Both the position numbers and the translations under genes were made by a program. DNA of 64,000 nucleotides, taken from Desulfurivibrio alkaliphilus AHT 2 (GTDB lineage Bacteria; Desulfobacterota; Desulfobulbia; Desulfobulbales; Desulfurivibrionaceae). Position 1 is the first letter of the stretch; every line of letters begins with the position of its first letter. This document shows positions 1 to 64,000 of this stretch, piece by piece. Location: contig NC_014216.1 in the NCBI RefSeq assembly GCF_000092205.1, forward strand, positions 2,237,742-2,301,741, read 5' to 3'. Below the pieces are notes generated by a model. The model ran no database searches and was not told where the DNA came from. It was given only the letters and a program-made list of their open reading frames with translations.

Positions 1-510
1 CCTGGGGAAACGGCGGCTGCCGGTGAGTTTTTCCTCCAGCAGCAGCAGGCCTTCGATGAGGGCCTCGGGCCGGGGCGGGCAACCGGGAATGTACACATCC
101 ACCGGTAAAATCTTATCGGCCCCTTCGACAATGCCGTACTGGCCTTCAAAGACAAAGGGCCCCCCGGAAATGGCACAGTTGCCCATGGCGATCACCCACT
201 TGGGGTGCGGCATCTGTTCGTACAGGGTAACGATGGCCGGGGCCATTTTTTTACTGATGGTGCCGGCCACGATCATCACGTCGGACTGCTTGGGAGCGGG
301 GCGGAAGACCCCGGCCCCGAAACGGTCCAGGTCAAAACGAGAAGCGCCGGTGGCCATCATCTCGATGGCGCAGCAGGCCAGGCCGAAGGTCATGGGCCAC
401 AGCGAGTTGGCCCGGCCCAGGTTGAGCAGTTTGTCCAGAACCGCGAACTGCACCACCGGGGGGTGGTCGTCCTGCGGCCGCTGTTCGGAGTGGTTGGGCA
501 GTTTAATCAT
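1..510 (-). CDS. nuoB: NADH-quinone oxidoreductase subunit B (partial, runs off the left edge)
   Basis: Subunit B of respiratory complex I, the peripheral-arm protein that carries the terminal 4Fe-4S cluster N2 and passes electrons to quinone. The 170 codons visible from the ATG at 510 contain all four family cysteines: the adjacent pair Cys46-Cys47 in [10 protein letters not shown], Cys112 in GNCAISGG, and Cys144 in YIPGCPPRP. The spacing from Cys46 to Cys112 (66 residues) matches other NuoB proteins. The frame is still open at base 1, so the extreme C-terminus is missing. The start overlaps the stop of nuoA by four bases (ATGA), so translation is probably coupled. Identification is very secure. 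Confidence 0.97.
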
Positions 511-899
511 ACTCTCCGTTCCCACTGAAAAATTCCTTTTTTCCAGGCGTAAACCACGGCCAGCGCCAAGGTGTCAATAAACAGAAAAACGACGATGAAA
601 TCGAGCAGGGCGGAGCCGAGGATAACTTCTTTGGCGTAGATCAGGGCTACCGGGAGAAGAAACAGGACGTCGACGGCGAAAGCGAGAAAAATCAGGGCAT
701 AGAGATAGTAGACAATACCGAAGCGAACCCAGGCTTCGCCGATGGGCTGCATGCCGCACTCGTAAAGGGTGTCGGTTTGGACTTGGCGGGTGCGGGGAGC
801 GAGCAGCAGGGAGATGATGACCGGACCCAGGGCGAAGGCCACACCTCCGAGGAAAAAAGCCACCACGTACAAGAGATTAATCAGGTATTCCTGTTCCAC
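507..899 (-). CDS. nuoA: NADH-quinone oxidoreductase subunit A
   Basis: Small membrane subunit of complex I at the junction of membrane and peripheral arms. The 130-residue product has three hydrophobic helices and the family signature [21 protein letters not shown] place the start at the GTG at 899, because AAGGAG lies seven bases upstream and the resulting length fits the family. A longer open frame to 962 adds a poorly hydrophobic extension without a ribosome site. It is the first gene of a leftward nuo operon, overlaps nuoB by four bases, and has a good sigma-70-like promoter at 966-994. Confidence 0.96.
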
Positions 900-965
900 T
901 CTTTCTCTCCTTATCCCCACGGAAGCTACTTCCCGAACCCCTCCGGAAAACAGAATCTGCACTTG

Positions 966-994
966 CTTTTAGCCGGGGTGCAAGGCAAGGTCAA
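966..994 (-). promoter_or_regulatory. sigma-70-type promoter of the nuo operon
   Basis: On the minus strand TTGACC (989-994) and TAAAAG (966-971) are separated by exactly 17 bases, about 70 bases upstream of the nuoA GTG. No other gene lies between. This is a pattern match only. Confidence 0.5.
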
Positions 995-1059
995 GAAAAA
1001 AATGAATAGTTATTCAGAAAAATACCGACCGGCGGCGCCACCTGACCGGCCACAGATGA

Positions 1060-2577
1060 TTAATCACGCCCCCCGCGCTCGGTGCCCCCGAGACGCGCCA
1101 GCAACCGCTGGTGGATGTTATCGAAACCGCCGTTACTGAGAATCGCCACCACATCGCCGGGGCGACTGTCGACTGCCAGTTGGTCGATGATCTCCTGCAC
1201 CTCGGCAAAGGCCCGGGCCGGAAGCCCGGCGGCGGTCAGGTCGGCGGCCAGGCGCTGGACGGAAAAGCGTTCGTCGACCGGGATCGCCTCCAGCCCTTCC
1301 GGCTCGCGGATCAGCACCCGGTCGGCGGCGGCAAAGACCGACACATACGCCTCCTGGAAAACCCGGCGGCGGCTGGAGTTGGTGCGGGGCTCGAAAACCG
1401 CCACCAGCCGGCGACCGGGGTAGGCCGCCTTGAGCGCGGCCAAGGTTTCCCGCACCGCCGTGGGGTGATGGGCAAAATCGTCAATCACCGTGACGCCGCC
1501 CACCTCGCCGCGCACCTCCTGGCGCCGGCGCACCCCGGTGAAAGCAGCCAGACCGGCGGCAATTTCCGCCGGCGGCACCCCAAGATGATCAAGCACGGCG
1601 ATCACCGCCAGGGCGTTAAGGGCGTTATGCCGGCCCGGCATGGGACTGAAAAATTCACCGAAAAGCTCACCCTGCCGCAACACCGTAAACCCGGTGCCCC
1701 CGGGGCTGACCGTCAGCTTGTCCAGTCGCCAGTCGGCACCCTCTCCTGCCCCCTCCCCGTAACCCAGCACCGGACAAGGGGCGACGGCCACCAGTTCCCG
1801 CACCACCGGGTCATCGACAAAGGCCACCAGCCGCCCTTGGGGCGGCATCAGGGCCACCAGACGGGCAAAGGCGGTCTTGACCGCCGCCAGATCGGCGTAG
1901 ATATCGGCGTGATCAAACTCCACCCCGGTGAGAATGCAGACCTCCGGGGCGTAGTGGAGAAACTTGGGGCCTTTATCGAAAAAGGCGGTGTCGTACTCAT
2001 CCCCTTCACTAACGAAAAAGGGGCCGCCGCCGGTGCGCGAGCTGCGCCCAAAGGCCTGGACAATACCGCCGATCATAAAACCGGGATCCAGCCCGGCGTG
2101 GTCCAGCATGGTGGCCAGCAGGGAAGAGGTGGTGGTTTTGCCGTGGGTACCGGCCACCACCAGAGAGCGGCGGCCGGCCAGGAAATAATGGCGCAGGGCC
2201 TGGGGAAAAGAGAGGTAGGGCAAACGCCGGCGGCCCAGCTCCAGGGCCTCAGGGTTGTCCGCCCTGATCACATTGCCGACAATCACCAGATCCGGGCTGC
2301 CGGCCAGGTTTTGCGGGCCGTAGCCCTCCTGCACCTCGATCCCCAGCCCGGCGAGGTAATCGCTCATGGGGGGATAAACCTTCTGGTCGGAGCCGCTGAC
2401 CGCCACCCCCCGCTCCAGCAGCATCCCGGCCAGGGCGGCCATTCCGGTACCGCCGATCCCCATCAGGTGCACTTTGTGAACCCGGGCCGGCGGCTGGTTG
2501 AGGGCCGGGTCCAGGCCAGACGACGCAGGAGACCCAAGGGGCAAAGCGGCTGAAACAGTAGGCGCCATCAGGAACAA
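1060..2577 (-). CDS. mpl: UDP-N-acetylmuramate:L-alanyl-gamma-D-glutamyl-meso-diaminopimelate ligase
   Basis: Mur-ligase family enzyme that reattaches the recycled tripeptide L-Ala-D-Glu-mDAP to UDP-MurNAc in peptidoglycan recycling. Visible features are the N-terminal glycine-rich motif MGIGGTGM (about residue 39), the ATP-binding loop GTHGKTTT (about 143-150), and the sequence EGDEYDTAFFDK, which is typical of Mpl and differs from MurC. Length (505 residues) is slightly above E. coli Mpl (457) because of a low-complexity N-terminus. The frame begins with a TTG at 2577; an ATG three codons later (2568) is an equally plausible start. It lies six bases behind a small gene, so the two probably form an operon. 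Mpl rather than MurC is inferred from the EGDEYDTAFFDK motif. Confidence 0.88.
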   Translation of the reverse strand: MFLMAPTVSAALPLGSPASSGLDPALNQPPARVHKVHLMGIGGTGMAALAGMLLERGVAVSGSDQKVYPPMSDYLAGLGIEVQEGYGPQNLAGSPDLVIVGNVIRADNPEALELGRRRLPYLSFPQALRHYFLAGRRSLVVAGTHGKTTTSSLLATMLDHAGLDPGFMIGGIVQAFGRSSRTGGGPFFVSEGDEYDTAFFDKGPKFLHYAPEVCILTGVEFDHADIYADLAAVKTAFARLVALMPPQGRLVAFVDDPVVRELVAVAPCPVLGYGEGAGEGADWRLDKLTVSPGGTGFTVLRQGELFGEFFSPMPGRHNALNALAVIAVLDHLGVPPAEIAAGLAAFTGVRRRQEVRGEVGGVTVIDDFAHHPTAVRETLAALKAAYPGRRLVAVFEPRTNSSRRRVFQEAYVSVFAAADRVLIREPEGLEAIPVDERFSVQRLAADLTAAGLPARAFAEVQEIIDQLAVDSRPGDVVAILSNGGFDNIHQRLLARLGGTERGGRD

Positions 2578-2583
2578 CCGGCC

Positions 2584-2793
2584 TCAGGAACGCACGGTAT
2601 CGCGGACGGTACCGTGAATCTCGCGAAAGGTCTCGCTGAAATTGACCGGCGAGAGCCGCCCGACCTCGATGAATTTGACCACAATCTCTTTGGCCACCTT
2701 CAGCACCGTTTCGTCACTCACCGGTCGCCCAACGACCTCTCCCTTACCCGGTGCCGCCGCCTGCCCGGCACTGTCTGAAGAACCAGCATGCAT
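2584..2793 (-). CDS. small conserved-looking hypothetical protein upstream of mpl
   Basis: A protein of about 69 residues that I do not recognise. The N-terminal third is Ala/Gly-rich and probably flexible. The C-terminal half (VAKEIVVKFIEVGRL, then FSETFREIHGTVRDTV) reads as two amphipathic helices. The start at 2793 is chosen because AGGGG lies eight bases upstream; an in-frame start at 2823 would add ten residues. The stop is six bases before mpl, suggesting co-transcription. No signal peptide or membrane segment is present. It resembles small regulators or adaptors only in general shape, so no function is assigned. Confidence 0.6.
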   Translation of the reverse strand: MHAGSSDSAGQAAAPGKGEVVGRPVSDETVLKVAKEIVVKFIEVGRLSPVNFSETFREIHGTVRDTVRS

Positions 2794-2864
2794 ACCATTC
2801 ACCCCTAAAATCATCCCCAACAAGGGTTGAAAAGGCTTCGCCAGACGCGAAGCCAGTCAAGACT

Positions 2865-2921
2865 AAAAAAAAGCCTCTGCCGTTGATGAAGAAGGCCAAT
2901 TCAACGGTCAGCGGCAGAGGC
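2865..2921 (-). terminator. intrinsic terminator or attenuator between tRNA-Ala and the mpl operon
   Basis: GCCTCTGCCG (2873-2882) pairs perfectly with CGGCAGAGGC (2912-2921), with four more pairs inside. On the minus strand the stem is followed by eight T residues (2865-2872). It ends tRNA-Ala transcription and could attenuate read-through into the small gene and mpl. Confidence 0.8.
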
Positions 2922-3053
2922 CCCTGGTCTCGAGAAAAACCGGCCAGGCCCTCCCCGACGGAACCAGAAGGGGCATGTTATTCAAAATTTAAAAACAAGG
3001 AAACCAAAAAAGCAGATAATCAGATAAAGAACGGAGTAAGAAACTTAAGGAAT

Positions 3054-3129
<76 letters not shown>

Positions 3130-3196
3130 ACACCAAAGAGGAAAAAACTGCTGAAGCGAACCGGAGCGGAGATTTGCCCGGCCGCGAAGTTTCCCC

Positions 3197-3225
3197 GTTT
3201 ACCATGCCGCCCCGGACACTGTCAA
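3197..3225 (-). promoter_or_regulatory. promoter of tRNA-Ala
   Basis: On the minus strand a perfect TTGACA (3220-3225) is followed after 17 bases by GTAAAC (3197-3202). The tRNA 5' end is 68 bases downstream, leaving room for a leader. The -10 element is weak. Confidence 0.45.
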
Positions 3226-3316
3226 GTTTTTTCCCGCCCCCACTTTCACCCCCGGCTTCGTCGCGACGCGCCCCGGCCAAACCGGGAAAATATCTTTAAT
3301 TCCCTTGGATTAATTG

Positions 3317-3345
3317 TTGCCAGGGGGGCAAGACTCTGCTAGAGT
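3317..3345 (+). promoter_or_regulatory. candidate promoter of the mreB-rodA operon
   Basis: TTGCCA (3317-3322) and TAGAGT (3340-3345) are spaced by 17 bases, about 90 bases before mreB. The rest of 3130-3433 shows no gene. Confidence 0.4.
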
Positions 3346-3358
3346 TTCCCTGTTTTAG

Positions 3359-4465
<1,107 letters not shown>

Positions 4466-4524
4466 GTCCGGAATGATCTCACCCCGGCGCACGGCTGTAA
4501 CGCACCCTGATACAATATTAAGCT

Positions 4525-4554
4525 AAGCGATCACAGGACATCCCGTGGTCGCTT
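4525..4554 (+). repeat. short hairpin of the CAC-N10-GTG family, between mreB and mreC
   Basis: AAGCGATCAC (4525-4534) pairs with GTGGTCGCTT (4545-4554) with one G-T pair around the loop AGGACATCCC. There is no T-run, so it is probably a stability or partial-termination element. The core resembles the hairpins at 27215 and 55571, where the ten loop-side bases are GGGG-CA-CCCC or GGGG-TG-CCCC. Confidence 0.5.
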
Positions 4555-4589
4555 ATTAATTGGAGTATGGTTACGCCTAGGTTTCCCCT

Positions 4590-5432
4590 GTGATCAGCTA
4601 CAAAAAAAAAGGCAAACGCGCCCGGCAGGCCCGCAACCTGCTGGTTTTCGGTTTTATCGCCGCCCTGCTGGTGATCATTATTGTGGCCTCGCTGGGCCGC
4701 AAAGAGTTCAACGTCTTCCACAAGCTCGGCCTGGAGGTAGTGGGGGTAGCCCAGGCGGTCAGCACCGGCATCAGCGGCTACTTCGGCGGCATCTGGTCCG
4801 ATTACCGGGAGCTGATCAACGTGCGGGAAGAAAACCGGCGCCTGCGGGAGGAATTGCGCCAGCACAAGGCCGCCACCAGCCAGTACCGGGAAGCGGTGGC
4901 CACCAACGTGCGGCTGAAAAAACTGCTGGAGTTGCGGGAGTCTCTGCCGGACCCCACCATCACCGCCCGGGTCATCGGCCGGGATTCTTCATTATGGTTT
5001 AAAACCATCACCATCGACCGGGGCAGCAGCGACGGCATTGAACGCGGCATGCCGGTGGTAACGGTGGAAGGGGTGGTCGGCCAGGTGATCAACACTTCTC
5101 CCAACTACGCCAAAGTGCTGCTGGCCAACGACCCCAACAGCGCCATCGACGTGATCGTGCAAAAAAACCGGGTTCAGGGTATAATTAAAGGCGATGGCGA
5201 CGGCTTCACCCTGCATTACGTCCTGCGCACTTCAGACGTCGCCCCTGGCGACCATGTCATCACCTCCGGGCTGGGCGGCGTTTTTCCCAAGGGCCTGCCG
5301 GTGGGCCAGGTGTCGGAGGTCATCAGGGCCCGGCGGGGCATGTTTCAAACTATCCAGGTAGAGCCGGCGGCGGACTTTTCCCGGCTTGAACACCTGATCA
5401 TCATCATGAAAAAGTCATCGCTGGCGGAATAA
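4590..5432 (+). CDS. mreC: rod shape-determining protein MreC
   Basis: Bitopic periplasmic scaffold of the Rod elongation complex that links MreB to PBP2/RodA. It starts with a GTG at 4590. A basic N-terminus (KKKGKRARQARN) leads into one membrane helix (about residues 17-35). A coiled coil around residues 70-105 (ENRRLREELRQHKA) follows, then the beta-rich MreC core ending in RLEHLIII. Length (280) is typical. It is the second gene of the operon, 124 bases after mreB, and is followed almost directly by mreD. Confidence 0.95.
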   Translation: MISYKKKGKRARQARNLLVFGFIAALLVIIIVASLGRKEFNVFHKLGLEVVGVAQAVSTGISGYFGGIWSDYRELINVREENRRLREELRQHKAATSQYREAVATNVRLKKLLELRESLPDPTITARVIGRDSSLWFKTITIDRGSSDGIERGMPVVTVEGVVGQVINTSPNYAKVLLANDPNSAIDVIVQKNRVQGIIKGDGDGFTLHYVLRTSDVAPGDHVITSGLGGVFPKGLPVGQVSEVIRARRGMFQTIQVEPAADFSRLEHLIIIMKKSSLAE

Positions 5433-5435
5433 TTT

Positions 5436-5978
5436 TTGTACATGAGCCCCGTTTTTTTCGGCTTCGGCATACTGCTTCTGGTACTGCAGACCACGACCTT
5501 CCACCTGTTGCCGTCGTGGCTGGGGCGCCCCGACCTGCTCTTTTTGCTGCTCTGTTTCATCATCATTTATTTTGAAACCGGCCCCGGCCTGATCCTTACC
5601 CTGCTGCTGGGCATGCTGGTGGATGTCTTTTCCGGCATCCACCTCGGGGTCCACTCCCTGGCCTACCTGCTGCTTTTCCTGGTGCTCCGCACCATGGTCC
5701 GAAACCTGGCGATTCAGGGCAGCCCGCACCAGGTCCCTCTGGTGATCACCGGCTACTTGGCCACCACCAGCTTTGTCCATCTGCTGGCCACCCTGCTTGC
5801 TCCGGAAAATCCGGTGCTCTGGACCTGGCCGCTGCTGTTGCAGAATGTTATTATCCTGGGCATTATCTGCCTGCCCTTCTTTCATCTGTGCCAGCGCCTG
5901 ATGACCTTGCTCGCCGAGCGGCCACCCCGGTCCTGGATACCTTTGCGCCGCCGTCCACCCAATCGTTTCAAGGTCTGA
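5436..5978 (+). CDS. mreD: rod shape-determining protein MreD
   Basis: Integral membrane component of the Rod system, about 180 residues with five or six hydrophobic helices and few charged residues. The sequence is poorly conserved in the family; recognition rests on size, topology and position between mreC and mrdA. The TTG at 5436 and an ATG two codons later (5442) are both possible starts, and the ATG may be preferable. The LPSWLGRPDLLFLLL stretch near residue 27 is typical of MreD (R-P-D after the first helix). Confidence 0.9.
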   Translation: MYMSPVFFGFGILLLVLQTTTFHLLPSWLGRPDLLFLLLCFIIIYFETGPGLILTLLLGMLVDVFSGIHLGVHSLAYLLLFLVLRTMVRNLAIQGSPHQVPLVITGYLATTSFVHLLATLLAPENPVLWTWPLLLQNVIILGIICLPFFHLCQRLMTLLAERPPRSWIPLRRRPPNRFKV

Positions 5979-5987
5979 TCAACTGCC

Positions 5988-7880
5988 ATGCTTAGACCCG
6001 TAGGCAACATCACCAAAATGGATCCGGCCGAGCTGAAGATGCTCAAGAAACGGACCGATGCCGCCACCGCCATCATCTTCTTTATTGTGGCCATACTGGT
6101 CCTGCGTCTCTGGCACCTGCAAATCCAGCAGGGCGGCGAGTATTTGCAGCGCTCGGAAAGCAACCGCATCCGGGTGCAGCAACTGGCGGCACCCCGGGGT
6201 AACCTGGTTGACCGCCACGGTCAAACCCTGGTCACCAACCGGCCCCGGTTCAATGTCATCTGGATCCGTGAAGACGCCCCCCATCCCGACGAGGTTATCC
6301 GCCAACTGGCCCGGATTCTCGAATTGGATATCAGCGAATTGCTGGACCGCATCCGGGCCGGCGCCGACCAGCCGCGCTTCATACCCACCCGCCTCAAAGA
6401 GGATATCGACTGGCGCACCCTGGTACAGATCGAAAACAACAGCTTCAACCTGCCCGGAGTCCAGATCGAGGTCCAGCCCAGCCGTAACTACCTGCACGGC
6501 AACCTGGCCTCGCATTTGGTGGGCTACCTGGGGGAAATCAACCAGCGCGAACTGGAAATGTTCCGGCACCAGGATTATCGCGCCGGCGACCCCATCGGCA
6601 AAATGGGGCTGGAAAGACTGTTTGAAACCTACCTGCGCGGTGAAAAGGGTCGCAGTTACGTCGAGGTCGATGTCCGCGGCTTTGCCCAAAAACAACTGCA
6701 GATCCAGGAACCCCTGCCCGGCAACGATCTGCAGTTGACCCTGGATCTGCAGATGCAGAAAGTCGCCGAAGAGGGCCTGCGGGATGCCGCCGGGGCGGTG
6801 GTGGCCATGGAGGTTAACAGCGGCCGGCTGCTGGTCATGGCCAGTGCCCCGGAGTTGCCGGTGGAAAGTTTTGTCGGCGGGATTCCACGTGCGCTATGGC
6901 AGGGCCTGCTGGATGATCGGCGGGCGCCGCTGCTCAACAAGCCGGTGCAGGGTCAGTACGCACCCGGCTCGACCTACAAAGTCATTACCACCCTGGCCGC
7001 CCTGGAGGAGGAAGTAATCACCCCGGAAACCTCCTTTCAATGCAACGGCAGCATTATTTTTCAGGGTCGCCGCTACCACTGCTGGCAACGGCGGGGGCAC
7101 GGACAGGTCAAGTTGCGCCAGGCCATGGCCGAATCCTGTGATGTCTACTTTTATTATCTGGGCCAGCGCCTGGGGGTTGACACCCTGGCCAAATACGCTC
7201 GTCTGATGGGCCTGGGGCAAAAAACCGAAATCGTGCTGGAACATGAAAAGGAGGGGCTGGTCCCCACCGCCGAATGGAAAAGGCAACGCCACCGGGAGCC
7301 CTGGCAGGATGGCGAGACGCTGTCGGTGTCCATCGGGCAGGGCTTCAACCTTGCCACCCCGCTGCAGATAACCCGGATGACGGCGGCAGTGGCCAACGGC
7401 GGCCGCTTTTACCGACCCAAACTGGTATCTGCCATCATCGATCCCGAGGGCGAGGTGGTGCAGGAACTCCAGCCGGAACCGGAAAGAGAAGTCGGGGAAG
7501 TCAGCAACGAGTCCTGGGAGCTGCTGCGGGAGATCCTGGTGGCCTCGGTGATGGACCAGCGGGCCACCGGCCGTTCCGCCCGGATCAAAGATATCACCGT
7601 AGCCGGTAAAACCGGGACCTCGCAAGTGGTCCGACTGTCTCAGATCGAGCACTTTGAAGAAGATGAAATCCCTTACCACCTCAGGGATCATGCCTGGTTT
7701 ACGGCCTATGCCCCGGCGGAAAAGCCGGAGGTGGCGGTTACGGTGCTGGTGGAACACGGCGGTAGCGGCGGCGCGGTGGCCGCCCCGCTGGCCAAAGCCG
7801 TGCTGGAGGCTTACTTTCGCCAACAGGAAGATCCGACGCTGCCGGCAACCGCCGAGCAAAAACAGCAGGACGAGGAATAA
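5988..7880 (+). CDS. mrdA: penicillin-binding protein 2 (peptidoglycan D,D-transpeptidase)
   Basis: Class B penicillin-binding protein that crosslinks new peptidoglycan during elongation, working as a pair with RodA. It has a single N-terminal membrane helix (about residues 25-43), a pedestal domain, and a transpeptidase domain. The catalytic motifs are visible: STYK with nucleophile Ser328 and Lys331, SCD near 385, and Lys541-Thr-Gly in AGKTGTSQ. Length (630) is normal. The start at 5988 is nine bases after the mreD stop; an in-frame ATG ten codons downstream (MDPAELKML) is possible. rodA follows after six bases. Confidence 0.96.
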   Translation: MLRPVGNITKMDPAELKMLKKRTDAATAIIFFIVAILVLRLWHLQIQQGGEYLQRSESNRIRVQQLAAPRGNLVDRHGQTLVTNRPRFNVIWIREDAPHPDEVIRQLARILELDISELLDRIRAGADQPRFIPTRLKEDIDWRTLVQIENNSFNLPGVQIEVQPSRNYLHGNLASHLVGYLGEINQRELEMFRHQDYRAGDPIGKMGLERLFETYLRGEKGRSYVEVDVRGFAQKQLQIQEPLPGNDLQLTLDLQMQKVAEEGLRDAAGAVVAMEVNSGRLLVMASAPELPVESFVGGIPRALWQGLLDDRRAPLLNKPVQGQYAPGSTYKVITTLAALEEEVITPETSFQCNGSIIFQGRRYHCWQRRGHGQVKLRQAMAESCDVYFYYLGQRLGVDTLAKYARLMGLGQKTEIVLEHEKEGLVPTAEWKRQRHREPWQDGETLSVSIGQGFNLATPLQITRMTAAVANGGRFYRPKLVSAIIDPEGEVVQELQPEPEREVGEVSNESWELLREILVASVMDQRATGRSARIKDITVAGKTGTSQVVRLSQIEHFEEDEIPYHLRDHAWFTAYAPAEKPEVAVTVLVEHGGSGGAVAAPLAKAVLEAYFRQQEDPTLPATAEQKQQDEE

Positions 7881-7886
7881 CCGGCC

Positions 7887-8999
7887 ATGTTTCGTTTTGA
7901 TCGACGTCTGTTACAAAGTTTCGACTGGGTAATGCTGGTCGCCGTTCTCATTGTCGCCCTGCTCGGCCTGCTCAACCTGTACAGCGCCGCCTCCCTGCAC
8001 AAAGGCTTCGGCACCTCGGTCTTTATCAAGCAGATTTACTACTATCTGCTTGGATTTCTGGCTATTATGGCCATCCTGATGGTGGACTACAAGGTGCTCA
8101 CCAAATGGAGCTACCCTCTTTATGTGATGACGATTTTTCTACTGCTGGCGGCCCTCTTTTTCGGCTCCGAAGTGGCGGGAACACAACGCTGGATCAACCT
8201 GGGCTTCTTTCGCCTGCAGCCTTCGGAACCGGCCAAGCTGATGCTGGTAATCATCCTGGCCAGCTACTATTACCGCAAGGACACCGGGGCCGGCTTCACC
8301 TTTAAAGAGCTGATTATCCCCATGGGGCTGACCATTGTACCCTTTGCCCTGATCGTCAAGCAGCCAGATCTTGGCACCGCCATGATGATGATCATCATCT
8401 TTGTTTCCATGACCCTCTTTGTGAAGCTGAAATGGTCCACCCTGGCAACTTTAGCCGGCATCGGCCTGTCCTTTGTGCCGCTGGTCTGGCTTTTTTACCT
8501 CAAACCATACCAGCGGCAGCGTATTCTTACTTTTTTCAACCCCGAAAGCGACCCCTTGGGCAGCGGCTATCACATCGCCCAGTCAAAAATCGCCGTGGGC
8601 AGCGGCGCCACTTTCGGCAAGGGCTATATGCAGGGCACCCAGGCCCAATTAGACTTTTTGCCCGAGCGCCACACCGACTTTGCCTTTTCGGTCTGGGCCG
8701 AGGAATGGGGCTTTGTCGGCTCGCTTTTCTTTCTGGCCTGCTATTTTTTCATTATTCTCTGGGGGCTCAATATCGCACTGACCGCGCGGGATAAATTCGG
8801 CGTGCTGCTGGCCTTCGGCATCGTTGCTCTGATCTTCTGGCAGGCTTTCATCAACCTGGGCATGGTACTGGGGCTGCTGCCGGTGGTGGGCATGCCGCTG
8901 CCGCTGTTCAGCTACGGCGGTTCTTCCCTGCTTACCACCCTGGCCGCCATCGGTATTTTAATGAATATCCGAATGCGAAGATTTATGACCGGCAGCTGA
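7887..8999 (+). CDS. rodA: SEDS peptidoglycan glycosyltransferase RodA
   Basis: Polytopic SEDS-family glycan polymerase of the elongasome, the partner of the PBP2 encoded just upstream. The 370 residues form about ten hydrophobic helices. Typical SEDS features are GTQRWINLG-FRLQPSEPAKL near residues 91-113, LPERHTDFAFSVWAEE-GF near 255, and the late signature GMPLPLFSYGGSS near 340. It is the last gene of the mre operon. Its stop codon lies inside the left arm of the 51-bp palindrome that follows. Confidence 0.97.
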   Translation: MFRFDRRLLQSFDWVMLVAVLIVALLGLLNLYSAASLHKGFGTSVFIKQIYYYLLGFLAIMAILMVDYKVLTKWSYPLYVMTIFLLLAALFFGSEVAGTQRWINLGFFRLQPSEPAKLMLVIILASYYYRKDTGAGFTFKELIIPMGLTIVPFALIVKQPDLGTAMMMIIIFVSMTLFVKLKWSTLATLAGIGLSFVPLVWLFYLKPYQRQRILTFFNPESDPLGSGYHIAQSKIAVGSGATFGKGYMQGTQAQLDFLPERHTDFAFSVWAEEWGFVGSLFFLACYFFIILWGLNIALTARDKFGVLLAFGIVALIFWQAFINLGMVLGLLPVVGMPLPLFSYGGSSLLTTLAAIGILMNIRMRRFMTGS

Positions 9000-9044
9000 A
9001 GAGGCAGCAGCACCGCATCTTGCGGCACTGCTGCCCCTTCAGCT
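8994..9044 (+). repeat. short form of the 107-bp palindromic element, behind rodA
   Basis: AGCTGAAGAGGCAGCAG (8994-9010) pairs with CTGCTGCCCCTTCAGCT (9028-9044); the arm includes the rodA stop codon. The inner part CACCGCA-TCT-TGCGGCA keeps the proximal core of the long elements, including the same CA/CA mismatch, but lacks the distal half. The following 52 bases up to hemH contain a further fragment (GGTGCTGCTGAACG) that matches the right end of the element at 40300. Confidence 0.75.
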
Positions 9045-9096
9045 TTCAGCTTCTTCGGTGCTTTGGTGCTGCTGAACGAGACTTCGTGAGCGGCGG

Positions 9097-10098
9097 TTAG
9101 GGGACTAACTGGGCCAGGGCTTCGATGAGGTCGGGGTGGGTGTTCAGGGCCGGGGGGCGGACCAGGCGGATGCCCAGGCTCCGGGCCAGTTCCCGGTACT
9201 GGATGTCGATTTCATACAGGGTTTCCACATGGTCGGAGACGAAACTGATGGGTACCATGAGCACATTAACCACCCCGTTCGCCGCCAGTTGCCTGAGCAT
9301 GTCCGGGGTGGAGGGCTCCAGCCAGCGCACCGGGCCGCTGCGGCTTTGAAAGCAGAGCTGGCCCGGTAGACCGGTGAGTTTCTCCAGCGCCGCGATGGTG
9401 CGCTGGATATGCTCCAGGTACGGGTCACCCGCTTCGATGAAGCTCACCGGCAAACTGTGGGCGCTGTAAACCACGCTGTACTCCTCGCCGGCGAAATTTG
9501 TTGCCCCTTCGGCCAAGGTGGTGGCCAGGGCCCTGATATAAGCGGGATGATCGGGCCAGGCCTCGATCTGCTCAATGGCAAAGGGAAAACCCGACTCGGC
9601 GGCGGCGCGTTTGAGGTCGTTTAAAGAGGAGCCGGTGGTGGCTCGGGAATAATGCGGATACAGGGGCAGCGCCAGCAGGCGGCTGACCCCCGCCTGGGCA
9701 AACTCCGCCAGAGTTTCAGCGGCCAGCGGATGCCAGTAGCGCATGGCACAGCGCACCATATAATCGCCCCTGCCGGCCAGGCGCGCAGCCAGGGCCCGGC
9801 CCTGTTCGGCGGAAATCCTGGCCAGCGGCGAGCCGCCGCCGATCAGGCGGTAGGCTTCCCGGCTTTTGGGCGCCCGTTTTTTAACGATCCGGCGGGCGAT
9901 GATCTTCTGCAGCCAGGGCCAGGGCCCCAGCCTGATAATCTCCCGATCGGCAAAGAGGTTGCGCAAAAAAGGCTCCACCTCATCCAGGGCCTCGGGGCCG
10001 CCCATATTGAGCAGCACCACCCCCAGCGTCGACGCCGGGGCCGAAGCGGTCTCGCTCCCCGGTTGTACCTGTGCGTTTTCCCCGCTGCCGATCATCAA
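9097..10098 (-). CDS. hemH: ferrochelatase (HemH/CpfC type)
   Basis: Inserts ferrous iron into a porphyrin (protoporphyrin IX, or coproporphyrin III in the coproporphyrin-dependent route). Family motifs are present: LLNMGGPEAL at the N-terminus, the metal-site His in VYSAHSLPVSFIEAGDPY, SRSGPVRWLEPST, and the Glu in VSDHVETLYEID. Length is 333 residues. The sequence alone does not tell which porphyrin is used. It ends a leftward haem cluster (ahbD-like, hemE, HD gene, hemH). The neighbouring AhbD-like protein makes an iron-coproporphyrin product chemically sensible; that is inference. Confidence 0.93.
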   Translation of the reverse strand: MMIGSGENAQVQPGSETASAPASTLGVVLLNMGGPEALDEVEPFLRNLFADREIIRLGPWPWLQKIIARRIVKKRAPKSREAYRLIGGGSPLARISAEQGRALAARLAGRGDYMVRCAMRYWHPLAAETLAEFAQAGVSRLLALPLYPHYSRATTGSSLNDLKRAAAESGFPFAIEQIEAWPDHPAYIRALATTLAEGATNFAGEEYSVVYSAHSLPVSFIEAGDPYLEHIQRTIAALEKLTGLPGQLCFQSRSGPVRWLEPSTPDMLRQLAANGVVNVLMVPISFVSDHVETLYEIDIQYRELARSLGIRLVRPPALNTHPDLIEALAQLVP

Positions 10099-10126
10099 AC
10101 CAGTCCCTCCCCAAGACTTTGCTCAA

Positions 10127-10181
10127 CGTAAGCGAACAGCCCGTAATACCTGTAGGTTAGTGCCCCTGGTGGAACGGTTAC
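10127..10181. repeat. intergenic repeat shared with the fliK-kinase gap
   Basis: Plus strand GTAAGCGAAC (10128-10137) and GAACGGTTAC (10172-10181) form imperfect arms that include the HD-gene stop. The inner part (GCCCGT, then TTAGTGCCCCTGGTG) recurs on the minus strand at 40264-40299 inside the segment between fliK-like and kinase genes. The 15-mer from 10127 is also found at 47374-47388. Confidence 0.55.
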
Positions 10182-10726
10182 TGCTCAACAACCAGGCAGT
10201 CGGCCAGTTCTTCCGGGGCCATGGGCAGGCGGGCAAAGAGGTTATTTTCCAGCCGGCGGCAGAGGGCAAAATTTTGCCGGATCAGTTCCTGGCGCGCCGG
10301 GTCCCGGGGGGCATAGCGGCGAATCACATCATCCCGGCGCTCCTCCAGGCTTACCAGCCGGTCGTGGTTGACCCGCTTGTCGGCATAAAAAACAATCTCC
10401 CGCTCTCCGCAGCGGCCGTTGAATCCATCATGTAAATGCACATGTTCCGCCACCAGCGGGGCCAACTCTTCGTAGCCATGCTCCCGGCAGATCTCTGCCC
10501 CGAGTTCGGCGTGGGAACAATCGCCATCAAAACACAAGGCTTTGGCGATATCGTGCAACAGCGCCCCGGCCACCGCCAGATCAACCCGCACCGGTTCGCC
10601 CTGATCCGCCAACCCCTGGGCCAGGCATTCCGCAACCCGGGCCACCAGCAGGGAATGGGCCCGGATATGGGCCGGCATCCGGTAGTGGTCCATTAAGCGT
10701 AAGCAGTCGGCCTGACTGGGAATCAT
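10178..10726 (-). CDS. HD-domain phosphohydrolase inside the haem cluster
   Basis: About 182 residues with an HD metal-dependent hydrolase fold: a His in RAHSLLVARVAE, the HD pair in GALLHDIAKA, and a later His in LVAEHVHLHDG. Such proteins usually cleave phosphate esters or nucleotides; the substrate is unknown. The ATG at 10726 is preferred because GGAAAG lies eight bases upstream; a GTG at 10774 would extend the protein by 16 residues. It lies between hemE (about 50 bases upstream) and hemH (79 bases downstream) on the same strand. The context suggests co-expression but not a role in haem chemistry. Confidence 0.85.
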   Translation of the reverse strand: MIPSQADCLRLMDHYRMPAHIRAHSLLVARVAECLAQGLADQGEPVRVDLAVAGALLHDIAKALCFDGDCSHAELGAEICREHGYEELAPLVAEHVHLHDGFNGRCGEREIVFYADKRVNHDRLVSLEERRDDVIRRYAPRDPARQELIRQNFALCRRLENNLFARLPMAPEELADCLVVEQ

Positions 10727-10777
10727 AGTGGCAACTTTCCAGCTGATCACGGGGTCCAAGGGGCATCCAGCCACCGC

Positions 10778-11815
10778 TTAAGCACGACGGCTTAAGCGGT
10801 GCACCGCGTCCACCATGAACTTGGCCTGCTCCGGCGGAATCTCAGGCAAAATGCCGTGGCCCAAGTTGAAGATATGCCCATCGGCGGCTTTGCCCTGCTC
10901 CAGGATCCGGGCCACCCGTTCTTCCAGCTTGTCGTGGGGCAACAGCAGGGCGCAGGGGTCCAGGTTACCTTGCAGGGCAATACCGGGACCGACGATTTTC
11001 GCCGCCTCATCCAGGTTGATCCGCCAGTCCAGCCCCAGCACGTCGGCCCCCACGGTCTTGCTCTGCTCCAGCAGGGTGGCGCCGTTGTTGGCGAAATAGA
11101 TCAGGGGAACATCAACCCCGCTTTCCTTCAAGGCGCTGATGATCCGCTTGACATAGGGCAGAGCAAATTCGGCGAAATCCCGGGGGGCCAGGACACCGGC
11201 CCAGGAATCGAAGATCTGCAGCGCCTGGGCCCCGGCCGCCGCCTGAGCCTTGAGATAGAGGATGGTGCTCTCGGTGATCTTATCCAGCAGCCGGCCGTAC
11301 AACTCCGGGGCGGTGTACATCATCTTCTTGGTCAAAAAGAAGTTTTTGCTGGAGCCACCCTCGATCATGTAAGTAGCGTTGGTAAACGGCGCCCCGGCAA
11401 AGCCGATCAGCGGCACTTTATTGGCCAGCTCCTTGCGCAGCAGGCGGATGGCGGCCATCACATAGCCCAGCTTGTCCTCGGGGTCAGGTACGATCAGGCG
11501 ATCCACCGCCGCCTGATCCCTTACCGGCTCGGGAAAAACCGGGCCGCGGTTTTCATGAAACTCCAGGGGGGCCCCCATGGCCTCGGGGATCACCAGGATA
11601 TCGGAAAATAAAATGGCGGCATCCACCCCGATCAGATCAACCGGCTGGATGGTCACCTCGGCAGCGGCCTCCGGGGTTTTGCACATATCCAGGAAGGTGT
11701 ATTTGCTGCGCACGGTATGATATTCCGGCAGGTAACGGCCGGCCTGGCGCATCATCCACACGGGAGTGTAATCAACGGGTTCGCCCCGGCAGGCTTGCAA
11801 GAAAGTGGTGTTCAT
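10778..11815 (-). CDS. hemE: uroporphyrinogen decarboxylase
   Basis: Removes the four acetate carboxyls of uroporphyrinogen III to give coproporphyrinogen III. The 345-residue protein shows the N-terminal signature PVWMMRQAGRYLPEYHTVR (substrate-binding arginines), then GAPFTNATYMIEGGSSKNF and the C-terminal INLGHGILPEIPPE motif, here FNLGHGILPE. Start ATG at 11815. It is the second gene of the leftward haem cluster. Its presence means the classical route through coproporphyrinogen operates, not only the sirohaem-based Ahb route. Confidence 0.97.
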   Translation of the reverse strand: MNTTFLQACRGEPVDYTPVWMMRQAGRYLPEYHTVRSKYTFLDMCKTPEAAAEVTIQPVDLIGVDAAILFSDILVIPEAMGAPLEFHENRGPVFPEPVRDQAAVDRLIVPDPEDKLGYVMAAIRLLRKELANKVPLIGFAGAPFTNATYMIEGGSSKNFFLTKKMMYTAPELYGRLLDKITESTILYLKAQAAAGAQALQIFDSWAGVLAPRDFAEFALPYVKRIISALKESGVDVPLIYFANNGATLLEQSKTVGADVLGLDWRINLDEAAKIVGPGIALQGNLDPCALLLPHDKLEERVARILEQGKAADGHIFNLGHGILPEIPPEQAKFMVDAVHRLSRRA

Positions 11816-11902
11816 AAGGGATTCCTGTTTTTTGAGGTTGGCGGTTTAGGGCGGGAATGCGTTAATCTTCAGCGTTCCGCTGTCAAAATAAGCTGTCTTG
11901 GT

Positions 11903-12970
11903 TTACTTACCCGCCGCCAACTTGAGCGGCTGATGACTGCAGAAAGGTTCCTCTGCCAGGTAGTCGCCGCTGACCGCATAGGCCCGGGCCCGGCAGCCGC
12001 CGCAAACGTTAACGTACTCGCAGGAGCCGCAGCGCCCGCGGTAGCCTTTGAAATCGCGCATTTCCTTGAACAGCTGGGAGTTTTCCCAAACATCCTTGAA
12101 TGACTGCTGGCGCAGGTTGCCGGCGGCCAAAGGGAAATAGCTGCAGGGCAGGACGTTGCCATCCACGTCGATAAGGGCGATCAGCTGACCGGCCAGGCAG
12201 CCTTTGGAGCCGCCGGTGGAAAACTGCAGAGTGCGCTGCTGAAACTTTTCCCCTTCTTCCTTGGCTTTTTGCCGCACCACCCGGTAATAGTGAGGGGCGC
12301 AGGTGGGCCTTACCAGCAGGTCATCTTCCTGCTTTTCCATCTGGTAATGCCACTCCAGCAGTTCTTCATATTCTTCCGGGCTGATCAGCTCGGCCATGAT
12401 ATCCTCACCCCGGCCGGTGGGCACGATCATGAACATGTACCAGGCCTTGGCCCCAAGCTCTTTGGCCAGCCGGTAAACCTTGGGGATCTCCGCCTGGTTG
12501 CGCTTGGTAAAAGAAGAGTTGATCAGGAAAGGAATGTCATGCTCCTTGAAAAGCCGGGCGGCATTGATGGTACCGTCAAAGGCCCCGGGCTGGTTACGGA
12601 AGTTGTCGTGCACCGTGGCATCGGCCCCATCGAGACTGAGGGAAACCATACGGATGCCCGCCTCTTTCAGCCGCCGGCAGACCTGCTCGTTAACCAGGGT
12701 GCCGTTGGTGGCCAGGCACATCCGCAGCCCCTTGCCGGTTCCGTAGGCAGCGATCTCGAACACGTCATCGCGCAGCAGCGGCTCGCCGCCGGAGAGCACC
12801 ACCACCGGCGAGGCGTAGGAGGCGATATCATCCAGGATACGCTTGGCCTCGTCAAAACTGAAATCGGGGTGCTCCTTGGCCTCCAGTTCAGAAGAGGAGC
12901 GACAGTGCACACAGTTGAGATTGCAGCGCCGGGTAATCTCCCAGGCCAGCCATTTGGGGTCGAATTCCAT
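11903..12970 (-). CDS. radical SAM/SPASM protein, AhbD-like haem synthase
   Basis: A 355-residue radical SAM enzyme with the 4Fe-4S triad Cys16-x3-Cys20-x2-Cys23 in [11 protein letters not shown] and the SAM-binding GGEPLL. A SPASM-type C-terminus follows ([11 protein letters not shown], then [17 protein letters not shown]). The start [17 protein letters not shown] and the GGCRARA ending fit the AhbD/NirJ group, which oxidatively decarboxylates iron-coproporphyrin III to haem in anaerobes. AhbC proteins normally start differently (MIGISKLYCG). It is the first gene of the cluster with hemE and hemH. Assignment to AhbD is by motif memory and neighbourhood; a peptide-modifying SPASM enzyme remains possible. 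Confidence 0.72.
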
Positions 12971-13036
12971 GGGGTTGATTCCTTGATGAACGACTACGTT
13001 TCAGGTTGGCCGCCGGTGGCCGACGACAACAATAAA

Positions 13037-13054
13037 CTAAATATGCAAATTTAG
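13037..13054. promoter_or_regulatory. candidate operator between the haem cluster and nadE
   Basis: A perfect inverted repeat CTAAAT-N6-ATTTAG lies in the divergent intergenic region. On the minus strand it follows a TTGCAA-N16-TAAATT promoter-like pattern that would drive the ahbD-like gene. Pattern only. Confidence 0.3.
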
Positions 13055-13142
13055 CCGTTCACCAGGATTTTGCAAGAAAAATGAGAAATTTGCCACGCTC
13101 TCCAGACTGGCCGGGGGCGACAAACTGTGCTATGCTGCCGGC

Positions 13143-14852
13143 ATGAAACTGGCCCTGATACAAATCAATCCGCGAATCGGCGACTTCCGGCACAACACCG
13201 AGGTTATTATCGATCGCTGCCGCCGAGCCGCCAACCTGGGTTGCGAACTGGCGGTGCTGCCGGAACTGGCGATCAGCGGCTACCCACCCGAGGACCTGCT
13301 GGAAAGGCCGGACTTTTTGGCCCACCACCAGCGGGCCCTGGAACGACTGCTCAAAGAGATCCGGGGCATCGGGGTGCTCTGCGGCGCCATTATCCCCAAC
13401 CCGGCGCCCACCGGCAAGCCGCTGCACAACGCGGCCCTGCTTTTTGCCGACGGGGAGATACTGGCCACCACCACCAAACGCCTGCTGCCCACTTACGACG
13501 TTTTTGGCGAAAGCCGATATTTTGAACCTGGTCCGCCGGGAAAAATTATTGAATTTCAAGGGTTGCGCCTGGCCATTACCATCTGCGAAGATGTCTGGAA
13601 CCACGTTATCTTTACTCCCCACAGGCCTTATCATCATGACCCGGTGGCGGAACTGCTGGGGCCTCCCGCTGCCCGCTCCGGCAATACACCGGCCCCGGCG
13701 GACCTGCTGGTCAATATCGCCGCTTCGCCTTTTGAAAGCGGCAAAACGGCCCGGCGGGAACAAATTTTTCAAACCATCAGCCGCCGCTACCAAATACCGC
13801 TGGTCTTTGTCAACCAGGTGGGCGGCCAGGACTCCCTGATTTTCGACGGCGACAGCCTGGCTTACAACACTGACGGCCGGGTGATTTGCCGGGCGGCCAG
13901 GTTCCAGGAAGACCTGACGGTGTTTGCCCTGCCGCAAGCCAGCGGCCCCGGTGAAGAAACAGCACCATCCGCCGGCGCCAACTTACCCGGCGCCGACCAC
14001 GACCTGGAAGCCGCCGAGATTCTGGCCGCCCTGGTGCTGGGCACCGGCGATTTTGTCCGCAAGTGCGGCTTTTCTCAGACAATTCTCGGCCTTTCTGGGG
14101 GTCTGGACTCGGCCCTGACGGCGGTGATCGCCGCCCAGGCCCTGGGGCCGGCCAAGGTGCTGGGGCTGGCTTTACCGTCGGCTTACTCGGCCCCCGCCAG
14201 CCAGGAGGATGCCCGAGCCCTGGCGGCTAACCTGGGCCTGGCCTACGAGGTGCTGCCCATCGACCAGGTGCTGGCCGCTTACCGCCCGGCCCTGGCCCCG
14301 CTTTTGGGCGACCAGAGCTGGCCCGGGCTGGTGGAGCAAAACCTGCAAGCCCGCATCCGGGGCAATTTGCTGATGGCGGAAAGCAACCGCAGCGGCCGGC
14401 TGCTGCTGAACACCGGCAACAAGTCGGAACTGGCGGTGGGTTACTGTACCCTTTACGGCGACATGTGCGGCGCCCTGGCGGTGCTTGCCGACGTGCCCAA
14501 AACCATGGTCTACCGCCTGGCCAAGCTGGTCAACCGGGAAGAAGAAATCATCCCCCGGCGCACCATCGAGCGCCCGCCCAGCGCCGAACTGGCCCCGGGG
14601 CAGCGGGATGACGACGAACTGCCGCCGTACGAGGTACTGGACCCCATCCTGCAGGCCTACCTGGAAGAGCAGCTTGAGGCGGCGGCCATTATCCAGCGGG
14701 GGTACCCCGCGACCGTGGTCAATGAGGTGATTGAGCGCATCCACCGCAATGAGCACAAACGGCGGCAGGCCCCGCCGGGGTTGAAAATCAGCGGCAAGGC
14801 CTTCGGGGCCGGCCGCCTTTACCCCCTGACCGCCAACTATCAACCATCATAG
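13143..14852 (+). CDS. nadE: glutamine-dependent NAD+ synthetase
   Basis: Last step of NAD biosynthesis: amidates deamido-NAD with ammonia from glutamine. Two domains are visible. The N-terminal nitrilase-type glutaminase has catalytic Glu41 (VLPELAISGY), a Lys in TTKRLLPTYDVFGE and a Cys in ITICEDVW. The C-terminal ATP-pyrophosphatase domain has the P-loop GLSGGLDSAL. The motifs STGNKSE (here NTGNKSELAVGYCTLYGD) and HKRRQAPPG are typical. Length (569) fits the two-domain bacterial form. It is followed by hisD after 25 bases. Confidence 0.96.
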   Translation: MKLALIQINPRIGDFRHNTEVIIDRCRRAANLGCELAVLPELAISGYPPEDLLERPDFLAHHQRALERLLKEIRGIGVLCGAIIPNPAPTGKPLHNAALLFADGEILATTTKRLLPTYDVFGESRYFEPGPPGKIIEFQGLRLAITICEDVWNHVIFTPHRPYHHDPVAELLGPPAARSGNTPAPADLLVNIAASPFESGKTARREQIFQTISRRYQIPLVFVNQVGGQDSLIFDGDSLAYNTDGRVICRAARFQEDLTVFALPQASGPGEETAPSAGANLPGADHDLEAAEILAALVLGTGDFVRKCGFSQTILGLSGGLDSALTAVIAAQALGPAKVLGLALPSAYSAPASQEDARALAANLGLAYEVLPIDQVLAAYRPALAPLLGDQSWPGLVEQNLQARIRGNLLMAESNRSGRLLLNTGNKSELAVGYCTLYGDMCGALAVLADVPKTMVYRLAKLVNREEEIIPRRTIERPPSAELAPGQRDDDELPPYEVLDPILQAYLEEQLEAAAIIQRGYPATVVNEVIERIHRNEHKRRQAPPGLKISGKAFGAGRLYPLTANYQPS

Positions 14853-14877
14853 ATAAAGATCTCGACGAGGAAAGACC

Positions 14878-16177
<1,300 letters not shown>

Positions 16178-16179
<2 letters not shown>

Positions 16180-16284
16180 AAACGTGGAGCAGCACCGCAT
16201 CTTCGGGCGATCAGCCAGGCTTACGTACAGGAGTACGCTGCGCCTGGCTGCTTGCCCGAACCTGCGGCACTGCTCCACGTTTTC
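16178..16284 (+). repeat. 107-bp palindromic element E1 (behind hisD)
   Basis: The 15-bp outer arms (16178-16192 and 16270-16284) are perfectly complementary. The inner halves pair with small internal loops at fixed positions, and the tip is GTAC-AGGA-GTAC. Left core CAGCACCGCATCTTCGGGCG and right core GCCCGAACCTGCGGCACTG recur in three other long copies. The right arm ends GTTTTC, so the hairpin may also act as terminator for hisD. Confidence 0.9.
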
Positions 16285-16366
16285 CCCCTGTTGAAGGTTG
16301 TTTTGAGTGCGGCTCTTACCGGGCGGGGGAGGACAGAGCAACATGAAACTCGCATGCAGCTTGGAC

Positions 16367-16497
16367 GGGGGCCGCGGAAACCGGTAGCGGCGGGTTTGGC
16401 GGCGGCCGGGCACATGGACGTGCAGGAGGCCGACGCCACCTCGGAGGCGGGCAGGATGCCCGCCGAGAATGAGCCGCTACCGGTTTCCGCGGCCCCC
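16367..16497. repeat. 131-bp MITE-like palindrome with 24-bp perfect arms
   Basis: The arm at 16367-16390 (starts GGGGGCCGCGG) is the exact complement of 16474-16497. The 83-bp interior holds further hairpins: GCAC-N6-GTGC and a strong GGCGGGC-AGGAT-GCCCGCC. No open frame and no second copy in the window. Together with E1 it fills the 386-base gap 16180-16565. Confidence 0.8.
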
Positions 16498-16565
16498 ACC
16501 CCCTGGCCACAACCAAGTAACTTAGTGCTACAATATTTAACGACAAACTCTATTATTTCTACCGA

Positions 16566-17486
16566 ATGCTGCCGATGATCCGTTTTGACAGCTCACGATT
16601 GCGCAAAATGCCCGGCTGGCTGCTGGCCGTTTTTTTGTTGCCGGTGGCTTTGCTTTTGGGCTGGCTTTTGCTGGCGAGGGTGGATTTTCTTTATCCCGTC
16701 TGGTACCGGGTGCTGACCATTGAGGACCATATCGCCCATTATGCGCCGCAGAACCAGCAAGGTCGGGCGGATTTCGTGGAGACTACGCCGACGGAGCACC
16801 GCCGGCTTTTTGGGTTGATTGTCCGGGCCATCGAAGGCCGGGGCGAGCCGCTGGACGAGGCGGTGTACCATGATGCCGCCGGGCGGGAGTTGGGGAAATT
16901 TCTGCGGGCCGAGGAGGTGGGGCACCTGAAAGATGTGGAACGGCTGGTGGCCGTGCTGACCGCCGCCGGCTGGTGGTTTACGGCGGCGGCCGGGTTGCTG
17001 GTGATGCTGCTGTGGTGGCGACAGTTGCCCTTGCCGCCGCCGGCCGGGGTGGCGCTGATGTGGCTGCTGCTGCTGGGCGTCGGCGGGATGATTTTATGGT
17101 GGCAGGGGCCGCAAACGGTCTTCGACCAGTTGCACGAGTGGGTTTTTCCGCCCGATTACCCCTGGTTTTTTTACTACCAGGACTCGCTGATGACCACCAC
17201 CATGAAGGCCCCCCAGATCTTTGCCGCCATCGCCGCCCTCTGGACCGCCCTGGCCCTGCTCTTTTACGCCCTGCTGTACATCGGCGCCCGCCGGTTGCTG
17301 GCCCGCTCGCCCAAGGCTGATCCCGGCAAAAAAATAAGCGCTGGCCAGGCGGCGCAAAAAGCGGTGCCCGGTGAGCGCTTGAATAAAAAAACCGCCGATG
17401 AGGACGGTTCCGGCACCCCCGGCAAAGCGGCTCGGACCCGGCGGCAAAAGAAAAAGCCCCGAGCCCGGCGCCCTCGACGGGGATGA
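16566..17486 (+). CDS. Lit/DUF1461-like integral membrane protein
   Basis: A 306-residue membrane protein with about four hydrophobic helices (near residues 17-36, 130-148, 157-174, 217-238). Between helices 1 and 2 are EDHIAHYAPQN and AEEVGHLKDVERLV. Between helices 3 and 4 is a His-containing region FDQLHEWVFPPDYPWFFYYQDSL. This layout fits the DUF1461 family, whose studied member Lit moves an acyl chain within lipoproteins of Firmicutes; a similar role here is only inference. The last 60 residues are strongly basic (RRQKKKPRARRPRRG) and look cytoplasmic or nucleic-acid binding. The ATG at 16566 has no clear ribosome site; the ATG at 16575 is an alternative. Confidence 0.6.
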   Translation: MLPMIRFDSSRLRKMPGWLLAVFLLPVALLLGWLLLARVDFLYPVWYRVLTIEDHIAHYAPQNQQGRADFVETTPTEHRRLFGLIVRAIEGRGEPLDEAVYHDAAGRELGKFLRAEEVGHLKDVERLVAVLTAAGWWFTAAAGLLVMLLWWRQLPLPPPAGVALMWLLLLGVGGMILWWQGPQTVFDQLHEWVFPPDYPWFFYYQDSLMTTTMKAPQIFAAIAALWTALALLFYALLYIGARRLLARSPKADPGKKISAGQAAQKAVPGERLNKKTADEDGSGTPGKAARTRRQKKKPRARRPRRG

Positions 17487-17502
17487 ATTAATTGCGATTC
17501 GC

Positions 17503-17808
17503 TTACGACAGCGACCGATCGGAAATCAGGGTCTGCAGCATGCGCTCGGCCACGGCCTCGGCATCTACCCGATATTCACCCCGCTCGATCTGGCCCTTCA
17601 AGGCCTGAATCTTTTCCATGCGGACCTCCGGAGTCTGGGCCAGTACTTCCTTGACCCGCTGAATATCCTGGGTCCCGGCGGAGAGGTTGACCTTGTCGGA
17701 CCCCTGCGCAGCTCCGGCGGGCTCCTTGGCGGCCGCTGCCGGTTCGTTGCGCTTGACCTGCTGCACCTTGTCGGTCTTTAACTGGGGAAAGATATTTGTC
17801 AGCTTCAT
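17503..17808 (-). CDS. flgM: anti-sigma-28 factor FlgM
   Basis: Negative regulator that holds flagellar sigma factor FliA until the hook is finished and FlgM is exported. The 101-residue protein has the family layout: a disordered N-terminus rich in Ala/Lys, then SDKVNLSAGTQDIQRVKE and VRMEKIQALKGQIERGEYRVD followed by AEAVAERML. GGGAG lies before the ATG. It faces the DUF1461-like gene tail to tail, 16 bases apart, and no flagellar structural genes are adjacent. Confidence 0.9.
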   Translation of the reverse strand: MKLTNIFPQLKTDKVQQVKRNEPAAAAKEPAGAAQGSDKVNLSAGTQDIQRVKEVLAQTPEVRMEKIQALKGQIERGEYRVDAEAVAERMLQTLISDRSLS

Positions 17809-18139
17809 GGTCCCTGCTCCCGGGGCACCCGCCGCGACGACCCCCGCCGCCGCGTGGATTTCCGTGCTTATGACAGCCTCCGTGCCGCCACCTTATAATC
17901 AGCCGGTACCGGCCAAGAGTGCCGCCGGCTGTTGATCAGTAAATCTTGCTCGTCAAATTAATATTCGTCAGTCACCCACCATGCACCTCAAAACGCCGGA
18001 TGCATTCAAAAGGCCGTTGGGTTGTCTTTAATTCAGGCTGTGTACTAACATATCGGACCAGTCAGGGCAAACTTTAAACTATTTTAACGGCACGGCTCAA
18101 CATTTACAAGATTGACCGCGCCTGGTATGATCGCCGGCC
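17809..18139. other. 331-base divergent intergenic region between flgM and polA
   Basis: No gene found. It is AT-richer than its neighbours and must hold both promoters. A weak polA candidate is TTGTCT (18022-18027) with TAACAT (18046-18051) at 18-base spacing. I saw no convincing sigma-28 or sigma-54 site for flgM. Confidence 0.4.
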
Positions 18140-20884
18140 ATGAGCAGCCGGGAACCCCTTTACCTTATCGACGGCAGTGCCTATATCTACCGGGCCTATC
18201 ACGCCATCCGGCCGCTGAGCAACGCCGCCGGGCAACCCACCCACGCCGTTTACGGATTCACCACCACCCTGTTGCGGGTTATCCGCGAAAAAACGCCCCG
18301 CTACCTGGCCATTGCCTACGACTCCAAAGGCCCTAATTTCCGGCATGAAATTTACCCCGCTTATAAGGCCAACCGGCCGGAGATGCCGGCGGACCTGGCC
18401 TGCCAGATTCCTTACATTAAAGAGGTGGTCAGCGCCTATCACATCACCACCCTGGAGCAGGCCGGCGTCGAGGCCGACGACCTGATCGCCGCCGCCGCCC
18501 GCCGGCTGGCCGGCCCCGACCAGCCGCTGATCATCGTTTCCGGCGACAAGGATCTGCTGCAACTGGTCAACGAATGGGTCACCCTCTGGGACCCCATGCA
18601 GGACACCTTCATGGATCCGGCCGCGGTGGCCAAAAAATACCAGGTCTCCCCGCAACAGCTGCTGGATTATTTTGCCTTGATCGGCGACTCTTCCGACAAC
18701 GTGCCGGGGGTTCCCGGAGTAGGCCCGAAAACGGCGGCCAAGCTGATCGACCAGTTCGGCAGCCTGGAACAGTTGTTTGCCAACCTGGAGCAGGTCAGCG
18801 CCGCCAAACTGCGGGAAAAACTGGCCGCCCACCGACAAGACGCCCAGCTGGCCCGCCGCCTGATCCGGCTAAAAGACGACCTGGAGTTGCCCACCAGCCT
18901 GGACGACTACACTTTGCCGCCGCCGGACCAGGACAAACTCCGGCAACTGTTTACCGAGCTGGAGTTCACCCGCCTGATCAAAAGCGAGCTGCAGGCGGAA
19001 AAAATCGCCGCCGACGCCTTTCAGCTGATTAACAGTCTGGACCAACTGCACGAACTGGTGGCAATACTGGCCGCCGACCCGGCCCCGCTGGTGATCGACA
19101 CCGAAACCACCTCACTGGACCCCCTGCAGGCCGAACTGGTGGGCATCTCCCTAACTCTGGCCGCCCCCGGCAGCGACGAAAGCGAGGCCAAAGCTTCCCG
19201 GACGGCGGCAGGAGAAAACGGAGCCTGCTGGTATCTGCCCATTGCCCACCGCCGGGAAGACGGCAGTGCGGCGGCCAACCAGTTGCCCCTGGCCGAGGTG
19301 CGCCGGGCTTTGGCCCCCCTACTGGCCGATGACCGGCGGCTCAAGCTGGGCCACAACCTTAAATATGACCTGCAGGTGCTGCACCGCCACGACCTGCCCC
19401 TGGCCCCTCCCCTGGCGGACACCATGATCGCCTCTTACCTCATCGACCCCTCCCGGCGCTCCCACGGGCTGGATGTGCTCAGCGAAGAGCTGTTGCAACG
19501 GCGGCTTACCTCCTTTGCCGAGGTCACCGACCGCGACCGGCGGCCGGAAGCCTTCGCCCACGTGGCCCCCGCCGCGGCCGCCGCCTACTCCTGCGAGGAC
19601 GTTGCCGCCACCCGCCTGCTGTGGCAGCTTTTCCAACCCAAACTGGCCGAACTGGAACTGGCGGAACTGTTTTACCAGGTGGAGATTACCCTGCTGCCGA
19701 TTCTGGCCCGTATGGAGCGGGTGGGCATTCTGCTGGATGGTCAGGTGCTGAAGGAACTGGCGGCGGAGTTCAGCCAGGAGCTGGAACGCTTGAGCAGCAA
19801 AATCTACCAACTGGCCGGGGTCGAATTCAACATCAACTCTCCCCGCCAGCTGGGGGAGGTGCTCTTTGAACGCCTCAAGCTGCCCCACGGCCGTAAAACC
19901 AAAGGAAAAACCGGCTATTCCACCGATATTCGGGAACTGGAACGGCTGGCCGCTTACCACGACCTGCCGGCGGCGATCATCGCCCAGCGTAATCTGAGCA
20001 AGCTCAAATCCACCTATGTCGACAAACTCAGCACCCTGATCAACCCCGCCGACGGCCGCATCCACACCTCTTTCAACCAAACGGTCACCGCCACCGGCCG
20101 CCTGAGCAGCAGCAACCCCAATTTGCAGAATATCCCCGTCCGCACTCAAGAGGGACGACGGATTCGGGGGGCCTTCATCGCCGCCCCCGGCCACCGCTTC
20201 CTGGCCGCCGACTACTCCCAGATCGACCTGCGGGTGCTGGCCCATTACTCCGCCGACCCCATGCTGCTGGAGGCCTTTCAGCAGGATCAGGATATCCACC
20301 GCCGTACCGCCGCCGAGATCTTCCGGGTTAATCCGGCCATGGTCACCGCCGACATGCGGCGGGTGGCCAAGACCATCAACTTCGGCATCATCTACGGCAT
20401 GAGCGCCTTCGGCCTGGCCGAGCAACTGCGCTGCAGCCGCAAGGAGGCCCAGGTTTTCATCGACCGCTACTTCGAACTCTACCGGGGGGTTAAAACCTTC
20501 ATGGAAGAAATTGTCGAACAGGCCAGGCGCGACGGCTTTGTCCGGACCCTGCTCAAGCGGCGCCGACAATTGCCGGAAATTAACAGCAGCAACAAACTGC
20601 GCCGGGAGTTTGCCGAACGCACCGCCATTAACACCCCCATCCAGGGAACCGCCGCCGATATCATCAAGCTGGCGGCCATCGCCTGCGACCGGGAACTGCG
20701 CCGGAAAAATTTTAACACCGAAGCGTTGCTGCAAATTCACGACGAGCTGATCTTCGAGGTGCCGGAAGATGAACAGGCGGCAGTGGGCAAACTGGTGCAG
20801 CAGGCCATGGAAAACGTAATGGAATTGACCGTGCCCTTACGGGTAAACCTTAAAAGTGGCCCCAACCTGGCCGCCACCGAATAA
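18140..20884 (+). CDS. polA: DNA polymerase I
   Basis: Repair and Okazaki-fragment polymerase, 914 residues with all three domains. The N-terminal 5'-3' exonuclease begins LYLIDGSAYIYRAYHA and contains GVEADDLIAA. The 3'-5' proofreading domain keeps its acidic residues (Asp320 and Glu322 in VIDTETTS; NLKYDLQVL; YSCEDVAAT), so it looks active. The polymerase domain has motif A DYSQIDLRVLAHYS, the O-helix RRVAKTINFGIIYGMS and motif C HDELIFEVP. No strong ribosome site precedes the ATG. It is monocistronic as far as can be seen. Confidence 0.98.
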   Translation: MSSREPLYLIDGSAYIYRAYHAIRPLSNAAGQPTHAVYGFTTTLLRVIREKTPRYLAIAYDSKGPNFRHEIYPAYKANRPEMPADLACQIPYIKEVVSAYHITTLEQAGVEADDLIAAAARRLAGPDQPLIIVSGDKDLLQLVNEWVTLWDPMQDTFMDPAAVAKKYQVSPQQLLDYFALIGDSSDNVPGVPGVGPKTAAKLIDQFGSLEQLFANLEQVSAAKLREKLAAHRQDAQLARRLIRLKDDLELPTSLDDYTLPPPDQDKLRQLFTELEFTRLIKSELQAEKIAADAFQLINSLDQLHELVAILAADPAPLVIDTETTSLDPLQAELVGISLTLAAPGSDESEAKASRTAAGENGACWYLPIAHRREDGSAAANQLPLAEVRRALAPLLADDRRLKLGHNLKYDLQVLHRHDLPLAPPLADTMIASYLIDPSRRSHGLDVLSEELLQRRLTSFAEVTDRDRRPEAFAHVAPAAAAAYSCEDVAATRLLWQLFQPKLAELELAELFYQVEITLLPILARMERVGILLDGQVLKELAAEFSQELERLSSKIYQLAGVEFNINSPRQLGEVLFERLKLPHGRKTKGKTGYSTDIRELERLAAYHDLPAAIIAQRNLSKLKSTYVDKLSTLINPADGRIHTSFNQTVTATGRLSSSNPNLQNIPVRTQEGRRIRGAFIAAPGHRFLAADYSQIDLRVLAHYSADPMLLEAFQQDQDIHRRTAAEIFRVNPAMVTADMRRVAKTINFGIIYGMSAFGLAEQLRCSRKEAQVFIDRYFELYRGVKTFMEEIVEQARRDGFVRTLLKRRRQLPEINSSNKLRREFAERTAINTPIQGTAADIIKLAAIACDRELRRKNFNTEALLQIHDELIFEVPEDEQAAVGKLVQQAMENVMELTVPLRVNLKSGPNLAATE

Positions 20885-21037
20885 AGCATCACCACCGCCG
20901 AGCAGCACAGCACCGGCGGCAAAACCAAAAAAGATTGACGCAACAGCGAAAAAAAACTAGATTGTACGGTTGCTTAGCAACCTCTTAAAGAGACACAGAT
21001 TAACCTCTTGCCAATATTTTTTGCTTAAGGATCACCC

Positions 21038-22930
21038 ATGCTTTCTTTACTACGCCGCAAAGCCCGTTCCCCCCTTATCCAGGCCGCCGTGGTCATCATC
21101 ATTCTGGTCTTCATCCTCTGGGTTCCCCAGATGGGCGGAAACGGCGACCCGGGCACGGTGGCCACGGTCAATGACCAGCCCATTTCCACCCGGGAGTTTC
21201 AACGCCGTTACAACGACCTGCTGGGACAGTACCGGGATCAGTTTGAGGGGGCCATCCCCAGCGAACTGATCGAGGCCCTGGGGCTCAGGGAGCAGGTGCT
21301 CTCCCAGATGGTCCAGGAGACACTGCTGCTGCAGAGCGCCCGTAAAACCGGCCTGCCGGTGAGCAGCGAGGAGCTGCAACAGGCGGTACAAAGCATGGGC
21401 GAGTTCACCGAAAACGGCCAGTTCAGCCTGCAGCTTTACCGCCAAATTCTGGCCGCCAGCCGGCTCAGTGTGCATGAATTCGAAGCCGGGCTGCGCACCG
21501 ATCTGCTGCGGCGCAAGATCCTGGAGCACCTGATGGGCTTTGCCCAGGTCAGCGACCAGGAAGTGCGGGAACGCTTCCACCGCGACCACGACCAGGTGCG
21601 TTTAAGCTATCTCTACCTGCGGGCCGACGATTTCCGCGCCGCCCAGGACCCAACCTCGGAAGAGATCGAGGCCTATTTTGCAGAGAAAGACCACCGCTAC
21701 CGTACCCCACCCCAGGTACGCATCGACTACCTGCTGTTCCCCGCCGATGACACAGAGATGACCATTGAGGAAGAAGACCTGGTTGCCTATTACGAGCAGA
21801 ACCGCGACCGTTTCGACACCCCGGAACAGCGCCGGGCCCGCCACATCCTGATCCGCAGCCGATCAGACGCCCCCGAAGAAACCAGGGCCCGCCAGCGGCA
21901 GCAGGCGGAAACGGTGCAGGAACTGGCCCGGGAAGGTCAGGATTTCCGGCAACTGGCCCTGCTCTACTCCGAGGATCGCAGCGCCGAGGATGGCGGTGAT
22001 CTGGGCTTCTTCCGCCGGGGCGAAATGCTGGAGCCGTTGGAAGAAGCGGTCTTTGCCATGGAGCCCGGCGAGATCAGCGACATTGTCGAGACCTCTCTGG
22101 GGTTCCATGTTATCAAGCTGGAAGAGATTCAGGAGCCGCAAACGATCACCCTGGCCGAAGCGGAAGCGGAAATCCGGCGGGAAATCCTGCGCAGCCGGGG
22201 CCGGCAGATGGCCTTCAACCGGGCCAACGAGGTCTATGAAAGCATTCTGACCACCGGCAGCCTGGCTCGCGGCGCCGAAGAAGGCGGCGTAAGCCTGCAA
22301 AGCACCGGCCTGTTCACCCCGGAGCAGCCACCCGCCGCCCTGCGCCGCCACCCGGAAGCAGTCTCCAGCGCCTTTGAGCTTAACCGGGGCGAGTTGAGTT
22401 CGATTATCTCCACCCAGGACGGTTACGCCATCATCTATGTCCAGGAACGGGAAGAACCCCAGGTGCCGCCCTTAGCCGAAGTGCTGGACCGGGTACGGGC
22501 CGACCTGATCGAAGAACAGGCCGCCATGGCCGCCCGCCGGGCCGCCGAGGAACTGCTGGCCGCCCTGCAGGAAGGGCAGGACCTGCAGCACCTGGCTGCC
22601 GCCGAAGGCTACCGGGTAAGGGAGTCCGCCTGGTTCTCCCAGGCCACTGCAGCCGCCACCGACCTGCCCGCCCGAGTGGCCCGCACCGGCCTGACCCTAA
22701 CCAAGGAAAACCCGGTACCCGGCACCGTCCAGTCGGCCAATGACCGTTTCTACGTCATCAAGCTGCAACAGCGCCGGACAGCCGACGAAGAACTCTTCCA
22801 GCGCTGGGCCGAGCCCATCGAAAACGATCTGTTGATGGCCAAGCAGGAAGCAATGATCGACACCTGGATCCAGCACCTGCTCCAGGAAGCCAAGATCACG
22901 GTCAGCGAGGGAACGCTACGGAGTTTGTAA
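21038..22930 (+). CDS. ppiD: PpiD-type peptidyl-prolyl isomerase/foldase (SurA_N plus parvulin domain)
   Basis: Membrane-anchored periplasmic chaperone that helps fold secreted proteins. One N-terminal membrane helix (about residues 13-30) follows a short basic start. A SurA_N-like helical chaperone region covers about 40-190. A parvulin domain runs from ARHILI (His269) to LGFHVIKLEE (about 360), including GGDLGFFRRGEM. The C-terminal part resembles a second, degenerate chaperone lobe. Length (630) matches PpiD. AAGGAT precedes the ATG. A strong terminator follows, so the gene is probably monocistronic. Confidence 0.9.
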   Translation: MLSLLRRKARSPLIQAAVVIIILVFILWVPQMGGNGDPGTVATVNDQPISTREFQRRYNDLLGQYRDQFEGAIPSELIEALGLREQVLSQMVQETLLLQSARKTGLPVSSEELQQAVQSMGEFTENGQFSLQLYRQILAASRLSVHEFEAGLRTDLLRRKILEHLMGFAQVSDQEVRERFHRDHDQVRLSYLYLRADDFRAAQDPTSEEIEAYFAEKDHRYRTPPQVRIDYLLFPADDTEMTIEEEDLVAYYEQNRDRFDTPEQRRARHILIRSRSDAPEETRARQRQQAETVQELAREGQDFRQLALLYSEDRSAEDGGDLGFFRRGEMLEPLEEAVFAMEPGEISDIVETSLGFHVIKLEEIQEPQTITLAEAEAEIRREILRSRGRQMAFNRANEVYESILTTGSLARGAEEGGVSLQSTGLFTPEQPPAALRRHPEAVSSAFELNRGELSSIISTQDGYAIIYVQEREEPQVPPLAEVLDRVRADLIEEQAAMAARRAAEELLAALQEGQDLQHLAAAEGYRVRESAWFSQATAAATDLPARVARTGLTLTKENPVPGTVQSANDRFYVIKLQQRRTADEELFQRWAEPIENDLLMAKQEAMIDTWIQHLLQEAKITVSEGTLRSL

Positions 22931-22951
22931 AAAGCGGACCACACCAAAAGG

Positions 22952-22982
22952 AAAAGCCCTGATATTTCAGGGCTTTTTTTTT
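22952..22982. terminator. bidirectional intrinsic terminator
   Basis: AAAAGCCCTGA (22952-22962) pairs perfectly with TCAGGGCTTTT (22967-22977) around TATT, followed by more T residues. The A-run on the left gives a T-run on the minus strand, so it can end both ppiD and the leftward tRNA-Ser transcript. Confidence 0.92.
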
Positions 22983-23011
22983 AACGTTCCGGACTTTGCC
23001 GGATTATGGGG

Positions 23012-23105
23012 TGGCGGAGAGAGAGGGATTCGAACCCTCGGTGGAGCTTTAAACCCCACACTCGCTTAGCAGGCGAGCACCATCGGCCAACTCGGTCATC
23101 TCTCC
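23012..23105 (-). tRNA. tRNA-Ser (anticodon GCT)
   Basis: A 94-base class II tRNA with encoded CCA. Acceptor GGAGAGA/TCTCTCC, anticodon loop CTGCTAA, long variable arm, and T-loop GGTTCGAATCC. It lies 55 bases downstream of a second serine tRNA in the same transcript. Confidence 0.96.
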
Positions 23106-23160
23106 GCAGCAATCAAAGGCGGGTATTGTTTGCTGCCCGAGCCGGTGGCGACGGTTTAAC

Positions 23161-23246
23161 TGGCGGAGGAGGTAGGATTCGAACCCACGGTACTTTCGTA
23201 CAACGGTTTTCAAGACCGCCGCCTTAAACCACTCGGCCACTCCTCC
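23161..23246 (-). tRNA. tRNA-Ser (anticodon TGA)
   Basis: An 86-base class II tRNA with encoded CCA. Acceptor GGAGGAG, anticodon loop CTTGAAA, variable arm GTACGAAAGTAC, and an intact T-loop. It is the first gene of a two-tRNA leftward transcript with a strong promoter at 23273-23301. Confidence 0.96.
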
Positions 23247-23272
23247 TGGTAGAAGCTCGGGCAGAAAGGTGC

Positions 23273-23301
23273 TATGTACCATTACCCCGGCCCAATGTCA
23301 A
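23273..23301 (-). promoter_or_regulatory. promoter of the tRNA-Ser pair
   Basis: On the minus strand TTGACA (23296-23301), a 17-base spacer and TACATA (23273-23278), ending 27 bases before the first tRNA. It is one of the best sigma-70 matches in the window. Confidence 0.75.
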
Positions 23302-23368
23302 TCCCGGCGTCGTCAACGACAGGGCTGCATCAAAGTCGCTTGATGCCTGCAGAGGTGCCGGGACAGCC

Positions 23369-23689
23369 TTATAGCTTTTTCATCTCCCGTCCCGCCTCTT
23401 CCGGGCTTTCCAACTGGTAGAAGCGGACCTTCCTGCTGCGGGGAAACTCTCTTTTGGCGATGACTTTCAGCAACCTGGGCAGCTCATCCATGGTGGTGGT
23501 GAAAGCATTTTCCTCATATCCCCACTCCCGCACCTGCAGAGTGCCGTCCTCCTGCTTGAAAACCGCCAACCCACGGTTTCTTTTATAGGTCAGAATTTCA
23601 AGGCCGGCCGGAGGAGTCATTTTGTTCAGCCGCTGCCGAACCTGCTTGCCGATATTGTCGATGCTGATCAAGGCCATGGAGATAGACAT
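23369..23689 (-). CDS. hypothetical protein, 106 residues
   Basis: I do not recognise a family. The sequence has a beta-rich centre (GLEILTYKRNRGLAVFKQ, VREWGYEENAF) and a helical end (MDELPRLLKVIAKREFPRSRKVRFYQLES). No signal peptide or membrane segment is present. Several Met codons near the start (codons 1, 5 and 24) make the N-terminus uncertain, and none has a clear ribosome site. It is transcribed away from the chrB operon across a 258-base divergent region, and is preceded on the same strand by nothing else. Codon use looks like the neighbours, so I think it is real. Confidence 0.6.
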   Translation of the reverse strand: MSISMALISIDNIGKQVRQRLNKMTPPAGLEILTYKRNRGLAVFKQEDGTLQVREWGYEENAFTTTMDELPRLLKVIAKREFPRSRKVRFYQLESPEEAGREMKKL

Positions 23690-23948
23690 TTACCATAATT
23701 GAACAAAATATCACCGGCAGGATTAAATCCATACGTCTCCACCAAAATACCGAAAACACCTGATCGACCGCCGACCGGCATGTCAACAAATTAATTTTGA
23801 TAGCCTTGTTGCAACAACCTGCCAAACTGTTGATTAACAACGCGGAAACGATTGGTTACAAATAGTGCCCAGTCGGCGGCGCGGTTTTTTGGCGACGCCG
23901 ACATTTTTTTGGAACAGCCAAAACACGGAGCTTCCTCTTGACTTTTTA

Positions 23949-23976
23949 TGACACATGACACATTCTTAAAGACACA
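23949..23976 (+). promoter_or_regulatory. tandem TGACACA repeats upstream of chrB-like gene
   Basis: TGACACA occurs twice head to tail (23949-23955, 23956-23962), with a third GACACA at 23971-23976. They follow TTGACT at about 23938 and may be an operator overlapping the promoter. ChrB proteins are reported regulators, so autoregulation is possible but unproven. Confidence 0.35.
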
Positions 23977-24007
23977 ACTGAGACATAAAGACGGAGGTGT
24001 GATTAAC

Positions 24008-24991
24008 ATGAACTGGTTGCTGATGATCCATCAGATTCCGGCCAAGCCCGGGTACCTGCGGGCCAAAATTCTGCGCCGCCTGCAACGGGCCGGGGCGGTG
24101 GCGCTCAAGCAATCGGTATATATCCTGCCGGACCGGGAAACGTGCCGTGAGGATCTGTTGTGGATTGAAAAGGAGATTGTCAGCGGCGGCGGCGAGGCGA
24201 TCATGGTCCGGGCCGAATTGTTGACGGGTCTCGATGACGAGCAGGTAGCCGATCTCCTGCGGTCGGCCCGACGCAGCGATTACGAAAAAATCCAGGCCGA
24301 GATCAAAACCCTGCTGACCTCCATGCGGCATGAGGAGGAAGAGATGACGGCAGCGGAAGAGGATTTCGAACGCCAAAGGGAGCTGTTGAAGCAGATCGCC
24401 AAACTGCGCAAGAGCCTGGAAGAAACAGCGGCCATCGATTTTTTCTCTCTGCCGGAGCGGACTGCAACGGAAGCACTGCTTCACAACCTTGAAACCGCCC
24501 TGCGAAATTCATCGGCCGGGGCCTCCGAGCGGCCGGTGGTGTCGGACGATCCTGCCGCCGTAGCCGGTAAAACCTGGGTTACCCGCCGGGATCTCTATGT
24601 TGACCGGATGGCCAGCGCCTGGCTGATCCGCCGCTATATCGACCCGGCAGCCCGTTTTCACTTCACCGCCGCCGATCGGGCTGAGGCCGCCCCCGACCGA
24701 GTCCGCTTCGACATGGCCGAGGCGGAATACACCCATGAGGGCAATCAGTGCACCTTCGAAGTGCTGGTCCGCCGTTTCGGCCTCGACGAGCCGGCCTTAA
24801 GAAAAATCGCCGAGGTGATCCACGATATCGATCTTAAGGAAACCGCGTTCGGCCGACTGGAAACCGCCGGCATCAAGGCCCTGTTCGACGGCATTGTCGC
24901 AGGGGAGACCGATGACCTGGCCAGAATCGATCGCGCCGGCACCGTCCTGGACGGCCTGCTGGCCTATTACCAAGCCCACTCCCGGCCTTGA
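24008..24991 (+). CDS. ChrB-like chromate resistance/regulatory protein
   Basis: A 327-residue protein with the two-part ChrB layout. The N-terminal domain (WLLMIHQIPAKPGYLRAKI, then ALKQSVYILPDRE) is followed by a charged coiled-coil region around residues 90-150. The C-terminal ChrB domain contains TWVTRRDLYVDRMASAWLI and RRYIDPAARFHF, with FDMAEAEYTHEGNQCTFEVLV and HDIDLKE. ChrB is described as a chromate-responsive regulator accompanying the ChrA transporter. No chrA is present here; an MFS transporter takes that position. The ATG at 24008 is chosen because GGAGG lies ten bases upstream. It heads an operon with an HD protein and the MFS gene. Confidence 0.8.
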   Translation: MNWLLMIHQIPAKPGYLRAKILRRLQRAGAVALKQSVYILPDRETCREDLLWIEKEIVSGGGEAIMVRAELLTGLDDEQVADLLRSARRSDYEKIQAEIKTLLTSMRHEEEEMTAAEEDFERQRELLKQIAKLRKSLEETAAIDFFSLPERTATEALLHNLETALRNSSAGASERPVVSDDPAAVAGKTWVTRRDLYVDRMASAWLIRRYIDPAARFHFTAADRAEAAPDRVRFDMAEAEYTHEGNQCTFEVLVRRFGLDEPALRKIAEVIHDIDLKETAFGRLETAGIKALFDGIVAGETDDLARIDRAGTVLDGLLAYYQAHSRP

Positions 24992-25029
24992 AGCCGGGCC
25001 AAACAAAACAGAAAAACGGAGGAACCGTT

Positions 25030-25893
25030 ATGCCCCCCACCGAAAAGCATTTTATCACCAGTTTGCGCAGAACCGGCCATGATTATGCCGACCTGCACCG
25101 TTGGATCGACGATCCGGAACACAAAAACCAGCGTCACGACTTCACCCGCATTCCCGATTTTGCCCCGCAGATGGTCGACCGCTTCGGCGAAGAAGGTATG
25201 CGGGAATACGTCGAGCATTTGCGAGAGGATATGGAGAAGAAGTTTGCCAAAATCAACCAGCAGTACCAGGATGGCATGCGGGAGGCCCGGGAATATTTCG
25301 GGATCACGGCCCGGATGCAGGCCGATGCCGGCGACTACCAACTCGACCCCAAGGATATCGATTTGCTGCGCCAGGCCGGGATGAACGAGCCGGACCTGGA
25401 GCACAGCCTGAAGGTGGCCGCAAAAGCCCTGGCGATCGCCCGGCGTACCGGCGCCGAGCTGGACCTGGCCCTGGTTGGTCGGGGCGCACTGTTCCACGAC
25501 CTGGGCAAGGTCAAGACCCACTGGATCAGCCATGGCCGGGTCGGAGCGGAGCTGGGGGCCGAACTGGGCCTGCCGCCGGAAATTAACGCCATCATGGAAA
25601 AACATATCCGGGGCGGCTTGACCGAAGCGGAGGCAGTGGAGTTGGAGTTGCCCGTCAAGGATTACACCCTGAAGCGGCTGGAGGAAAGGATCGTCATCTA
25701 TGCCGACCGGCTGGTGGATATCATCCATGACGGCATTGTCGCCCTCAGTGATGAGGGTGAGGCGGAACAACGTTTTGAGGAAATTCTGAAGGAATATCCC
25801 AAGTACGGCAAGAACGCCGCCACCCTGGCCCGCTACCTGAATTACCATCGCGAAATTCAGGGGTTGATCGCCAAGGAGGGTGTGAACCGCTGA
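25030..25893 (+). CDS. HD-domain phosphohydrolase in the chrB-like operon
   Basis: About 287 residues with two parts. The N-terminal half (DYADLHRWIDDPEHKNQRHD) is rich in His, Asp and aromatic residues and is not an HD domain; I do not recognise it with certainty. The C-terminal half is an HD hydrolase: LEHSLKVAAKALAIARRT, the HD pair in GALFHDLGKVKTHWISHG, and EKHIRGGL. GGAGG seven bases before the ATG at 25030 decides the start. It lies 38 bases after chrB and 65 before the MFS gene, so the three are probably one operon. The substrate is unknown. Confidence 0.82.
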   Translation: MPPTEKHFITSLRRTGHDYADLHRWIDDPEHKNQRHDFTRIPDFAPQMVDRFGEEGMREYVEHLREDMEKKFAKINQQYQDGMREAREYFGITARMQADAGDYQLDPKDIDLLRQAGMNEPDLEHSLKVAAKALAIARRTGAELDLALVGRGALFHDLGKVKTHWISHGRVGAELGAELGLPPEINAIMEKHIRGGLTEAEAVELELPVKDYTLKRLEERIVIYADRLVDIIHDGIVALSDEGEAEQRFEEILKEYPKYGKNAATLARYLNYHREIQGLIAKEGVNR

Positions 25894-25958
25894 ACGAGCG
25901 CCGGCGGGCGTGAGTTGTCACACCCCCGCCGGCAAGTGACTGTTCGGACCTGAAGCCC

Positions 25959-27218
25959 ATGGTGCTTTCACCTTTTATGATGCTTTGCGGAGTGGGGTTG
26001 CTGGCCATTTTCAGCAGCACCATTTCCAAGAGCCCGGCCTTGCCGCTGTTGGTCGATTATCTGGACGGAGATCCGGCCATGCTGGGGCTGGTGGCGGCGG
26101 TTTCCGCCGCCACCGGCATCATCTTCAGCCTGCCCGCCGGTTTGCTTTCGGACCGGATCGGTCGGCGGCGGATGTTGCTGGTCGCCGCCGTGGTCTTCGC
26201 CACCGCCCCCTTTCTCTATCCTCTGGCGGTCACCCCCTGGCATTTGATCCTGATTCGCCTTTACCACGGCCTGGCCACCGCGATCTTCATTCCCGTGGCC
26301 CTGGCCATGGTCGGTGACCTTTATCAACAAAGCCGGGGCGAAAAAATGGGCTGGTTCTCCACCGCCACTCTGCTTGGCCGTTTCGCGGCGCCGGCCACCG
26401 GTGGTATGCTCCTCGGCCTGTACGGAGCGGATCCCGCCAAGGGGTTTCTGGTGGTCTATCTGGTTTGCGGCGGTGCCGGCGTGGCGGTACTGCTGGCCAG
26501 CCTGGCCTTGCCGGTAGCCGCCCCAGCCAGCTCCACCGGCCCCGCCGGCCCCGCCGCTGCTGTCGCTTCCGCCGCGACTACTCGGGACCATGCTAGTTCG
26601 CCGGCCCCCGTCGCCGCCGACGGCAACTGGCGAAGCGATCTTTACGACCTGCTCGGCAACCGGCCTTTAATGGCGACCTGCGCCGTGGAGGCCGCCATCC
26701 TGTTTGCCTACGGGGTGTTTGAAACCTTTCTGCCGCTGCATGCCCTGGCTGTGGGGTTAAGCGTTTACCAGATCGGGATTTGTCTCTCAGCCCAGATTAT
26801 CACCGTCGCCCTGCTCAAACCGTTGCTGGGCCGTTTCTCCGATCGGCATGGCCGGCCGCCGCAGATTCTGTTCGGCACCCTGGCCAGCGGAGTTACCATT
26901 TTGCTGTTCGCCCGGGTTGAATCCTTTCCGGGCTTGCTGTTGCTGAGCATGATCCTGGGGCTGACCATCGCCCTGGTCAGTGCCGCCGTGGCCGCCCATA
27001 TTGCCGATCTCAGCCGCCGGGGCCGGGGCGGCTCGGCCATGGGCATGCTCGGCTCGATCATGGATATCGGCCACACTGCCGGCCCCCTGCTGGGCGGCCT
27101 GCTGGCCTTTTATTTCGGAATGCCGGCAGCCTTCCTCGGCGCCGCCGGGGTTCTTTTCCTGGCCGCCGCCTGCTTCCCGTTCAGTCAAAGGATGTCGCGC
27201 GCACAAGGCCGAGGGTAA
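25959..27218 (+). CDS. MFS transporter
   Basis: A 419-residue major facilitator protein with about twelve helices and the loop 2-3 motif GLLSDRIGRRRM (consensus G-x3-D-R-x-G-R-R). A matching GRFSDRHGRPP motif is in the second half. A low-complexity Ala/Pro linker (about residues 185-225) separates the halves. Substrate cannot be told; the operon with a ChrB-like protein suggests export of a toxic anion or metal complex (inference). Its stop codon lies within the left arm of the hairpin at 27215-27248. Confidence 0.85.
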   Translation: MVLSPFMMLCGVGLLAIFSSTISKSPALPLLVDYLDGDPAMLGLVAAVSAATGIIFSLPAGLLSDRIGRRRMLLVAAVVFATAPFLYPLAVTPWHLILIRLYHGLATAIFIPVALAMVGDLYQQSRGEKMGWFSTATLLGRFAAPATGGMLLGLYGADPAKGFLVVYLVCGGAGVAVLLASLALPVAAPASSTGPAGPAAAVASAATTRDHASSPAPVAADGNWRSDLYDLLGNRPLMATCAVEAAILFAYGVFETFLPLHALAVGLSVYQIGICLSAQIITVALLKPLLGRFSDRHGRPPQILFGTLASGVTILLFARVESFPGLLLLSMILGLTIALVSAAVAAHIADLSRRGRGGSAMGMLGSIMDIGHTAGPLLGGLLAFYFGMPAAFLGAAGVLFLAAACFPFSQRMSRAQGRG

Positions 27219-27248
27219 ATGACCACGGGGCACCCCGTGATCATTTAC
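27215..27248. repeat. hairpin with CACGGGG-CA-CCCCGTG core behind the MFS gene
   Basis: The 16-base arms GTAAATGACCACGGGG and CCCCGTGATCATTTAC pair with a single mismatch around a 2-base tip. The left arm contains the MFS stop codon. It is probably a terminator-like element between convergent MFS and radA genes, and has the same core as 55571-55592. Confidence 0.75.
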
Positions 27249-27274
27249 GGCCGAAGACTGTGAGCTGATAGCGG

Positions 27275-28660
27275 TCAGGAAGGGGGACGGGAAGCGGCCG
27301 GGCTTTCGGGCAGGATGGCCAGGGCCTGGGCCAGTTTACCGACGGCGGTTACCGCCATGCCGGGGATTTTTTCCGGCGGCTGGTTGGCCTTGGGGACCAG
27401 CGCCTGCTTGAAGCCGTGCTTGGCCGCCTCCCGCAGGCGTTCCTGGCCGTTGAGCACCGGCCGGATCTCACCGGCCAGACCCACCTCGCCAAAGACCACC
27501 AGATCCGCCGGCAGGGGCCGGTTGCGCAGGCTGGAGGCCACCGCCAGCAGCAGGGGCAGGTCGGCGCTGGTTTCGCTCACCCGCACCCCGCCCACCACAT
27601 TGATAAAGACATCCTGGTCGTAAGTGGCCAGCCGGCCGTGGCGATGGAGCACGGCCAGCAACATGGCCAGCCGGTTATGCTCCAACCCCACCGCCAGGCG
27701 GCGGGGAATCTCGGCCCGGGACTGGTCCACCAGGGCCTGCATCTCCACCAGCAGCGGCCGGCTGCCCTCCCACAGGGCGGTGACCAGGCTGCCGGGGGTG
27801 ATCTCCTCCTGGCGGGAGAGGAAGATGGCGGAGGGGTTGCTGATCTCTTTCAGGCCCCGGTCGGTCATGGCGAAGACCCCCAGTTCGTTGACCGCCCCGT
27901 AACGGTTCTTCACCGCCCGCAGCATCCGGTAACGGCTGTCCAGGTTGCCTTCGAAATAGCAGACCACGTCGATGATGTGCTCCAGCACCCGGGGGCCGGC
28001 AAGGTCGCCCGACTTGGTAACATGGCCCACCAGGAAAACGGCGGTGCCGCTTTGCTTGGCGTAGCGGGTAAGCAGGGCGGCGGCTTCGCGCACCTGGCTG
28101 ACGCTTCCGGGGGCGGAGTTGAGCGCCCCCACCTGCATGGTCTGGATCGAATCGATCACCAGCACCTGCGGTTTCAAATCGGCGGCAGTGGCCAGGATGT
28201 TTTCCACCACCGTTTCCGCCTGCAACATGACCCCCTCCTTGGGCAGCCCCAGGCGGCGGGAGCGCATGGCAATCTGGCGGGGCGACTCCTCACCGGAGAC
28301 GTACAACACCCGCCGGCGCCCCCCCATGGCGCAGCTTACCTGCAACAGGCCGGTGCTTTTACCCACCCCGGGATCACCGCCCACCAGCACCACCGAACCC
28401 GGCACCAGGCCGCCGCCCAGCACCCGGTCGAATTCCGCCAGACCGGTGCTGATCCGGGGCGCCTCATCCAGGTCCACCTCACCGATGGCCTGCACCGGGC
28501 TCACCACCCCGCTGTAACCGGCCCGGCCGCCGGGCAGGGCCGGTGCGGCCGAGCGCTCTTCCAAAGTATTCCACTGGCCGCAGTCGGCACACTGGCCGGC
28601 CCACTTGCCCACCTCGGCCCCGCAGGCGCTGCAGACATATACGGTTTTGTTTTTGGCCAT
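27275..28660 (-). CDS. radA: DNA repair protein RadA
   Basis: RecA-like ATPase that helps branch migration during recombinational repair. It has a C4 zinc finger (Cys10, Cys13, Cys24, Cys27), the Walker A motif GGDPGVGKST (about 94-103), and the RadA-specific KNRYG in VKNRYGAVNELGVF. A C-terminal Lon-like domain contains GGVRVSETSADLPLLLAV. Length (461) is normal. An AAAGGGA ribosome site lies just before the ATG, directly behind the stop of a hemW fragment. This indicates that radA once followed an intact hemW in one operon. Confidence 0.97.
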   Translation of the reverse strand: MAKNKTVYVCSACGAEVGKWAGQCADCGQWNTLEERSAAPALPGGRAGYSGVVSPVQAIGEVDLDEAPRISTGLAEFDRVLGGGLVPGSVVLVGGDPGVGKSTGLLQVSCAMGGRRRVLYVSGEESPRQIAMRSRRLGLPKEGVMLQAETVVENILATAADLKPQVLVIDSIQTMQVGALNSAPGSVSQVREAAALLTRYAKQSGTAVFLVGHVTKSGDLAGPRVLEHIIDVVCYFEGNLDSRYRMLRAVKNRYGAVNELGVFAMTDRGLKEISNPSAIFLSRQEEITPGSLVTALWEGSRPLLVEMQALVDQSRAEIPRRLAVGLEHNRLAMLLAVLHRHGRLATYDQDVFINVVGGVRVSETSADLPLLLAVASSLRNRPLPADLVVFGEVGLAGEIRPVLNGQERLREAAKHGFKQALVPKANQPPEKIPGMAVTAVGKLAQALAILPESPAASRPPS

Positions 28661-28784
28661 TTTTTCCCTTTAGACTAAGCGACAAAGAACCTGGTTGGCC
28701 AGGGCAAAGGCCCCGCTGCTCAATTTACCCAAGATAGTTCCATAATCCTGCGGCGGCGTCAAAGTAAAGCGTGGCTGCAACTCG
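28661..28784 (-). pseudogene. degenerate duplicate of the hemW 3' end
   Basis: The minus strand encodes FALANQVLCRLV followed by a stop, identical to the end of the intact HemW at 31796. The first 55 or so bases (28661-28715) match 31788-31842 almost perfectly. After a gap of about 45 bases the match resumes (28739-28784 against 31907-31956) in the part encoding LQQRFALTPQQYYG, here LQPRFTLTPPQDYG. It lies between radA and the rightward methyltransferase and has no function of its own, apart from perhaps supplying the radA ribosome site. Confidence 0.8.
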
Positions 28785-28903
28785 GCGATCAGAAATACCG
28801 CTTGAAAAACACCCCAACCAGAATGTACCCTGAAATCTGGCTTGATTCGGGCTATAAGCTCTTTTATCAACGCCACCATTGGCTCAAAGGGAACTCAAAT
28901 CGC

Positions 28904-29698
28904 ATGAATCAGCCCACTCCTCGTTTTTGGCAGCTTTTCTTCGAGCTCTTCGAAAGCCTGCCCCGGCAAGGGCCAGGCAATCGTGAGTGCGCCGCCAGGG
29001 CCCTGGGGCTTTGCCAAGAGCTGCCGCAATCCCCCATGATCCTCGACCTGGGCTGCGGAGTCGGCGGACAAACGCTGCAGCTCGCAGAACTTATCCCCAC
29101 AGGCTCCATCGTGGCCATCGATAGCCATGCGCCAAACATCCAACGATTGCAGGCGGCCATAGCCGAGCGCGGCCTTGCCCAGCGGGTCAGCGCCATCGTC
29201 GGAGATATGTCCCGCCCCGGGCAGTCGCCGGGTAGTTTCGACCTCGTCTGGTCGGAAGGCGCCCTCTACAATATCGGGTTGAGGAACGCCCTGCGCGTCG
29301 GCCGAGATCTGTTACGCCCCGGCGGCTACCTGGCCTTCACCGAACCGGTCTGGCGAAAGGAGAACCCGCCGCCGGAGGTCAAGGAAAGCTTCGACCTGGA
29401 CTATCCGACCATGGGACGGCTGGATGACGTTCTGGCGGCGATCCGAGACCGCAGGCTCCAACTGGTGGGGCACTTCACCCTGCCCGACGAGGCATGGTGG
29501 GACGATTTCTACACCCCCATGGAGGTCCGCGTTGCCGAGTTACGCCGCAAGTACGCCCGTGACGCCGAAGCTGCCGCCATCCTCGACCAACTCGCCGAAG
29601 AGCCCGCAATGCACCGCCGCTTTTCCGCCTTCTATGCCTATGAGTTCTTCGTAACCCGTCGCCCTCTTGCGGATACTGGGCCAACCTTATTCCAATGA
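28904..29698 (+). CDS. class I SAM-dependent methyltransferase
   Basis: About 264 residues with a Rossmann methyltransferase fold. Motif I is ILDLGCGVGGQTLQLA, the acidic end of strand 2 is IVAIDSH, and motif II/post-II contains VGDMSRPGQSPGSFDLVWSEGALYNIG. It resembles ubiquinone/arsenite-type small-molecule methyltransferases in length, but no substrate can be named. The ATG at 28904 is preferred, being the first start next to the conserved part; an open frame extends upstream to 28802. It sits on the opposite strand to radA and hemW, inside a segment bounded by copies of the hemW 3' end. It is followed 25 bases later by the HDOD gene. Confidence 0.8.
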   Translation: MNQPTPRFWQLFFELFESLPRQGPGNRECAARALGLCQELPQSPMILDLGCGVGGQTLQLAELIPTGSIVAIDSHAPNIQRLQAAIAERGLAQRVSAIVGDMSRPGQSPGSFDLVWSEGALYNIGLRNALRVGRDLLRPGGYLAFTEPVWRKENPPPEVKESFDLDYPTMGRLDDVLAAIRDRRLQLVGHFTLPDEAWWDDFYTPMEVRVAELRRKYARDAEAAAILDQLAEEPAMHRRFSAFYAYEFFVTRRPLADTGPTLFQ

Positions 29699-29723
29699 GG
29701 CAGATGAGATAAAGGAGCTACCC

Positions 29724-31022
29724 GTGCAGGAGATCCCTTCCCTGCTGCCCCAGCCCAAAGCGGTTGCGGCAGCCCTCGACCGGCCGGTCAGCGAATTGCC
29801 CAGCCTGCCGGTGGTGGCCCTCAAGCTGCTCAAACTCACCAGCGATATTGAATCCTCTTCCCTGGATCTGGCCCGGGTGGTGGAGACCGACCCGGCCCTG
29901 ACCGCCAAGGTGCTGCGCATCATTAATTCGGCGGCCTACGCCCTGCCCCGCAAGATTTCCTCGGTCCAACAGGCCGTGGTCCTGCTGGGCTTCTCCACCA
30001 TCCGCACCCTGGCCCTGGAGGTGACCCTCTTTGAACAACTGGTACCCTCCCAGCACGGCCTGGCCTTTGATCGAATCTTCTTCTGGCGCCACTGCCTCTC
30101 GGTGGCCGGCCTGAGCATGGCCTTCGCCGAAAGCCTGGGCCACCCCGAACCCCAGGAGGTTTACGTGGCCGGCCTGCTCCACGATATCGGTAAAATTATC
30201 CTGGATGTCTACGGCCGCATCAGTTACCGGGAGTTCCTCAACAACATCTCCCGTTCCGAAGGGCTGCTGGTGGAGGAGGAGCGAGCCCTCATCGGCCTGA
30301 GCCACGACGAGGTCGGTGCCTTTTTCTGCGCCGAATGGGGTATTCCCCAAGGGATTATGCTGGCGATCAGATTCCACCACCAGCGCTTCGGCCATCTCAA
30401 CCTGCCCGCCGATCAGGCCCTGCTGGTGGCCAGTGTGGCCCTGGCCAACTTCATTGCCTGGACCCAGGGCAACGGCTCGGTCAACCTGCTGGGCCACCCC
30501 ATCCTCCAGCCCGAAGTGGAGCAGATCATCGATCTGGAGCGGCTCAACTTGCAGGATATGATCCGGCGGATGGAGCAGGAGGTCAAAAGCGCGGCGGATT
30601 TCTACCAATTTACTTTCCCCTCTCCTGAGGAGCAGCAGGAGAATTTGCTCCGGACCAACCTCCGCCTGGCCAGGATGAACACCCGCTTCTATTATGCCCG
30701 GGAACGGGAGCAAAACCAGGTAAACTCCGAGCTGACCAGGATGCGCGACAGCTTGACCAGCCCCCATCGCAGTCTGGACGCCGAAGAGATCATCGCCGCG
30801 ACCCTGACCTCCATCCAGCGGGACTTTGGCCTGGACCGCCTCTACCTGATGCGAATCGACCATGGGAGCCGCAGCCTGCAAATAACCAATGCCCTGGACA
30901 CGGTGGACTCGGGCGTGGACCTCACCGCCTCCACCCTGGCCATCACCCCCCTCTCCGGCGCCCTCATTTCCTCTCTGCGCAACCGGGAGCCGATCCTGAT
31001 CCTCCGGCGCCGACCGCGGTGA
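29724..31022 (+). CDS. HDOD-domain signalling protein, 5' part of a frameshifted HDOD-GAF-GGDEF gene
   Basis: The 432-residue frame begins at a GTG (29724) with AAAGGAG six bases upstream. It holds an HDOD domain (ELPSLPVVALKLLKLTSD, then ARVVETDPALTAKVLRIINS, and the HD-like pair in AGLLHDIGKI; about residues 20-260). A helical linker and the first part of a GAF domain (AEEIIAATLTSIQRDFGLDRLYL) follow. The frame stops at 31022 in the middle of the GAF domain. The sequence continues in the next frame, open from 31000, so one base has been gained or lost between about 31000 and 31020. The intact protein would be about 672 residues, ending in a diguanylate cyclase. Confidence 0.8.
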   Translation: MQEIPSLLPQPKAVAAALDRPVSELPSLPVVALKLLKLTSDIESSSLDLARVVETDPALTAKVLRIINSAAYALPRKISSVQQAVVLLGFSTIRTLALEVTLFEQLVPSQHGLAFDRIFFWRHCLSVAGLSMAFAESLGHPEPQEVYVAGLLHDIGKIILDVYGRISYREFLNNISRSEGLLVEEERALIGLSHDEVGAFFCAEWGIPQGIMLAIRFHHQRFGHLNLPADQALLVASVALANFIAWTQGNGSVNLLGHPILQPEVEQIIDLERLNLQDMIRRMEQEVKSAADFYQFTFPSPEEQQENLLRTNLRLARMNTRFYYAREREQNQVNSELTRMRDSLTSPHRSLDAEEIIAATLTSIQRDFGLDRLYLMRIDHGSRSLQITNALDTVDSGVDLTASTLAITPLSGALISSLRNREPILILRRRPR

Positions 31023-31041
31023 AACCGAGGCCCTGACCATA

Positions 31042-31740
31042 TTGCAAGCCCGGGAGGTTGGCCTGGTTCCCTTTGCCAACAACAACCGGGTCCTTGGCCT
31101 GATCGGGATGGACAACTGCCGCTCGGGCAAACCGATTCGGCCCGGCATCCTTCAGGCGGTGACCATCGTGGCCAACGAGTTGGGAATGGCCCTGGAGAAT
31201 GCCCGGCGTTTCGCGGAGGTCTCCCAACGGGCCACCGTGGACGGGCTTACCGGAGTGAGCAACCGGGATACCCTGGACGCCATGCTGATCAAGGCCTTTG
31301 CCACCGCCACCACCGAAGCAACCCCCCTCTCCCTGGCCATGTTCGATGTGGATCACTTCAAGAAGTTCAACGACCGTTACGGCCACCAGGCCGGCGACAC
31401 TATCCTGGAGTTGCTGGGAGCCACCGCCCGGAAGTTGACCAGACCCTCGGACCAGGTGGGCCGCTACGGTGGCGAGGAGTTCCTGATCATCCTCAACCGT
31501 ACCGACCACCATGAAGCCCTCCATTTCGCCGAACGATTACGCCGGGAGATCGAAAAACTCGGCCTGCTGCTGGGGAAAAGATTTCCCGACACCCCCCTGA
31601 CGGTAAGCGTCGGGGTAAGCTCGCTCAGTCCCACCATGGAAAACCCGAGGCAACTGGTGGCCCTGGCCGACCAGGCTCTCTACCGGGCCAAGCAGGACGG
31701 CCGCAACCGGGTGGCCGGCCTGCCCTCACCGCCAGCTTAA
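31042..31740 (+). CDS. GGDEF-domain diguanylate cyclase, 3' part of the frameshifted gene
   Basis: The 232 residues contain the rest of the GAF domain (VGLVPFANNNRVLGLIGMDN) and a GGDEF domain (VDGLTGVSNRDTLDAM, FDVDHFKKFNDRYGHQAGD, catalytic GGEEF in RYGGEEFLII), so it could make cyclic di-GMP. The frame is open from 31000; the annotated start at 31042 is only a TTG with no ribosome site. It is therefore more likely the tail of the upstream HDOD gene than a separate gene. Either a real inactivating frameshift, a sequencing error or recoding could explain it. Confidence 0.75.
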   Translation: MQAREVGLVPFANNNRVLGLIGMDNCRSGKPIRPGILQAVTIVANELGMALENARRFAEVSQRATVDGLTGVSNRDTLDAMLIKAFATATTEATPLSLAMFDVDHFKKFNDRYGHQAGDTILELLGATARKLTRPSDQVGRYGGEEFLIILNRTDHHEALHFAERLRREIEKLGLLLGKRFPDTPLTVSVGVSSLSPTMENPRQLVALADQALYRAKQDGRNRVAGLPSPPA

Positions 31741-31795
31741 AAGGTGTTTTACTGGATCCATAAGCGGATCTGGCGGAATCCACTTTATTTTTCCT

Positions 31796-32935
31796 TTAGA
31801 CCAAACGACAAAGAACCTGGTTGGCCAGGGCAAAGCCCCGCTCGCTCAAGGCGATCCTTTCCCGGTCCGCCACCAGCAGGCCCTGGGCGATCAGTTCATC
31901 CAGGATGGGTCCGTAATACTGCTGCGGGGTCAAGGCAAAGCGTTGCTGCAACTGGTCAACCCGCAAACCCTGGCGCAGGCGCAGGCCCATGATCACCGTC
32001 TCCCGGAAGGCGGCCGGCCGGCCCAGCAGCTCGGCCTCGGCATAGGGCGCCCGGCCGGCGGCCAGCAGGCGCCGGTAGCGGCCCGGGGCGGCGACGTTGA
32101 CCAAGCGCAGCCCATCCAGGCAGGAGACCGCCGCCGCCCCCAGACCAAGGTAAGAGCCGTTGTGCCAGTAATTGAGATTGTGGCGGCAGGCGCGGCCGGG
32201 GCGGCAGTAGTTGGCCACCTCGTAATGCTGATAACCCGCCGCCAGCAAGGCTTGCCTGGCCTCCTGCTCCAGTTCGGCGGACAGATCCGGTTCCGGCAGC
32301 ACCAGGTGGCCGGCGGCCAGCGCCCGGCCCAGCGGCGTCTCAGCCTCCGGGGTCAACTGATAGATGGCCAGGTGCTCCGGCTGCAACTCCAAGGCGGTGG
32401 CGATATCGGCGCGCCACTGGCGGCGGCTTTGGCCCGGCAGGCCATACATCAGGTCCAGGTTGAGATTGGCAAAACCAGCCTGTCGGGCCCATGCCACCGC
32501 CTGCCGGGCCTTGGCGCCGTCGTGGCGGCGGCCGATCCGGTGCAGCAATTGGTCGTGAAAACTCTGCACCCCGATACTGATGCGGTTAAAGCCGCCCCGG
32601 CGCAGTTGCCGTAACAACTCCGGGGTCAGGGTGTCGGGGTTGGCCTCCAGGCTGATTTCCGCCTCCGGGTCGAGCCGGAAGAGCTTACCCAGCCCGGCGA
32701 GCAGGTCGGTTAAGACCGGGGCCGGGTAGATGGTGGGGGTGCCGCCGCCGACAAAGAGGGTGGCAAATTTTTTTTCCTGGCTCCAGGGCAACTCCGCCAA
32801 CTGCCGGGCCTGGGCCAGCAAGGCCGCCGGATAGCCGGCCGGCGGCCGGCGGCAGGGCCAGGAGCTGAAAGCGCAATAACTGCATTTGCTGCGACAAAAA
32901 GGAATATGCAGGTAAATTCCGGCCTTTTCGGGCAT
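31796..32935 (-). CDS. hemW: radical SAM haem chaperone HemW
   Basis: HemN-like protein that is thought to deliver haem rather than decarboxylate coproporphyrinogen. The 379 residues contain the cluster motif Cys-x3-Cys-x2-Cys in IPFCRSKCSYC, without the extra N-terminal region of HemN. Other HemW-like features are LFVGGGTPTIYP, SIGVQSFHDQLLHRIGR and the HemN_C region near RETVIMGLRLRQGL. I use the ATG at 32935, which overlaps the radC stop (TGATG). A longer frame reaches 32965. The 3' end is duplicated at 28661-28784. Confidence 0.92.
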   Translation of the reverse strand: MPEKAGIYLHIPFCRSKCSYCAFSSWPCRRPPAGYPAALLAQARQLAELPWSQEKKFATLFVGGGTPTIYPAPVLTDLLAGLGKLFRLDPEAEISLEANPDTLTPELLRQLRRGGFNRISIGVQSFHDQLLHRIGRRHDGAKARQAVAWARQAGFANLNLDLMYGLPGQSRRQWRADIATALELQPEHLAIYQLTPEAETPLGRALAAGHLVLPEPDLSAELEQEARQALLAAGYQHYEVANYCRPGRACRHNLNYWHNGSYLGLGAAAVSCLDGLRLVNVAAPGRYRRLLAAGRAPYAEAELLGRPAAFRETVIMGLRLRQGLRVDQLQQRFALTPQQYYGPILDELIAQGLLVADRERIALSERGFALANQVLCRLV

Positions 32936-33675
32936 CAGCCGGTGCCTGAAAGGATGGGGCGGCAATGCTGGCGGATCTCTTCCATCAGGCCGTGGTCGGC
33001 AAAGCTGTAGGGGCGCTGGTCGGCGCCGACGACGCAGTGGTCCAGCAGTTGGATTTCACATAAGGCCAGGGCCAGGTATAGATGGCGGGTGAGGCGGCGG
33101 TCCTGCTCGGAGGGGTTGGTGTTGCCGGAGGGGTGATTGTGAGCCAGAATCACCGCCGCGGCGTTATGGGCCATGGCGGTTTTGACCAGTTCCCGGGGAT
33201 GCACCGAAGCGGCGGTAAGGGTGCCGGTGGCGATTTCCTCCAGCGCCAGGATGCCGTAGGAGGCGTCCAGCAGGATGGCCACCAGGGTCTCCCGGCTCAA
33301 GCCCCGCATGGCGTGCAGCAGGTAATCCCCCACCTCCCGGCTGGAGCGCAGGTACTCCTTGCCGATCAGCCGCTCCCGCAGGTAACGCCGGGCCACGGCC
33401 TGGACAAAATGGATGGCAAAGGCGTTCTTGCTCCCCACCCCCTTTACCTGCTCCAACTCCTGCTGAGAGGCATCCAGCACCCGGCTCAGCGAGTTGTTGA
33501 AGCGGGCCAGCAGCTCCCGGGCCGGCTCCTTGCAATCCCGCCGCGGGGTGCCCATGGTGAGCAGCAACTCCAGCATGTCGCTGTCGGTAAGGCCGTCGGC
33601 GCCGTGGGCTAGAAAGCGATCCCGCAACCGCTGGCGGTGCCCTTCCCCCTTGCTTTTGCTGCCATCGCTGGTCAT
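32935..33675 (-). CDS. radC: RadC family JAB/MPN-domain protein
   Basis: A 246-residue RadC homologue. The N-terminal part carries a helix-hairpin-helix (LEQVKGVGSKNAFAI), and the C-terminal JAMM metalloprotease-like site reads HNHPSGNTNPSEQD. Despite the name, a role in DNA repair is not established for the family. It lies 20 bases behind gatB and overlaps the hemW start by one base, so gatB-radC-hemW is probably one transcription unit. Confidence 0.93.
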   Translation of the reverse strand: MTSDGSKSKGEGHRQRLRDRFLAHGADGLTDSDMLELLLTMGTPRRDCKEPARELLARFNNSLSRVLDASQQELEQVKGVGSKNAFAIHFVQAVARRYLRERLIGKEYLRSSREVGDYLLHAMRGLSRETLVAILLDASYGILALEEIATGTLTAASVHPRELVKTAMAHNAAAVILAHNHPSGNTNPSEQDRRLTRHLYLALALCEIQLLDHCVVGADQRPYSFADHGLMEEIRQHCRPILSGTG

Positions 33676-33695
33676 AAGCGGACTTTGGGCTGGAA

Positions 33696-35135
<1,440 letters not shown>

Positions 35136-35152
35136 GATTGCTTGCAACTCCT

Positions 35153-35689
35153 TTACCCTTTACGGACCCAGGCTTGCACCCGCTCCAATTCCTCCGGCCA
35201 CTGTTCGCCGCAGCGCAACTCGAGAAAGGCCCGGAAAAGCTGGTCGATGGTGCGCTGGGCCGTTTCATAAAGACCGATCTGGTCCAGCAGCCGGCCTTCC
35301 ACTTCCATGGGATCGTCACTCTCGCCGCTGCCGGTTTCGGTTTTGGGCAGGCGAACGTTTTGGAATTCAAAGAGGCGAGCCTTCAAGGTCAGGCTCCATT
35401 CATGGTTGTCGATTTCAAAACGGATCCGGGCCTGTTCCGGTTTTTTGCCCAGGGCCAGGCCGGCCCGGGCCTCCTTCAACTCGGTCATCAGGCCGCGGCA
35501 AACCAGCTTTTCGTGGGCCTCGCCCTCGCCGTATTCCAGCAGCATGTGCTTTTCAAAGACTACCAGGATCTCCCGGCCCAGTTCCGGCACCATCACCGCC
35601 CCGCCCCGCTCCTCGCTCTTGTACCAGAGCCAGAGCAAAAACTCCTGGCCCAGGAAATGCTTTTCTTCGATCAGGTCGACCAGATCCAC
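35153..35689 (-). CDS. RdgC-like protein, C-terminal half encoded as a separate gene
   Basis: About 178 residues that resemble the second half of RdgC-family proteins: [17 protein letters not shown] near the start and [18 protein letters not shown] in the middle, with a helical end. RdgC is a ring-shaped DNA-binding protein that modulates RecA. The GTG at 35689 is chosen because GGGAG lies six bases upstream. The companion gene encoding the first half ends 84 bases upstream on the same strand, and gatB begins 17 bases downstream. I am fairly sure of the relationship but not of function. Confidence 0.55.
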
Positions 35690-35773
35690 GTTTATCTCCC
35701 ATATCTCCCCGAAACCGGCCCGGTGCGGGCAGGCCGGCGCCTGGCTTGGCAACCCGTTACAGGTCGGGCAAAG

Positions 35774-36379
35774 TTAAATGAAAATCGCCGGGGACAAATC
35801 CGCCAGCGGGCGGTGCCGCTCTGGCGGCAGCAGGTGTTCGGCCGCCAGATAGGGCGGCTGCAAAATAATGCCCAACTCGAAGGTGTTGCGGAACAGCTCC
35901 TCGAAGGTTTCCTGGGCCTTCTGGTTGCCGGAGAAAAAGAGAATGGTCCCTTCGGCCAGGTTCCAGCACATGTCGTAAACCGCCGGGGCCGGAAAGGATT
36001 TTTTCAGCAACATCAGGTGCATGTTGTCTTTGATCTCAATCTTCTGGGCCCGGCTCAGCTTGGGCACCTGGTGCATCTTTTTCAGGCGCTCTTCTTCCTT
36101 GAGGCAGAATTTTTTCAAAATCCGGGCCGCCACCTTGCGCTCGTCCACCCGCATGCTCATGGCCAGGTAATCGCCCACCGCGTAAGGCCCCTGGCTGAAG
36201 TCATGATCAAACATGCTGGCCAGCGACACCCACCCCACCGATTGTTCATCGAAGGTGTCATCGATATCGCGAAAGGCATGGGCGACGATCCGTTGGGCGG
36301 CGAAATCCCAGAAATTTTCCGGCATCTCACCTTCCACCGCGTAGCGGACAAAACCGCCCGAGCGGGACATGATTCCCAT
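35774..36379 (-). CDS. rdgC: RdgC-like protein, N-terminal half
   Basis: About 201 residues matching the beginning of RdgC-family proteins: FVRYAVEGEMPENFWDF, FRDIDDTFDEQSVGWVS, GDYLAMSMRVDERKV and the conserved VYDMCWNLAEGTILFFSGNQ. AAGGGAG six bases before the ATG at 36379 decides the start. The longer open frame to 36532 would add a hydrophobic stretch that I think is not translated. E. coli RdgC is one protein of about 300 residues; here the family is represented by two adjacent genes. Intact starts and ribosome sites in both argue against simple decay. Confidence 0.65.
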   Translation of the reverse strand: MGIMSRSGGFVRYAVEGEMPENFWDFAAQRIVAHAFRDIDDTFDEQSVGWVSLASMFDHDFSQGPYAVGDYLAMSMRVDERKVAARILKKFCLKEEERLKKMHQVPKLSRAQKIEIKDNMHLMLLKKSFPAPAVYDMCWNLAEGTILFFSGNQKAQETFEELFRNTFELGIILQPPYLAAEHLLPPERHRPLADLSPAIFI

Positions 36380-36525
36380 TTTATTCTCCCTTAAACTGGT
36401 TGGCGCTGCACCGCTGAACAGACCCGGCAGCCCCATGATGGCCGACACAAAAACGGCAAAATAGCAGACCATGGCGGCTCCGACAAGCACTTTCACCGGC
36501 GGCCGCGCCATGTGGCAGCTTTCCC

Positions 36526-36554
36526 TTGACATCGGTGCCAGGCTGTTGTAAAAG
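36526..36554 (+). promoter_or_regulatory. promoter of the tRNA-Lys/tRNA-Glu operon
   Basis: TTGACA (36526-36531), a 17-base spacer and TAAAAG (36549-36554), 18 bases before the tRNA-Lys 5' end. Confidence 0.7.
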
Positions 36555-36572
36555 AGTGCGTCTCAGCAAGGG

Positions 36573-36648
36573 GGGTCGTTAACTCAGTTGGTAGAGTACC
36601 TGCCTTTTAAGCAGAGAGTCGTTGGTTCGAGTCCAACACGACCCACCA
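36573..36648 (+). tRNA. tRNA-Lys (anticodon TTT)
   Basis: A 76-base cloverleaf with encoded CCA. Acceptor GGGTCGT/ACGACCC, anticodon loop CTTTTAA, T-loop GGTTCGAGTCC. It is the first gene of a two-tRNA transcript. Confidence 0.97.
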
Positions 36649-36719
36649 TCGACAAGGCGGAAGAAGGCCGATCGGTTGATTTTCCGCCATCCCTTGCCGC
36701 GACCAAAGAATAGATCTTG

Positions 36720-36797
36720 GTCCCCATCGTCTAGTCAGGTCCAGGACACCGGCCTTTCACGCCGGCAACACCGGTTCAAATCCGGTTGGGGACGCCA
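36720..36797 (+). tRNA. tRNA-Glu (anticodon TTC)
   Basis: A 78-base tRNA with encoded CCA. Acceptor GTCCCCA/TGGGGAC, anticodon loop CTTTCAC, T-loop GGTTCAAATCC. It lies 71 bases behind tRNA-Lys and is followed by a terminator. Confidence 0.96.
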
Positions 36798-36807
36798 GTT
36801 AAATCAA

Positions 36808-36840
36808 GGGGTTAGCTTTCAGGAGCTAACCCCTTTTTTT
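36808..36840 (+). terminator. intrinsic terminator of the tRNA operon
   Basis: GGGGTTAGCT (36808-36817) pairs perfectly with AGCTAACCCC (36824-36833) and is followed by seven T residues. Confidence 0.95.
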
Positions 36841-36976
36841 GTTCTGGTGGTTTTCCCGCTTGTTTGCGTGCCGTTTTTGCTTTACAAAAAGATATTGAGG
36901 CCTCTAAAAACTGGGAAAATTGGCCCCTTTTTTGCCGTCAGGGTCTGCCTGTTGCCACTTTTTACCAGGAGCAGAC

Positions 36977-39148
36977 GTGAACCACTTTTTTCGCTCCTCC
37001 ATCCGCAACAAACTGCTGCTGTTGCTGGCGGTAACCCTGGCGCCGGCCCTGGTGATCATCACGTACACCGGCCATGAGCGTCGCCAGGAGGCCATTGCCG
37101 AAGCCCACCGGGAGGCTATTCTGCTGGTGGACACCATCGCCAACCAACAGGAACTGCTGGCGGAATCCATTGGCACCATGCTGGTAACCCTCTCCCGCCT
37201 GCCCATGGTGGAATGCTTGGACGGCGAGGCCTGTAGCGCTTTTTTCGCCGAACTGCTGGACTCCCTGCCCCATCTTACCAATATCGGGCTTTTTAACCTC
37301 GACGGCGACATGGTGGCCAGCGGCCGCACGGTTGAGCCGTTCAACAATGCCGACAGCCGCCAGTTTCGCCAGGCCGTGGCCAGTGGGCGACTGGCCGCCG
37401 GAGAATACAGTCTCGGGCGCATCACCCGCACCCCCAGTTTTCAGTTTGCTTTGCCGGTTTATGACCAACGGCAGCACCTGGCGGGGGTGATCCAGGCCGG
37501 CTACAGCCTTGAGCTGTTTGTCGACACTTTTACGAAAGCCGAGCTGCCGTCGCAAACGGTGCTGGGCATCCTGGATCACCAAGGCCGGCGGTTATTTCGT
37601 TACCCGCCCACCGACAAATTCCTTACCGGTGAAAAGGCCCCGGATCATCTCTGGACAATTTTCAGCGGCCCCGAGCCGCAGGGCGCCATGCTTCAACTCG
37701 ACGGCCTCCAACGCCCGCGACTTATTGCCTACCGGCAGCTTTTTCTACCCCATGACCCTGCCCCCTATACGATCATCCATATTGCGGTGTTGAAAGAGGA
37801 GGCCCTGCTGGCCAGCCGCCTGGCCCTGTGGCGCAATCTGCAGCTTCTGGGCGGCGCCGTGCTGGCCGCCCTGATGCTAATCTGGCTGTTCAGCGGTCGC
37901 CTGTTGCTGACCCCGCTGGGTAAACTGGTCACCGCCACCCAGCGCCTGAAAGACGGCGACCTGGCCGTGCGCAGCGCCCTGCCCCATGGTTCCGACGAGT
38001 TGGGGCGACTGGCCCAGGCCTTCGACGAAATGGCCGCCAACCTGGAGGAGCAGACCCGGCGCCTGAAAGAAGCCGAAGAGGGTTACCGGCAGATTTTTGA
38101 ACAGTCCCAGAGGGGGATTTTTCAGAGCAGCCAGGAGGGGCGTTTTTACCTGATCAACCCGGCCATGGCCAAAATTTTTGGCTACGAGGGGCCGGAAGAG
38201 ATGCTGCTGGGGATTAAAAACCTGGAAGAACAGCTCTATGTGCAAGCTGAAGACCGGCTGCGATTGTGGCAGATCCTGCAGCAAGAGGGGGCTGTGGAAG
38301 ACTTTGAAGTGGCCATGCGCCGCCGGGATGGCAGCACCATCTGGGTGTCTTTATGCGCCCGGCTGATTCACGGCAAACAAGGCAAGCCGCTGTATGCCGA
38401 GGGCAGCCTGGTGGACATCACCGCCCGCAAGGCCGCCGAAGATGAAATCAAGCGATCCAACGCCGAGTTGGAGCAATTCGCCTATGCCGTCTCCCACGAC
38501 ATGCGCCAGCCGCTGCGAATGGTCAGCGGCCACCTGGAACTGCTGGCCAAGCAACTGGGCCCCCGGCTTGATGACACCGAGGCTCAATCACTCCATTTTG
38601 CCCTGGACGGCGCCCGGCGACTGGACCAGATGATCGTGGCCCTGCTGGAATACTCAAGGGTGGGTCGCAAAACCGAGCCCAAGCAACCCCTGGAAAGTCG
38701 CCAGGCCCTGGAAGATGCCCTGCTCTTTCTGGAGCCGGCAATCAAGGAAAAACAGGCGGAAATCAACATTCACGGCCAGTGGCCGGAAATATTTGCCAGC
38801 CGCGACGAGATCACCCGGCTGCTGCAGAACCTGCTGGACAACGCCCTCAAGTATCACCGCCCGGCTGCGCTGCCCAAAGTTGAGATCAACAGCCGGATCA
38901 GCGACCAGTACTGGCTGGTAACGGTCAGCGACCAGGGGATCGGCATCGAACCCGATCAGCAGCACCGTCTTTTCCAGGTCTTCTCCCGCCTGCAGAGCCG
39001 CGAGCATTTCCCGGGCAGCGGGGTGGGGCTGGCATTATGCCGGAAGATCGTAACCCACCACGGCGGCTGGATTCGGGCCGATTCGGCCGGTCCGGGGCAA
39101 GGCAGCGCCTTTACCTTTGCCCTCCCTCTAACCGGCGGCGCCCCGTAA
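36977..39148 (+). CDS. membrane-bound PAS sensor histidine kinase
   Basis: A 723-residue sensor kinase. One membrane helix (about residues 11-28), a periplasmic Cache-like ligand domain (about 35-285) and a second helix (about 290-312) are followed by a HAMP linker. Next come a PAS domain (EEGYRQIFEQSQRGIFQSS) and a HisKA domain with phospho-accepting His507 in YAVSHDMRQPLRM. The HATPase_c domain shows NLLDNALKYH, DQGIGIEP and GSGVGLALCRKI. The GTG at 36977 is supported by AGGAG five bases upstream. No response regulator is adjacent on this strand. Signal unknown. Confidence 0.9.
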   Translation: MNHFFRSSIRNKLLLLLAVTLAPALVIITYTGHERRQEAIAEAHREAILLVDTIANQQELLAESIGTMLVTLSRLPMVECLDGEACSAFFAELLDSLPHLTNIGLFNLDGDMVASGRTVEPFNNADSRQFRQAVASGRLAAGEYSLGRITRTPSFQFALPVYDQRQHLAGVIQAGYSLELFVDTFTKAELPSQTVLGILDHQGRRLFRYPPTDKFLTGEKAPDHLWTIFSGPEPQGAMLQLDGLQRPRLIAYRQLFLPHDPAPYTIIHIAVLKEEALLASRLALWRNLQLLGGAVLAALMLIWLFSGRLLLTPLGKLVTATQRLKDGDLAVRSALPHGSDELGRLAQAFDEMAANLEEQTRRLKEAEEGYRQIFEQSQRGIFQSSQEGRFYLINPAMAKIFGYEGPEEMLLGIKNLEEQLYVQAEDRLRLWQILQQEGAVEDFEVAMRRRDGSTIWVSLCARLIHGKQGKPLYAEGSLVDITARKAAEDEIKRSNAELEQFAYAVSHDMRQPLRMVSGHLELLAKQLGPRLDDTEAQSLHFALDGARRLDQMIVALLEYSRVGRKTEPKQPLESRQALEDALLFLEPAIKEKQAEINIHGQWPEIFASRDEITRLLQNLLDNALKYHRPAALPKVEINSRISDQYWLVTVSDQGIGIEPDQQHRLFQVFSRLQSREHFPGSGVGLALCRKIVTHHGGWIRADSAGPGQGSAFTFALPLTGGAP

Positions 39149-39154
39149 AAAAGA

Positions 39155-40252
39155 TCAAGCTTTCACGTCAATCAGCCGCCGCTCGCCGCCGCCGGTGGTT
39201 TTTTCCAGGGCCTCTTTTAGGGCCGGCAACAGCGCCCCGGCACTGACCAGGCAGCGAAAATCCGCTTCATACCCCAGCTCGGCCAGACGCCGGCGCAACT
39301 CCCCCAGCCGGCTCCGCAAAAAATCGGCCGCCTCGGCGCTGGCCAGGAAAAAATCTCCCACCAACCGCTCGCCCTGCACTCGGACCTGCAACTGCAATTC
39401 ACCCAGCCTGCTCATCTCGAGGAAAAAGGCCAGGGTCATGACCTCCTCCCCCCCTTCTTCCTTGCTTTCTTCCCGGCTCAGCAGCCAACTGCCGGCCCCG
39501 GCGTCGAAAGCAAAAAAGCAGGGCAGCAGCCACAGGGGCATCTGCTGGGTGGCCGGCTGCTGCTCATTGATCCCGACCATGGCCTCAAGCATCCCGCCGA
39601 CCCTGCCCAGCGCCGCCAGCAGCTCCCGGTCAACCCCGGCCGGTGGCTGCTGGCGCAAAATGGTCAGTGCCGCCTGCAGTTGTTCCGCCAAGCCGGCGGG
39701 GGGCCGGCTGGCACCGGAACCGGCTGCGGCTGCCGCAGCGGACCAGGCGGCGCCGCCCCGCTCGCCAAAACCGCCGGGCCGCAGCCAGGAAGCCAGTTGG
39801 ATGATCTTTTCCGGGGCCGGCTGCGGTCCCAGGGCCAGGCGCGCCAGCAAATCCGCCGGTTCTGCCGGCAGGCCGCCGCCGCTGGCCGCCCTGACCAGGG
39901 GTGCCAGTTGTCCCAGGCGGCTCAACTCGCCCAGCCCTCCGGTGGCCTGTTGCAGGAAGCGATACATGGCCCCCTTCTGGTCCGCCAAAGCCAGGCGGGG
40001 TTCACTGCCCCCCTGGCGCACCTCAAACCAGAACTCCCGGCCCGGGGTCAGCGGCACCGAACTGCGGGCGTTGACCCGTTCCCCGGCCAGCTCCAGCACC
40101 ACTCGGCCGTCGGCCCCGGCACTTACCACCCGGCCCTGGAGCAGACGCCCCGGCTCCCAGGAAGAAGCAGGCCCGGCGGGCCGCTCGCCCGGCGGGGCGT
40201 CTCCCCGGCCCTGAACCGGGCGGGTTGGCAAGGTCAGCTCGCTGATCTTCAT
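39155..40252 (-). CDS. FliK-like flagellar hook-length control domain protein
   Basis: A 365-residue protein with an Ala/Gly/Pro-rich N-terminal two-thirds and a compact C-terminal domain. That domain (LAFFLEMSRLGELQLQVRVQGERLVGDFF, quoted in parts: FLEMSRLGELQLQV and FLRSRLGELRRRLAELGY) fits the hook-length control C-terminal domain, in which L-G-x-L-x-v-x-v is the core. It likely belongs to flagellar assembly, although no flagellar genes adjoin. The ATG at 40252 has only a weak ribosome site. Before insertion of the upstream 143-bp segment it would have overlapped the kinase stop as ATGA, so it may have lost translational coupling. Confidence 0.65.
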   Translation of the reverse strand: MKISELTLPTRPVQGRGDAPPGERPAGPASSWEPGRLLQGRVVSAGADGRVVLELAGERVNARSSVPLTPGREFWFEVRQGGSEPRLALADQKGAMYRFLQQATGGLGELSRLGQLAPLVRAASGGGLPAEPADLLARLALGPQPAPEKIIQLASWLRPGGFGERGGAAWSAAAAAAGSGASRPPAGLAEQLQAALTILRQQPPAGVDRELLAALGRVGGMLEAMVGINEQQPATQQMPLWLLPCFFAFDAGAGSWLLSREESKEEGGEEVMTLAFFLEMSRLGELQLQVRVQGERLVGDFFLASAEAADFLRSRLGELRRRLAELGYEADFRCLVSAGALLPALKEALEKTTGGGERRLIDVKA

Positions 40253-40263
40253 AGAGGAATCCG
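40249..40263. repeat. 15-bp direct repeat, left copy (target-site-duplication-like)
   Basis: TCATAGAGGAATCCG is identical to 40407-40421. It spans the fliK-like start codon. The two copies bracket the 143-bp segment 40264-40406. Confidence 0.85.
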
Positions 40264-40299
40264 TTCACCAGGGGCACTAAACTGCCGGCTTAACGGGCC

Positions 40300-40406
40300 G
40301 TAAGCGTTCAGCAGTGCCGCAGGTTCGGGCAAGCAGACAGGCGCAGCGTACCCCTGTACGTAAGCCTGGCTGATCGCCCGAAGATGCGGTGCTGCTGAAC
40401 GCTTAC
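40300..40406 (-). repeat. 107-bp palindromic element E2 (behind the REC-GAF kinase)
   Basis: Arms GTAAGCGTTCAGCAG (40300-40314) and CTGCTGAACGCTTAC (40392-40406) are perfectly complementary. The core and the GTAC-N4-GTAC tip match E1, E3 and E4. Read on the minus strand it directly follows the kinase stop codon. The remainder of the inserted segment (40264-40299) matches the repeat at 10127-10181. Confidence 0.9.
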
Positions 40407-40421
40407 TCATAGAGGAATCCG
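40407..40421. repeat. 15-bp direct repeat, right copy
   Basis: TCATAGAGGAATCCG, identical to 40249-40263, containing the stop codon (TGA on the minus strand) of the REC-GAF kinase. Confidence 0.85.
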
Positions 40422-42311
40422 GACGGTTGCCTCCATCCCGCCGTTTTTGGCGGTTTTAAGGGAAAAGGTGCCGCCGTGGGCCTCCACCGCCTTTTCCACC
40501 AGGGTCAGGCCCATGCCGGTACCGTAGGTCTTGGTGGTAAAAAACGGGTCCCGGGCCCGCTCAACCTGAGAGCTCGGCAGCCCGGTACCGGTATCACGCA
40601 CCTTGACCACCGCCTGCTCCTCTTCGACCAAGATGGTAATCGTAAGTTGACCACCGTGGGGCATGGCCTCGACGCTGTTTTTCAGCAAATGCAGAAAAAC
40701 CTGCCGCATCTGGCGTTCATCGGCATTGGCCGTTACCCCGCCGGGCGGACACAGGATATCCCAGGTAATCTGCTGCCGCTTGAGCTCCTGCTGCAGCAAC
40801 AGCAGGGTCTTTTTCACCAGGTCGCAAAGCTGCAGGGGTTGTTTTTCCAATTTGACCTGGCTGACAAAATCGAAAAGCTCGTTCAGAGTGGACTCCAGAC
40901 GAGCGGTTTCCCGGGTAATCACCTTGATATATTTACCCCAGCTTTCATCGTCGGACTTTTTCTCCAGAATGCGGGAAACTCCGCCGATGGAGGTGATGGG
41001 GTTGCGGATGGTGTGGACCAGTTGGGCTGCCATCTGACCGATGGCCGAGTAACGCTCGGCTTCAACCAGCAGGTCTTTGCTGCGGTTGAGCTCATCGTAG
41101 AGGGCCTCCAACTCGGCCAGCCGCTGCTGCATTTCCTGGTACAAGTGACTCTGCTCAATGGCCAGGCTGGCCTGGCTGGCAAAGAGCTCCAGAGCGCTGA
41201 CATGGACACCGGTGATGGCCCTGCCGGTCACGTAGTTGTCGGCAATGATCACCCCGAAGGCCCGCCCGGGGGAATAGAGCGGCACCACCACAAAGCTGTC
41301 CTCACCCAAAATACTGGTCAGTTCGTGGGGCACCGGCAGGGGGTCGCCGGCGGGCAGATGCCCCCCATTACCGTCCTTCTCGCCGTTGCCCCAGTGGCGG
41401 TGCAGCAGCAGGGGAAAACCGCCCAGCTCCCGGGAGACCAGTGCACTGCGGCGGCTGTTCACCGCCTTGATCAGCAGGTTATCGTGCTCATCGGCCGACA
41501 CGGTAAGGCGCCGCACGATGCGGTTGACCTCCGAGTCATCTTGCGTGCACCGCTGCTTGATATCCTGCACGATCTGGCCGAAATCCATCCCCTTTTCCCG
41601 CATCTCTCCCCAGATCCGGCCGGCCTCTTCCCGGCAGCCCGGACCGATGGCCATATGTCCCCGCAGTTCCTTGTCATCCTTGGTGAACATGGCCAGAAAG
41701 GCACGGTTGAAGCCCAGCCCCTCCTGGGCGGTGATCCCCACCAGCACCGCCTGCAGAATCTCGTCGAGTTCCACGGTGCTGAGGTAAACGTTGTTCATCT
41801 TCAAAGAAAGCTGGTGGAGCAGCCGCAGCCGGAAATGAGCCTCCTCCAGCTCTTCCTGGTATTTACGGTTTTCCAGCAGCAGGCGGCGTTTTTCCAACGC
41901 CCGGCGAGCAACATGAAAAATCTGGTCGAAATTGGCCGGCTTGGAAATGTAATCGGTGGCCCCCTGGCGCATGCACTCCAGGGCCACCTGCAGATCAGCC
42001 ACTCCGGTGAGCATCACCACCGCGATATCGGAATCTTTTTCCACCACCCTGGGCAGCAGGGTAACCCCGTCGATATCGGGCAGGCCGATGTCCAGCAGCA
42101 TCAGGGCAACCTTGCGCCGGGTCAGCAGATCAAGTAGCGAGGAAGCGTCGGCACACTCCTCCACCGCCAGCCCATGGCTGGCAAAATAACGGTGCAGGGG
42201 TTCACGGATAGCGGGATCATCGTCGACGATGACCGCCACCTCCCCATCCCGGAGCAGCTGATCCAGGGTTAGAGAGACATGTTGGGGAACTCCAGCGAGG
42301 GTCGCCACCAT
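40407..42311 (-). CDS. hybrid response regulator/histidine kinase (REC-GAF-HisKA-HATPase)
   Basis: A cytoplasmic protein of about 634 residues. An N-terminal receiver domain has the acidic pocket DDD (30-32), phospho-acceptor Asp74 in LMLLDIGLPDIDG and the Lys in DYISKPANF. A GAF-like sensor domain (about 170-385) is followed by a HisKA domain (AQLVHTIRNPITSIGG) and an HATPase_c domain (HLLKNSVEAMPHGG, DTGTGLP, GTGMGLTLVEKAVEAHGG). The input receiver in front of a kinase suggests a phosphorelay step. The ATG at 42311 is used; a TTG lies three codons upstream and no ribosome site is clear. Its last codons are duplicated by the insertion described at 40249-40421. Confidence 0.88.
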   Translation of the reverse strand: MVATLAGVPQHVSLTLDQLLRDGEVAVIVDDDPAIREPLHRYFASHGLAVEECADASSLLDLLTRRKVALMLLDIGLPDIDGVTLLPRVVEKDSDIAVVMLTGVADLQVALECMRQGATDYISKPANFDQIFHVARRALEKRRLLLENRKYQEELEEAHFRLRLLHQLSLKMNNVYLSTVELDEILQAVLVGITAQEGLGFNRAFLAMFTKDDKELRGHMAIGPGCREEAGRIWGEMREKGMDFGQIVQDIKQRCTQDDSEVNRIVRRLTVSADEHDNLLIKAVNSRRSALVSRELGGFPLLLHRHWGNGEKDGNGGHLPAGDPLPVPHELTSILGEDSFVVVPLYSPGRAFGVIIADNYVTGRAITGVHVSALELFASQASLAIEQSHLYQEMQQRLAELEALYDELNRSKDLLVEAERYSAIGQMAAQLVHTIRNPITSIGGVSRILEKKSDDESWGKYIKVITRETARLESTLNELFDFVSQVKLEKQPLQLCDLVKKTLLLLQQELKRQQITWDILCPPGGVTANADERQMRQVFLHLLKNSVEAMPHGGQLTITILVEEEQAVVKVRDTGTGLPSSQVERARDPFFTTKTYGTGMGLTLVEKAVEAHGGTFSLKTAKNGGMEATVRIPL

Positions 42312-42497
42312 AAAAAACACCAGTAAGATTAAAGCCCATGCTGCCGGTCACGGGATCGGTGAGCGCCGGCCAGGCTAGACCATGCTAGGAGGACGGAGGG
42401 CCAAAAGTCAAGCCTCTAAACAACCCTTGGCGGCCGGCTCCTGGCAATCCTTGGCAGCCCGTTGACAAAGCCACGCTTTGCTTTTTCAAGGGGGTTG

Positions 42498-42830
42498 CTA
42501 AGCGCGAATCTTTTCGGTGGCCAGCAGGTGGTCGAAAAAATCAAGCAGATAAGCGCGTTGGCGGGGCTCCGGGTAACCGATGCAGGTACAGTGCAGGTTG
42601 CCGGAACTGCGCACCAGCAACTCAAAAATCGCCTGCTTTTCGGTCAACTCAACGGCGAAGAAAAAAGGGGCGCACTCTTCATGCCCTTGCTGGGCAGCCC
42701 CCCACAACTCCCGGGGCAACTCCAGCCAGTAAAGATCGGTCATCGGGCCGGGCCGCAAATGACGTTTCAGGTAACTTTCAATATTCTGCCGTTCTTCCCG
42801 GCTCAGTTGATCAACCACCAGTTGACGCAT
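42498..42830 (-). CDS. hypothetical protein, 110 residues
   Basis: I do not recognise a named family. GGGAG lies six bases before the ATG, so it is probably real. The protein begins with a charged helix (MRQLVVDQLSREERQNIESYLKRHL in outline). Its centre is LYWLELPRELWG and PFFFAVELTEKQAIFELLVRS. A Cys pair in NLHCTCIGYPEPRQ could bind a metal or form a disulfide. The end is helical. No signal peptide. It is transcribed alone, between a kinase gene and the divergent HIT-mob operon. Confidence 0.65.
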   Translation of the reverse strand: MRQLVVDQLSREERQNIESYLKRHLRPGPMTDLYWLELPRELWGAAQQGHEECAPFFFAVELTEKQAIFELLVRSSGNLHCTCIGYPEPRQRAYLLDFFDHLLATEKIRA

Positions 42831-43170
42831 AACCAGCTCCCTTCAAAAACTTGCAAAACTCCCTGAAACAGCAGGGTTACCAACCTTACTCGAAAATCTC
42901 CGAAAAAACGATATCTTTTCCCCGGGCGTCACCCCGCCTTTCAACTTCGGTTTACGGCTTGACATTTACCGCTGCCGACCGTTATTTTCCTGTAATCGTT
43001 AACCCACCGTGTTGTTAGACTTGGCCAACGGTTACAACTTTCCCGATGAACGGCCCGCTGCAACAGGGGCTGTGCGCATAGGTCGGCCTATCTTTTTGGG
43101 TCGACCACTAGCTAGAAAAAGCCAGGGACGGACTTTTTGCGATTCCATCATTGGTAAGGAGGAACCAACC
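42831..43170. other. 340-base intergenic region upstream of the HIT-mobB operon
   Basis: No gene recognised. A promoter pair TTGACA (42959-42964) and TTATTT (42982-42987) at 17-base spacing points toward the HIT gene and leaves a leader of about 175 bases. The leader contains small hairpin possibilities, but I see no recognisable riboswitch. Confidence 0.5.
42959..42987 (+). promoter_or_regulatory. candidate promoter of the HIT-mobB-mobA-moeA operon
   Basis: TTGACA, exactly 17 bases, TTATTT. The -35 is perfect and the -10 partial. Confidence 0.55.
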
Positions 43171-43512
43171 ATGCCGGAAGATTGCCTGTTCTGCAAAATT
43201 ATCAAGGGGGAGATCCCCGCCCAGAAGCTGTACGAAGATGACCAACTGCTGGCCTTTTGGGATATAGCGCCCCAGGCCCCCAAGCATTTCCTGGTCATTC
43301 CCAAGAAACATGTCAGTGGGCCGGGCGATCTGGCCCCCGGCGACGACTCCATCATCGGCGCCCTGGTCCGTAAAGGGGCTCAACTGGGCGCCGAACAGGG
43401 GATTACCGATTGCCGCCTGGTGATGAACAACGGCGCTGAAGCAGGACAAACCGTTTTTCACCTGCACATGCACGTCCTGGGCGGTCGTGCCCTGGCCTGG
43501 CCCCCGGGCTGA
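43171..43512 (+). CDS. HIT-family nucleotide-binding protein (HINT-like)
   Basis: A 113-residue histidine-triad protein with the active-site signature FHLHMHVLGG and the N-terminal CLFCKIIKGEIP. HINT proteins hydrolyse AMP-linked phosphoramidates and lysyl-AMP; the physiological substrate is uncertain. AAGGAGG eight bases before the ATG at 43171 decides the start; the frame is open further upstream without a ribosome site. It precedes mobB by 27 bases. Confidence 0.94.
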   Translation: MPEDCLFCKIIKGEIPAQKLYEDDQLLAFWDIAPQAPKHFLVIPKKHVSGPGDLAPGDDSIIGALVRKGAQLGAEQGITDCRLVMNNGAEAGQTVFHLHMHVLGGRALAWPPG

Positions 43513-43539
43513 TTGGCGGTATTTAACAGGAATAATAAT

Positions 43540-44253
43540 ATGACGCGAATACCCGTGGTGGCGGTGGTGGGCATGCCCGACTGCGGCAAGACCACCTTGC
43601 TGGAAAAGCTGCTGCCCGAGCTTAAGGGGCGGGGCCTGAAAGTCGGCACCATCAAGCACCATGTCCATGAATTTACCATGGATACGCCGGGCAAGGATAC
43701 CTGGCGGCACAAGCAGGCCGGGGCGGATGCCGTGGTGCTGGCCTCCCCCACCGGTATCGGCCTGGTTCGCGATACCGACCGCGACCTGGGGGTCGACGAA
43801 CTGGTCACCCGCTACCTCAATGATGCCGACCTAGTCCTGGCGGAAGGCTACAAGCACACCCGGCTGCCCAAGATTGAAGTTTACCGGGCGGAGCTGCACC
43901 CCTCCCCCTTGCCCGGCCGGGACGCCACCTGGCTGGCCATGGTCAGCGCCGACCCGCCTGCAAACCTTGGGTTGCCAAGCTTTGCCCCGGATCAGATCAA
44001 GGAACTGGCCGATTTCCTGGAGGATCACCTGCGGCAGGCGGCTAAACAGGCCACTCCCACCGGGCGCTCTTATATTCACTTGGAGGTGGACGGGCAGCCG
44101 GTACCATTAAACCGCTTCGCCGCCTCCCTGCTGCGGCGCGGCATTAAAGGGATGATCGCCAGCCTGCGAGGTTGCGAGCGGCCCCGCAAAATTTCCCTGA
44201 ACATCACCGAAGGCCATAATCCCGATGACCACAGCGGCAATCATGCCGACTGA
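43540..44253 (+). CDS. mobB: molybdopterin-guanine dinucleotide biosynthesis protein MobB with C-terminal extension
   Basis: GTP-binding accessory protein for making MGD cofactor. The P-loop is GMPDCGKTTLLEKLL near residue 12, followed by VGTIKHHVHEF. About 237 residues are present, longer than E. coli MobB (about 175). The extra C-terminal part (YIHLEVDGQPVPLNRFA, then LRRGIKGMIASLRG) looks like a small separate domain seen in anaerobe MobB proteins. The ATG at 43540 has AGGA eight bases upstream. It overlaps mobA by 29 bases. Confidence 0.9.
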   Translation: MTRIPVVAVVGMPDCGKTTLLEKLLPELKGRGLKVGTIKHHVHEFTMDTPGKDTWRHKQAGADAVVLASPTGIGLVRDTDRDLGVDELVTRYLNDADLVLAEGYKHTRLPKIEVYRAELHPSPLPGRDATWLAMVSADPPANLGLPSFAPDQIKELADFLEDHLRQAAKQATPTGRSYIHLEVDGQPVPLNRFAASLLRRGIKGMIASLRGCERPRKISLNITEGHNPDDHSGNHAD

Positions 44254-44836
44254 AGCGGCGGCCGGCGACTTTACCGAAGCCACCGCGGGAGTGATTCTGG
44301 CCGGTGGCAAAAGCAGCCGGTTCGGCAGCAACAAGGCCCTGGCCCACTACCGGGGCCGCCCCTTGGTGGCCAGGGTGGCGGCGGTGCTGGAGGAAATTTT
44401 CAGCGAGCGGCTGCTGGTGACCAACACCCCGGCCGATTACGCCTTCCTCGGCTGGCCCATGACCGGCGACCTGGTACTTAACGCCGGCCCCCTGGGGGGG
44501 ATCCAGGCGGCCCTGCGCCGCATTGACGCCCCGCGGGCCTTTGTGGTCGCCTGTGACATGCCCCACCTCAACGGGGCGGTTATCCGGCGGCTGTGCCGCT
44601 GCCCCGGCGACTGGGACGTGATTCTGCCGGCGCCGACCACCGGGCCTGAGCCCCTGCATGCCGTTTATCACCGGCGAATTCTGCCGGCGGTGGAGGCGGC
44701 CCTGGCCCGGGGCGAGGGCAAACTCAGCCTGCTGTTGCAGGAACTGCGGGTGCGCCGGATGACCGCGGCGGAACTGGGCCTGGCGGCGGCATCGGACCCG
44801 GCCTTTACCAACATCAACTACCGGGAAGACCTTTGA
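44225..44836 (+). CDS. mobA: molybdenum cofactor guanylyltransferase
   Basis: Transfers GMP to molybdopterin to form MGD cofactor. The nucleotidyltransferase signature is GVILAGGKSSRFGSNKAL near residue 23. Other family motifs are DLVLNAGPLGGIQAAL and FVVACDMPHLN (metal-binding Asp). Length 203. The ATG at 44225 overlaps the mobB end; an ATG six codons later (44243) is an alternative. It overlaps the next gene by four bases. Confidence 0.95.
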   Translation: MTTAAIMPTEAAAGDFTEATAGVILAGGKSSRFGSNKALAHYRGRPLVARVAAVLEEIFSERLLVTNTPADYAFLGWPMTGDLVLNAGPLGGIQAALRRIDAPRAFVVACDMPHLNGAVIRRLCRCPGDWDVILPAPTTGPEPLHAVYHRRILPAVEAALARGEGKLSLLLQELRVRRMTAAELGLAAASDPAFTNINYREDL

Positions 44837-46086
44837 CCATCCTGACTTTGCAGCAGGCGCAGCGGCAGATTCTGGCCCACAGCCGGCCGGGCCTGCCGGA
44901 AATGGTGCCGCTGGAAAGGGTCCTGGGCCGAATCCCGGCCACCGCCGCCCGGGCCCGCCTGGCGGTACCTTCCTTTCCCCACTCCAGCCGGGACGGCTAC
45001 GCCCTGCTGGCCAGCGACAGCCAGGAAACAGGCGGCGCCGAGGAAACAGCCGGTTACCCGCCCCGGATTCGCCTGGCGGTGGTCGGTGAAATCGCCGCCG
45101 GACGAACCCGGCCCGCCAAACGGCTGCAGCCCGGCCAGGCTTACCGGATCATGACCGGCGGCCTGCTGCCTCCCGGGGCCGATGCCGTTATTCCCTTTGA
45201 AAGGGTTTACCGGGAGGAAGAAGATTACATTACCCTCTCCTCGCCCTGCCGGCCGGGCGATTATATTCGCCCGGTGGGCGCCGACCTGCGCCGGGGCCAG
45301 ATCATCGTAACGCCCGGGCGGCCGGTGGCCCCGGAACATTTACCGCGGCTGGCCACCGCCGGGGTTGGGGAGCTGGCGGTTTACCCCCGCCCCCGGGTCG
45401 GGCTGCTCTGTACCGGCAGCGAGCTACTGGATGACACCGGGGAAAACCCGGTACCCGGTCATCTGATCAGCGGCAACCGCTTCCTTCTGGCCGGCCTGAT
45501 CCGCCGCTGGGGGGGGGAGCCGGTGGACCTGGGGACGGTCAAAGACGACCCCGGGGCCATTGCCGCCATTTTGCATCGCCAGGCGGAAAGCGGCCTGGCG
45601 ATGATTATTTCCACCGGCGGGATGGGACCGGGCAAGTATGACCTGGTGGACGGCGTGCTGACCCGCCTGCAGGCCCACCTGCTGTACCGGGAACTGCGCC
45701 TGCGCCCGGGCAAGGCCACCATGGCCGCCCTGCTGGGCAGCACCCTTTTTTTCGGCTTACCGGGACCGCCACCGGCGGTGCACCTGCTCTTTTACCTGCT
45801 GGTGGCGCCCGCTCTGCGCCGGGCCCAGGGCCACCATCGGCCCCGGCCGCTGATCGTGCAAGCCCACCTGCGGCAAGCTCTGAAACTGCGCCGGGGCCGG
45901 GTAATTCAACTGAAAGACGCGCAACTGCAGGCCGACCGGGGGCGGCTGCTGGTCCGCCCGCTGCCGCCCGGCGAAACCATGAACGCCATCATTCTGGCCC
46001 CGGCCAACCGCCGGGAATTATTGCCGGATGAGCTGGTGCGGGTATTTCCCCTGCGGCAAAACTGTCACTCTGATCTGGGATACTGA
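44833..46086 (+). CDS. MoeA-like molybdopterin molybdenumtransferase, divergent
   Basis: A 417-residue MoeA-family protein that would insert molybdenum into adenylylated molybdopterin. The start is a TTG overlapping the mobA stop (TTGA). The four-domain order is recognisable: SSRDGYALLA (usual S-x-M-D-G-Y-A), MTGGLLPPGADAVIPFE, a C-terminal MoCF-like domain with LLCTGSELLD, ISTGGMGPGKYDLVDG and FFGLPGPPPAVHLLF. Several normally conserved positions differ: the Met before DGYA is Arg, and GLPGNPVS is GLPGPPPA. Function may be altered. It is the last gene of the mob operon before serS. Confidence 0.82.
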   Translation: MTILTLQQAQRQILAHSRPGLPEMVPLERVLGRIPATAARARLAVPSFPHSSRDGYALLASDSQETGGAEETAGYPPRIRLAVVGEIAAGRTRPAKRLQPGQAYRIMTGGLLPPGADAVIPFERVYREEEDYITLSSPCRPGDYIRPVGADLRRGQIIVTPGRPVAPEHLPRLATAGVGELAVYPRPRVGLLCTGSELLDDTGENPVPGHLISGNRFLLAGLIRRWGGEPVDLGTVKDDPGAIAAILHRQAESGLAMIISTGGMGPGKYDLVDGVLTRLQAHLLYRELRLRPGKATMAALLGSTLFFGLPGPPPAVHLLFYLLVAPALRRAQGHHRPRPLIVQAHLRQALKLRRGRVIQLKDAQLQADRGRLLVRPLPPGETMNAIILAPANRRELLPDELVRVFPLRQNCHSDLGY

Positions 46087-46096
46087 GGAGTAAAAA

Positions 46097-47368
46097 ATGC
46101 TGGAATTACGTTTTATCCGGGAAAACCTGGAACTGGTCAAAGAAAAAACCGCCGCCCGTGGTCTGGATCGCGCCCTTTTGGATAATTTCAGCTCTCTGGA
46201 CCGGCAGCGCCGCGATATCCTGCAGGAACTGGAAAGCGGCCGCAACCGGCGCAAAAGCGAGTCCCAGGAGATCGGCACCCTGAAAAAGGCGGGTCGGGAA
46301 GAAGAGGCGGCGGCTAAAATGGCGGCCACCAAGGAACTGGGTCAGCGGCTCAAGGAGCTTGAGGAGCAACTGGCGGAGATCGACCAGCGGCTGGAGGAGA
46401 TCGTCATGGGGGTCCCCAACCTCTGCGACGACTCGGTACCTCTTGGCAACGACGAAACCGATAATGTCGAGTACCGCCGCTGGGGCAGCCCGCCCGAGTT
46501 TGCTTTCAGCCCCAAGGCCCACTGGGAGTTGGGCGAGGAGGACGGCAGCCTGGATTTCGGCCGGGCCGCCAAGCTCTCCGGGGCCCGTTTTGCCCTGCTG
46601 CGAGGCTTTGCCGCCCGCCTGGAACGGGCCCTGATCAGCTTCATGCTGGACCTGCACACTCAGCGCCACGGCTATACCGAGGTGTTGCCCCCCTTCCTGG
46701 TCAACACCGCCAGCATGACCGCCACCGGCCAGCTGCCCAAGTTCGCCGAGGATCTGTTCAAAATCGCCGATTCCGATCTCTGGCTGATTCCCACCGCCGA
46801 GGTGCCGGTTACCAATATCCACCGGGAGGAAACCATCGCCGAACAGGAGCTGCCCATCCGCTACTGCGCCTACACCCCCTGTTTCCGCTCCGAGGCCGGC
46901 TCTTATGGCCGCGACACCAAAGGGCTGATTCGCCAGCACCAGTTCGACAAGGTGGAGCTGGTCAAATTCACCACCCCCGAAAGCTCCGAGGAAGAGCTGG
47001 AGATGTTGCTGAGCAATGCCGAAACGGTGCTGCAACTGCTGGAGCTGCCCTACCGGGTGGTCACCCTGTGCAGCGGCGACCTGGGATTTTCTGCCCGTAA
47101 AACCTACGACATCGAGGTCTGGATGCCGGCCCAGAACTGCTACCGGGAGATCTCCTCCTGCAGCAACTTCGGCGATTTCCAGGCCCGCCGCGGCGGCATT
47201 CGCTACCGCCCCAAAGACCGCAACAAAAGCACCCTGGTCCACACCTTGAACGGCAGCGGCCTGGCGGTTGGCCGCACCCTGGCGGCCATCTACGAAAACC
47301 ACCAGCAGCCCGACGGCACCATCCGCCTGCCGGAAGCCATCAGGCCCTACTTCGACCCCAGAATGTAA
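46097..47368 (+). CDS. serS: seryl-tRNA synthetase
   Basis: Class II aminoacyl-tRNA synthetase that charges tRNA-Ser. The N-terminal long coiled-coil arm (about residues 30-110) binds the long variable arm. The catalytic core has motif 2 CFRSEAGSYGRDTKGLIRQHQF and motif 3 GSGLAVGRTLAAI. Length (423) is typical. GAGGAG precedes the ATG. It lies ten bases behind the MoeA-like gene. The two tRNA-Ser genes are elsewhere (23.0 kb). Confidence 0.98.
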   Translation: MLELRFIRENLELVKEKTAARGLDRALLDNFSSLDRQRRDILQELESGRNRRKSESQEIGTLKKAGREEEAAAKMAATKELGQRLKELEEQLAEIDQRLEEIVMGVPNLCDDSVPLGNDETDNVEYRRWGSPPEFAFSPKAHWELGEEDGSLDFGRAAKLSGARFALLRGFAARLERALISFMLDLHTQRHGYTEVLPPFLVNTASMTATGQLPKFAEDLFKIADSDLWLIPTAEVPVTNIHREETIAEQELPIRYCAYTPCFRSEAGSYGRDTKGLIRQHQFDKVELVKFTTPESSEEELEMLLSNAETVLQLLELPYRVVTLCSGDLGFSARKTYDIEVWMPAQNCYREISSCSNFGDFQARRGGIRYRPKDRNKSTLVHTLNGSGLAVGRTLAAIYENHQQPDGTIRLPEAIRPYFDPRM

Positions 47369-47413
47369 CACTGCGTAAGCGAACAGCCGCACCACATTTT
47401 GCGGTCAAGGAAT

Positions 47414-47520
47414 TTAAAAGCCCGTCAGTGCCGGAGATTCGGGCAAGCGGCCCGGCGCCGCGTACATCAGTACGCAAGCCGGGCCGATCGCCCGAAGATT
47501 CGGTGCTGACGGGCTTTTAA
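47414..47520 (-). repeat. 107-bp palindromic element E4 (behind the REC-PAS-GGDEF gene)
   Basis: Arms TTAAAAGCCCGTCAG (47414-47428) and CTGACGGGCTTTTAA (47506-47520) are perfectly complementary and look like a normal bidirectional terminator stem. The conserved core and GTAC-N4-GTAC tip occupy what would be its loop. On the minus strand the arm includes the GGDEF gene stop codon. A 15-mer at 47374-47388 upstream also occurs at 10127. Confidence 0.9.
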
Positions 47521-48920
47521 CGGAGGATGCAGCGGTTGCGGCCGGCCTCCTTGGCCGCGTAGAGGTTGCTGTCGGCTCGGGCCAGCAGCGATTCGGGGGT
47601 TTCATCGGTTTCAAACTCCGCCACCCCGATGCTCATGGTTTTCTGTACCGCCACCCCTTCCGTGGGGTGAAATTCCAGCTCGGCAAATTTACGCCGCAAC
47701 CGTTCCGCCAGCCCAAGGGCGTTTTCCCCCGTGGTTTCCGGCAGAATAACGGCAAACTCCTCGCCGCCGATACGGCAGGCCAGGTCGTTGAGCCGCACCG
47801 TGTTCCGCAGCAACTCGCCCATGGCCGCCAGCACCCGATCACCCTGGGGATGACCGTAGGTATCGTTGAAGTGCTTGAAGTTGTCGACATCCATCATCAG
47901 CAGGCTCAGGACATTACCGTAACGCCGGGCCCGCTCCACTTCCGGGATCAGGTTTTTGTTGAAGTAGCGCTTGTTGTAGAGCCCGGTGAGTTCATCAATG
48001 ATGCTCAGCTCCTTGTAGCGCTGCTCGCTTTCCTGCAGAGCCTTCTCCGCCCGCACCCGGCTGGTGACATCGGAAATATGCTTAACGATCCCCACCATGT
48101 CACCGGCCGGACCGCGAAATGGGGTGGCCAGTACATGATAATGGGAGGGGCCGCCGTTGGGGCCGGGGCGCTCGATATCGTTCTCCACCACCTCTTCCCC
48201 GGCCTTGATCCGCCGCATAGGGCAAGCCGGGCTGTGACACATGGTTGAAGGGAAAACCTCGTAGCACTTGGCGGTTTTGGCCTTGACCGAGGAAACTCCG
48301 GCCATCCGCAAAAATGCTTCGTTAAAACGCAGGATCCGGTGCCGGGTATCGATGAGCAGAATGCCGCCGGCTACGGTCTTGAAGATCTGATTGACCTCAA
48401 TATAGGCCCGGGAGGCCTCGGCGGCCATTTCGTTGGCCCGGGTAATGGCGCTTTCCAGTTGGGCGTTGAGCGACTCCAGTTCCCGGCGATGCTTCTCCCT
48501 GGCCTCTTGGTGTTCCTGGAGTTGGCGCATGTCATCGCTGTTTTTTCGGGCCGCCGCCAGCCAGGCCTGGAAAAAATCCCGTTTTACCGGTTTGGTCAAA
48601 TAGTAGGTCACCCCGGCCTTTAGGGCCTCTTCCATCTCCTGGGGCCGCTCCTGGGTGGTGACCATCAGGATGGTCACATAGGGGCCGTCGGCGTGCTGCC
48701 GGATCAGGCGGGCCAAGGCCAGGCCGTCCATGCCGCGCAGCAGCCAGTCCAGCACCACGATGCGGGGATTATGACGCTGAAAAACCTCCCAGCCGCGCTC
48801 GGCGTCTTCACAGGCGTATACCTGGTAGCCTTCAATCTCGGCCACCGCCTCGAACAACCGCCGGGTAACGGGATCATCCTCCACGATCAGCAACGGTTCC
48901 TTGGTGGTCTGCCGGGCCAT
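47517..48920 (-). CDS. response regulator diguanylate cyclase (REC-PAS-GGDEF)
   Basis: A 467-residue signalling protein. The receiver domain has EDDP near residue 15 and phospho-acceptor Asp in IVVLDWLLRGMDG, with the Lys in YLTKPVKRDFF. A coiled-coil linker (about 125-175) leads to a PAS domain (FKTVAGGILLIDTRHRILRFNEAFL). The GGDEF domain contains DELTGLYNKRYF, MDVDNFKHFNDTYGHPQGD and CRIGGEEFAVILPE. The GGEEF site suggests active synthesis of cyclic di-GMP controlled by phosphorylation. AGGGG precedes the ATG. ddl ends directly upstream with no gap. Confidence 0.92.
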   Translation of the reverse strand: MARQTTKEPLLIVEDDPVTRRLFEAVAEIEGYQVYACEDAERGWEVFQRHNPRIVVLDWLLRGMDGLALARLIRQHADGPYVTILMVTTQERPQEMEEALKAGVTYYLTKPVKRDFFQAWLAAARKNSDDMRQLQEHQEAREKHRRELESLNAQLESAITRANEMAAEASRAYIEVNQIFKTVAGGILLIDTRHRILRFNEAFLRMAGVSSVKAKTAKCYEVFPSTMCHSPACPMRRIKAGEEVVENDIERPGPNGGPSHYHVLATPFRGPAGDMVGIVKHISDVTSRVRAEKALQESEQRYKELSIIDELTGLYNKRYFNKNLIPEVERARRYGNVLSLLMMDVDNFKHFNDTYGHPQGDRVLAAMGELLRNTVRLNDLACRIGGEEFAVILPETTGENALGLAERLRRKFAELEFHPTEGVAVQKTMSIGVAEFETDETPESLLARADSNLYAAKEAGRNRCILR

Positions 48921-49868
48921 CTATTTTCCCCTGCCTTCCAGAGCCAGTTCCAGCAATCGGTCCAGTAACGCTCCAAAACTCAGGCCATGGGTCGCTGCGG
49001 CCTGAGGCAACAGACTGGTGGGGGTCATCCCCGGGATGGTATTGGTTTCCAGCACATAGAGGCCACCCTCGGCCAGGATCATGTCGGTGCGGCTGTAGCC
49101 GCGCAGATTCAAGGCCTGATGGGCCAGACAAGCGCAACGCTGGACCTCGGCGGTGACCTCGGCGGGAAGTTGGGCGGGGCAGATCTCCCGGGTGGCGCCG
49201 GCCTGATACTTGGCCTGATAGTCGAAGAAGCGATATTCCTTGCCAGGGATAATCTCCACCACCGGCAGGGGGGTAAGATCGGCATTGCCCAGTACCCCGC
49301 CGGTCAGTTCCCGGCCGGCAATAAATTCCTCGACCATAACCTGATCGTCAAAATCAAAGGCCAGTTTAAGGGCCGGTACCAGTTCGGCCGGCTGATCGAC
49401 CAGACTCATGCCCAGGCTGGAGCCCTGCCGTACCGGCTTGACCACCAGTGGCAGCTTAAGGGACTGTAGCAGCCGAGCGGGATCGTCCAGGTCAGCCGAC
49501 CCGGCCATCTCCCAGGCCGGGACCAGCAGGCCGGCATGGCGGTAGAGCTGCTTGGCCAGGTCTTTGTCCATGGCCAGGGCGCTGCCCAAGACCCCACTGC
49601 CCTGATAGGGGATCTCCAGCAGGTCCAGCAGGCCCTGGATGCTGCCGTCTTCGCCCAAGGGACCGTGCAGGAGGATAAAGGCCACATCGAGCTGCGGGGC
49701 ATCGGCCACCAAGCGGGCAAGGTCGGTGGCCGGATCATAGCGGCGCACATCGTATCGCTCTGTGTTGATGGCCTTTTCAACCTCTCTGGCGCCGGCCAGA
49801 GAAACCTCGCGCTCACCGGATTTGCCACCGGCCAGCAACGCCACCCGCAATTTTTCTTTTTTTGCCAT
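48921..49868 (-). CDS. ddl: D-alanine-D-alanine ligase
   Basis: ATP-grasp enzyme that joins two D-alanines for peptidoglycan precursors. The 315-residue protein has LLAGGKSGEREVSLAGA at the N-terminus, LHGPLGEDGSIQGLLDLL, VKPVRQGSSLGMSLV and the C-terminal YVLETNTIPGMTPTSLLP. Length is usual. It directly precedes the GGDEF gene (stop and start adjacent), so the two are probably co-transcribed. No strong ribosome site precedes the ATG. Confidence 0.97.
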   Translation of the reverse strand: MAKKEKLRVALLAGGKSGEREVSLAGAREVEKAINTERYDVRRYDPATDLARLVADAPQLDVAFILLHGPLGEDGSIQGLLDLLEIPYQGSGVLGSALAMDKDLAKQLYRHAGLLVPAWEMAGSADLDDPARLLQSLKLPLVVKPVRQGSSLGMSLVDQPAELVPALKLAFDFDDQVMVEEFIAGRELTGGVLGNADLTPLPVVEIIPGKEYRFFDYQAKYQAGATREICPAQLPAEVTAEVQRCACLAHQALNLRGYSRTDMILAEGGLYVLETNTIPGMTPTSLLPQAAATHGLSFGALLDRLLELALEGRGK

Positions 49869-49990
49869 TAAAATCGGTTACCAACCAGTCAGCAGTTTAT
49901 CGATTATCCTCCTAGCCCACAAAAGGTTTCGCCATTCTATCCTAGTATGCTTTCTCATTTTGTCCATATTTTTTTATCTTGATTTATACC

Positions 49991-51796
49991 CTACACCGGG
50001 GGCGATCCGGTCAACTCAAAAACCGCCGTGGCCTGCCTCGCTTTCAGGCCACTATTTTTTCCCGGCAGAAAGGCCACCACCCCGCCCCGACGGCCGTCAC
50101 CAAGCCCCAGTTCCTCAAGGGCGACGGCACTGAAGGGCGCAAAGACACTGCGTTTAAAAAAGGCGCTGCGGTCGGCGGAAGTAAAAAACGGCGGCAGGTT
50201 GTCCGGGAGTTGGTGCCAGAGCCGATCCCGGGCCTCTTTGAGGCGGTCCCGGCCGGCTTCCACCGGCCGCTGCAAATGCTCCGGCCAGCGGCGGTGGCCG
50301 CAGGCCAGCCAGTCGAAACGCAACAGCTCCAGGGCCAGTTGGGCGTCGTCGCGCCGGCGAAAATGGTCGGCAAGGGCGCTGCTGAGCAACTCCTGGGTGC
50401 GGGCCCGGCCAAAAAAGTTCCGGGTGGCACAGGTGGCGGCCAGTTCCTGAAAAAATGCGGCCGGGTTGATCTCCCGGCGTAACAGATAATTCAGGGTGGC
50501 GAGAAAAAAACGCGGATTGTAATAAGATTCGATCAGCTCACCCAGGCGATACAGCTCGGCCACCTCATCCCTGGTCAGCCAGCGGGTGGCGAGAACCGGA
50601 TAGGGCGGTTCCTGGCAGCAGCGCAGGGCAAACTCCTGTCGGCGCGCCGCCAGCGGCGTGTCCGGCAGCACCTTAAGCAGGCCCAGTTGCAGCTGGTGGG
50701 GCCTTAGGGCCATGATACCGTTCAACGATTCCAGGTAACTGGCCCGGGTTTCAAAGGGCAGGCCCAGGATCAGGTCTAAATGGAGATGAATATTGTCGCC
50801 GGCCACCAGCCGCCGGATAGCCTCCCGGGCCCTGGCCAGGTCCGGGTAACGATTAACCGCCGCCAGACTGGCCGGGTTAAATGACTGCAGGCCGATTTCA
50901 AAGCGAAACAGGCCCGGCGGCACCGTGGCCAGAAACTCCAGGGCCTGGTCGGTAAAAAGATCCGGGGCGATTTCAAAGTGGAAAACCGTCGCCGGTGGCT
51001 CAGGGGGCGGCTCAGACGGTGGCGCAGCCGGCGCCACCGCATCGGGTGCCTCGGCGGGTGCGCCCGGCCCCGGCGGGGCGGCCGCCCCTTCCCGGCTCCG
51101 GGCCACCAGGAAACGCCAGATCTCCAGGGCCCGTTCCGGCGGGGCATTGAAAGTACGGTCCACCAGGCGAATGCTTTTGGGGCGAGCGGCCAGCAGGAGC
51201 TCCAGTTCAACCAGGACCTCCTGGAGCTCCCGGTAAGCCACCCCCCGCCGGGCCGAGGAGAGACAATAGGAACAGGCAAAGGGGCAGCCCCGGGAAGACT
51301 CGTAGTAAACATGACGGTTTTGCAGTTCAGCGGCAAAATCCTCCGGCCGGTACGGCAGGCGGAAAGGTGCAGCGAAATCGGCCTGGTAAGTCGACGGCAG
51401 GCGACCGGCAGCCAGGTCGGCATAAAAATCCGGCCCCAGCCCTTCCGCCGGCCCCTGCACCACACAGACCCCGGCCGCGGCAACCTCCCGGGGCAGATCA
51501 AGATGCGGCGCCTGGGGACCGCCGAGAACCAGCGGCAAATCGGGCCTCACCTGCCGCAAGTCGAGCAGCAGGCGGCGGGTGTAAACGGCGTTCCAGACAT
51601 AAACCGAAAAAAAGAGCGCTGACGGCTCCTGATCCAGCAAGCCCTGAAGGGTTTCGTAATAGGGGTCGTTAATGGTCAGCTGGCAGATCTCCAGCCGGGC
51701 GGCCGGCAGGTTTTCCGCCAACTGCTGGCGCAGGTAAAACAGGGCCGGGGCGGAATGAACAAAACGGGCGTTGAGGGCCACCAGACGAATTAGCAT
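49991..51796 (-). CDS. B12-binding-domain radical SAM protein with a Pro/Ala-rich insert
   Basis: A 601-residue protein. The N-terminal cobalamin-binding-like domain starts LIRLVALNARFVHSAPAL and contains VLGGPQAPHL. The radical SAM domain has Cys-x3-Cys-x2-Cys in GCPFACSYCLSS and FRFEIGLQSFNP near the barrel end. A C-terminal DUF4080-like helical region is rich in Arg and Leu. Between about residues 235 and 270 is a low-complexity stretch of Pro, Ala and Glu (PPSEPPPEPPA and similar) in the middle of the barrel sequence. Such proteins are often called Fe-S oxidoreductases; the substrate is unknown. Confidence 0.85.
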   Translation of the reverse strand: MLIRLVALNARFVHSAPALFYLRQQLAENLPAARLEICQLTINDPYYETLQGLLDQEPSALFFSVYVWNAVYTRRLLLDLRQVRPDLPLVLGGPQAPHLDLPREVAAAGVCVVQGPAEGLGPDFYADLAAGRLPSTYQADFAAPFRLPYRPEDFAAELQNRHVYYESSRGCPFACSYCLSSARRGVAYRELQEVLVELELLLAARPKSIRLVDRTFNAPPERALEIWRFLVARSREGAAAPPGPGAPAEAPDAVAPAAPPSEPPPEPPATVFHFEIAPDLFTDQALEFLATVPPGLFRFEIGLQSFNPASLAAVNRYPDLARAREAIRRLVAGDNIHLHLDLILGLPFETRASYLESLNGIMALRPHQLQLGLLKVLPDTPLAARRQEFALRCCQEPPYPVLATRWLTRDEVAELYRLGELIESYYNPRFFLATLNYLLRREINPAAFFQELAATCATRNFFGRARTQELLSSALADHFRRRDDAQLALELLRFDWLACGHRRWPEHLQRPVEAGRDRLKEARDRLWHQLPDNLPPFFTSADRSAFFKRSVFAPFSAVALEELGLGDGRRGGVVAFLPGKNSGLKARQATAVFELTGSPPV

Positions 51797-51990
51797 TGTG
51801 ATAATGAAAGGAACCGGTTAAATTACGGGGTTTGCAGGTTAATTGCCAAGCATACCGGCCCGGGCGGCGGTTGGCAAGCACCGAAACACCCCTGAAACAC
51901 TAACCGTGCAACAGCTTATGCTAACGGCTGAGTGATTATCAGCCCGTTGCCAAAAACGCTGCGGGCGGCCATTTCCCTGGAATAACCCTG

Positions 51991-52800
51991 ATGCTGCCAT
52001 ACCCCGAAATCGATCCGGTAATTTTTCAGTTGGGCCCCCTGGCCGTACGCTGGTACGGCCTGATGTACGTACTGGCCTTCATCGCCGCCTACTTGCTGGT
52101 CCGTTACCAGATCCGGCGTTACCCCCACCCCGGCCTGGCCGAGCATTTCGACAACCTCAACCTGGTGCTGATCATCAGCCTGATTGTCGGCAGTCGGCTG
52201 GGTTATATACTTTTTTATAATTTTTCCTATTACTGGCAACACCCTTGGGAAATCTTCGCCACCTGGCAGGGGGGGATGTCTTTCCACGGCGGCATGCTGG
52301 GGCTGTTAATCGGTGGCTGGCTCTTTTGCCGTTACGCCAAGCTGGATTTCTGGCGCAGCGCCGACGCTTATGCCGTGGCGGTCCCCATTGGGCTTGGCCT
52401 GGGGCGGCTGGGCAATTTCATCAACGGTGAGCTTTACGGCCGGGTCACCGAGATGCCCTGGGGCATGGTTTTTCCCGCCGGCGGTCCCCTGCCCCGCCAC
52501 CCTTCACAGCTGTATGAAAGCTTTCTCGAAGGCCTGGTACTGTTCATCATTATGTGGTTTGCCCTGCGCCTGTACTGGCAGAGAAAGTGGCCCCGGGGGC
52601 GACTGGTGGCCATCTTCCTGGGCGGCTACGGCGTTTTTCGGTTTCTGGTCGAATTTTTCCGCGAGCCCGACGCCCACCTGGGGCTGGCCTGGGGCTTTTT
52701 CAGCCGGGGCCAACTGCTGAGCGGCTTGATGATCGTCGCCGCCCTGCTGCTCTATTACTTTCCTCCGGGCGCCGCCGACCGGCAAGCCACCTCCAGGTAA
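51991..52800 (+). CDS. lgt: phosphatidylglycerol-prolipoprotein diacylglyceryl transferase
   Basis: First enzyme of lipoprotein maturation: moves diacylglycerol from phosphatidylglycerol to the lipobox cysteine. The 269-residue membrane protein has about seven helices. The family motifs GGMSFHGGMLG, LGRLGNFINGELYGR and RHPSQLYES are visible. It precedes the M16 protease by 12 bases, suggesting an operon. Confidence 0.97.
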   Translation: MLPYPEIDPVIFQLGPLAVRWYGLMYVLAFIAAYLLVRYQIRRYPHPGLAEHFDNLNLVLIISLIVGSRLGYILFYNFSYYWQHPWEIFATWQGGMSFHGGMLGLLIGGWLFCRYAKLDFWRSADAYAVAVPIGLGLGRLGNFINGELYGRVTEMPWGMVFPAGGPLPRHPSQLYESFLEGLVLFIIMWFALRLYWQRKWPRGRLVAIFLGGYGVFRFLVEFFREPDAHLGLAWGFFSRGQLLSGLMIVAALLLYYFPPGAADRQATSR

Positions 52801-52812
52801 GTGAGGACAGAG

Positions 52813-55572
52813 ATGTCACCAATTTCCCGGGGCACCCACCTTGCCCTTTTCCTGCTAACTGGTATTTTGGCCCTTATGATGACACCCACCGATATTCACG
52901 CCGAACAAATCGCTCCCCGGCTGTACAAAAGCCAGCTTGAGAACGGCCTTACCGTAATCACCCGGGAAACGCCGGGTACCGGCGTGGCCACCGTCCAGCT
53001 CTGGGTGGAGGCCGGCAGCGTTTACGAGCAGCCCCATGAAGCGGGGATTACCCACTTCATCGAGCACATGATCTTCAAAGGTACACCCAGCCGTGGCCCC
53101 GGCGAAGTGGCCGGCGCCATAGAGGCGGTGGGCGGCCGGGTCAACGCCTACACCAGCTTTGAGCACACGGTCTACCATGCCACCCTGAACGCCCGCCACT
53201 GGGACACCGCCATGGAGGTGCTGGCCGATGCGGTCCTGAACTCACTGTTTGACCCCGAGGAGTTGGAGCGGGAAAAGCAGGTGATCTTTGAAGAGATCCT
53301 GATGCGCCGGGACCGCCCGGAACTCCATCTTTTCCAGGAGATGATGGCCAACACCTTCCAGGTTCACCCCTACCGGCTGCCCATCAGCGGCACCGAAGAG
53401 AGCGTGGGGGCCATCAGCCGGGAGGATATTTTGGCCTACCTTGAACGCCACTATCACCCGGATAACTTTACCGTGGTGGTGGTCGGGGATGTCCGGGCCG
53501 CCCAAGTGCTGGACGAAAGCCGCCGCCTGTTGGGCGGCCTGCCCCGGCGGGAGGCCCCCGGCAAGCGGGATCTGCCCCAGGAACCGCCCCAGGATGATTC
53601 CCGGCTTTTTCTCGAGGAACAGAGCATCAACCAGACTCACCTGGCCCTGGCCTTTCCCATTCCCGCCTTTAAACACCCGGACACCGCCGCCCTGAATGTG
53701 TTAAGCCAGATCCTGGGCCAGGGCGAGGCCTCGCGCCTCAACGAACGGCTGCGCCACGAACTGGGCAAGGTTTACCGCATCGACACCTCCATGTTCAGCT
53801 CCCGCGACCCCGGCATCTTCCGGGTCGGGGCGGTGCTGGATGCCGAGCACAGCCGCGAGGTGCTGGCGGAAATCATGGCCGAAATTCTCGCCCTGCAGCA
53901 CGCTCCGGTCAGCGACGAAGAGCTGGACCGGGCCCGGCGCAATCTGGAGGCGGATTTTGTTTTCAACCTGGAACGGGCCGAAGGGATGGCCCGGGTACTG
54001 GGCTCTTTTGCCCTACTCACCGGCGATCCTCGTGAACATGAGTACCTGGAACGGATCCGGGGGGTGGAGGCGGAAGACCTCATGCGGGTGGCAGCCAGCT
54101 ACCTTACCCCCCAAAAGCTCACCGCCGGAATCCTGGCCCCGGAAGGCTCGAATATCGCCCTGGAGCGCCAGGAATTGGCAACTATTTTGCAACAGGCCGC
54201 CACCCAGGCCCAAAAGCGTCACCCGGCCCAGGCCCGGGAAGCGGGTCTGCCACCGCATACCCACCGTTTCCTGCTGGACAACGGGATCACCTTGCTGGTC
54301 CGGGAACAGCGGGATGTGCCCACGGTGGCGGTGCGCGCCGTCTTTACGGGGGGCCTGCGCGGGGAAACCCCGTTGACCAACGGGGCTTTCACCTTTATCG
54401 GCGAGTTGCTGCCCCGAGGGGCGGGTGACCGGGACTTCCGGCAACTGGCCCGGACGGTGGCCGACATGGCGGCGGAAATCGACGGCTTCAGCGGCCGCAA
54501 CACCTTTGGTCTCAAGGGTGATTTTCTGGCCCGTTTTTTCGACCAGGGCCTGCTGATCATGCGCGATATCATGCTGGAGCCGGCCTTTTCGCCGGACGAG
54601 ACGGAACGGGTCCGGGCCGAACTGCTGGCCAATCTGCGCCGCCAGGAAGACTCCCTTACCTCGGTGGCCTTCCGGGAGTTCAACCGCTCACTTTTTCAGG
54701 GCCACCCTTACGCCCTTAATACCCTCGGGGCCGCCGGCGCCATCCGCTCCCTGACCGTAACCGACCTGCAGGACATCTACCGGCAGTATGCCCGCCCGGA
54801 CCGGCTGGTGCTGTCGGTGGTGGGCGACATCGACGCCGAGGGGGTGAAAAACCAGGTGGAAGAACTCTTCGGCGGCTGGGCCGCCCCGGCGGCGGATGAT
54901 CCGGCCGTGGTGGAAACCCTGCTGCCGCCGGAACCGCCGGCCAGACCGGTGATGGTCAACCTGACCCGCGACCGGGAGCAGGTGCATATCATCATCGGTT
55001 TTCTCGGCACCACCCTGACCGGGCCGGACCGTTACGCCCTGGAGTTGCTGGACCAGGTCCTCTCCGGCCAGAGCGGCCGGCTGTTCACCGAACTGCGCGA
55101 CCGCCGCAGCCTGGCCTACAGCTTATCCTCCTTTTCCTTGCTGGGCACCGATACCGGCTCCTTCGGGGTCTATATCGGCACCAGCCCCGAGCGCCGGGAA
55201 GAGGCGATCAAGGAACTCTGGAGCCAGCTTTATCGGGTCCGCAACGAACCCATCAGCTATGCCGAACTGGAGCGAGCCCGCAACGTTCTGATCGGCAACT
55301 ACCGCTTGGGGCTGCAAACCAACGGGGCCCAGGCCATGGAGATGGCCCTGAACGAAACCTACGGCCTGGGGCTGGATTTTGCCGGCCGCTACCCCCGGCG
55401 ACTGGAAGCCACCGGCGCCGAGGAAGTGCTGGCGGCAGCACAGCGCTACCTGCAGCCTGAACGGTACGTCATGGTGACCATCGGCGGTGAAGGACGATCG
55501 GCAGAGGAAATTGCCCCAGGCGCCGCTCCCGAAGACGCCAAGGAAGCCATCAGCGCAAGCGAAGATAACTAA
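52813..55572 (+). CDS. M16 family zinc peptidase with two tandem M16 units
   Basis: A 919-residue secreted or periplasmic protease. A hydrophobic segment near residues 10-25 looks like a signal peptide. The first unit has the inverted zinc motif His81-x2-Glu84-His85 (HFIEH) and the downstream Glu region [14 protein letters not shown]. The second unit (from about residue 490, [19 protein letters not shown]) lacks HxxEH, as expected for the inactive partner half. This double-length, pitrilysin/PqqL-like layout usually degrades peptides. The ATG at 52813 is supported by GAGG six bases upstream; a GTG at 52801 is possible. Confidence 0.92.
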
Positions 55573-55592
55573 TCACGGGGTGCCCCGTGGTT
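55571..55592. repeat. hairpin with CACGGGG-TG-CCCCGTG core behind the M16 gene
   Basis: AATCACGGGG pairs with CCCCGTGGTT (one T-G pair) around TG. It starts within the M16 stop codon. Same core as 27215-27248. Confidence 0.65.
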
Positions 55593-55640
55593 GAACGATA
55601 TCCCAAGGATCCCCATGAGGGAAAAAAGGAACCATCTTTG

Positions 55641-56318
55641 ATGAACGAGCCCGTCGACCTGCAACGTCCCTTGATCGCGCCCTCTATTCTGTCCGCGGAT
55701 TTTGCCCGCCTGGGCGAAGAAGTGACAGCGGCCGCCGCCGCCGGCGCCGATGTGATTCACGTGGATGTGATGGATGGCCGCTTTGTCCCCAACATCACCA
55801 TCGGACCGCTGGTGGTGGAAGCGGTGCGTAAAATCACCGATCTGCCCCTGGATGTGCATTTAATGATTGAAGAGCCGGAACGCCACCTGGAGGCCTTTGC
55901 CGCCGCCGGCGCCGACTGGATCACGGTGCACGTGGAAACCGGCTATCATCTGCACCGCACCGTGCACAAGATCAAGGAACTGGGCAAAAAGGCCGGGGTG
56001 GTGCTGAATCCGGCCACCCCGCTGAACGCTCTGGACTATCTGCTGGCGGATGTGGACCTGGTAATGCTGATGAGCGTCAATCCGGGCTTTGGCGGCCAGA
56101 GTTTTATCCCTTCAGCCCTGGAAAAAACCCGGGCCCTGAAACAGATGATAACCGAGCGGGGATTGCAGACCGCCATCGAAATCGACGGCGGCGTCAGCCC
56201 CAAGAGCATCGGGGCCATCCGGGAGGCCGGCGCCAACATCTTCGTCGCCGGCTCGGCGATTTTCGGTCAGCCCGACTATGCCGCGGTAATCCGCGCCATG
56301 AAAGAAATCATCAGGTAA
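55641..56318 (+). CDS. rpe: ribulose-phosphate 3-epimerase
   Basis: Interconverts ribulose 5-phosphate and xylulose 5-phosphate in the pentose phosphate pathway. The 225-residue TIM barrel has [32 protein letters not shown], the catalytic Asp in the same motif, [24 protein letters not shown] and [11 protein letters not shown]. The ATG at 55641 has AAAGGA upstream; the frame is open 18 codons further. The stop codon lies inside the left arm of element E3. Confidence 0.97.
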
Positions 56319-56423
56319 TCGTTCAGCAGCACCGCATCTTCGGGCGATCAGCCAGGCTTACGTACTGATGTACGCTGCGCCTGGCTGCTTGCCCGAACCT
56401 GCGGCACTGCTGAACGATTACCT
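56313..56423 (+). repeat. 107-bp palindromic element E3 (behind rpe)
   Basis: GTAATCGTTCAGCAG (56315-56329) pairs perfectly with CTGCTGAACGATTAC (56407-56421); two more outer pairs extend to 56313 and 56423. The arm includes the rpe stop codon. The core and the GTAC-TGAT-GTAC tip match the other copies. Confidence 0.9.
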
Positions 56424-56457
56424 TTAGATTTGTTACCGTCAGTGCCGTGACCTGGGC

Positions 56458-58431
56458 TTAATACCCCCACAGGGGGCTGTTGCGCGGTCGCTCCGCCGCC
56501 GGTTCTCCTTGCCACAAGGCGCTCTGGCGCCGGGATGAGGTGCCGATCGCCACCGTCTTCGACTCCTGCAAGCCGGTGTGGCGGTCAATGGCGGTTACCT
56601 CCAGCACCACCTTGGGTGAGGCCAGGTGGGCAAAAGCCGAGGGGGCCACAAAGCGCACCAGGGCGTCATTATCGACCAGCGACTCCAGGTGTACCGTTGT
56701 GCCGCTTAACTGCCGCCACTGGAAGTGCAACTCCTGCGGCTGAACGGCCAGTGTTTCCCGGGCATCGAGAATCACCGTTTCCCCCACCGGATAAGCGGCA
56801 GCCAAAGGGGCGAGCCGGATAGTGGGCGGCGGATTGCCGGATTCAACCTGCATTGTCAGCCGCCGCGGCTTGGAACGCTGCCCGGCGTAGTGAAAACGGT
56901 AAACCAGGCTTTCTTCCCCCTGGAAATAGGGGTCGGGTTCATAAAGATGGTGGGCCGGATCGGGGCGATGCAGACGACCCCGCAGGTCTTGCTCCATAAT
57001 CTCAACCCGCACCCCGGCAAAGGGAACCGGATTGTCACGGCGCCAGATGGCGGCCCAGTCAATCTTCAGCGGCTTGGTGCTGCTGGTGCTCAGTTGCAGG
57101 TCCCGTACCCTGATCAGGGGCTGCTCCGGGGCCAGGGTCAAGACTTCTTCCACCTCTTCCGGCAACACCTTTTCATCTTCTTTTGCCCGCAGACTGGGAC
57201 CGACAATGGCAACCCGGGCCGGTTCGCTGGCCAGACGGCCGTCGGTGGCCCGAAAGACAAAGCTGTCCTCACCGGGGAAGTCGGGGTTGGGCAGATAGGT
57301 TATCCGAGGTGGTTCACCGGAGAGGCGACCATGGCGGGGCGGGGTGACAATCTCGTAAGCCAGCGGGGCACCGTCGGCCGCCTCGGCCCGCAGTTGCAGG
57401 GAGACGGCGGCGCCGGGCTGCTCCATGCGGAAACGCTCGGCTTTAGCCACCGGCGGCAGCACCGGTTCCGGCCGTTCCGGCTCCAGGGCCTCTACCAGTT
57501 TTTCCCGAACCTGGGGGGGAATCGCCAACTCCGGTTCCTCATCCCGGCCCAGCAGCCAGTAAGCGGCACCGACCAGCAGCAGCAGCGAAAAAAGCGAGGC
57601 GCCGATGGTGCTCTTGTTGATGGCGCTTTTATCAAAAGAGGCCGGCAGCCAGCCGGCAAAACGCTTTTTCCAGTCCTCTCCGGCCGCTGTCTCTTCCGCC
57701 TCCCCTGCCTCCCCGGTCACTGGGGCGCCGGTGTCACTGGGCGTATCGGCAAAAATATCCTCTTCTTCCGCTGTTTCCCGCTTACCTTCCCGGGATGACT
57801 CCAGCATATTTTCGTCGGGGATATCGGGAATGTCGTCATCGAAATCAAAGCCTTCGATATCAAACTCGCCGTCATCAAAATCAAAGGGATCTTTTTCCTT
57901 CTCCCCGCCGGCCTCGGCCGGCACAGCTTCGCCTCCATCGCCGGCGGGAGGACTTGCCGGGGCCGATGATGCTGCTTCCTCAGGGGGCTTTTCGTCGCCG
58001 GCGGCCTCTACCGCCGCCTCGGGCTCATCGGGCTCTGTCTGCGGCTGGTCGGCCGGAGCTTCTTCCTCGAATTCCTCGGCAAACAGATCTTCAAACTCAT
58101 CACCGATCTCTTCCTGTGGTGCTTCCGGCTCCGTATCCTGTTCGCCGGGAAAGGCTTCGGCCGCCACCGATGGTTCGGGCACTTCGCCCTGGGGACCATC
58201 GCCAAACAGGGAGTCGATATCGTCCTGGTCCAGTTCCACCGAATCTTCCTGGGCGCCGCTTTCCTCCGCCCCGCCGCCGCTCAGCAGTTGATCGATATCC
58301 GCCTGATCCAACTCATCGCCGTCAGACCCGGAAACCGCCACCGAAGCGGTCTGATCCGGCTCATCGCCATCCAGATCGGCCAGCCAGTTGTCGATATCGC
58401 CAAAATCTTTTACATCCTTGTCATCGGCCAT
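56458..58431 (-). CDS. acidic single-pass membrane protein with FliM-like motifs and Ig/cadherin-like repeats
   Basis: A 657-residue protein. The first 270 residues are extremely acidic and low-complexity. They contain three spaced motifs: FGDIDNWLADL (about 10), LDQADIDQLLSGG (about 41) and LDQDDIDSLFGDG (about 67). These resemble the S-Q-x-x-I-D-x-L-L motif found at the N-terminus of flagellar switch protein FliM. One membrane helix follows (SLFSLLLLVGAAYWLL, near 283-298). The C-terminal half reads as Ig/cadherin-like beta domains, with PPRHGRLSG and DFPGEDSFVFRATDGRLAS. The acidic part is probably cytoplasmic and the beta domains periplasmic. It heads no recognised operon but adjoins two FlgO-like genes. 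Function unknown. Confidence 0.65.
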   Translation of the reverse strand: MADDKDVKDFGDIDNWLADLDGDEPDQTASVAVSGSDGDELDQADIDQLLSGGGAEESGAQEDSVELDQDDIDSLFGDGPQGEVPEPSVAAEAFPGEQDTEPEAPQEEIGDEFEDLFAEEFEEEAPADQPQTEPDEPEAAVEAAGDEKPPEEAASSAPASPPAGDGGEAVPAEAGGEKEKDPFDFDDGEFDIEGFDFDDDIPDIPDENMLESSREGKRETAEEEDIFADTPSDTGAPVTGEAGEAEETAAGEDWKKRFAGWLPASFDKSAINKSTIGASLFSLLLLVGAAYWLLGRDEEPELAIPPQVREKLVEALEPERPEPVLPPVAKAERFRMEQPGAAVSLQLRAEAADGAPLAYEIVTPPRHGRLSGEPPRITYLPNPDFPGEDSFVFRATDGRLASEPARVAIVGPSLRAKEDEKVLPEEVEEVLTLAPEQPLIRVRDLQLSTSSTKPLKIDWAAIWRRDNPVPFAGVRVEIMEQDLRGRLHRPDPAHHLYEPDPYFQGEESLVYRFHYAGQRSKPRRLTMQVESGNPPPTIRLAPLAAAYPVGETVILDARETLAVQPQELHFQWRQLSGTTVHLESLVDNDALVRFVAPSAFAHLASPKVVLEVTAIDRHTGLQESKTVAIGTSSRRQSALWQGEPAAERPRNSPLWGY

Positions 58432-58452
58432 GATGTTTCCACCCGTCTGGTA

Positions 58453-58980
58453 TCAGCGCCCGTAGGTTACGTAGGTATGCAGCGCCCGGTAAACCGCTTC
58501 CGACATCTCCACGTTGGCCACATAAGAACGCCACTGGCCACGGTTGTTGCGGCCGCTGATGTGAATTCGCAGGTAGCCGTCTAGTTCCTGCAGCACCCCG
58601 CGCAGTAGTTGCTCATCCCTGGCCGGTCGCAATTCCCGCTCAGCCTCTGCCTCTGGCACACTGTTGATCACCGCCGTCATTTGATCGGCCAGGGTGGCGC
58701 CCAGCAGAGTGGTCCGCCGGGGCAGCCCCTCACCTATCACCTTAAAAGGGGTTACCCTTACCGGGCCCGCGGCAAAAAAATCGGCAAACTGCCCGGCCGC
58801 ATCTTCACCTATCAGCACCACCAATTCGGACAAAGAGCCATATCCTTCCGGGGAGTCAGGCACATCGGCCACCACCTGCCGGGCCGCAACCTGCTGCGGC
58901 AGGGCAATAAAGGCCAGCACCAACCACAGGCCCAGCAAAAGCCAAACTCCCCGCCGTCCTTTTCCCGCTCCCGTCCGCAT
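58453..58980 (-). CDS. exported hypothetical protein in the FlgO-like cluster
   Basis: About 175 residues with a clear signal peptide (RRGVWLLLGLWLVLAFIAL, cleavage probably after VAA). The mature part has SLSELVVLIGEDAAGQFADFF, TPFKVIGEGLPRRTTLLGATLADQM and RIHISGRNNRGQWRSYVANVEM. Parts of this resemble the FlgO-like neighbours (a strand-rich domain after an L-G-x-x-L-A-D segment), so it may be a distant relative. GGAGG nine bases before the ATG at 58980 supports the start. It is 21 bases upstream of the acidic protein gene on the same strand. Confidence 0.65.
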   Translation of the reverse strand: MRTGAGKGRRGVWLLLGLWLVLAFIALPQQVAARQVVADVPDSPEGYGSLSELVVLIGEDAAGQFADFFAAGPVRVTPFKVIGEGLPRRTTLLGATLADQMTAVINSVPEAEAERELRPARDEQLLRGVLQELDGYLRIHISGRNNRGQWRSYVANVEMSEAVYRALHTYVTYGR

Positions 58981-59030
58981 CACCCCGTTCCTCCCAGTTT
59001 CCTTAAGTCCGTTGCAAAAACCGGCCGATT

Positions 59031-59768
59031 CTAGAGCATGCCGCGAATGGGCACGGCAAAAGGTTCTTCGCTCTCCCCGAACAGCCAGCGCAACTCCCGG
59101 TCCAGGGGCAGGTTATGCCGCCAACTGGTGCGGACCAGCCCATCCTGCAAAGCCACCAGACGACCATGCAGCATCAGGGTTTTACGGGTATTGGAGTAAG
59201 TGCTCAGCACCACGTAATCCAGTTGCTGTTGCTGACTGGCCAGCTCCCCGATGTTGCGGGAGAGTACAAACTCACCGGTCTGGGGCACAATCTGAATATC
59301 CCGTCCCAGGCGCAACTCCGTTACCCGTATGCCCCGGTCGGCCAGGTCGGTAAGAAAATATTCCGCCAGCACCCGGCCAAACTCGCTTTCTCTTTTCAGA
59401 TCGGACAGGGGAACGGCAGCCACCACCGCCACCCGGACTTTGGCCGGGTCATCACCACCATCCCGCAACTGATAATAAATTTTCCCGGCGGCTTCCCGGG
59501 CTATCTCCCCCAGCAGAGCCTCCAGGCCCGGCTCTTCCAGGGAGGCGGGGTAATAAGGCAGCGGCGGCCGCTGCTCACGGCTTGCCATGGTTCCCGCGGC
59601 ATCCGCCGGTGCCGGCCGGGCCTCAAGAGCTGGCACAAAATAAGACGGCTGTTCCACCGGCGCCGCCACCTGCGGTTGCTGGCCGGCACAGGCAGCGCCG
59701 GCAAACAGCAGTAAGATGGCCAGACCGCAAACCCAGCGGTATCCCAATCCCGGCATATTCTCTATCAT
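59031..59768 (-). CDS. FlgO-like outer membrane/periplasmic protein
   Basis: A 245-residue exported protein. The N-terminus has a signal peptide (GLAILLLFAGAACAGQ) with a cysteine that could be a lipidation site, though the lipobox is imperfect. The mature part contains VRVAVVAAVPLSDLKRESEFGRVLAEYFLTDL (in parts: RESEFGRVLAEYFLTDL), GEFVLSRNIGEL and YVVLSTYSNTRKTLMLHGRLV. This is the FlgO domain pattern: a conserved F-G-R-x-L-A-E, an L-S-R-N, then T-Y. In Vibrio FlgO is an outer-membrane lipoprotein needed for flagellar stability. AGAGGAG nine bases before the ATG supports the start. Confidence 0.75.
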   Translation of the reverse strand: MIENMPGLGYRWVCGLAILLLFAGAACAGQQPQVAAPVEQPSYFVPALEARPAPADAAGTMASREQRPPLPYYPASLEEPGLEALLGEIAREAAGKIYYQLRDGGDDPAKVRVAVVAAVPLSDLKRESEFGRVLAEYFLTDLADRGIRVTELRLGRDIQIVPQTGEFVLSRNIGELASQQQQLDYVVLSTYSNTRKTLMLHGRLVALQDGLVRTSWRHNLPLDRELRWLFGESEEPFAVPIRGML

Positions 59769-59794
59769 TGCGGCAATCTCCTCTGCTGATTAAT

Positions 59795-60517
59795 TCAGAA
59801 TTCCAGACGCTTCAGATACATCGGCTCGGGGTCCACGACTACGTCGCTGATCGGATCAGCCAACAGCGCCTCCACCACCGGGGTGCGCGGTACCAAAACG
59901 GTGGCCGAGGCCAGCAGTACCCCGGTACGATTGTTGATGATCCTGGCATTGACAATGACCTGCTCGGCGGTGGCGGTATAGGTCCCGGTCAGCATCGCCG
60001 CCGCTGCTACCGACTCCCTGATCTCGGCGGGGTTACGGGAAAGGCCGTACTCGCCCCGCTGTTCCTGAATGCGCACTTCCCGGCTCTGGCGCAACTCCAC
60101 CACCGGCACCCGGCGCTGTTGCAGGTTGTTCATCAACTGCTCCGCCAGGTAACGGCCAAAGGAGGTGGTGCGGGTCAGTTTTCTCTGGTCGACAAAGGAG
60201 AGAACGATCACCCCGCCCCGCAAATCGCCGTACTCCGGGTCCGGCTCAGCAAGGCTGGCAAAAAGCTGTTCACTGAGGTTGGTCACCTGGTGGTATAGAC
60301 GCGCCACCTCATCGCTTGTCCCCACCGCCAAGGCCTCGGGGCCGGAGGGCGCCCGGGCCTCGCCCGATGAGGCTGCCGCCTGGATCGGCAGCAGCCACAG
60401 GCCGGCAAGTAACAGCAAGGGCAACCAGGCCGCAACTGGCCGATAAACCCGCCTCGACCACCGCCTAAAACCGGCCCAAAGACTGAATGAAAGACTGTAT
60501 TTTTGCTGGCTCCTCAT
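59795..60517 (-). CDS. FlgO-like exported protein, paralogue of the neighbour
   Basis: About 240 residues with an N-terminal hydrophobic segment (WLPLLLLAGLWLLPIQAAA) acting as signal peptide. The FlgO-type domain is clear: IVLSFVDQRKL, TSFGRYLAEQLMNNL, GEYGLSRNPAEI, and a T-G-T-Y motif in AMLTGTYTATAEQVIVNARI. It is a paralogue of the following gene, 26 bases downstream. The ATG at 60517 has AGGA seven bases upstream; an open frame reaches 60550. It is the first of four leftward genes that end at 56458. Confidence 0.78.
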   Translation of the reverse strand: MRSQQKYSLSFSLWAGFRRWSRRVYRPVAAWLPLLLLAGLWLLPIQAAASSGEARAPSGPEALAVGTSDEVARLYHQVTNLSEQLFASLAEPDPEYGDLRGGVIVLSFVDQRKLTRTTSFGRYLAEQLMNNLQQRRVPVVELRQSREVRIQEQRGEYGLSRNPAEIRESVAAAAMLTGTYTATAEQVIVNARIINNRTGVLLASATVLVPRTPVVEALLADPISDVVVDPEPMYLKRLEF

Positions 60518-60767
60518 GCCTTCTTCCTCAAGTAACGCTTGTGCAGCCATCCAAGCCTGTTTGCTTCAGGCCCGTGTGCTCTGGGCCCATTTGCTCCAGC
60601 TCGACGGCTTGGCAAAGCCTGCGTGTTTACGGGACCATCGAAGATCACCCGATTCTGTCTTCAGTCATCGGCCGACTGGGCGGTTTCCTTGAAAAAAAAA
60701 GTGCGCCCCGGGGTGCCGTTTCGCCCCGCACCAACCAGCGCAAGCTCAAGGTGGCTGAAGGTCGCCA

Positions 60768-61619
60768 TCAGGCAGCAGCGATCCCGCCGGCGGTCTGAAA
60801 AAAGGATCGCACCGCGTTTAAGCGGGCAAAGTCCAGCGGGGCCAGCAGGCCGCTTTCCTGCTCGGCGGCTTCCGCCAGCAGTTCGCCGTCCGGGGCAACA
60901 ATGGCTGAACAACCGGCAAAATCGGTATCACCCACCCGCCCGCAGGTATTGCAGGCCACCACAAAGATCTGATTTTCAATGGCCCGGGCGCGCAGCAAAA
61001 TCCGCCAGTGCTCTTGCCGAAGCCGCGGCCACTGGGCGGCAACCAGCATAACGGCACCCCCCCGCCGCACTTGGGCGGCGGTCAGCTCGGGAAAGCGCAG
61101 GTCGAAACAGACCAGTCCGCCCACCGGCCCCGCCGGACCGGCGATGGGGCCGCTCAGCGCCCCGGGGCGAAAATATTCCGGCTCCCCCATGGGGGCAAAC
61201 AGTCGCTGTTTATGATAACTGCCCACCACCCCCCGGGGGCCGACCAGATACAGGGTGTTGTACGGTAAATGCGACGGCGAGGCCGCCGGCGGGGCTTCGG
61301 GCAGGCTGCCGGCCAGAAAAATATCATAACGGTGAGCCTCGGCGGCCAAGGCGGCCAGCAGGGATGGGGTTTCCTCCACCATCCCGGCCAGAGCATGATA
61401 GGCAAAGCCGCCGGACCACAGTTCCGGCAGCAACACCAGGGTCCCCGGGGGCGGGGCCAGGGCGGCCAGCCGTTTCTGCACCACCGCCAGGTTGGCGGCA
61501 GGATCGCCGAAGCGCACCCGGAACTGGAGCACACCGGCCCGGGGCGGCCAGGCAACCGGCGCCGCCGACGGCCATCCTGGCGCTGCTGTTTTGGGGGAAT
61601 GTTGATCTGCTCTGTTCAT
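60768..61619 (-). CDS. carbon-nitrogen hydrolase (nitrilase family, omega-amidase-like)
   Basis: A 283-residue nitrilase-superfamily enzyme with the Glu-Lys-Cys triad visible: Glu in VLLPELWSGGF, Lys in SYHKQRLFAPMGE and Cys in GLVCFDLRFPE. The sequence layout is closest to omega-amidase/YafV-type proteins that hydrolyse alpha-keto acid amides, by memory of the motifs. The ATG at 61619 is preferred because AGGTGA lies upstream; a GTG three codons earlier is possible. It is divergent from the RACo gene. Confidence 0.88.
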   Translation of the reverse strand: MNRADQHSPKTAAPGWPSAAPVAWPPRAGVLQFRVRFGDPAANLAVVQKRLAALAPPPGTLVLLPELWSGGFAYHALAGMVEETPSLLAALAAEAHRYDIFLAGSLPEAPPAASPSHLPYNTLYLVGPRGVVGSYHKQRLFAPMGEPEYFRPGALSGPIAGPAGPVGGLVCFDLRFPELTAAQVRRGGAVMLVAAQWPRLRQEHWRILLRARAIENQIFVVACNTCGRVGDTDFAGCSAIVAPDGELLAEAAEQESGLLAPLDFARLNAVRSFFQTAGGIAAA

Positions 61620-61730
61620 CAAAATCACCTGTAAAAAATCGCAAGACGCTTAGTCGCCACCCAACTTCGACGCTGCCCCGGCATTTATGGTGCTTGACAG
61701 TTGGCCCAATCCTGATATTTTGCCTCCACC

Positions 61731-63647
61731 ATGAAAACTATACAATTTCTGCCGGATAATGTCTCCATCGAGGTGGAGGAAGGGGAAAATCTGCTGGCCG
61801 CTGCCGCCCGGGCCGGGGTCTATGTCAACGCCTATTGCGGTGGCGATGGGGTTTGCGGCAAGTGCAAAGTGGCGGTGGAGTCCGGCGAGGTGGAGTCGGG
61901 CAAAGCACGCCTGAAAAACGATGATTACGCCGCCGGCCTGCGTCTGGCCTGCCAGAGCCGGGTCAAAAGCGACCTGGTGGTAAGGATCCCGGAAGCCATG
62001 GGCAAGGACGGCAAGGCCCTGAAGCGCAAACCCGCCGCCACCCGCACCATTTCCGCCCGCTCTCTGGATCAGCTCATCGGCGACTGGCACCTTGACCCGC
62101 CGGTGGAAAAGCGTTTTCTCAAACTCGATCCTCCCACCATGGAGAACAATATTCCCGATCTCCAGCGGCTGATGCGGGCCATCCGCCAGGATTGCCACGA
62201 CTGCAAGGAGCCCACCTTCGATCACCCCGACTTGCTCAAGGAGTTGCCCTTTACCCTGCGAGAGGCCGGCTGGCAGGTAACGGTGATTTTGCTCAAAGGC
62301 CGCCGGGCCGAGGAACCGGCCCGGATCATCGCCGTGGAACCGGGCGACACCACCGCCAGCCTGTACGGCCTGGCAGTGGATATCGGCACCACCACGGTCT
62401 GCGGCATGCTGGTCGACCTTAACAGCGGCAAGATCATCGCCGAGGCCTCGGCCTACAACGACCAGATCTCCTGCGGCGAAGACGTCATTTCCCGGATCGT
62501 CTACTCCCAGCGGGGCGACGGCCTGCGCACCCTGCAGGGCAAAGTGGTGCGGACCATCAACAACATTATCGAAACGCTCTGCAAGACCGTGATCATCAGC
62601 CCCAGCGACATCAGTTATATCATGGCGGCGGGTAACACCATCATGAGCCATCTGCTGCTGGGGCTGGACCCCAAGTTTATCCGGGAAGCGCCCTATGTAC
62701 CCACCTGCAGCCATTTCCCCCTGACCAAGGCGGCGGAACTGGGGGTGCTGGCCCACCCTTCGGTGCGGCTTTTTCTCTACCCGGCGGTGGCCAGTTATGT
62801 GGGCGGCGACATCATCGCCGGGGTGCACGCCTGCCGGATGTATAAAAGCCCGGAATTGACCCTGTTCATCGACATCGGCACCAACGGGGAAATCGTGGTG
62901 GGCAATGAAGAATGGATGGTCTGCGCCGCCTGCTCGGCCGGCCCGGCCTTCGAGGGCGGCGGCATCCGCCATGGCATGCGGGCCAACTCCGGGGCCATCG
63001 AAAACTTCCATATCCACCCCGAAACCCTGGAGCCGATGATCATTACCATCGACCGCATCAAGCCTTGCGGCATTTGCGGCTCCGGCCTGATCGCCATCGT
63101 GGCCGAACTGCTCAACGCCGGGGTCATCGACCCCCAGGGCAAATTCAACCGCAGCCTGGAGCACCACCGGATCCGCCAGGGTGAAGATGGCTGGGAATAC
63201 GTGCTGGCCTGGGGCAAAGACGCCCTGCTGGGCCAGGATGTAGCCATCAGCGAGGTTGACCTGGACAATCTGATCCGGGCCAAGGGGGCCATGTATGCCG
63301 GCTATCAAACCCTGCTGGAGTCGGTGGGCATGGATTTTGCCGATTTGGACCGGGTGATTCTGGCCGGCAATTTCGGCGCCTACATCGACCTGGAACGGGC
63401 CATCACCATCGGCCTGCTGCCGGATATCCCGCGGGAGCGCTTTTTCTACCTGGGCAACGGCTCTTTGCTGGGCTGCCGGGTCAGCCTCAGCGATAATCAG
63501 CGTTTCCGGGAGCGGATGCTGGTCTCCGAGCTGGTCACCAACCTGGAATTGGCGGAAAACGCCCAGTTCATGGACCATTACATGGCCGCCCTGTTCCTGC
63601 CCCACACCAACCTGAGCCTGTTTCCCACGGTGGCCAAAACGCGCTGA
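61731..63647 (+). CDS. reductive activator of corrinoid proteins (RACo, 2Fe-2S plus DUF4445/ASKHA)
   Basis: A 638-residue protein. The N-terminal plant-type 2Fe-2S ferredoxin has Cys36, Cys42, Cys45 and Cys74. A linker with Cys-x2-Cys (DCHDCKEP, near 145) leads to an ASKHA ATPase core with LAVDIGTTTVCGML (about 218), FIDIGTNGEIVVG and CSAGPAFEGGGI. The end has the family motif ILAGNFGAYIDLERA. RACo-type proteins use ATP and a low-potential electron to reactivate the Co(II) form of corrinoid proteins, for example in the Wood-Ljungdahl pathway or demethylation systems. No corrinoid protein is in the window. It reads rightward into a glycosyltransferase-like gene 26 bases later. Confidence 0.92.
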   Translation: MKTIQFLPDNVSIEVEEGENLLAAAARAGVYVNAYCGGDGVCGKCKVAVESGEVESGKARLKNDDYAAGLRLACQSRVKSDLVVRIPEAMGKDGKALKRKPAATRTISARSLDQLIGDWHLDPPVEKRFLKLDPPTMENNIPDLQRLMRAIRQDCHDCKEPTFDHPDLLKELPFTLREAGWQVTVILLKGRRAEEPARIIAVEPGDTTASLYGLAVDIGTTTVCGMLVDLNSGKIIAEASAYNDQISCGEDVISRIVYSQRGDGLRTLQGKVVRTINNIIETLCKTVIISPSDISYIMAAGNTIMSHLLLGLDPKFIREAPYVPTCSHFPLTKAAELGVLAHPSVRLFLYPAVASYVGGDIIAGVHACRMYKSPELTLFIDIGTNGEIVVGNEEWMVCAACSAGPAFEGGGIRHGMRANSGAIENFHIHPETLEPMIITIDRIKPCGICGSGLIAIVAELLNAGVIDPQGKFNRSLEHHRIRQGEDGWEYVLAWGKDALLGQDVAISEVDLDNLIRAKGAMYAGYQTLLESVGMDFADLDRVILAGNFGAYIDLERAITIGLLPDIPRERFFYLGNGSLLGCRVSLSDNQRFRERMLVSELVTNLELAENAQFMDHYMAALFLPHTNLSLFPTVAKTR

Positions 63648-63673
63648 GGGCAGGTACCGGTGGAGCAGCTTTT

Positions 63674-64000
63674 ATGGCAATTGACGTCGATATCTCCTTC
63701 TGCCTGGCGGAACCGGTCACGGCGGTCGAATTACGGGGGTTTCTGGCGGCCGTGGAAGAACATGCCGACCCGGTGGCCTACGAGGTTATCGTCGCCGGGC
63801 TGGACTGCTCGCCACAAAGCCCGGAAGGACGGAGCCTGCAGGCCGATTTTCCCCAGCTTACCATCTATGAAAACCCGCCGCCCACCCCTGGCCGCCGCCT
63901 CAACCATGCCATGGGACTGGCTGTCGGCCGCTATCTGGCCCCTTGGTCGCCCCGGATCTACCCGCTGGCCGGCTGCCTGTTCAACCTCGTGCAATTCATG
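63674..64000 (+). CDS. glycosyltransferase family 2-like protein (partial, runs off the right edge)
   Basis: 109 codons from the ATG at 63674, with GGAG about nine bases upstream. The sequence VDISFCLAEPVTAVELRGFL and YEVIVAGLDCSP, then FPQLTIYENPPPTPGRRLNHAMGLAVGRYLAPW, follows the GT-A/family 2 pattern (EVIVVD-, later N-x-G-x-A-x-A-x-G-x-Y-L). However, the usual D-x-D metal site is not yet seen; the position after GRYL reads SPRIYP. It may be a degenerate or non-catalytic member. The C-terminus is outside the window. Confidence 0.6.
   Translation, partial: MAIDVDISFCLAEPVTAVELRGFLAAVEEHADPVAYEVIVAGLDCSPQSPEGRSLQADFPQLTIYENPPPTPGRRLNHAMGLAVGRYLAPWSPRIYPLAGCLFNLVQFM

Follow-up and report, generated by a model that had tools for sequence, protein, structure and literature searches.

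A MITE-like hairpin element separates an overlapping kinase/FliK-like gene pair in Desulfurivibrio alkaliphilus AHT 2 and belongs to a high-copy family found in this genome mostly at stop codons

Introduction

In the stretch of DNA analysed here (the window; 64,000 nucleotides of the genome of Desulfurivibrio alkaliphilus AHT 2) a gene for a histidine kinase is followed on the same strand by a gene for a FliK-like protein, and the interval between the two is bounded by two copies of the 15-mer TCATAGAGGAATCCG. The locus thereby raises the question whether the two genes once overlapped and were driven apart by a mobile element and, if so, what kind of element it was and why it came to lie exactly there. 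A sequence-only reading of the window had proposed that a 143-bp insertion with a 15-bp target-site duplication had split an ATGA-coupled gene pair. We have compared the junction with those of related genomes, collected further copies of the inserted segment and analysed their boundaries, their structure and their position relative to genes. The features of the window are listed in Table 1, where the inserted element is designated E2.

Table 1. Coordinates of the kinase/FliK-like junction and of other copies of the element, in positions of the window
Feature	Position	Strand	Remarks
FliK-like protein	39155..40252	-	Flg_hook; ATG 157 nt downstream of kinase stop codon start
Target-site duplication copy 1, TCATAGAG (CTCTATGA on the coding strand)	40249..40256		Includes FliK-like ATG 40250-40252
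E2, MITE-like element, 150 bp (family consensus 151 nt)	40257..40406	+	Stub first on +
E2 left end, GAATCCG	40257..40263	+	Same letters as host flank 40415-40421
E2 stub, TTCACCAGGGGCACTAAACTGCCGGCTTAACGGGCC	40264..40299	+	Related to short element 10128-10181
E2 hairpin, 107 bp, inner terminal repeat GTAAGCGTTCAGCA / TGCTGAACGCTTAC	40300..40406		Fold and compensatory changes
Target-site duplication copy 2, TCATAGAG	40407..40414		Includes kinase TGA 40407-40409
Histidine kinase	40407..42320	-	Response_reg, HisKA, HATPase_c; weak GAF; stop codon right at E2 edge
54-bp hairpin-less form	10128..10181	-	Exact 8-bp duplication TGCTCAAC at 10120-10127 / 10182-10189
E1, hairpin copy	16178..16284	+	Outer arms GAAAACGTGGAG/CTCCACGTTTTC, not GTAA arms; overlaps stop of called gene ending 16179
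E3, hairpin copy	47414..47520	-	Outer arms TTAAAAGCCCGT/ACGGGCTTTTAA; overlaps stop of called gene 47517-48920 (-)
E4, hairpin-only copy	56315..56421	+	No 8-bp duplication seen

Results

The junction and its empty counterpart

The 15-mer was found twice in the window, at the two places given by the sequence-only reading: the copy at 40407-40421 contains the end of the kinase ORF and the copy at 40249-40263 the ATG of the FliK-like gene. The reading had also pointed to a CTATGA context that would yield an overlap upon excision and, in fact, in silico removal of 158 bp restored CTATGA, the octamer CTCTATGA and a 4-bp ATGA stop/start overlap. The check that it had suggested, an inspection of the junction in close relatives, gave the expected answer in G003, a relative of the same genus with a kinase that is 87% identical to that of AHT 2. 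Its junction is an empty site (CGGATTCCCCTATGA): in CGGATTCCCCTATGAAGATC the kinase (...RIPL*) runs through an ATGA overlap into the FliK-like protein (MKIG...), the element is absent and the 15-mer is present as a single copy, identical at 14 of 15 positions. E2 has entered the stop/start overlap of the kinase and FliK-like genes, and both coding sequences have been retained. The kinase itself is unaltered. The longest Shine-Dalgarno-like match upstream of the fliK ATG is GGTGA, 13 nt away, and the translational coupling of the FliK-like gene to the kinase has probably been lost.

The reading had counted a missing overlap in relatives without the element as evidence against the insertion, and a wider survey of kinase loci told against its picture. 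The overlap was found in only one, G003, of 21 orthologous kinase loci outside the AHT 2 genome. The kinase locus of G004 has no adjoining FliK-like match, and at the 19 orthologous loci of other genera the FliK-like gene lies on the same strand, 14-351 nt beyond the stop of the kinase gene. No match to the element was present in 17 of the 19 spacers. As G003 is the only one of the 21 loci to have it, the overlap belongs to the Desulfurivibrio lineage and not to the family as a whole. Related inserts were seen elsewhere in the kinase-fliK gap of another genus, about 93 nt (L048, genome G011) and about 27 nt (L059, G019) past the stop; each has 7 of 8 bp duplicated, and that of L059 is stub-first.

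The empty-site test was run on three copies, E2, L014 and L009, and all three sites are empty in G003. For L014 and L009 each empty site forms one alignment across 499/500 nt of joined flanks. The L014 site lies between the genes for aspartate carbamoyltransferase and a dihydroorotase-type domain protein. At this junction AHT 2 has the element with an 8-bp duplication and G003 has none; G004 (L277) carries a related hairpin with other arms (GTGAAAAGGTGCAGCAG...) directly past the stop of the first gene. Hairpins have apparently been gained here independently and recurrently, in two species.

Length of the duplication and boundaries of the element

The 143-bp insert was searched against the single contig of 3,097,763 bp that makes up the genome; the best 40 of 290 candidates, all of them full-length, were scored and fetched with their flanks. 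Among these best 40 of 290, 39 were further copies, at 90-94% identity. The seven bases preceding the insert are exactly GTAACCG in 21 copies, and the remaining 19 mostly have a near variant of it. The corresponding end of E2, GAATCCG, is two substitutions off this family consensus. With a fixed boundary the 8-bp flanks of these 40 copies were identical in 15 cases and had one mismatch in 8, compared to 0.06% identical among 1560 mismatched left/right pairings. With a boundary free to shift by 1 nt, 19 of 39 were identical and 30 of 39 had at most two mismatches (one of the best 40, L010, was left out as it had no placement in a longer host stretch). The identity between left and right flanks was confined to exactly 8 positions (26-32 of the best 40 of 290, against 5-16 of 40 at the surrounding positions).

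The target-site duplication of E2 is thus 8 bp and not 15 bp; the other 7 bp belong to a degenerate end of the element. Since the flank identity spans 8 positions, and since, among the 15 copies whose octamers are identical at the fixed boundary (from the best 40 of 290), E2 alone extends the match by seven further bases, the other 14 extending it by 0-2, the 15-mer is best described as an 8-bp duplication next to a 7-bp match that arose either by chance or by later conversion between the flanks. The proposal of the sequence-only reading therefore holds as to an insertion with target-site duplication and fails as to its length. Likewise, the insert is not 143 bp: the element is 150 bp long, as seven bases of the repeat are its end. 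The similarity of the remaining insert bases to 10127-10181, also noted by the reading, was borne out, and 10128-10181 is in fact a 54-bp element in its own right, with an exact 8-bp duplication.

Anatomy and forms of the element

The family consensus of 151 nt starts with the outer end GTAACCGTTCACCAGGGG, followed by the stub and then by an inner GTAANCGTTCAGCAG; the latter and the right end are complementary and form a 107-bp hairpin. The 150-bp element is bounded by GTAANCGTTCA and comprises a 36-bp stub and the 107-bp hairpin. The minus strand of E2 and its flanks (40230-40430) folds with -93.4 kcal/mol (z -5.83). Compensatory change was studied in 30 hairpins from six genomes (AHT 2, G003, G004, G011, G304 of the same order and G356 of the same phylum), and both-sided changes were found at 20 of 38 consensus pairs. 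For example, pair 5-107 is AU in 9 hairpins, GC in 8, UA in 6, CG in 6 and AC in 1, and it is complementary in all of the best 40 of 290 copies. Such change fits selection for the hairpin; it could also be produced by arm-to-arm copying within the palindrome.

Three forms of the element are flanked by 8-bp duplications: the full-length form, a hairpin-only form of 108 nt (L204, TGATGTTC) and the stub-only form of 54 nt in the window. In G003, G004 and G011, where only 8-bp matches were searched for, such duplications also accompany copies. The GTAA of the stub-only form supplies the stop of the called gene 10178-10774 (-), and that of E4 the TAA (56316-56318) of the called gene 55587-56318 (+). 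E1, E3 and a copy outside the window, L190:2767-2872, share the hairpin core; their outer arms differ from one another, are self-complementary and are rich in A-tracts and T-tracts (GAAAACGTGGAG, TTAAAAGCCCGT and AAAACGGG). This gives the impression of a core transplanted into bidirectional terminators, each of them overlapping a stop codon. The edges of these three copies were placed by eye at the ends of the arms.

An Rfam search of the window returned tRNAs only, and one of 40200-40480 gave a single match, to a plant miRNA model (24.2 bits versus a cut-off of 77.5). A known structured RNA family was rejected for the element, no Rfam match scoring above the gathering score. A consensus scan of 39900-40700 gave no promoter or terminator within the insert.

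Copy number and distribution

The end sequence GTAANCGTTCANCAG has 219 exact matches in the AHT 2 genome, against none for a reversed control. The 264 kb sampled by position (the window and ten 20-kb stretches) contained 19 places with the element, which extrapolates to about 220 genome-wide. The relatives of E2 in this genome may accordingly number about two hundred. Beyond AHT 2, GTAANCGTTCANCAG occurs in 45 of 395 genomes of a sample of the phylum, mostly once, with the highest numbers in G003 (59), G008 (19) and G096 (13). A 150-bp query found matches, some of them weak, in 23 of 27 genomes of the family at E 0.001 or better. Among named genome records, a 20-mer from the hairpin core retrieved 43 stretches that belong to two Desulfurivibrio genomes and one Desulfobulbaceae bin (the AHT 2 genome itself possibly lying outside this search).

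The layout of stub and hairpin was also observed with quite different sequence in another family of the phylum (L131:2891-3045, G356; exact 8-bp duplication gtaaaata), and with different sequence in another family of the order (L128:1-161, G304; a duplication of which 7 bp are visible, at the end of a contig). This shared layout suggests an old lineage of elements.

Position relative to stop codons

Genes were called with a codon-usage model (our own caller, without curated annotation) on empty sites made by joining the flanks. For the 30 copies with at most two mismatches in the duplication (from the best 40 of 290), the native stop lay inside or touched the duplication (-6 to 2 nt) in 14; seven copies fell within the final 40 bp of a gene, six at other intergenic positions and three elsewhere inside genes. 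By position, nine of the 30 depart from a stop-codon rule (the six intergenic ones, one of them 8 nt past a stop, and the three within genes), and a single copy of the 30 falls 3-20 nt downstream of a stop. In the background as a whole, 0.7% of positions are stop zone; the share is 5.0% when only stop-zone and intergenic, i.e. tolerated, positions are counted. Against the latter share, 14 stop-zone versus 6 other intergenic copies in AHT 2 is a strong excess (p ~2e-14). In G003, G004 and G011 the numbers were 6 versus 14 (p ~3e-4, with the background of the AHT 2 genome), so that the effect is replicated in other genomes, but more weakly.

The tests on G003, G004 and G011 and those on orientation and frame used 33 copies (at most one mismatch, good ends) from 60 loci, 57 of which had a match. 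The stop-zone copies are predominantly hairpin-first, i.e. the gene reads into the hairpin end (23 of 26; 15/17, 3/3, 3/3 and 2/3 by set; 21 of 23 when three copies with a poor duplication are left out). In 12 of the 13 cases with a displaced native stop, the GTAA of the element was in frame and its edge provided a TAA (the exception is L090; chance 1/3, p ~2e-5). The stretches chosen by position gave the same picture: of the 17 copies that could be evaluated, 16 abut or overlap a stop, or 11 of 12 when those of the window are set aside, and L186:8893 is the exception. Two of the 19 places could not be evaluated, one lying at the end of a stretch and one being a 32-bp fragment. Taken together, most copies examined in AHT 2 have a stop codon no more than about 10 nt from the beginning of the hairpin, a pattern that covers position, frame and orientation. 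E2 fits it exactly: the kinase runs into the hairpin end, with its TGA followed directly by the hairpin.

The A+T content of the stop-zone octamers is 0.577, that of other intergenic octamers 0.473 and that of the duplications 0.562. We rejected A+T preference as the cause of the placement, this difference being too small for an excess of about 14-fold (14/20 versus 5.0%). No fixed target motif was found among 61 sites, which have in common only an A+T-rich middle and a C or G as last base in 72%.

Discussion

Affiliation of the family

The family to which E2 belongs is a MITE by every feature tested: inverted-repeat ends, an 8-bp duplication and empty sites. GTAA ends mark IS66, and they are present in the two IS66 elements found here, L041 in AHT 2 and L095 in G003. 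The resemblance extends a little further, as 13 of the 14 outermost nt of the hairpin end agree with an IS66 end of AHT 2 (GTAAGCGCTCAGCA; the ends of L041 are GTAAGCGCTCAGCAAACCCC and GTAAGCGCTCAATGAACCCC). Unlike IS66, the family has no transposase, measures 54-151 nt and has no subterminal sequence in common with the IS66 found: only about 14 terminal nt are shared with L041 and L095. The length of the duplication equals that given for the IS66 elements ISPpa5a and ISPpa7, for which 8-bp duplications are listed in the tabulated part of PMC3281130. The only IS66 found in AHT 2 (L041:1311-2842) is internally deleted, at 1532 bp versus 2422 bp in G003 (about 890 bp missing), so that no intact IS66 candidate for current mobility was found in this genome. 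That of G003 (L095:139-2560) is flanked on both sides by an exact direct repeat of 116 bp, which exceeds 8 bp by far and whose limits coincide with the edges of the element.

A match to the IS66 transposase was obtained in 3 of the 27 genomes of the family (24 had none), though 23 of the 27 match the element, and in 5 of 18 further genomes of the phylum, all partial. No autonomous parent was found by searching for IS66 transposase in the AHT 2 genome, in the family and in the 18 genomes of the phylum, and by reading ends in 20 stretches around end matches in other genomes of the phylum. As L041 lacks some 890 bp and only 3 of 27 genomes of the family have any IS66 match, we call the element IS66-like rather than IS66-derived.

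GTAG-type REPs are associated with RAYT proteins, and RAYT/Y1 transposition of REPs is not known to leave target duplications. These REPs are likewise high-copy palindromes at gene ends. We nevertheless rejected membership of the RAYT-mobilised REPs on the basis of the GTAA tag (in place of GTAG/CGTC), the 151-nt consensus and the clear 8-bp duplications; the copies here measure 107-151 nt versus the 20-40 bp given for GTAG REPs. Donation of a stop codon also occurs among those REPs, according to PMC3733652, and constitutes a partial precedent. The REPs of E. coli that lie within 15 nt of a stop also place a hairpin just past it, with 446 of 4,072 (~11%) that close in the published counts drawn on here versus 16 of 17 evaluable sampled copies abutting a stop in AHT 2; the stop-zone copies studied here in addition have a preferred orientation. 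The enterobacterial RU-1/ERIC and RU-2/YPAL and the pneumococcal RUP are also non-autonomous palindromic elements of 100-170 bp, many with target duplications and sometimes fused to gene ends, as described in sections of PMC2229807 and PMC2759123. In the same sections most of them have ends with a TA motif, the duplications of YPAL/RU-2 vary from 3 to 26 bp, and a stop-codon rule is not mentioned. Our literature search returned no paper that joins translational coupling with the insertion of a miniature inverted-repeat element in an operon. In the AHT 2 genome paper (PMC5016858) the word 'repeat' appears once, meaning CRISPR.

What happened at the junction

We are highly confident that E2 represents the insertion of a high-copy non-autonomous transposon that was placed with its hairpin at a stop codon, a statement about the event and its position and not about the cause of that position. 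A true 15-bp duplication around a 143-bp element is very improbable. E2 does have an exact 15-bp direct repeat and is alone in having it; but the flank identity in the best 40 of 290 copies ends after exactly 8 positions, which rejects a 15-bp duplication as a property of the family, the 14 other copies with exact octamers never exceed two extra bases, and GTAACCG or a near variant mostly precedes the insert. More remote still is an origin by rearrangement, in which the hairpin would have been gained by recombination between dispersed copies or by slippage and the direct repeat would be due to chance. It would suit the hairpins of E1, E3 and L190:2767, whose outer arms are particular to each site and which lack a visible 8-bp duplication, but not the duplications of a single length at dozens of unrelated sites nor the three empty sites in G003, and for E2 it is ruled out by the empty site with a single copy of the target. 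Because these three hairpins have arms of their own and show no 8-bp duplication, transposition may not be the only way in which copies spread or change.

The insertion of E2 probably proceeded as follows. A transposase acting in trans would have made a cut, staggered by 8 bp, in the ATGA where the kinase and FliK-like genes overlap. Repair then duplicated CTCTATGA and provided each gene with its own copy of the shared codons, as the duplication and the empty site show, and E2 landed with its 107-bp hairpin directly past the kinase stop. In most copies examined in AHT 2 the hairpin sits either at a native stop or at the TAA from the element's own GTAA end. Finally, selection may have tolerated or favoured copies only where translation ends at the edge of the element, with the terminating ribosome covering the foot of the hairpin.

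Such selection is the simplest cause of the placement at stop codons, and we consider it probable. A transposase or cofactor that directly targets stop codons or sites of termination in one orientation, so that the position is set at insertion, would account for the sharp peak at the stop, which lies in the duplication or touches it in 14 of the 15 good copies at -6 to 20 nt (p ~3e-5 for an expected share of 0.40), for the single orientation in 23 of 26 and for the apparently independent hairpins at the aspartate carbamoyltransferase stop of AHT 2 (with an 8-bp duplication) and G004 (with other arms). We regard it as rather unlikely, in view of the stop trinucleotides that occur without fixed phase inside the duplications and of the 61 target sites with little more than an A+T-rich middle and a final C or G; moreover, the simple loss of copies whose hairpin is left unshielded would directly produce both the frame rule (12 of 13) and the orientation rule. 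The hairpin might also be a transcription terminator or a stabiliser of mRNA 3' ends that spread for its usefulness past stop codons. The arms of E1, E3 and L190:2767, which with their A-tracts and T-tracts resemble bidirectional terminators, and the structure maintained via compensatory changes would agree with such a role, although arm-to-arm copying of the palindrome could give the same changes. At E2, on the other hand, the scan showed no terminator at the hairpin, no U-run follows it, and E2 and L014 both have a next gene downstream on the same strand that strong termination would silence; a terminator or stabiliser is accordingly quite unlikely as the explanation. Tentatively, and with more doubt than confidence, one may go further than selection at single sites: the family would end up at stop codons in one orientation, by targeting or because the ribosome masks the hairpin, leaving some 200 genes that end in a hairpin that possibly sets their expression and dissolves ATGA couplings.

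Conclusions

The finding of the sequence-only reading was right in substance and its interpretation as an insertion is supported. A small transposon has separated two overlapping genes and has harmed neither of them, because the 8 bp that were duplicated carry the shared ATGA. Taken alone, the insertion of E2 is nothing unusual for a MITE, and it is the stop-codon rule behind it that deserves further attention. The case exposes, in a little-studied lineage, a regularity that consists of a hairpin at the stop, a TAA supplied by the element and a preferred orientation. Many natural sites, with the empty sites of a relative as controls, thereby allow a direct test of how hairpins at stop codons are tolerated or used.
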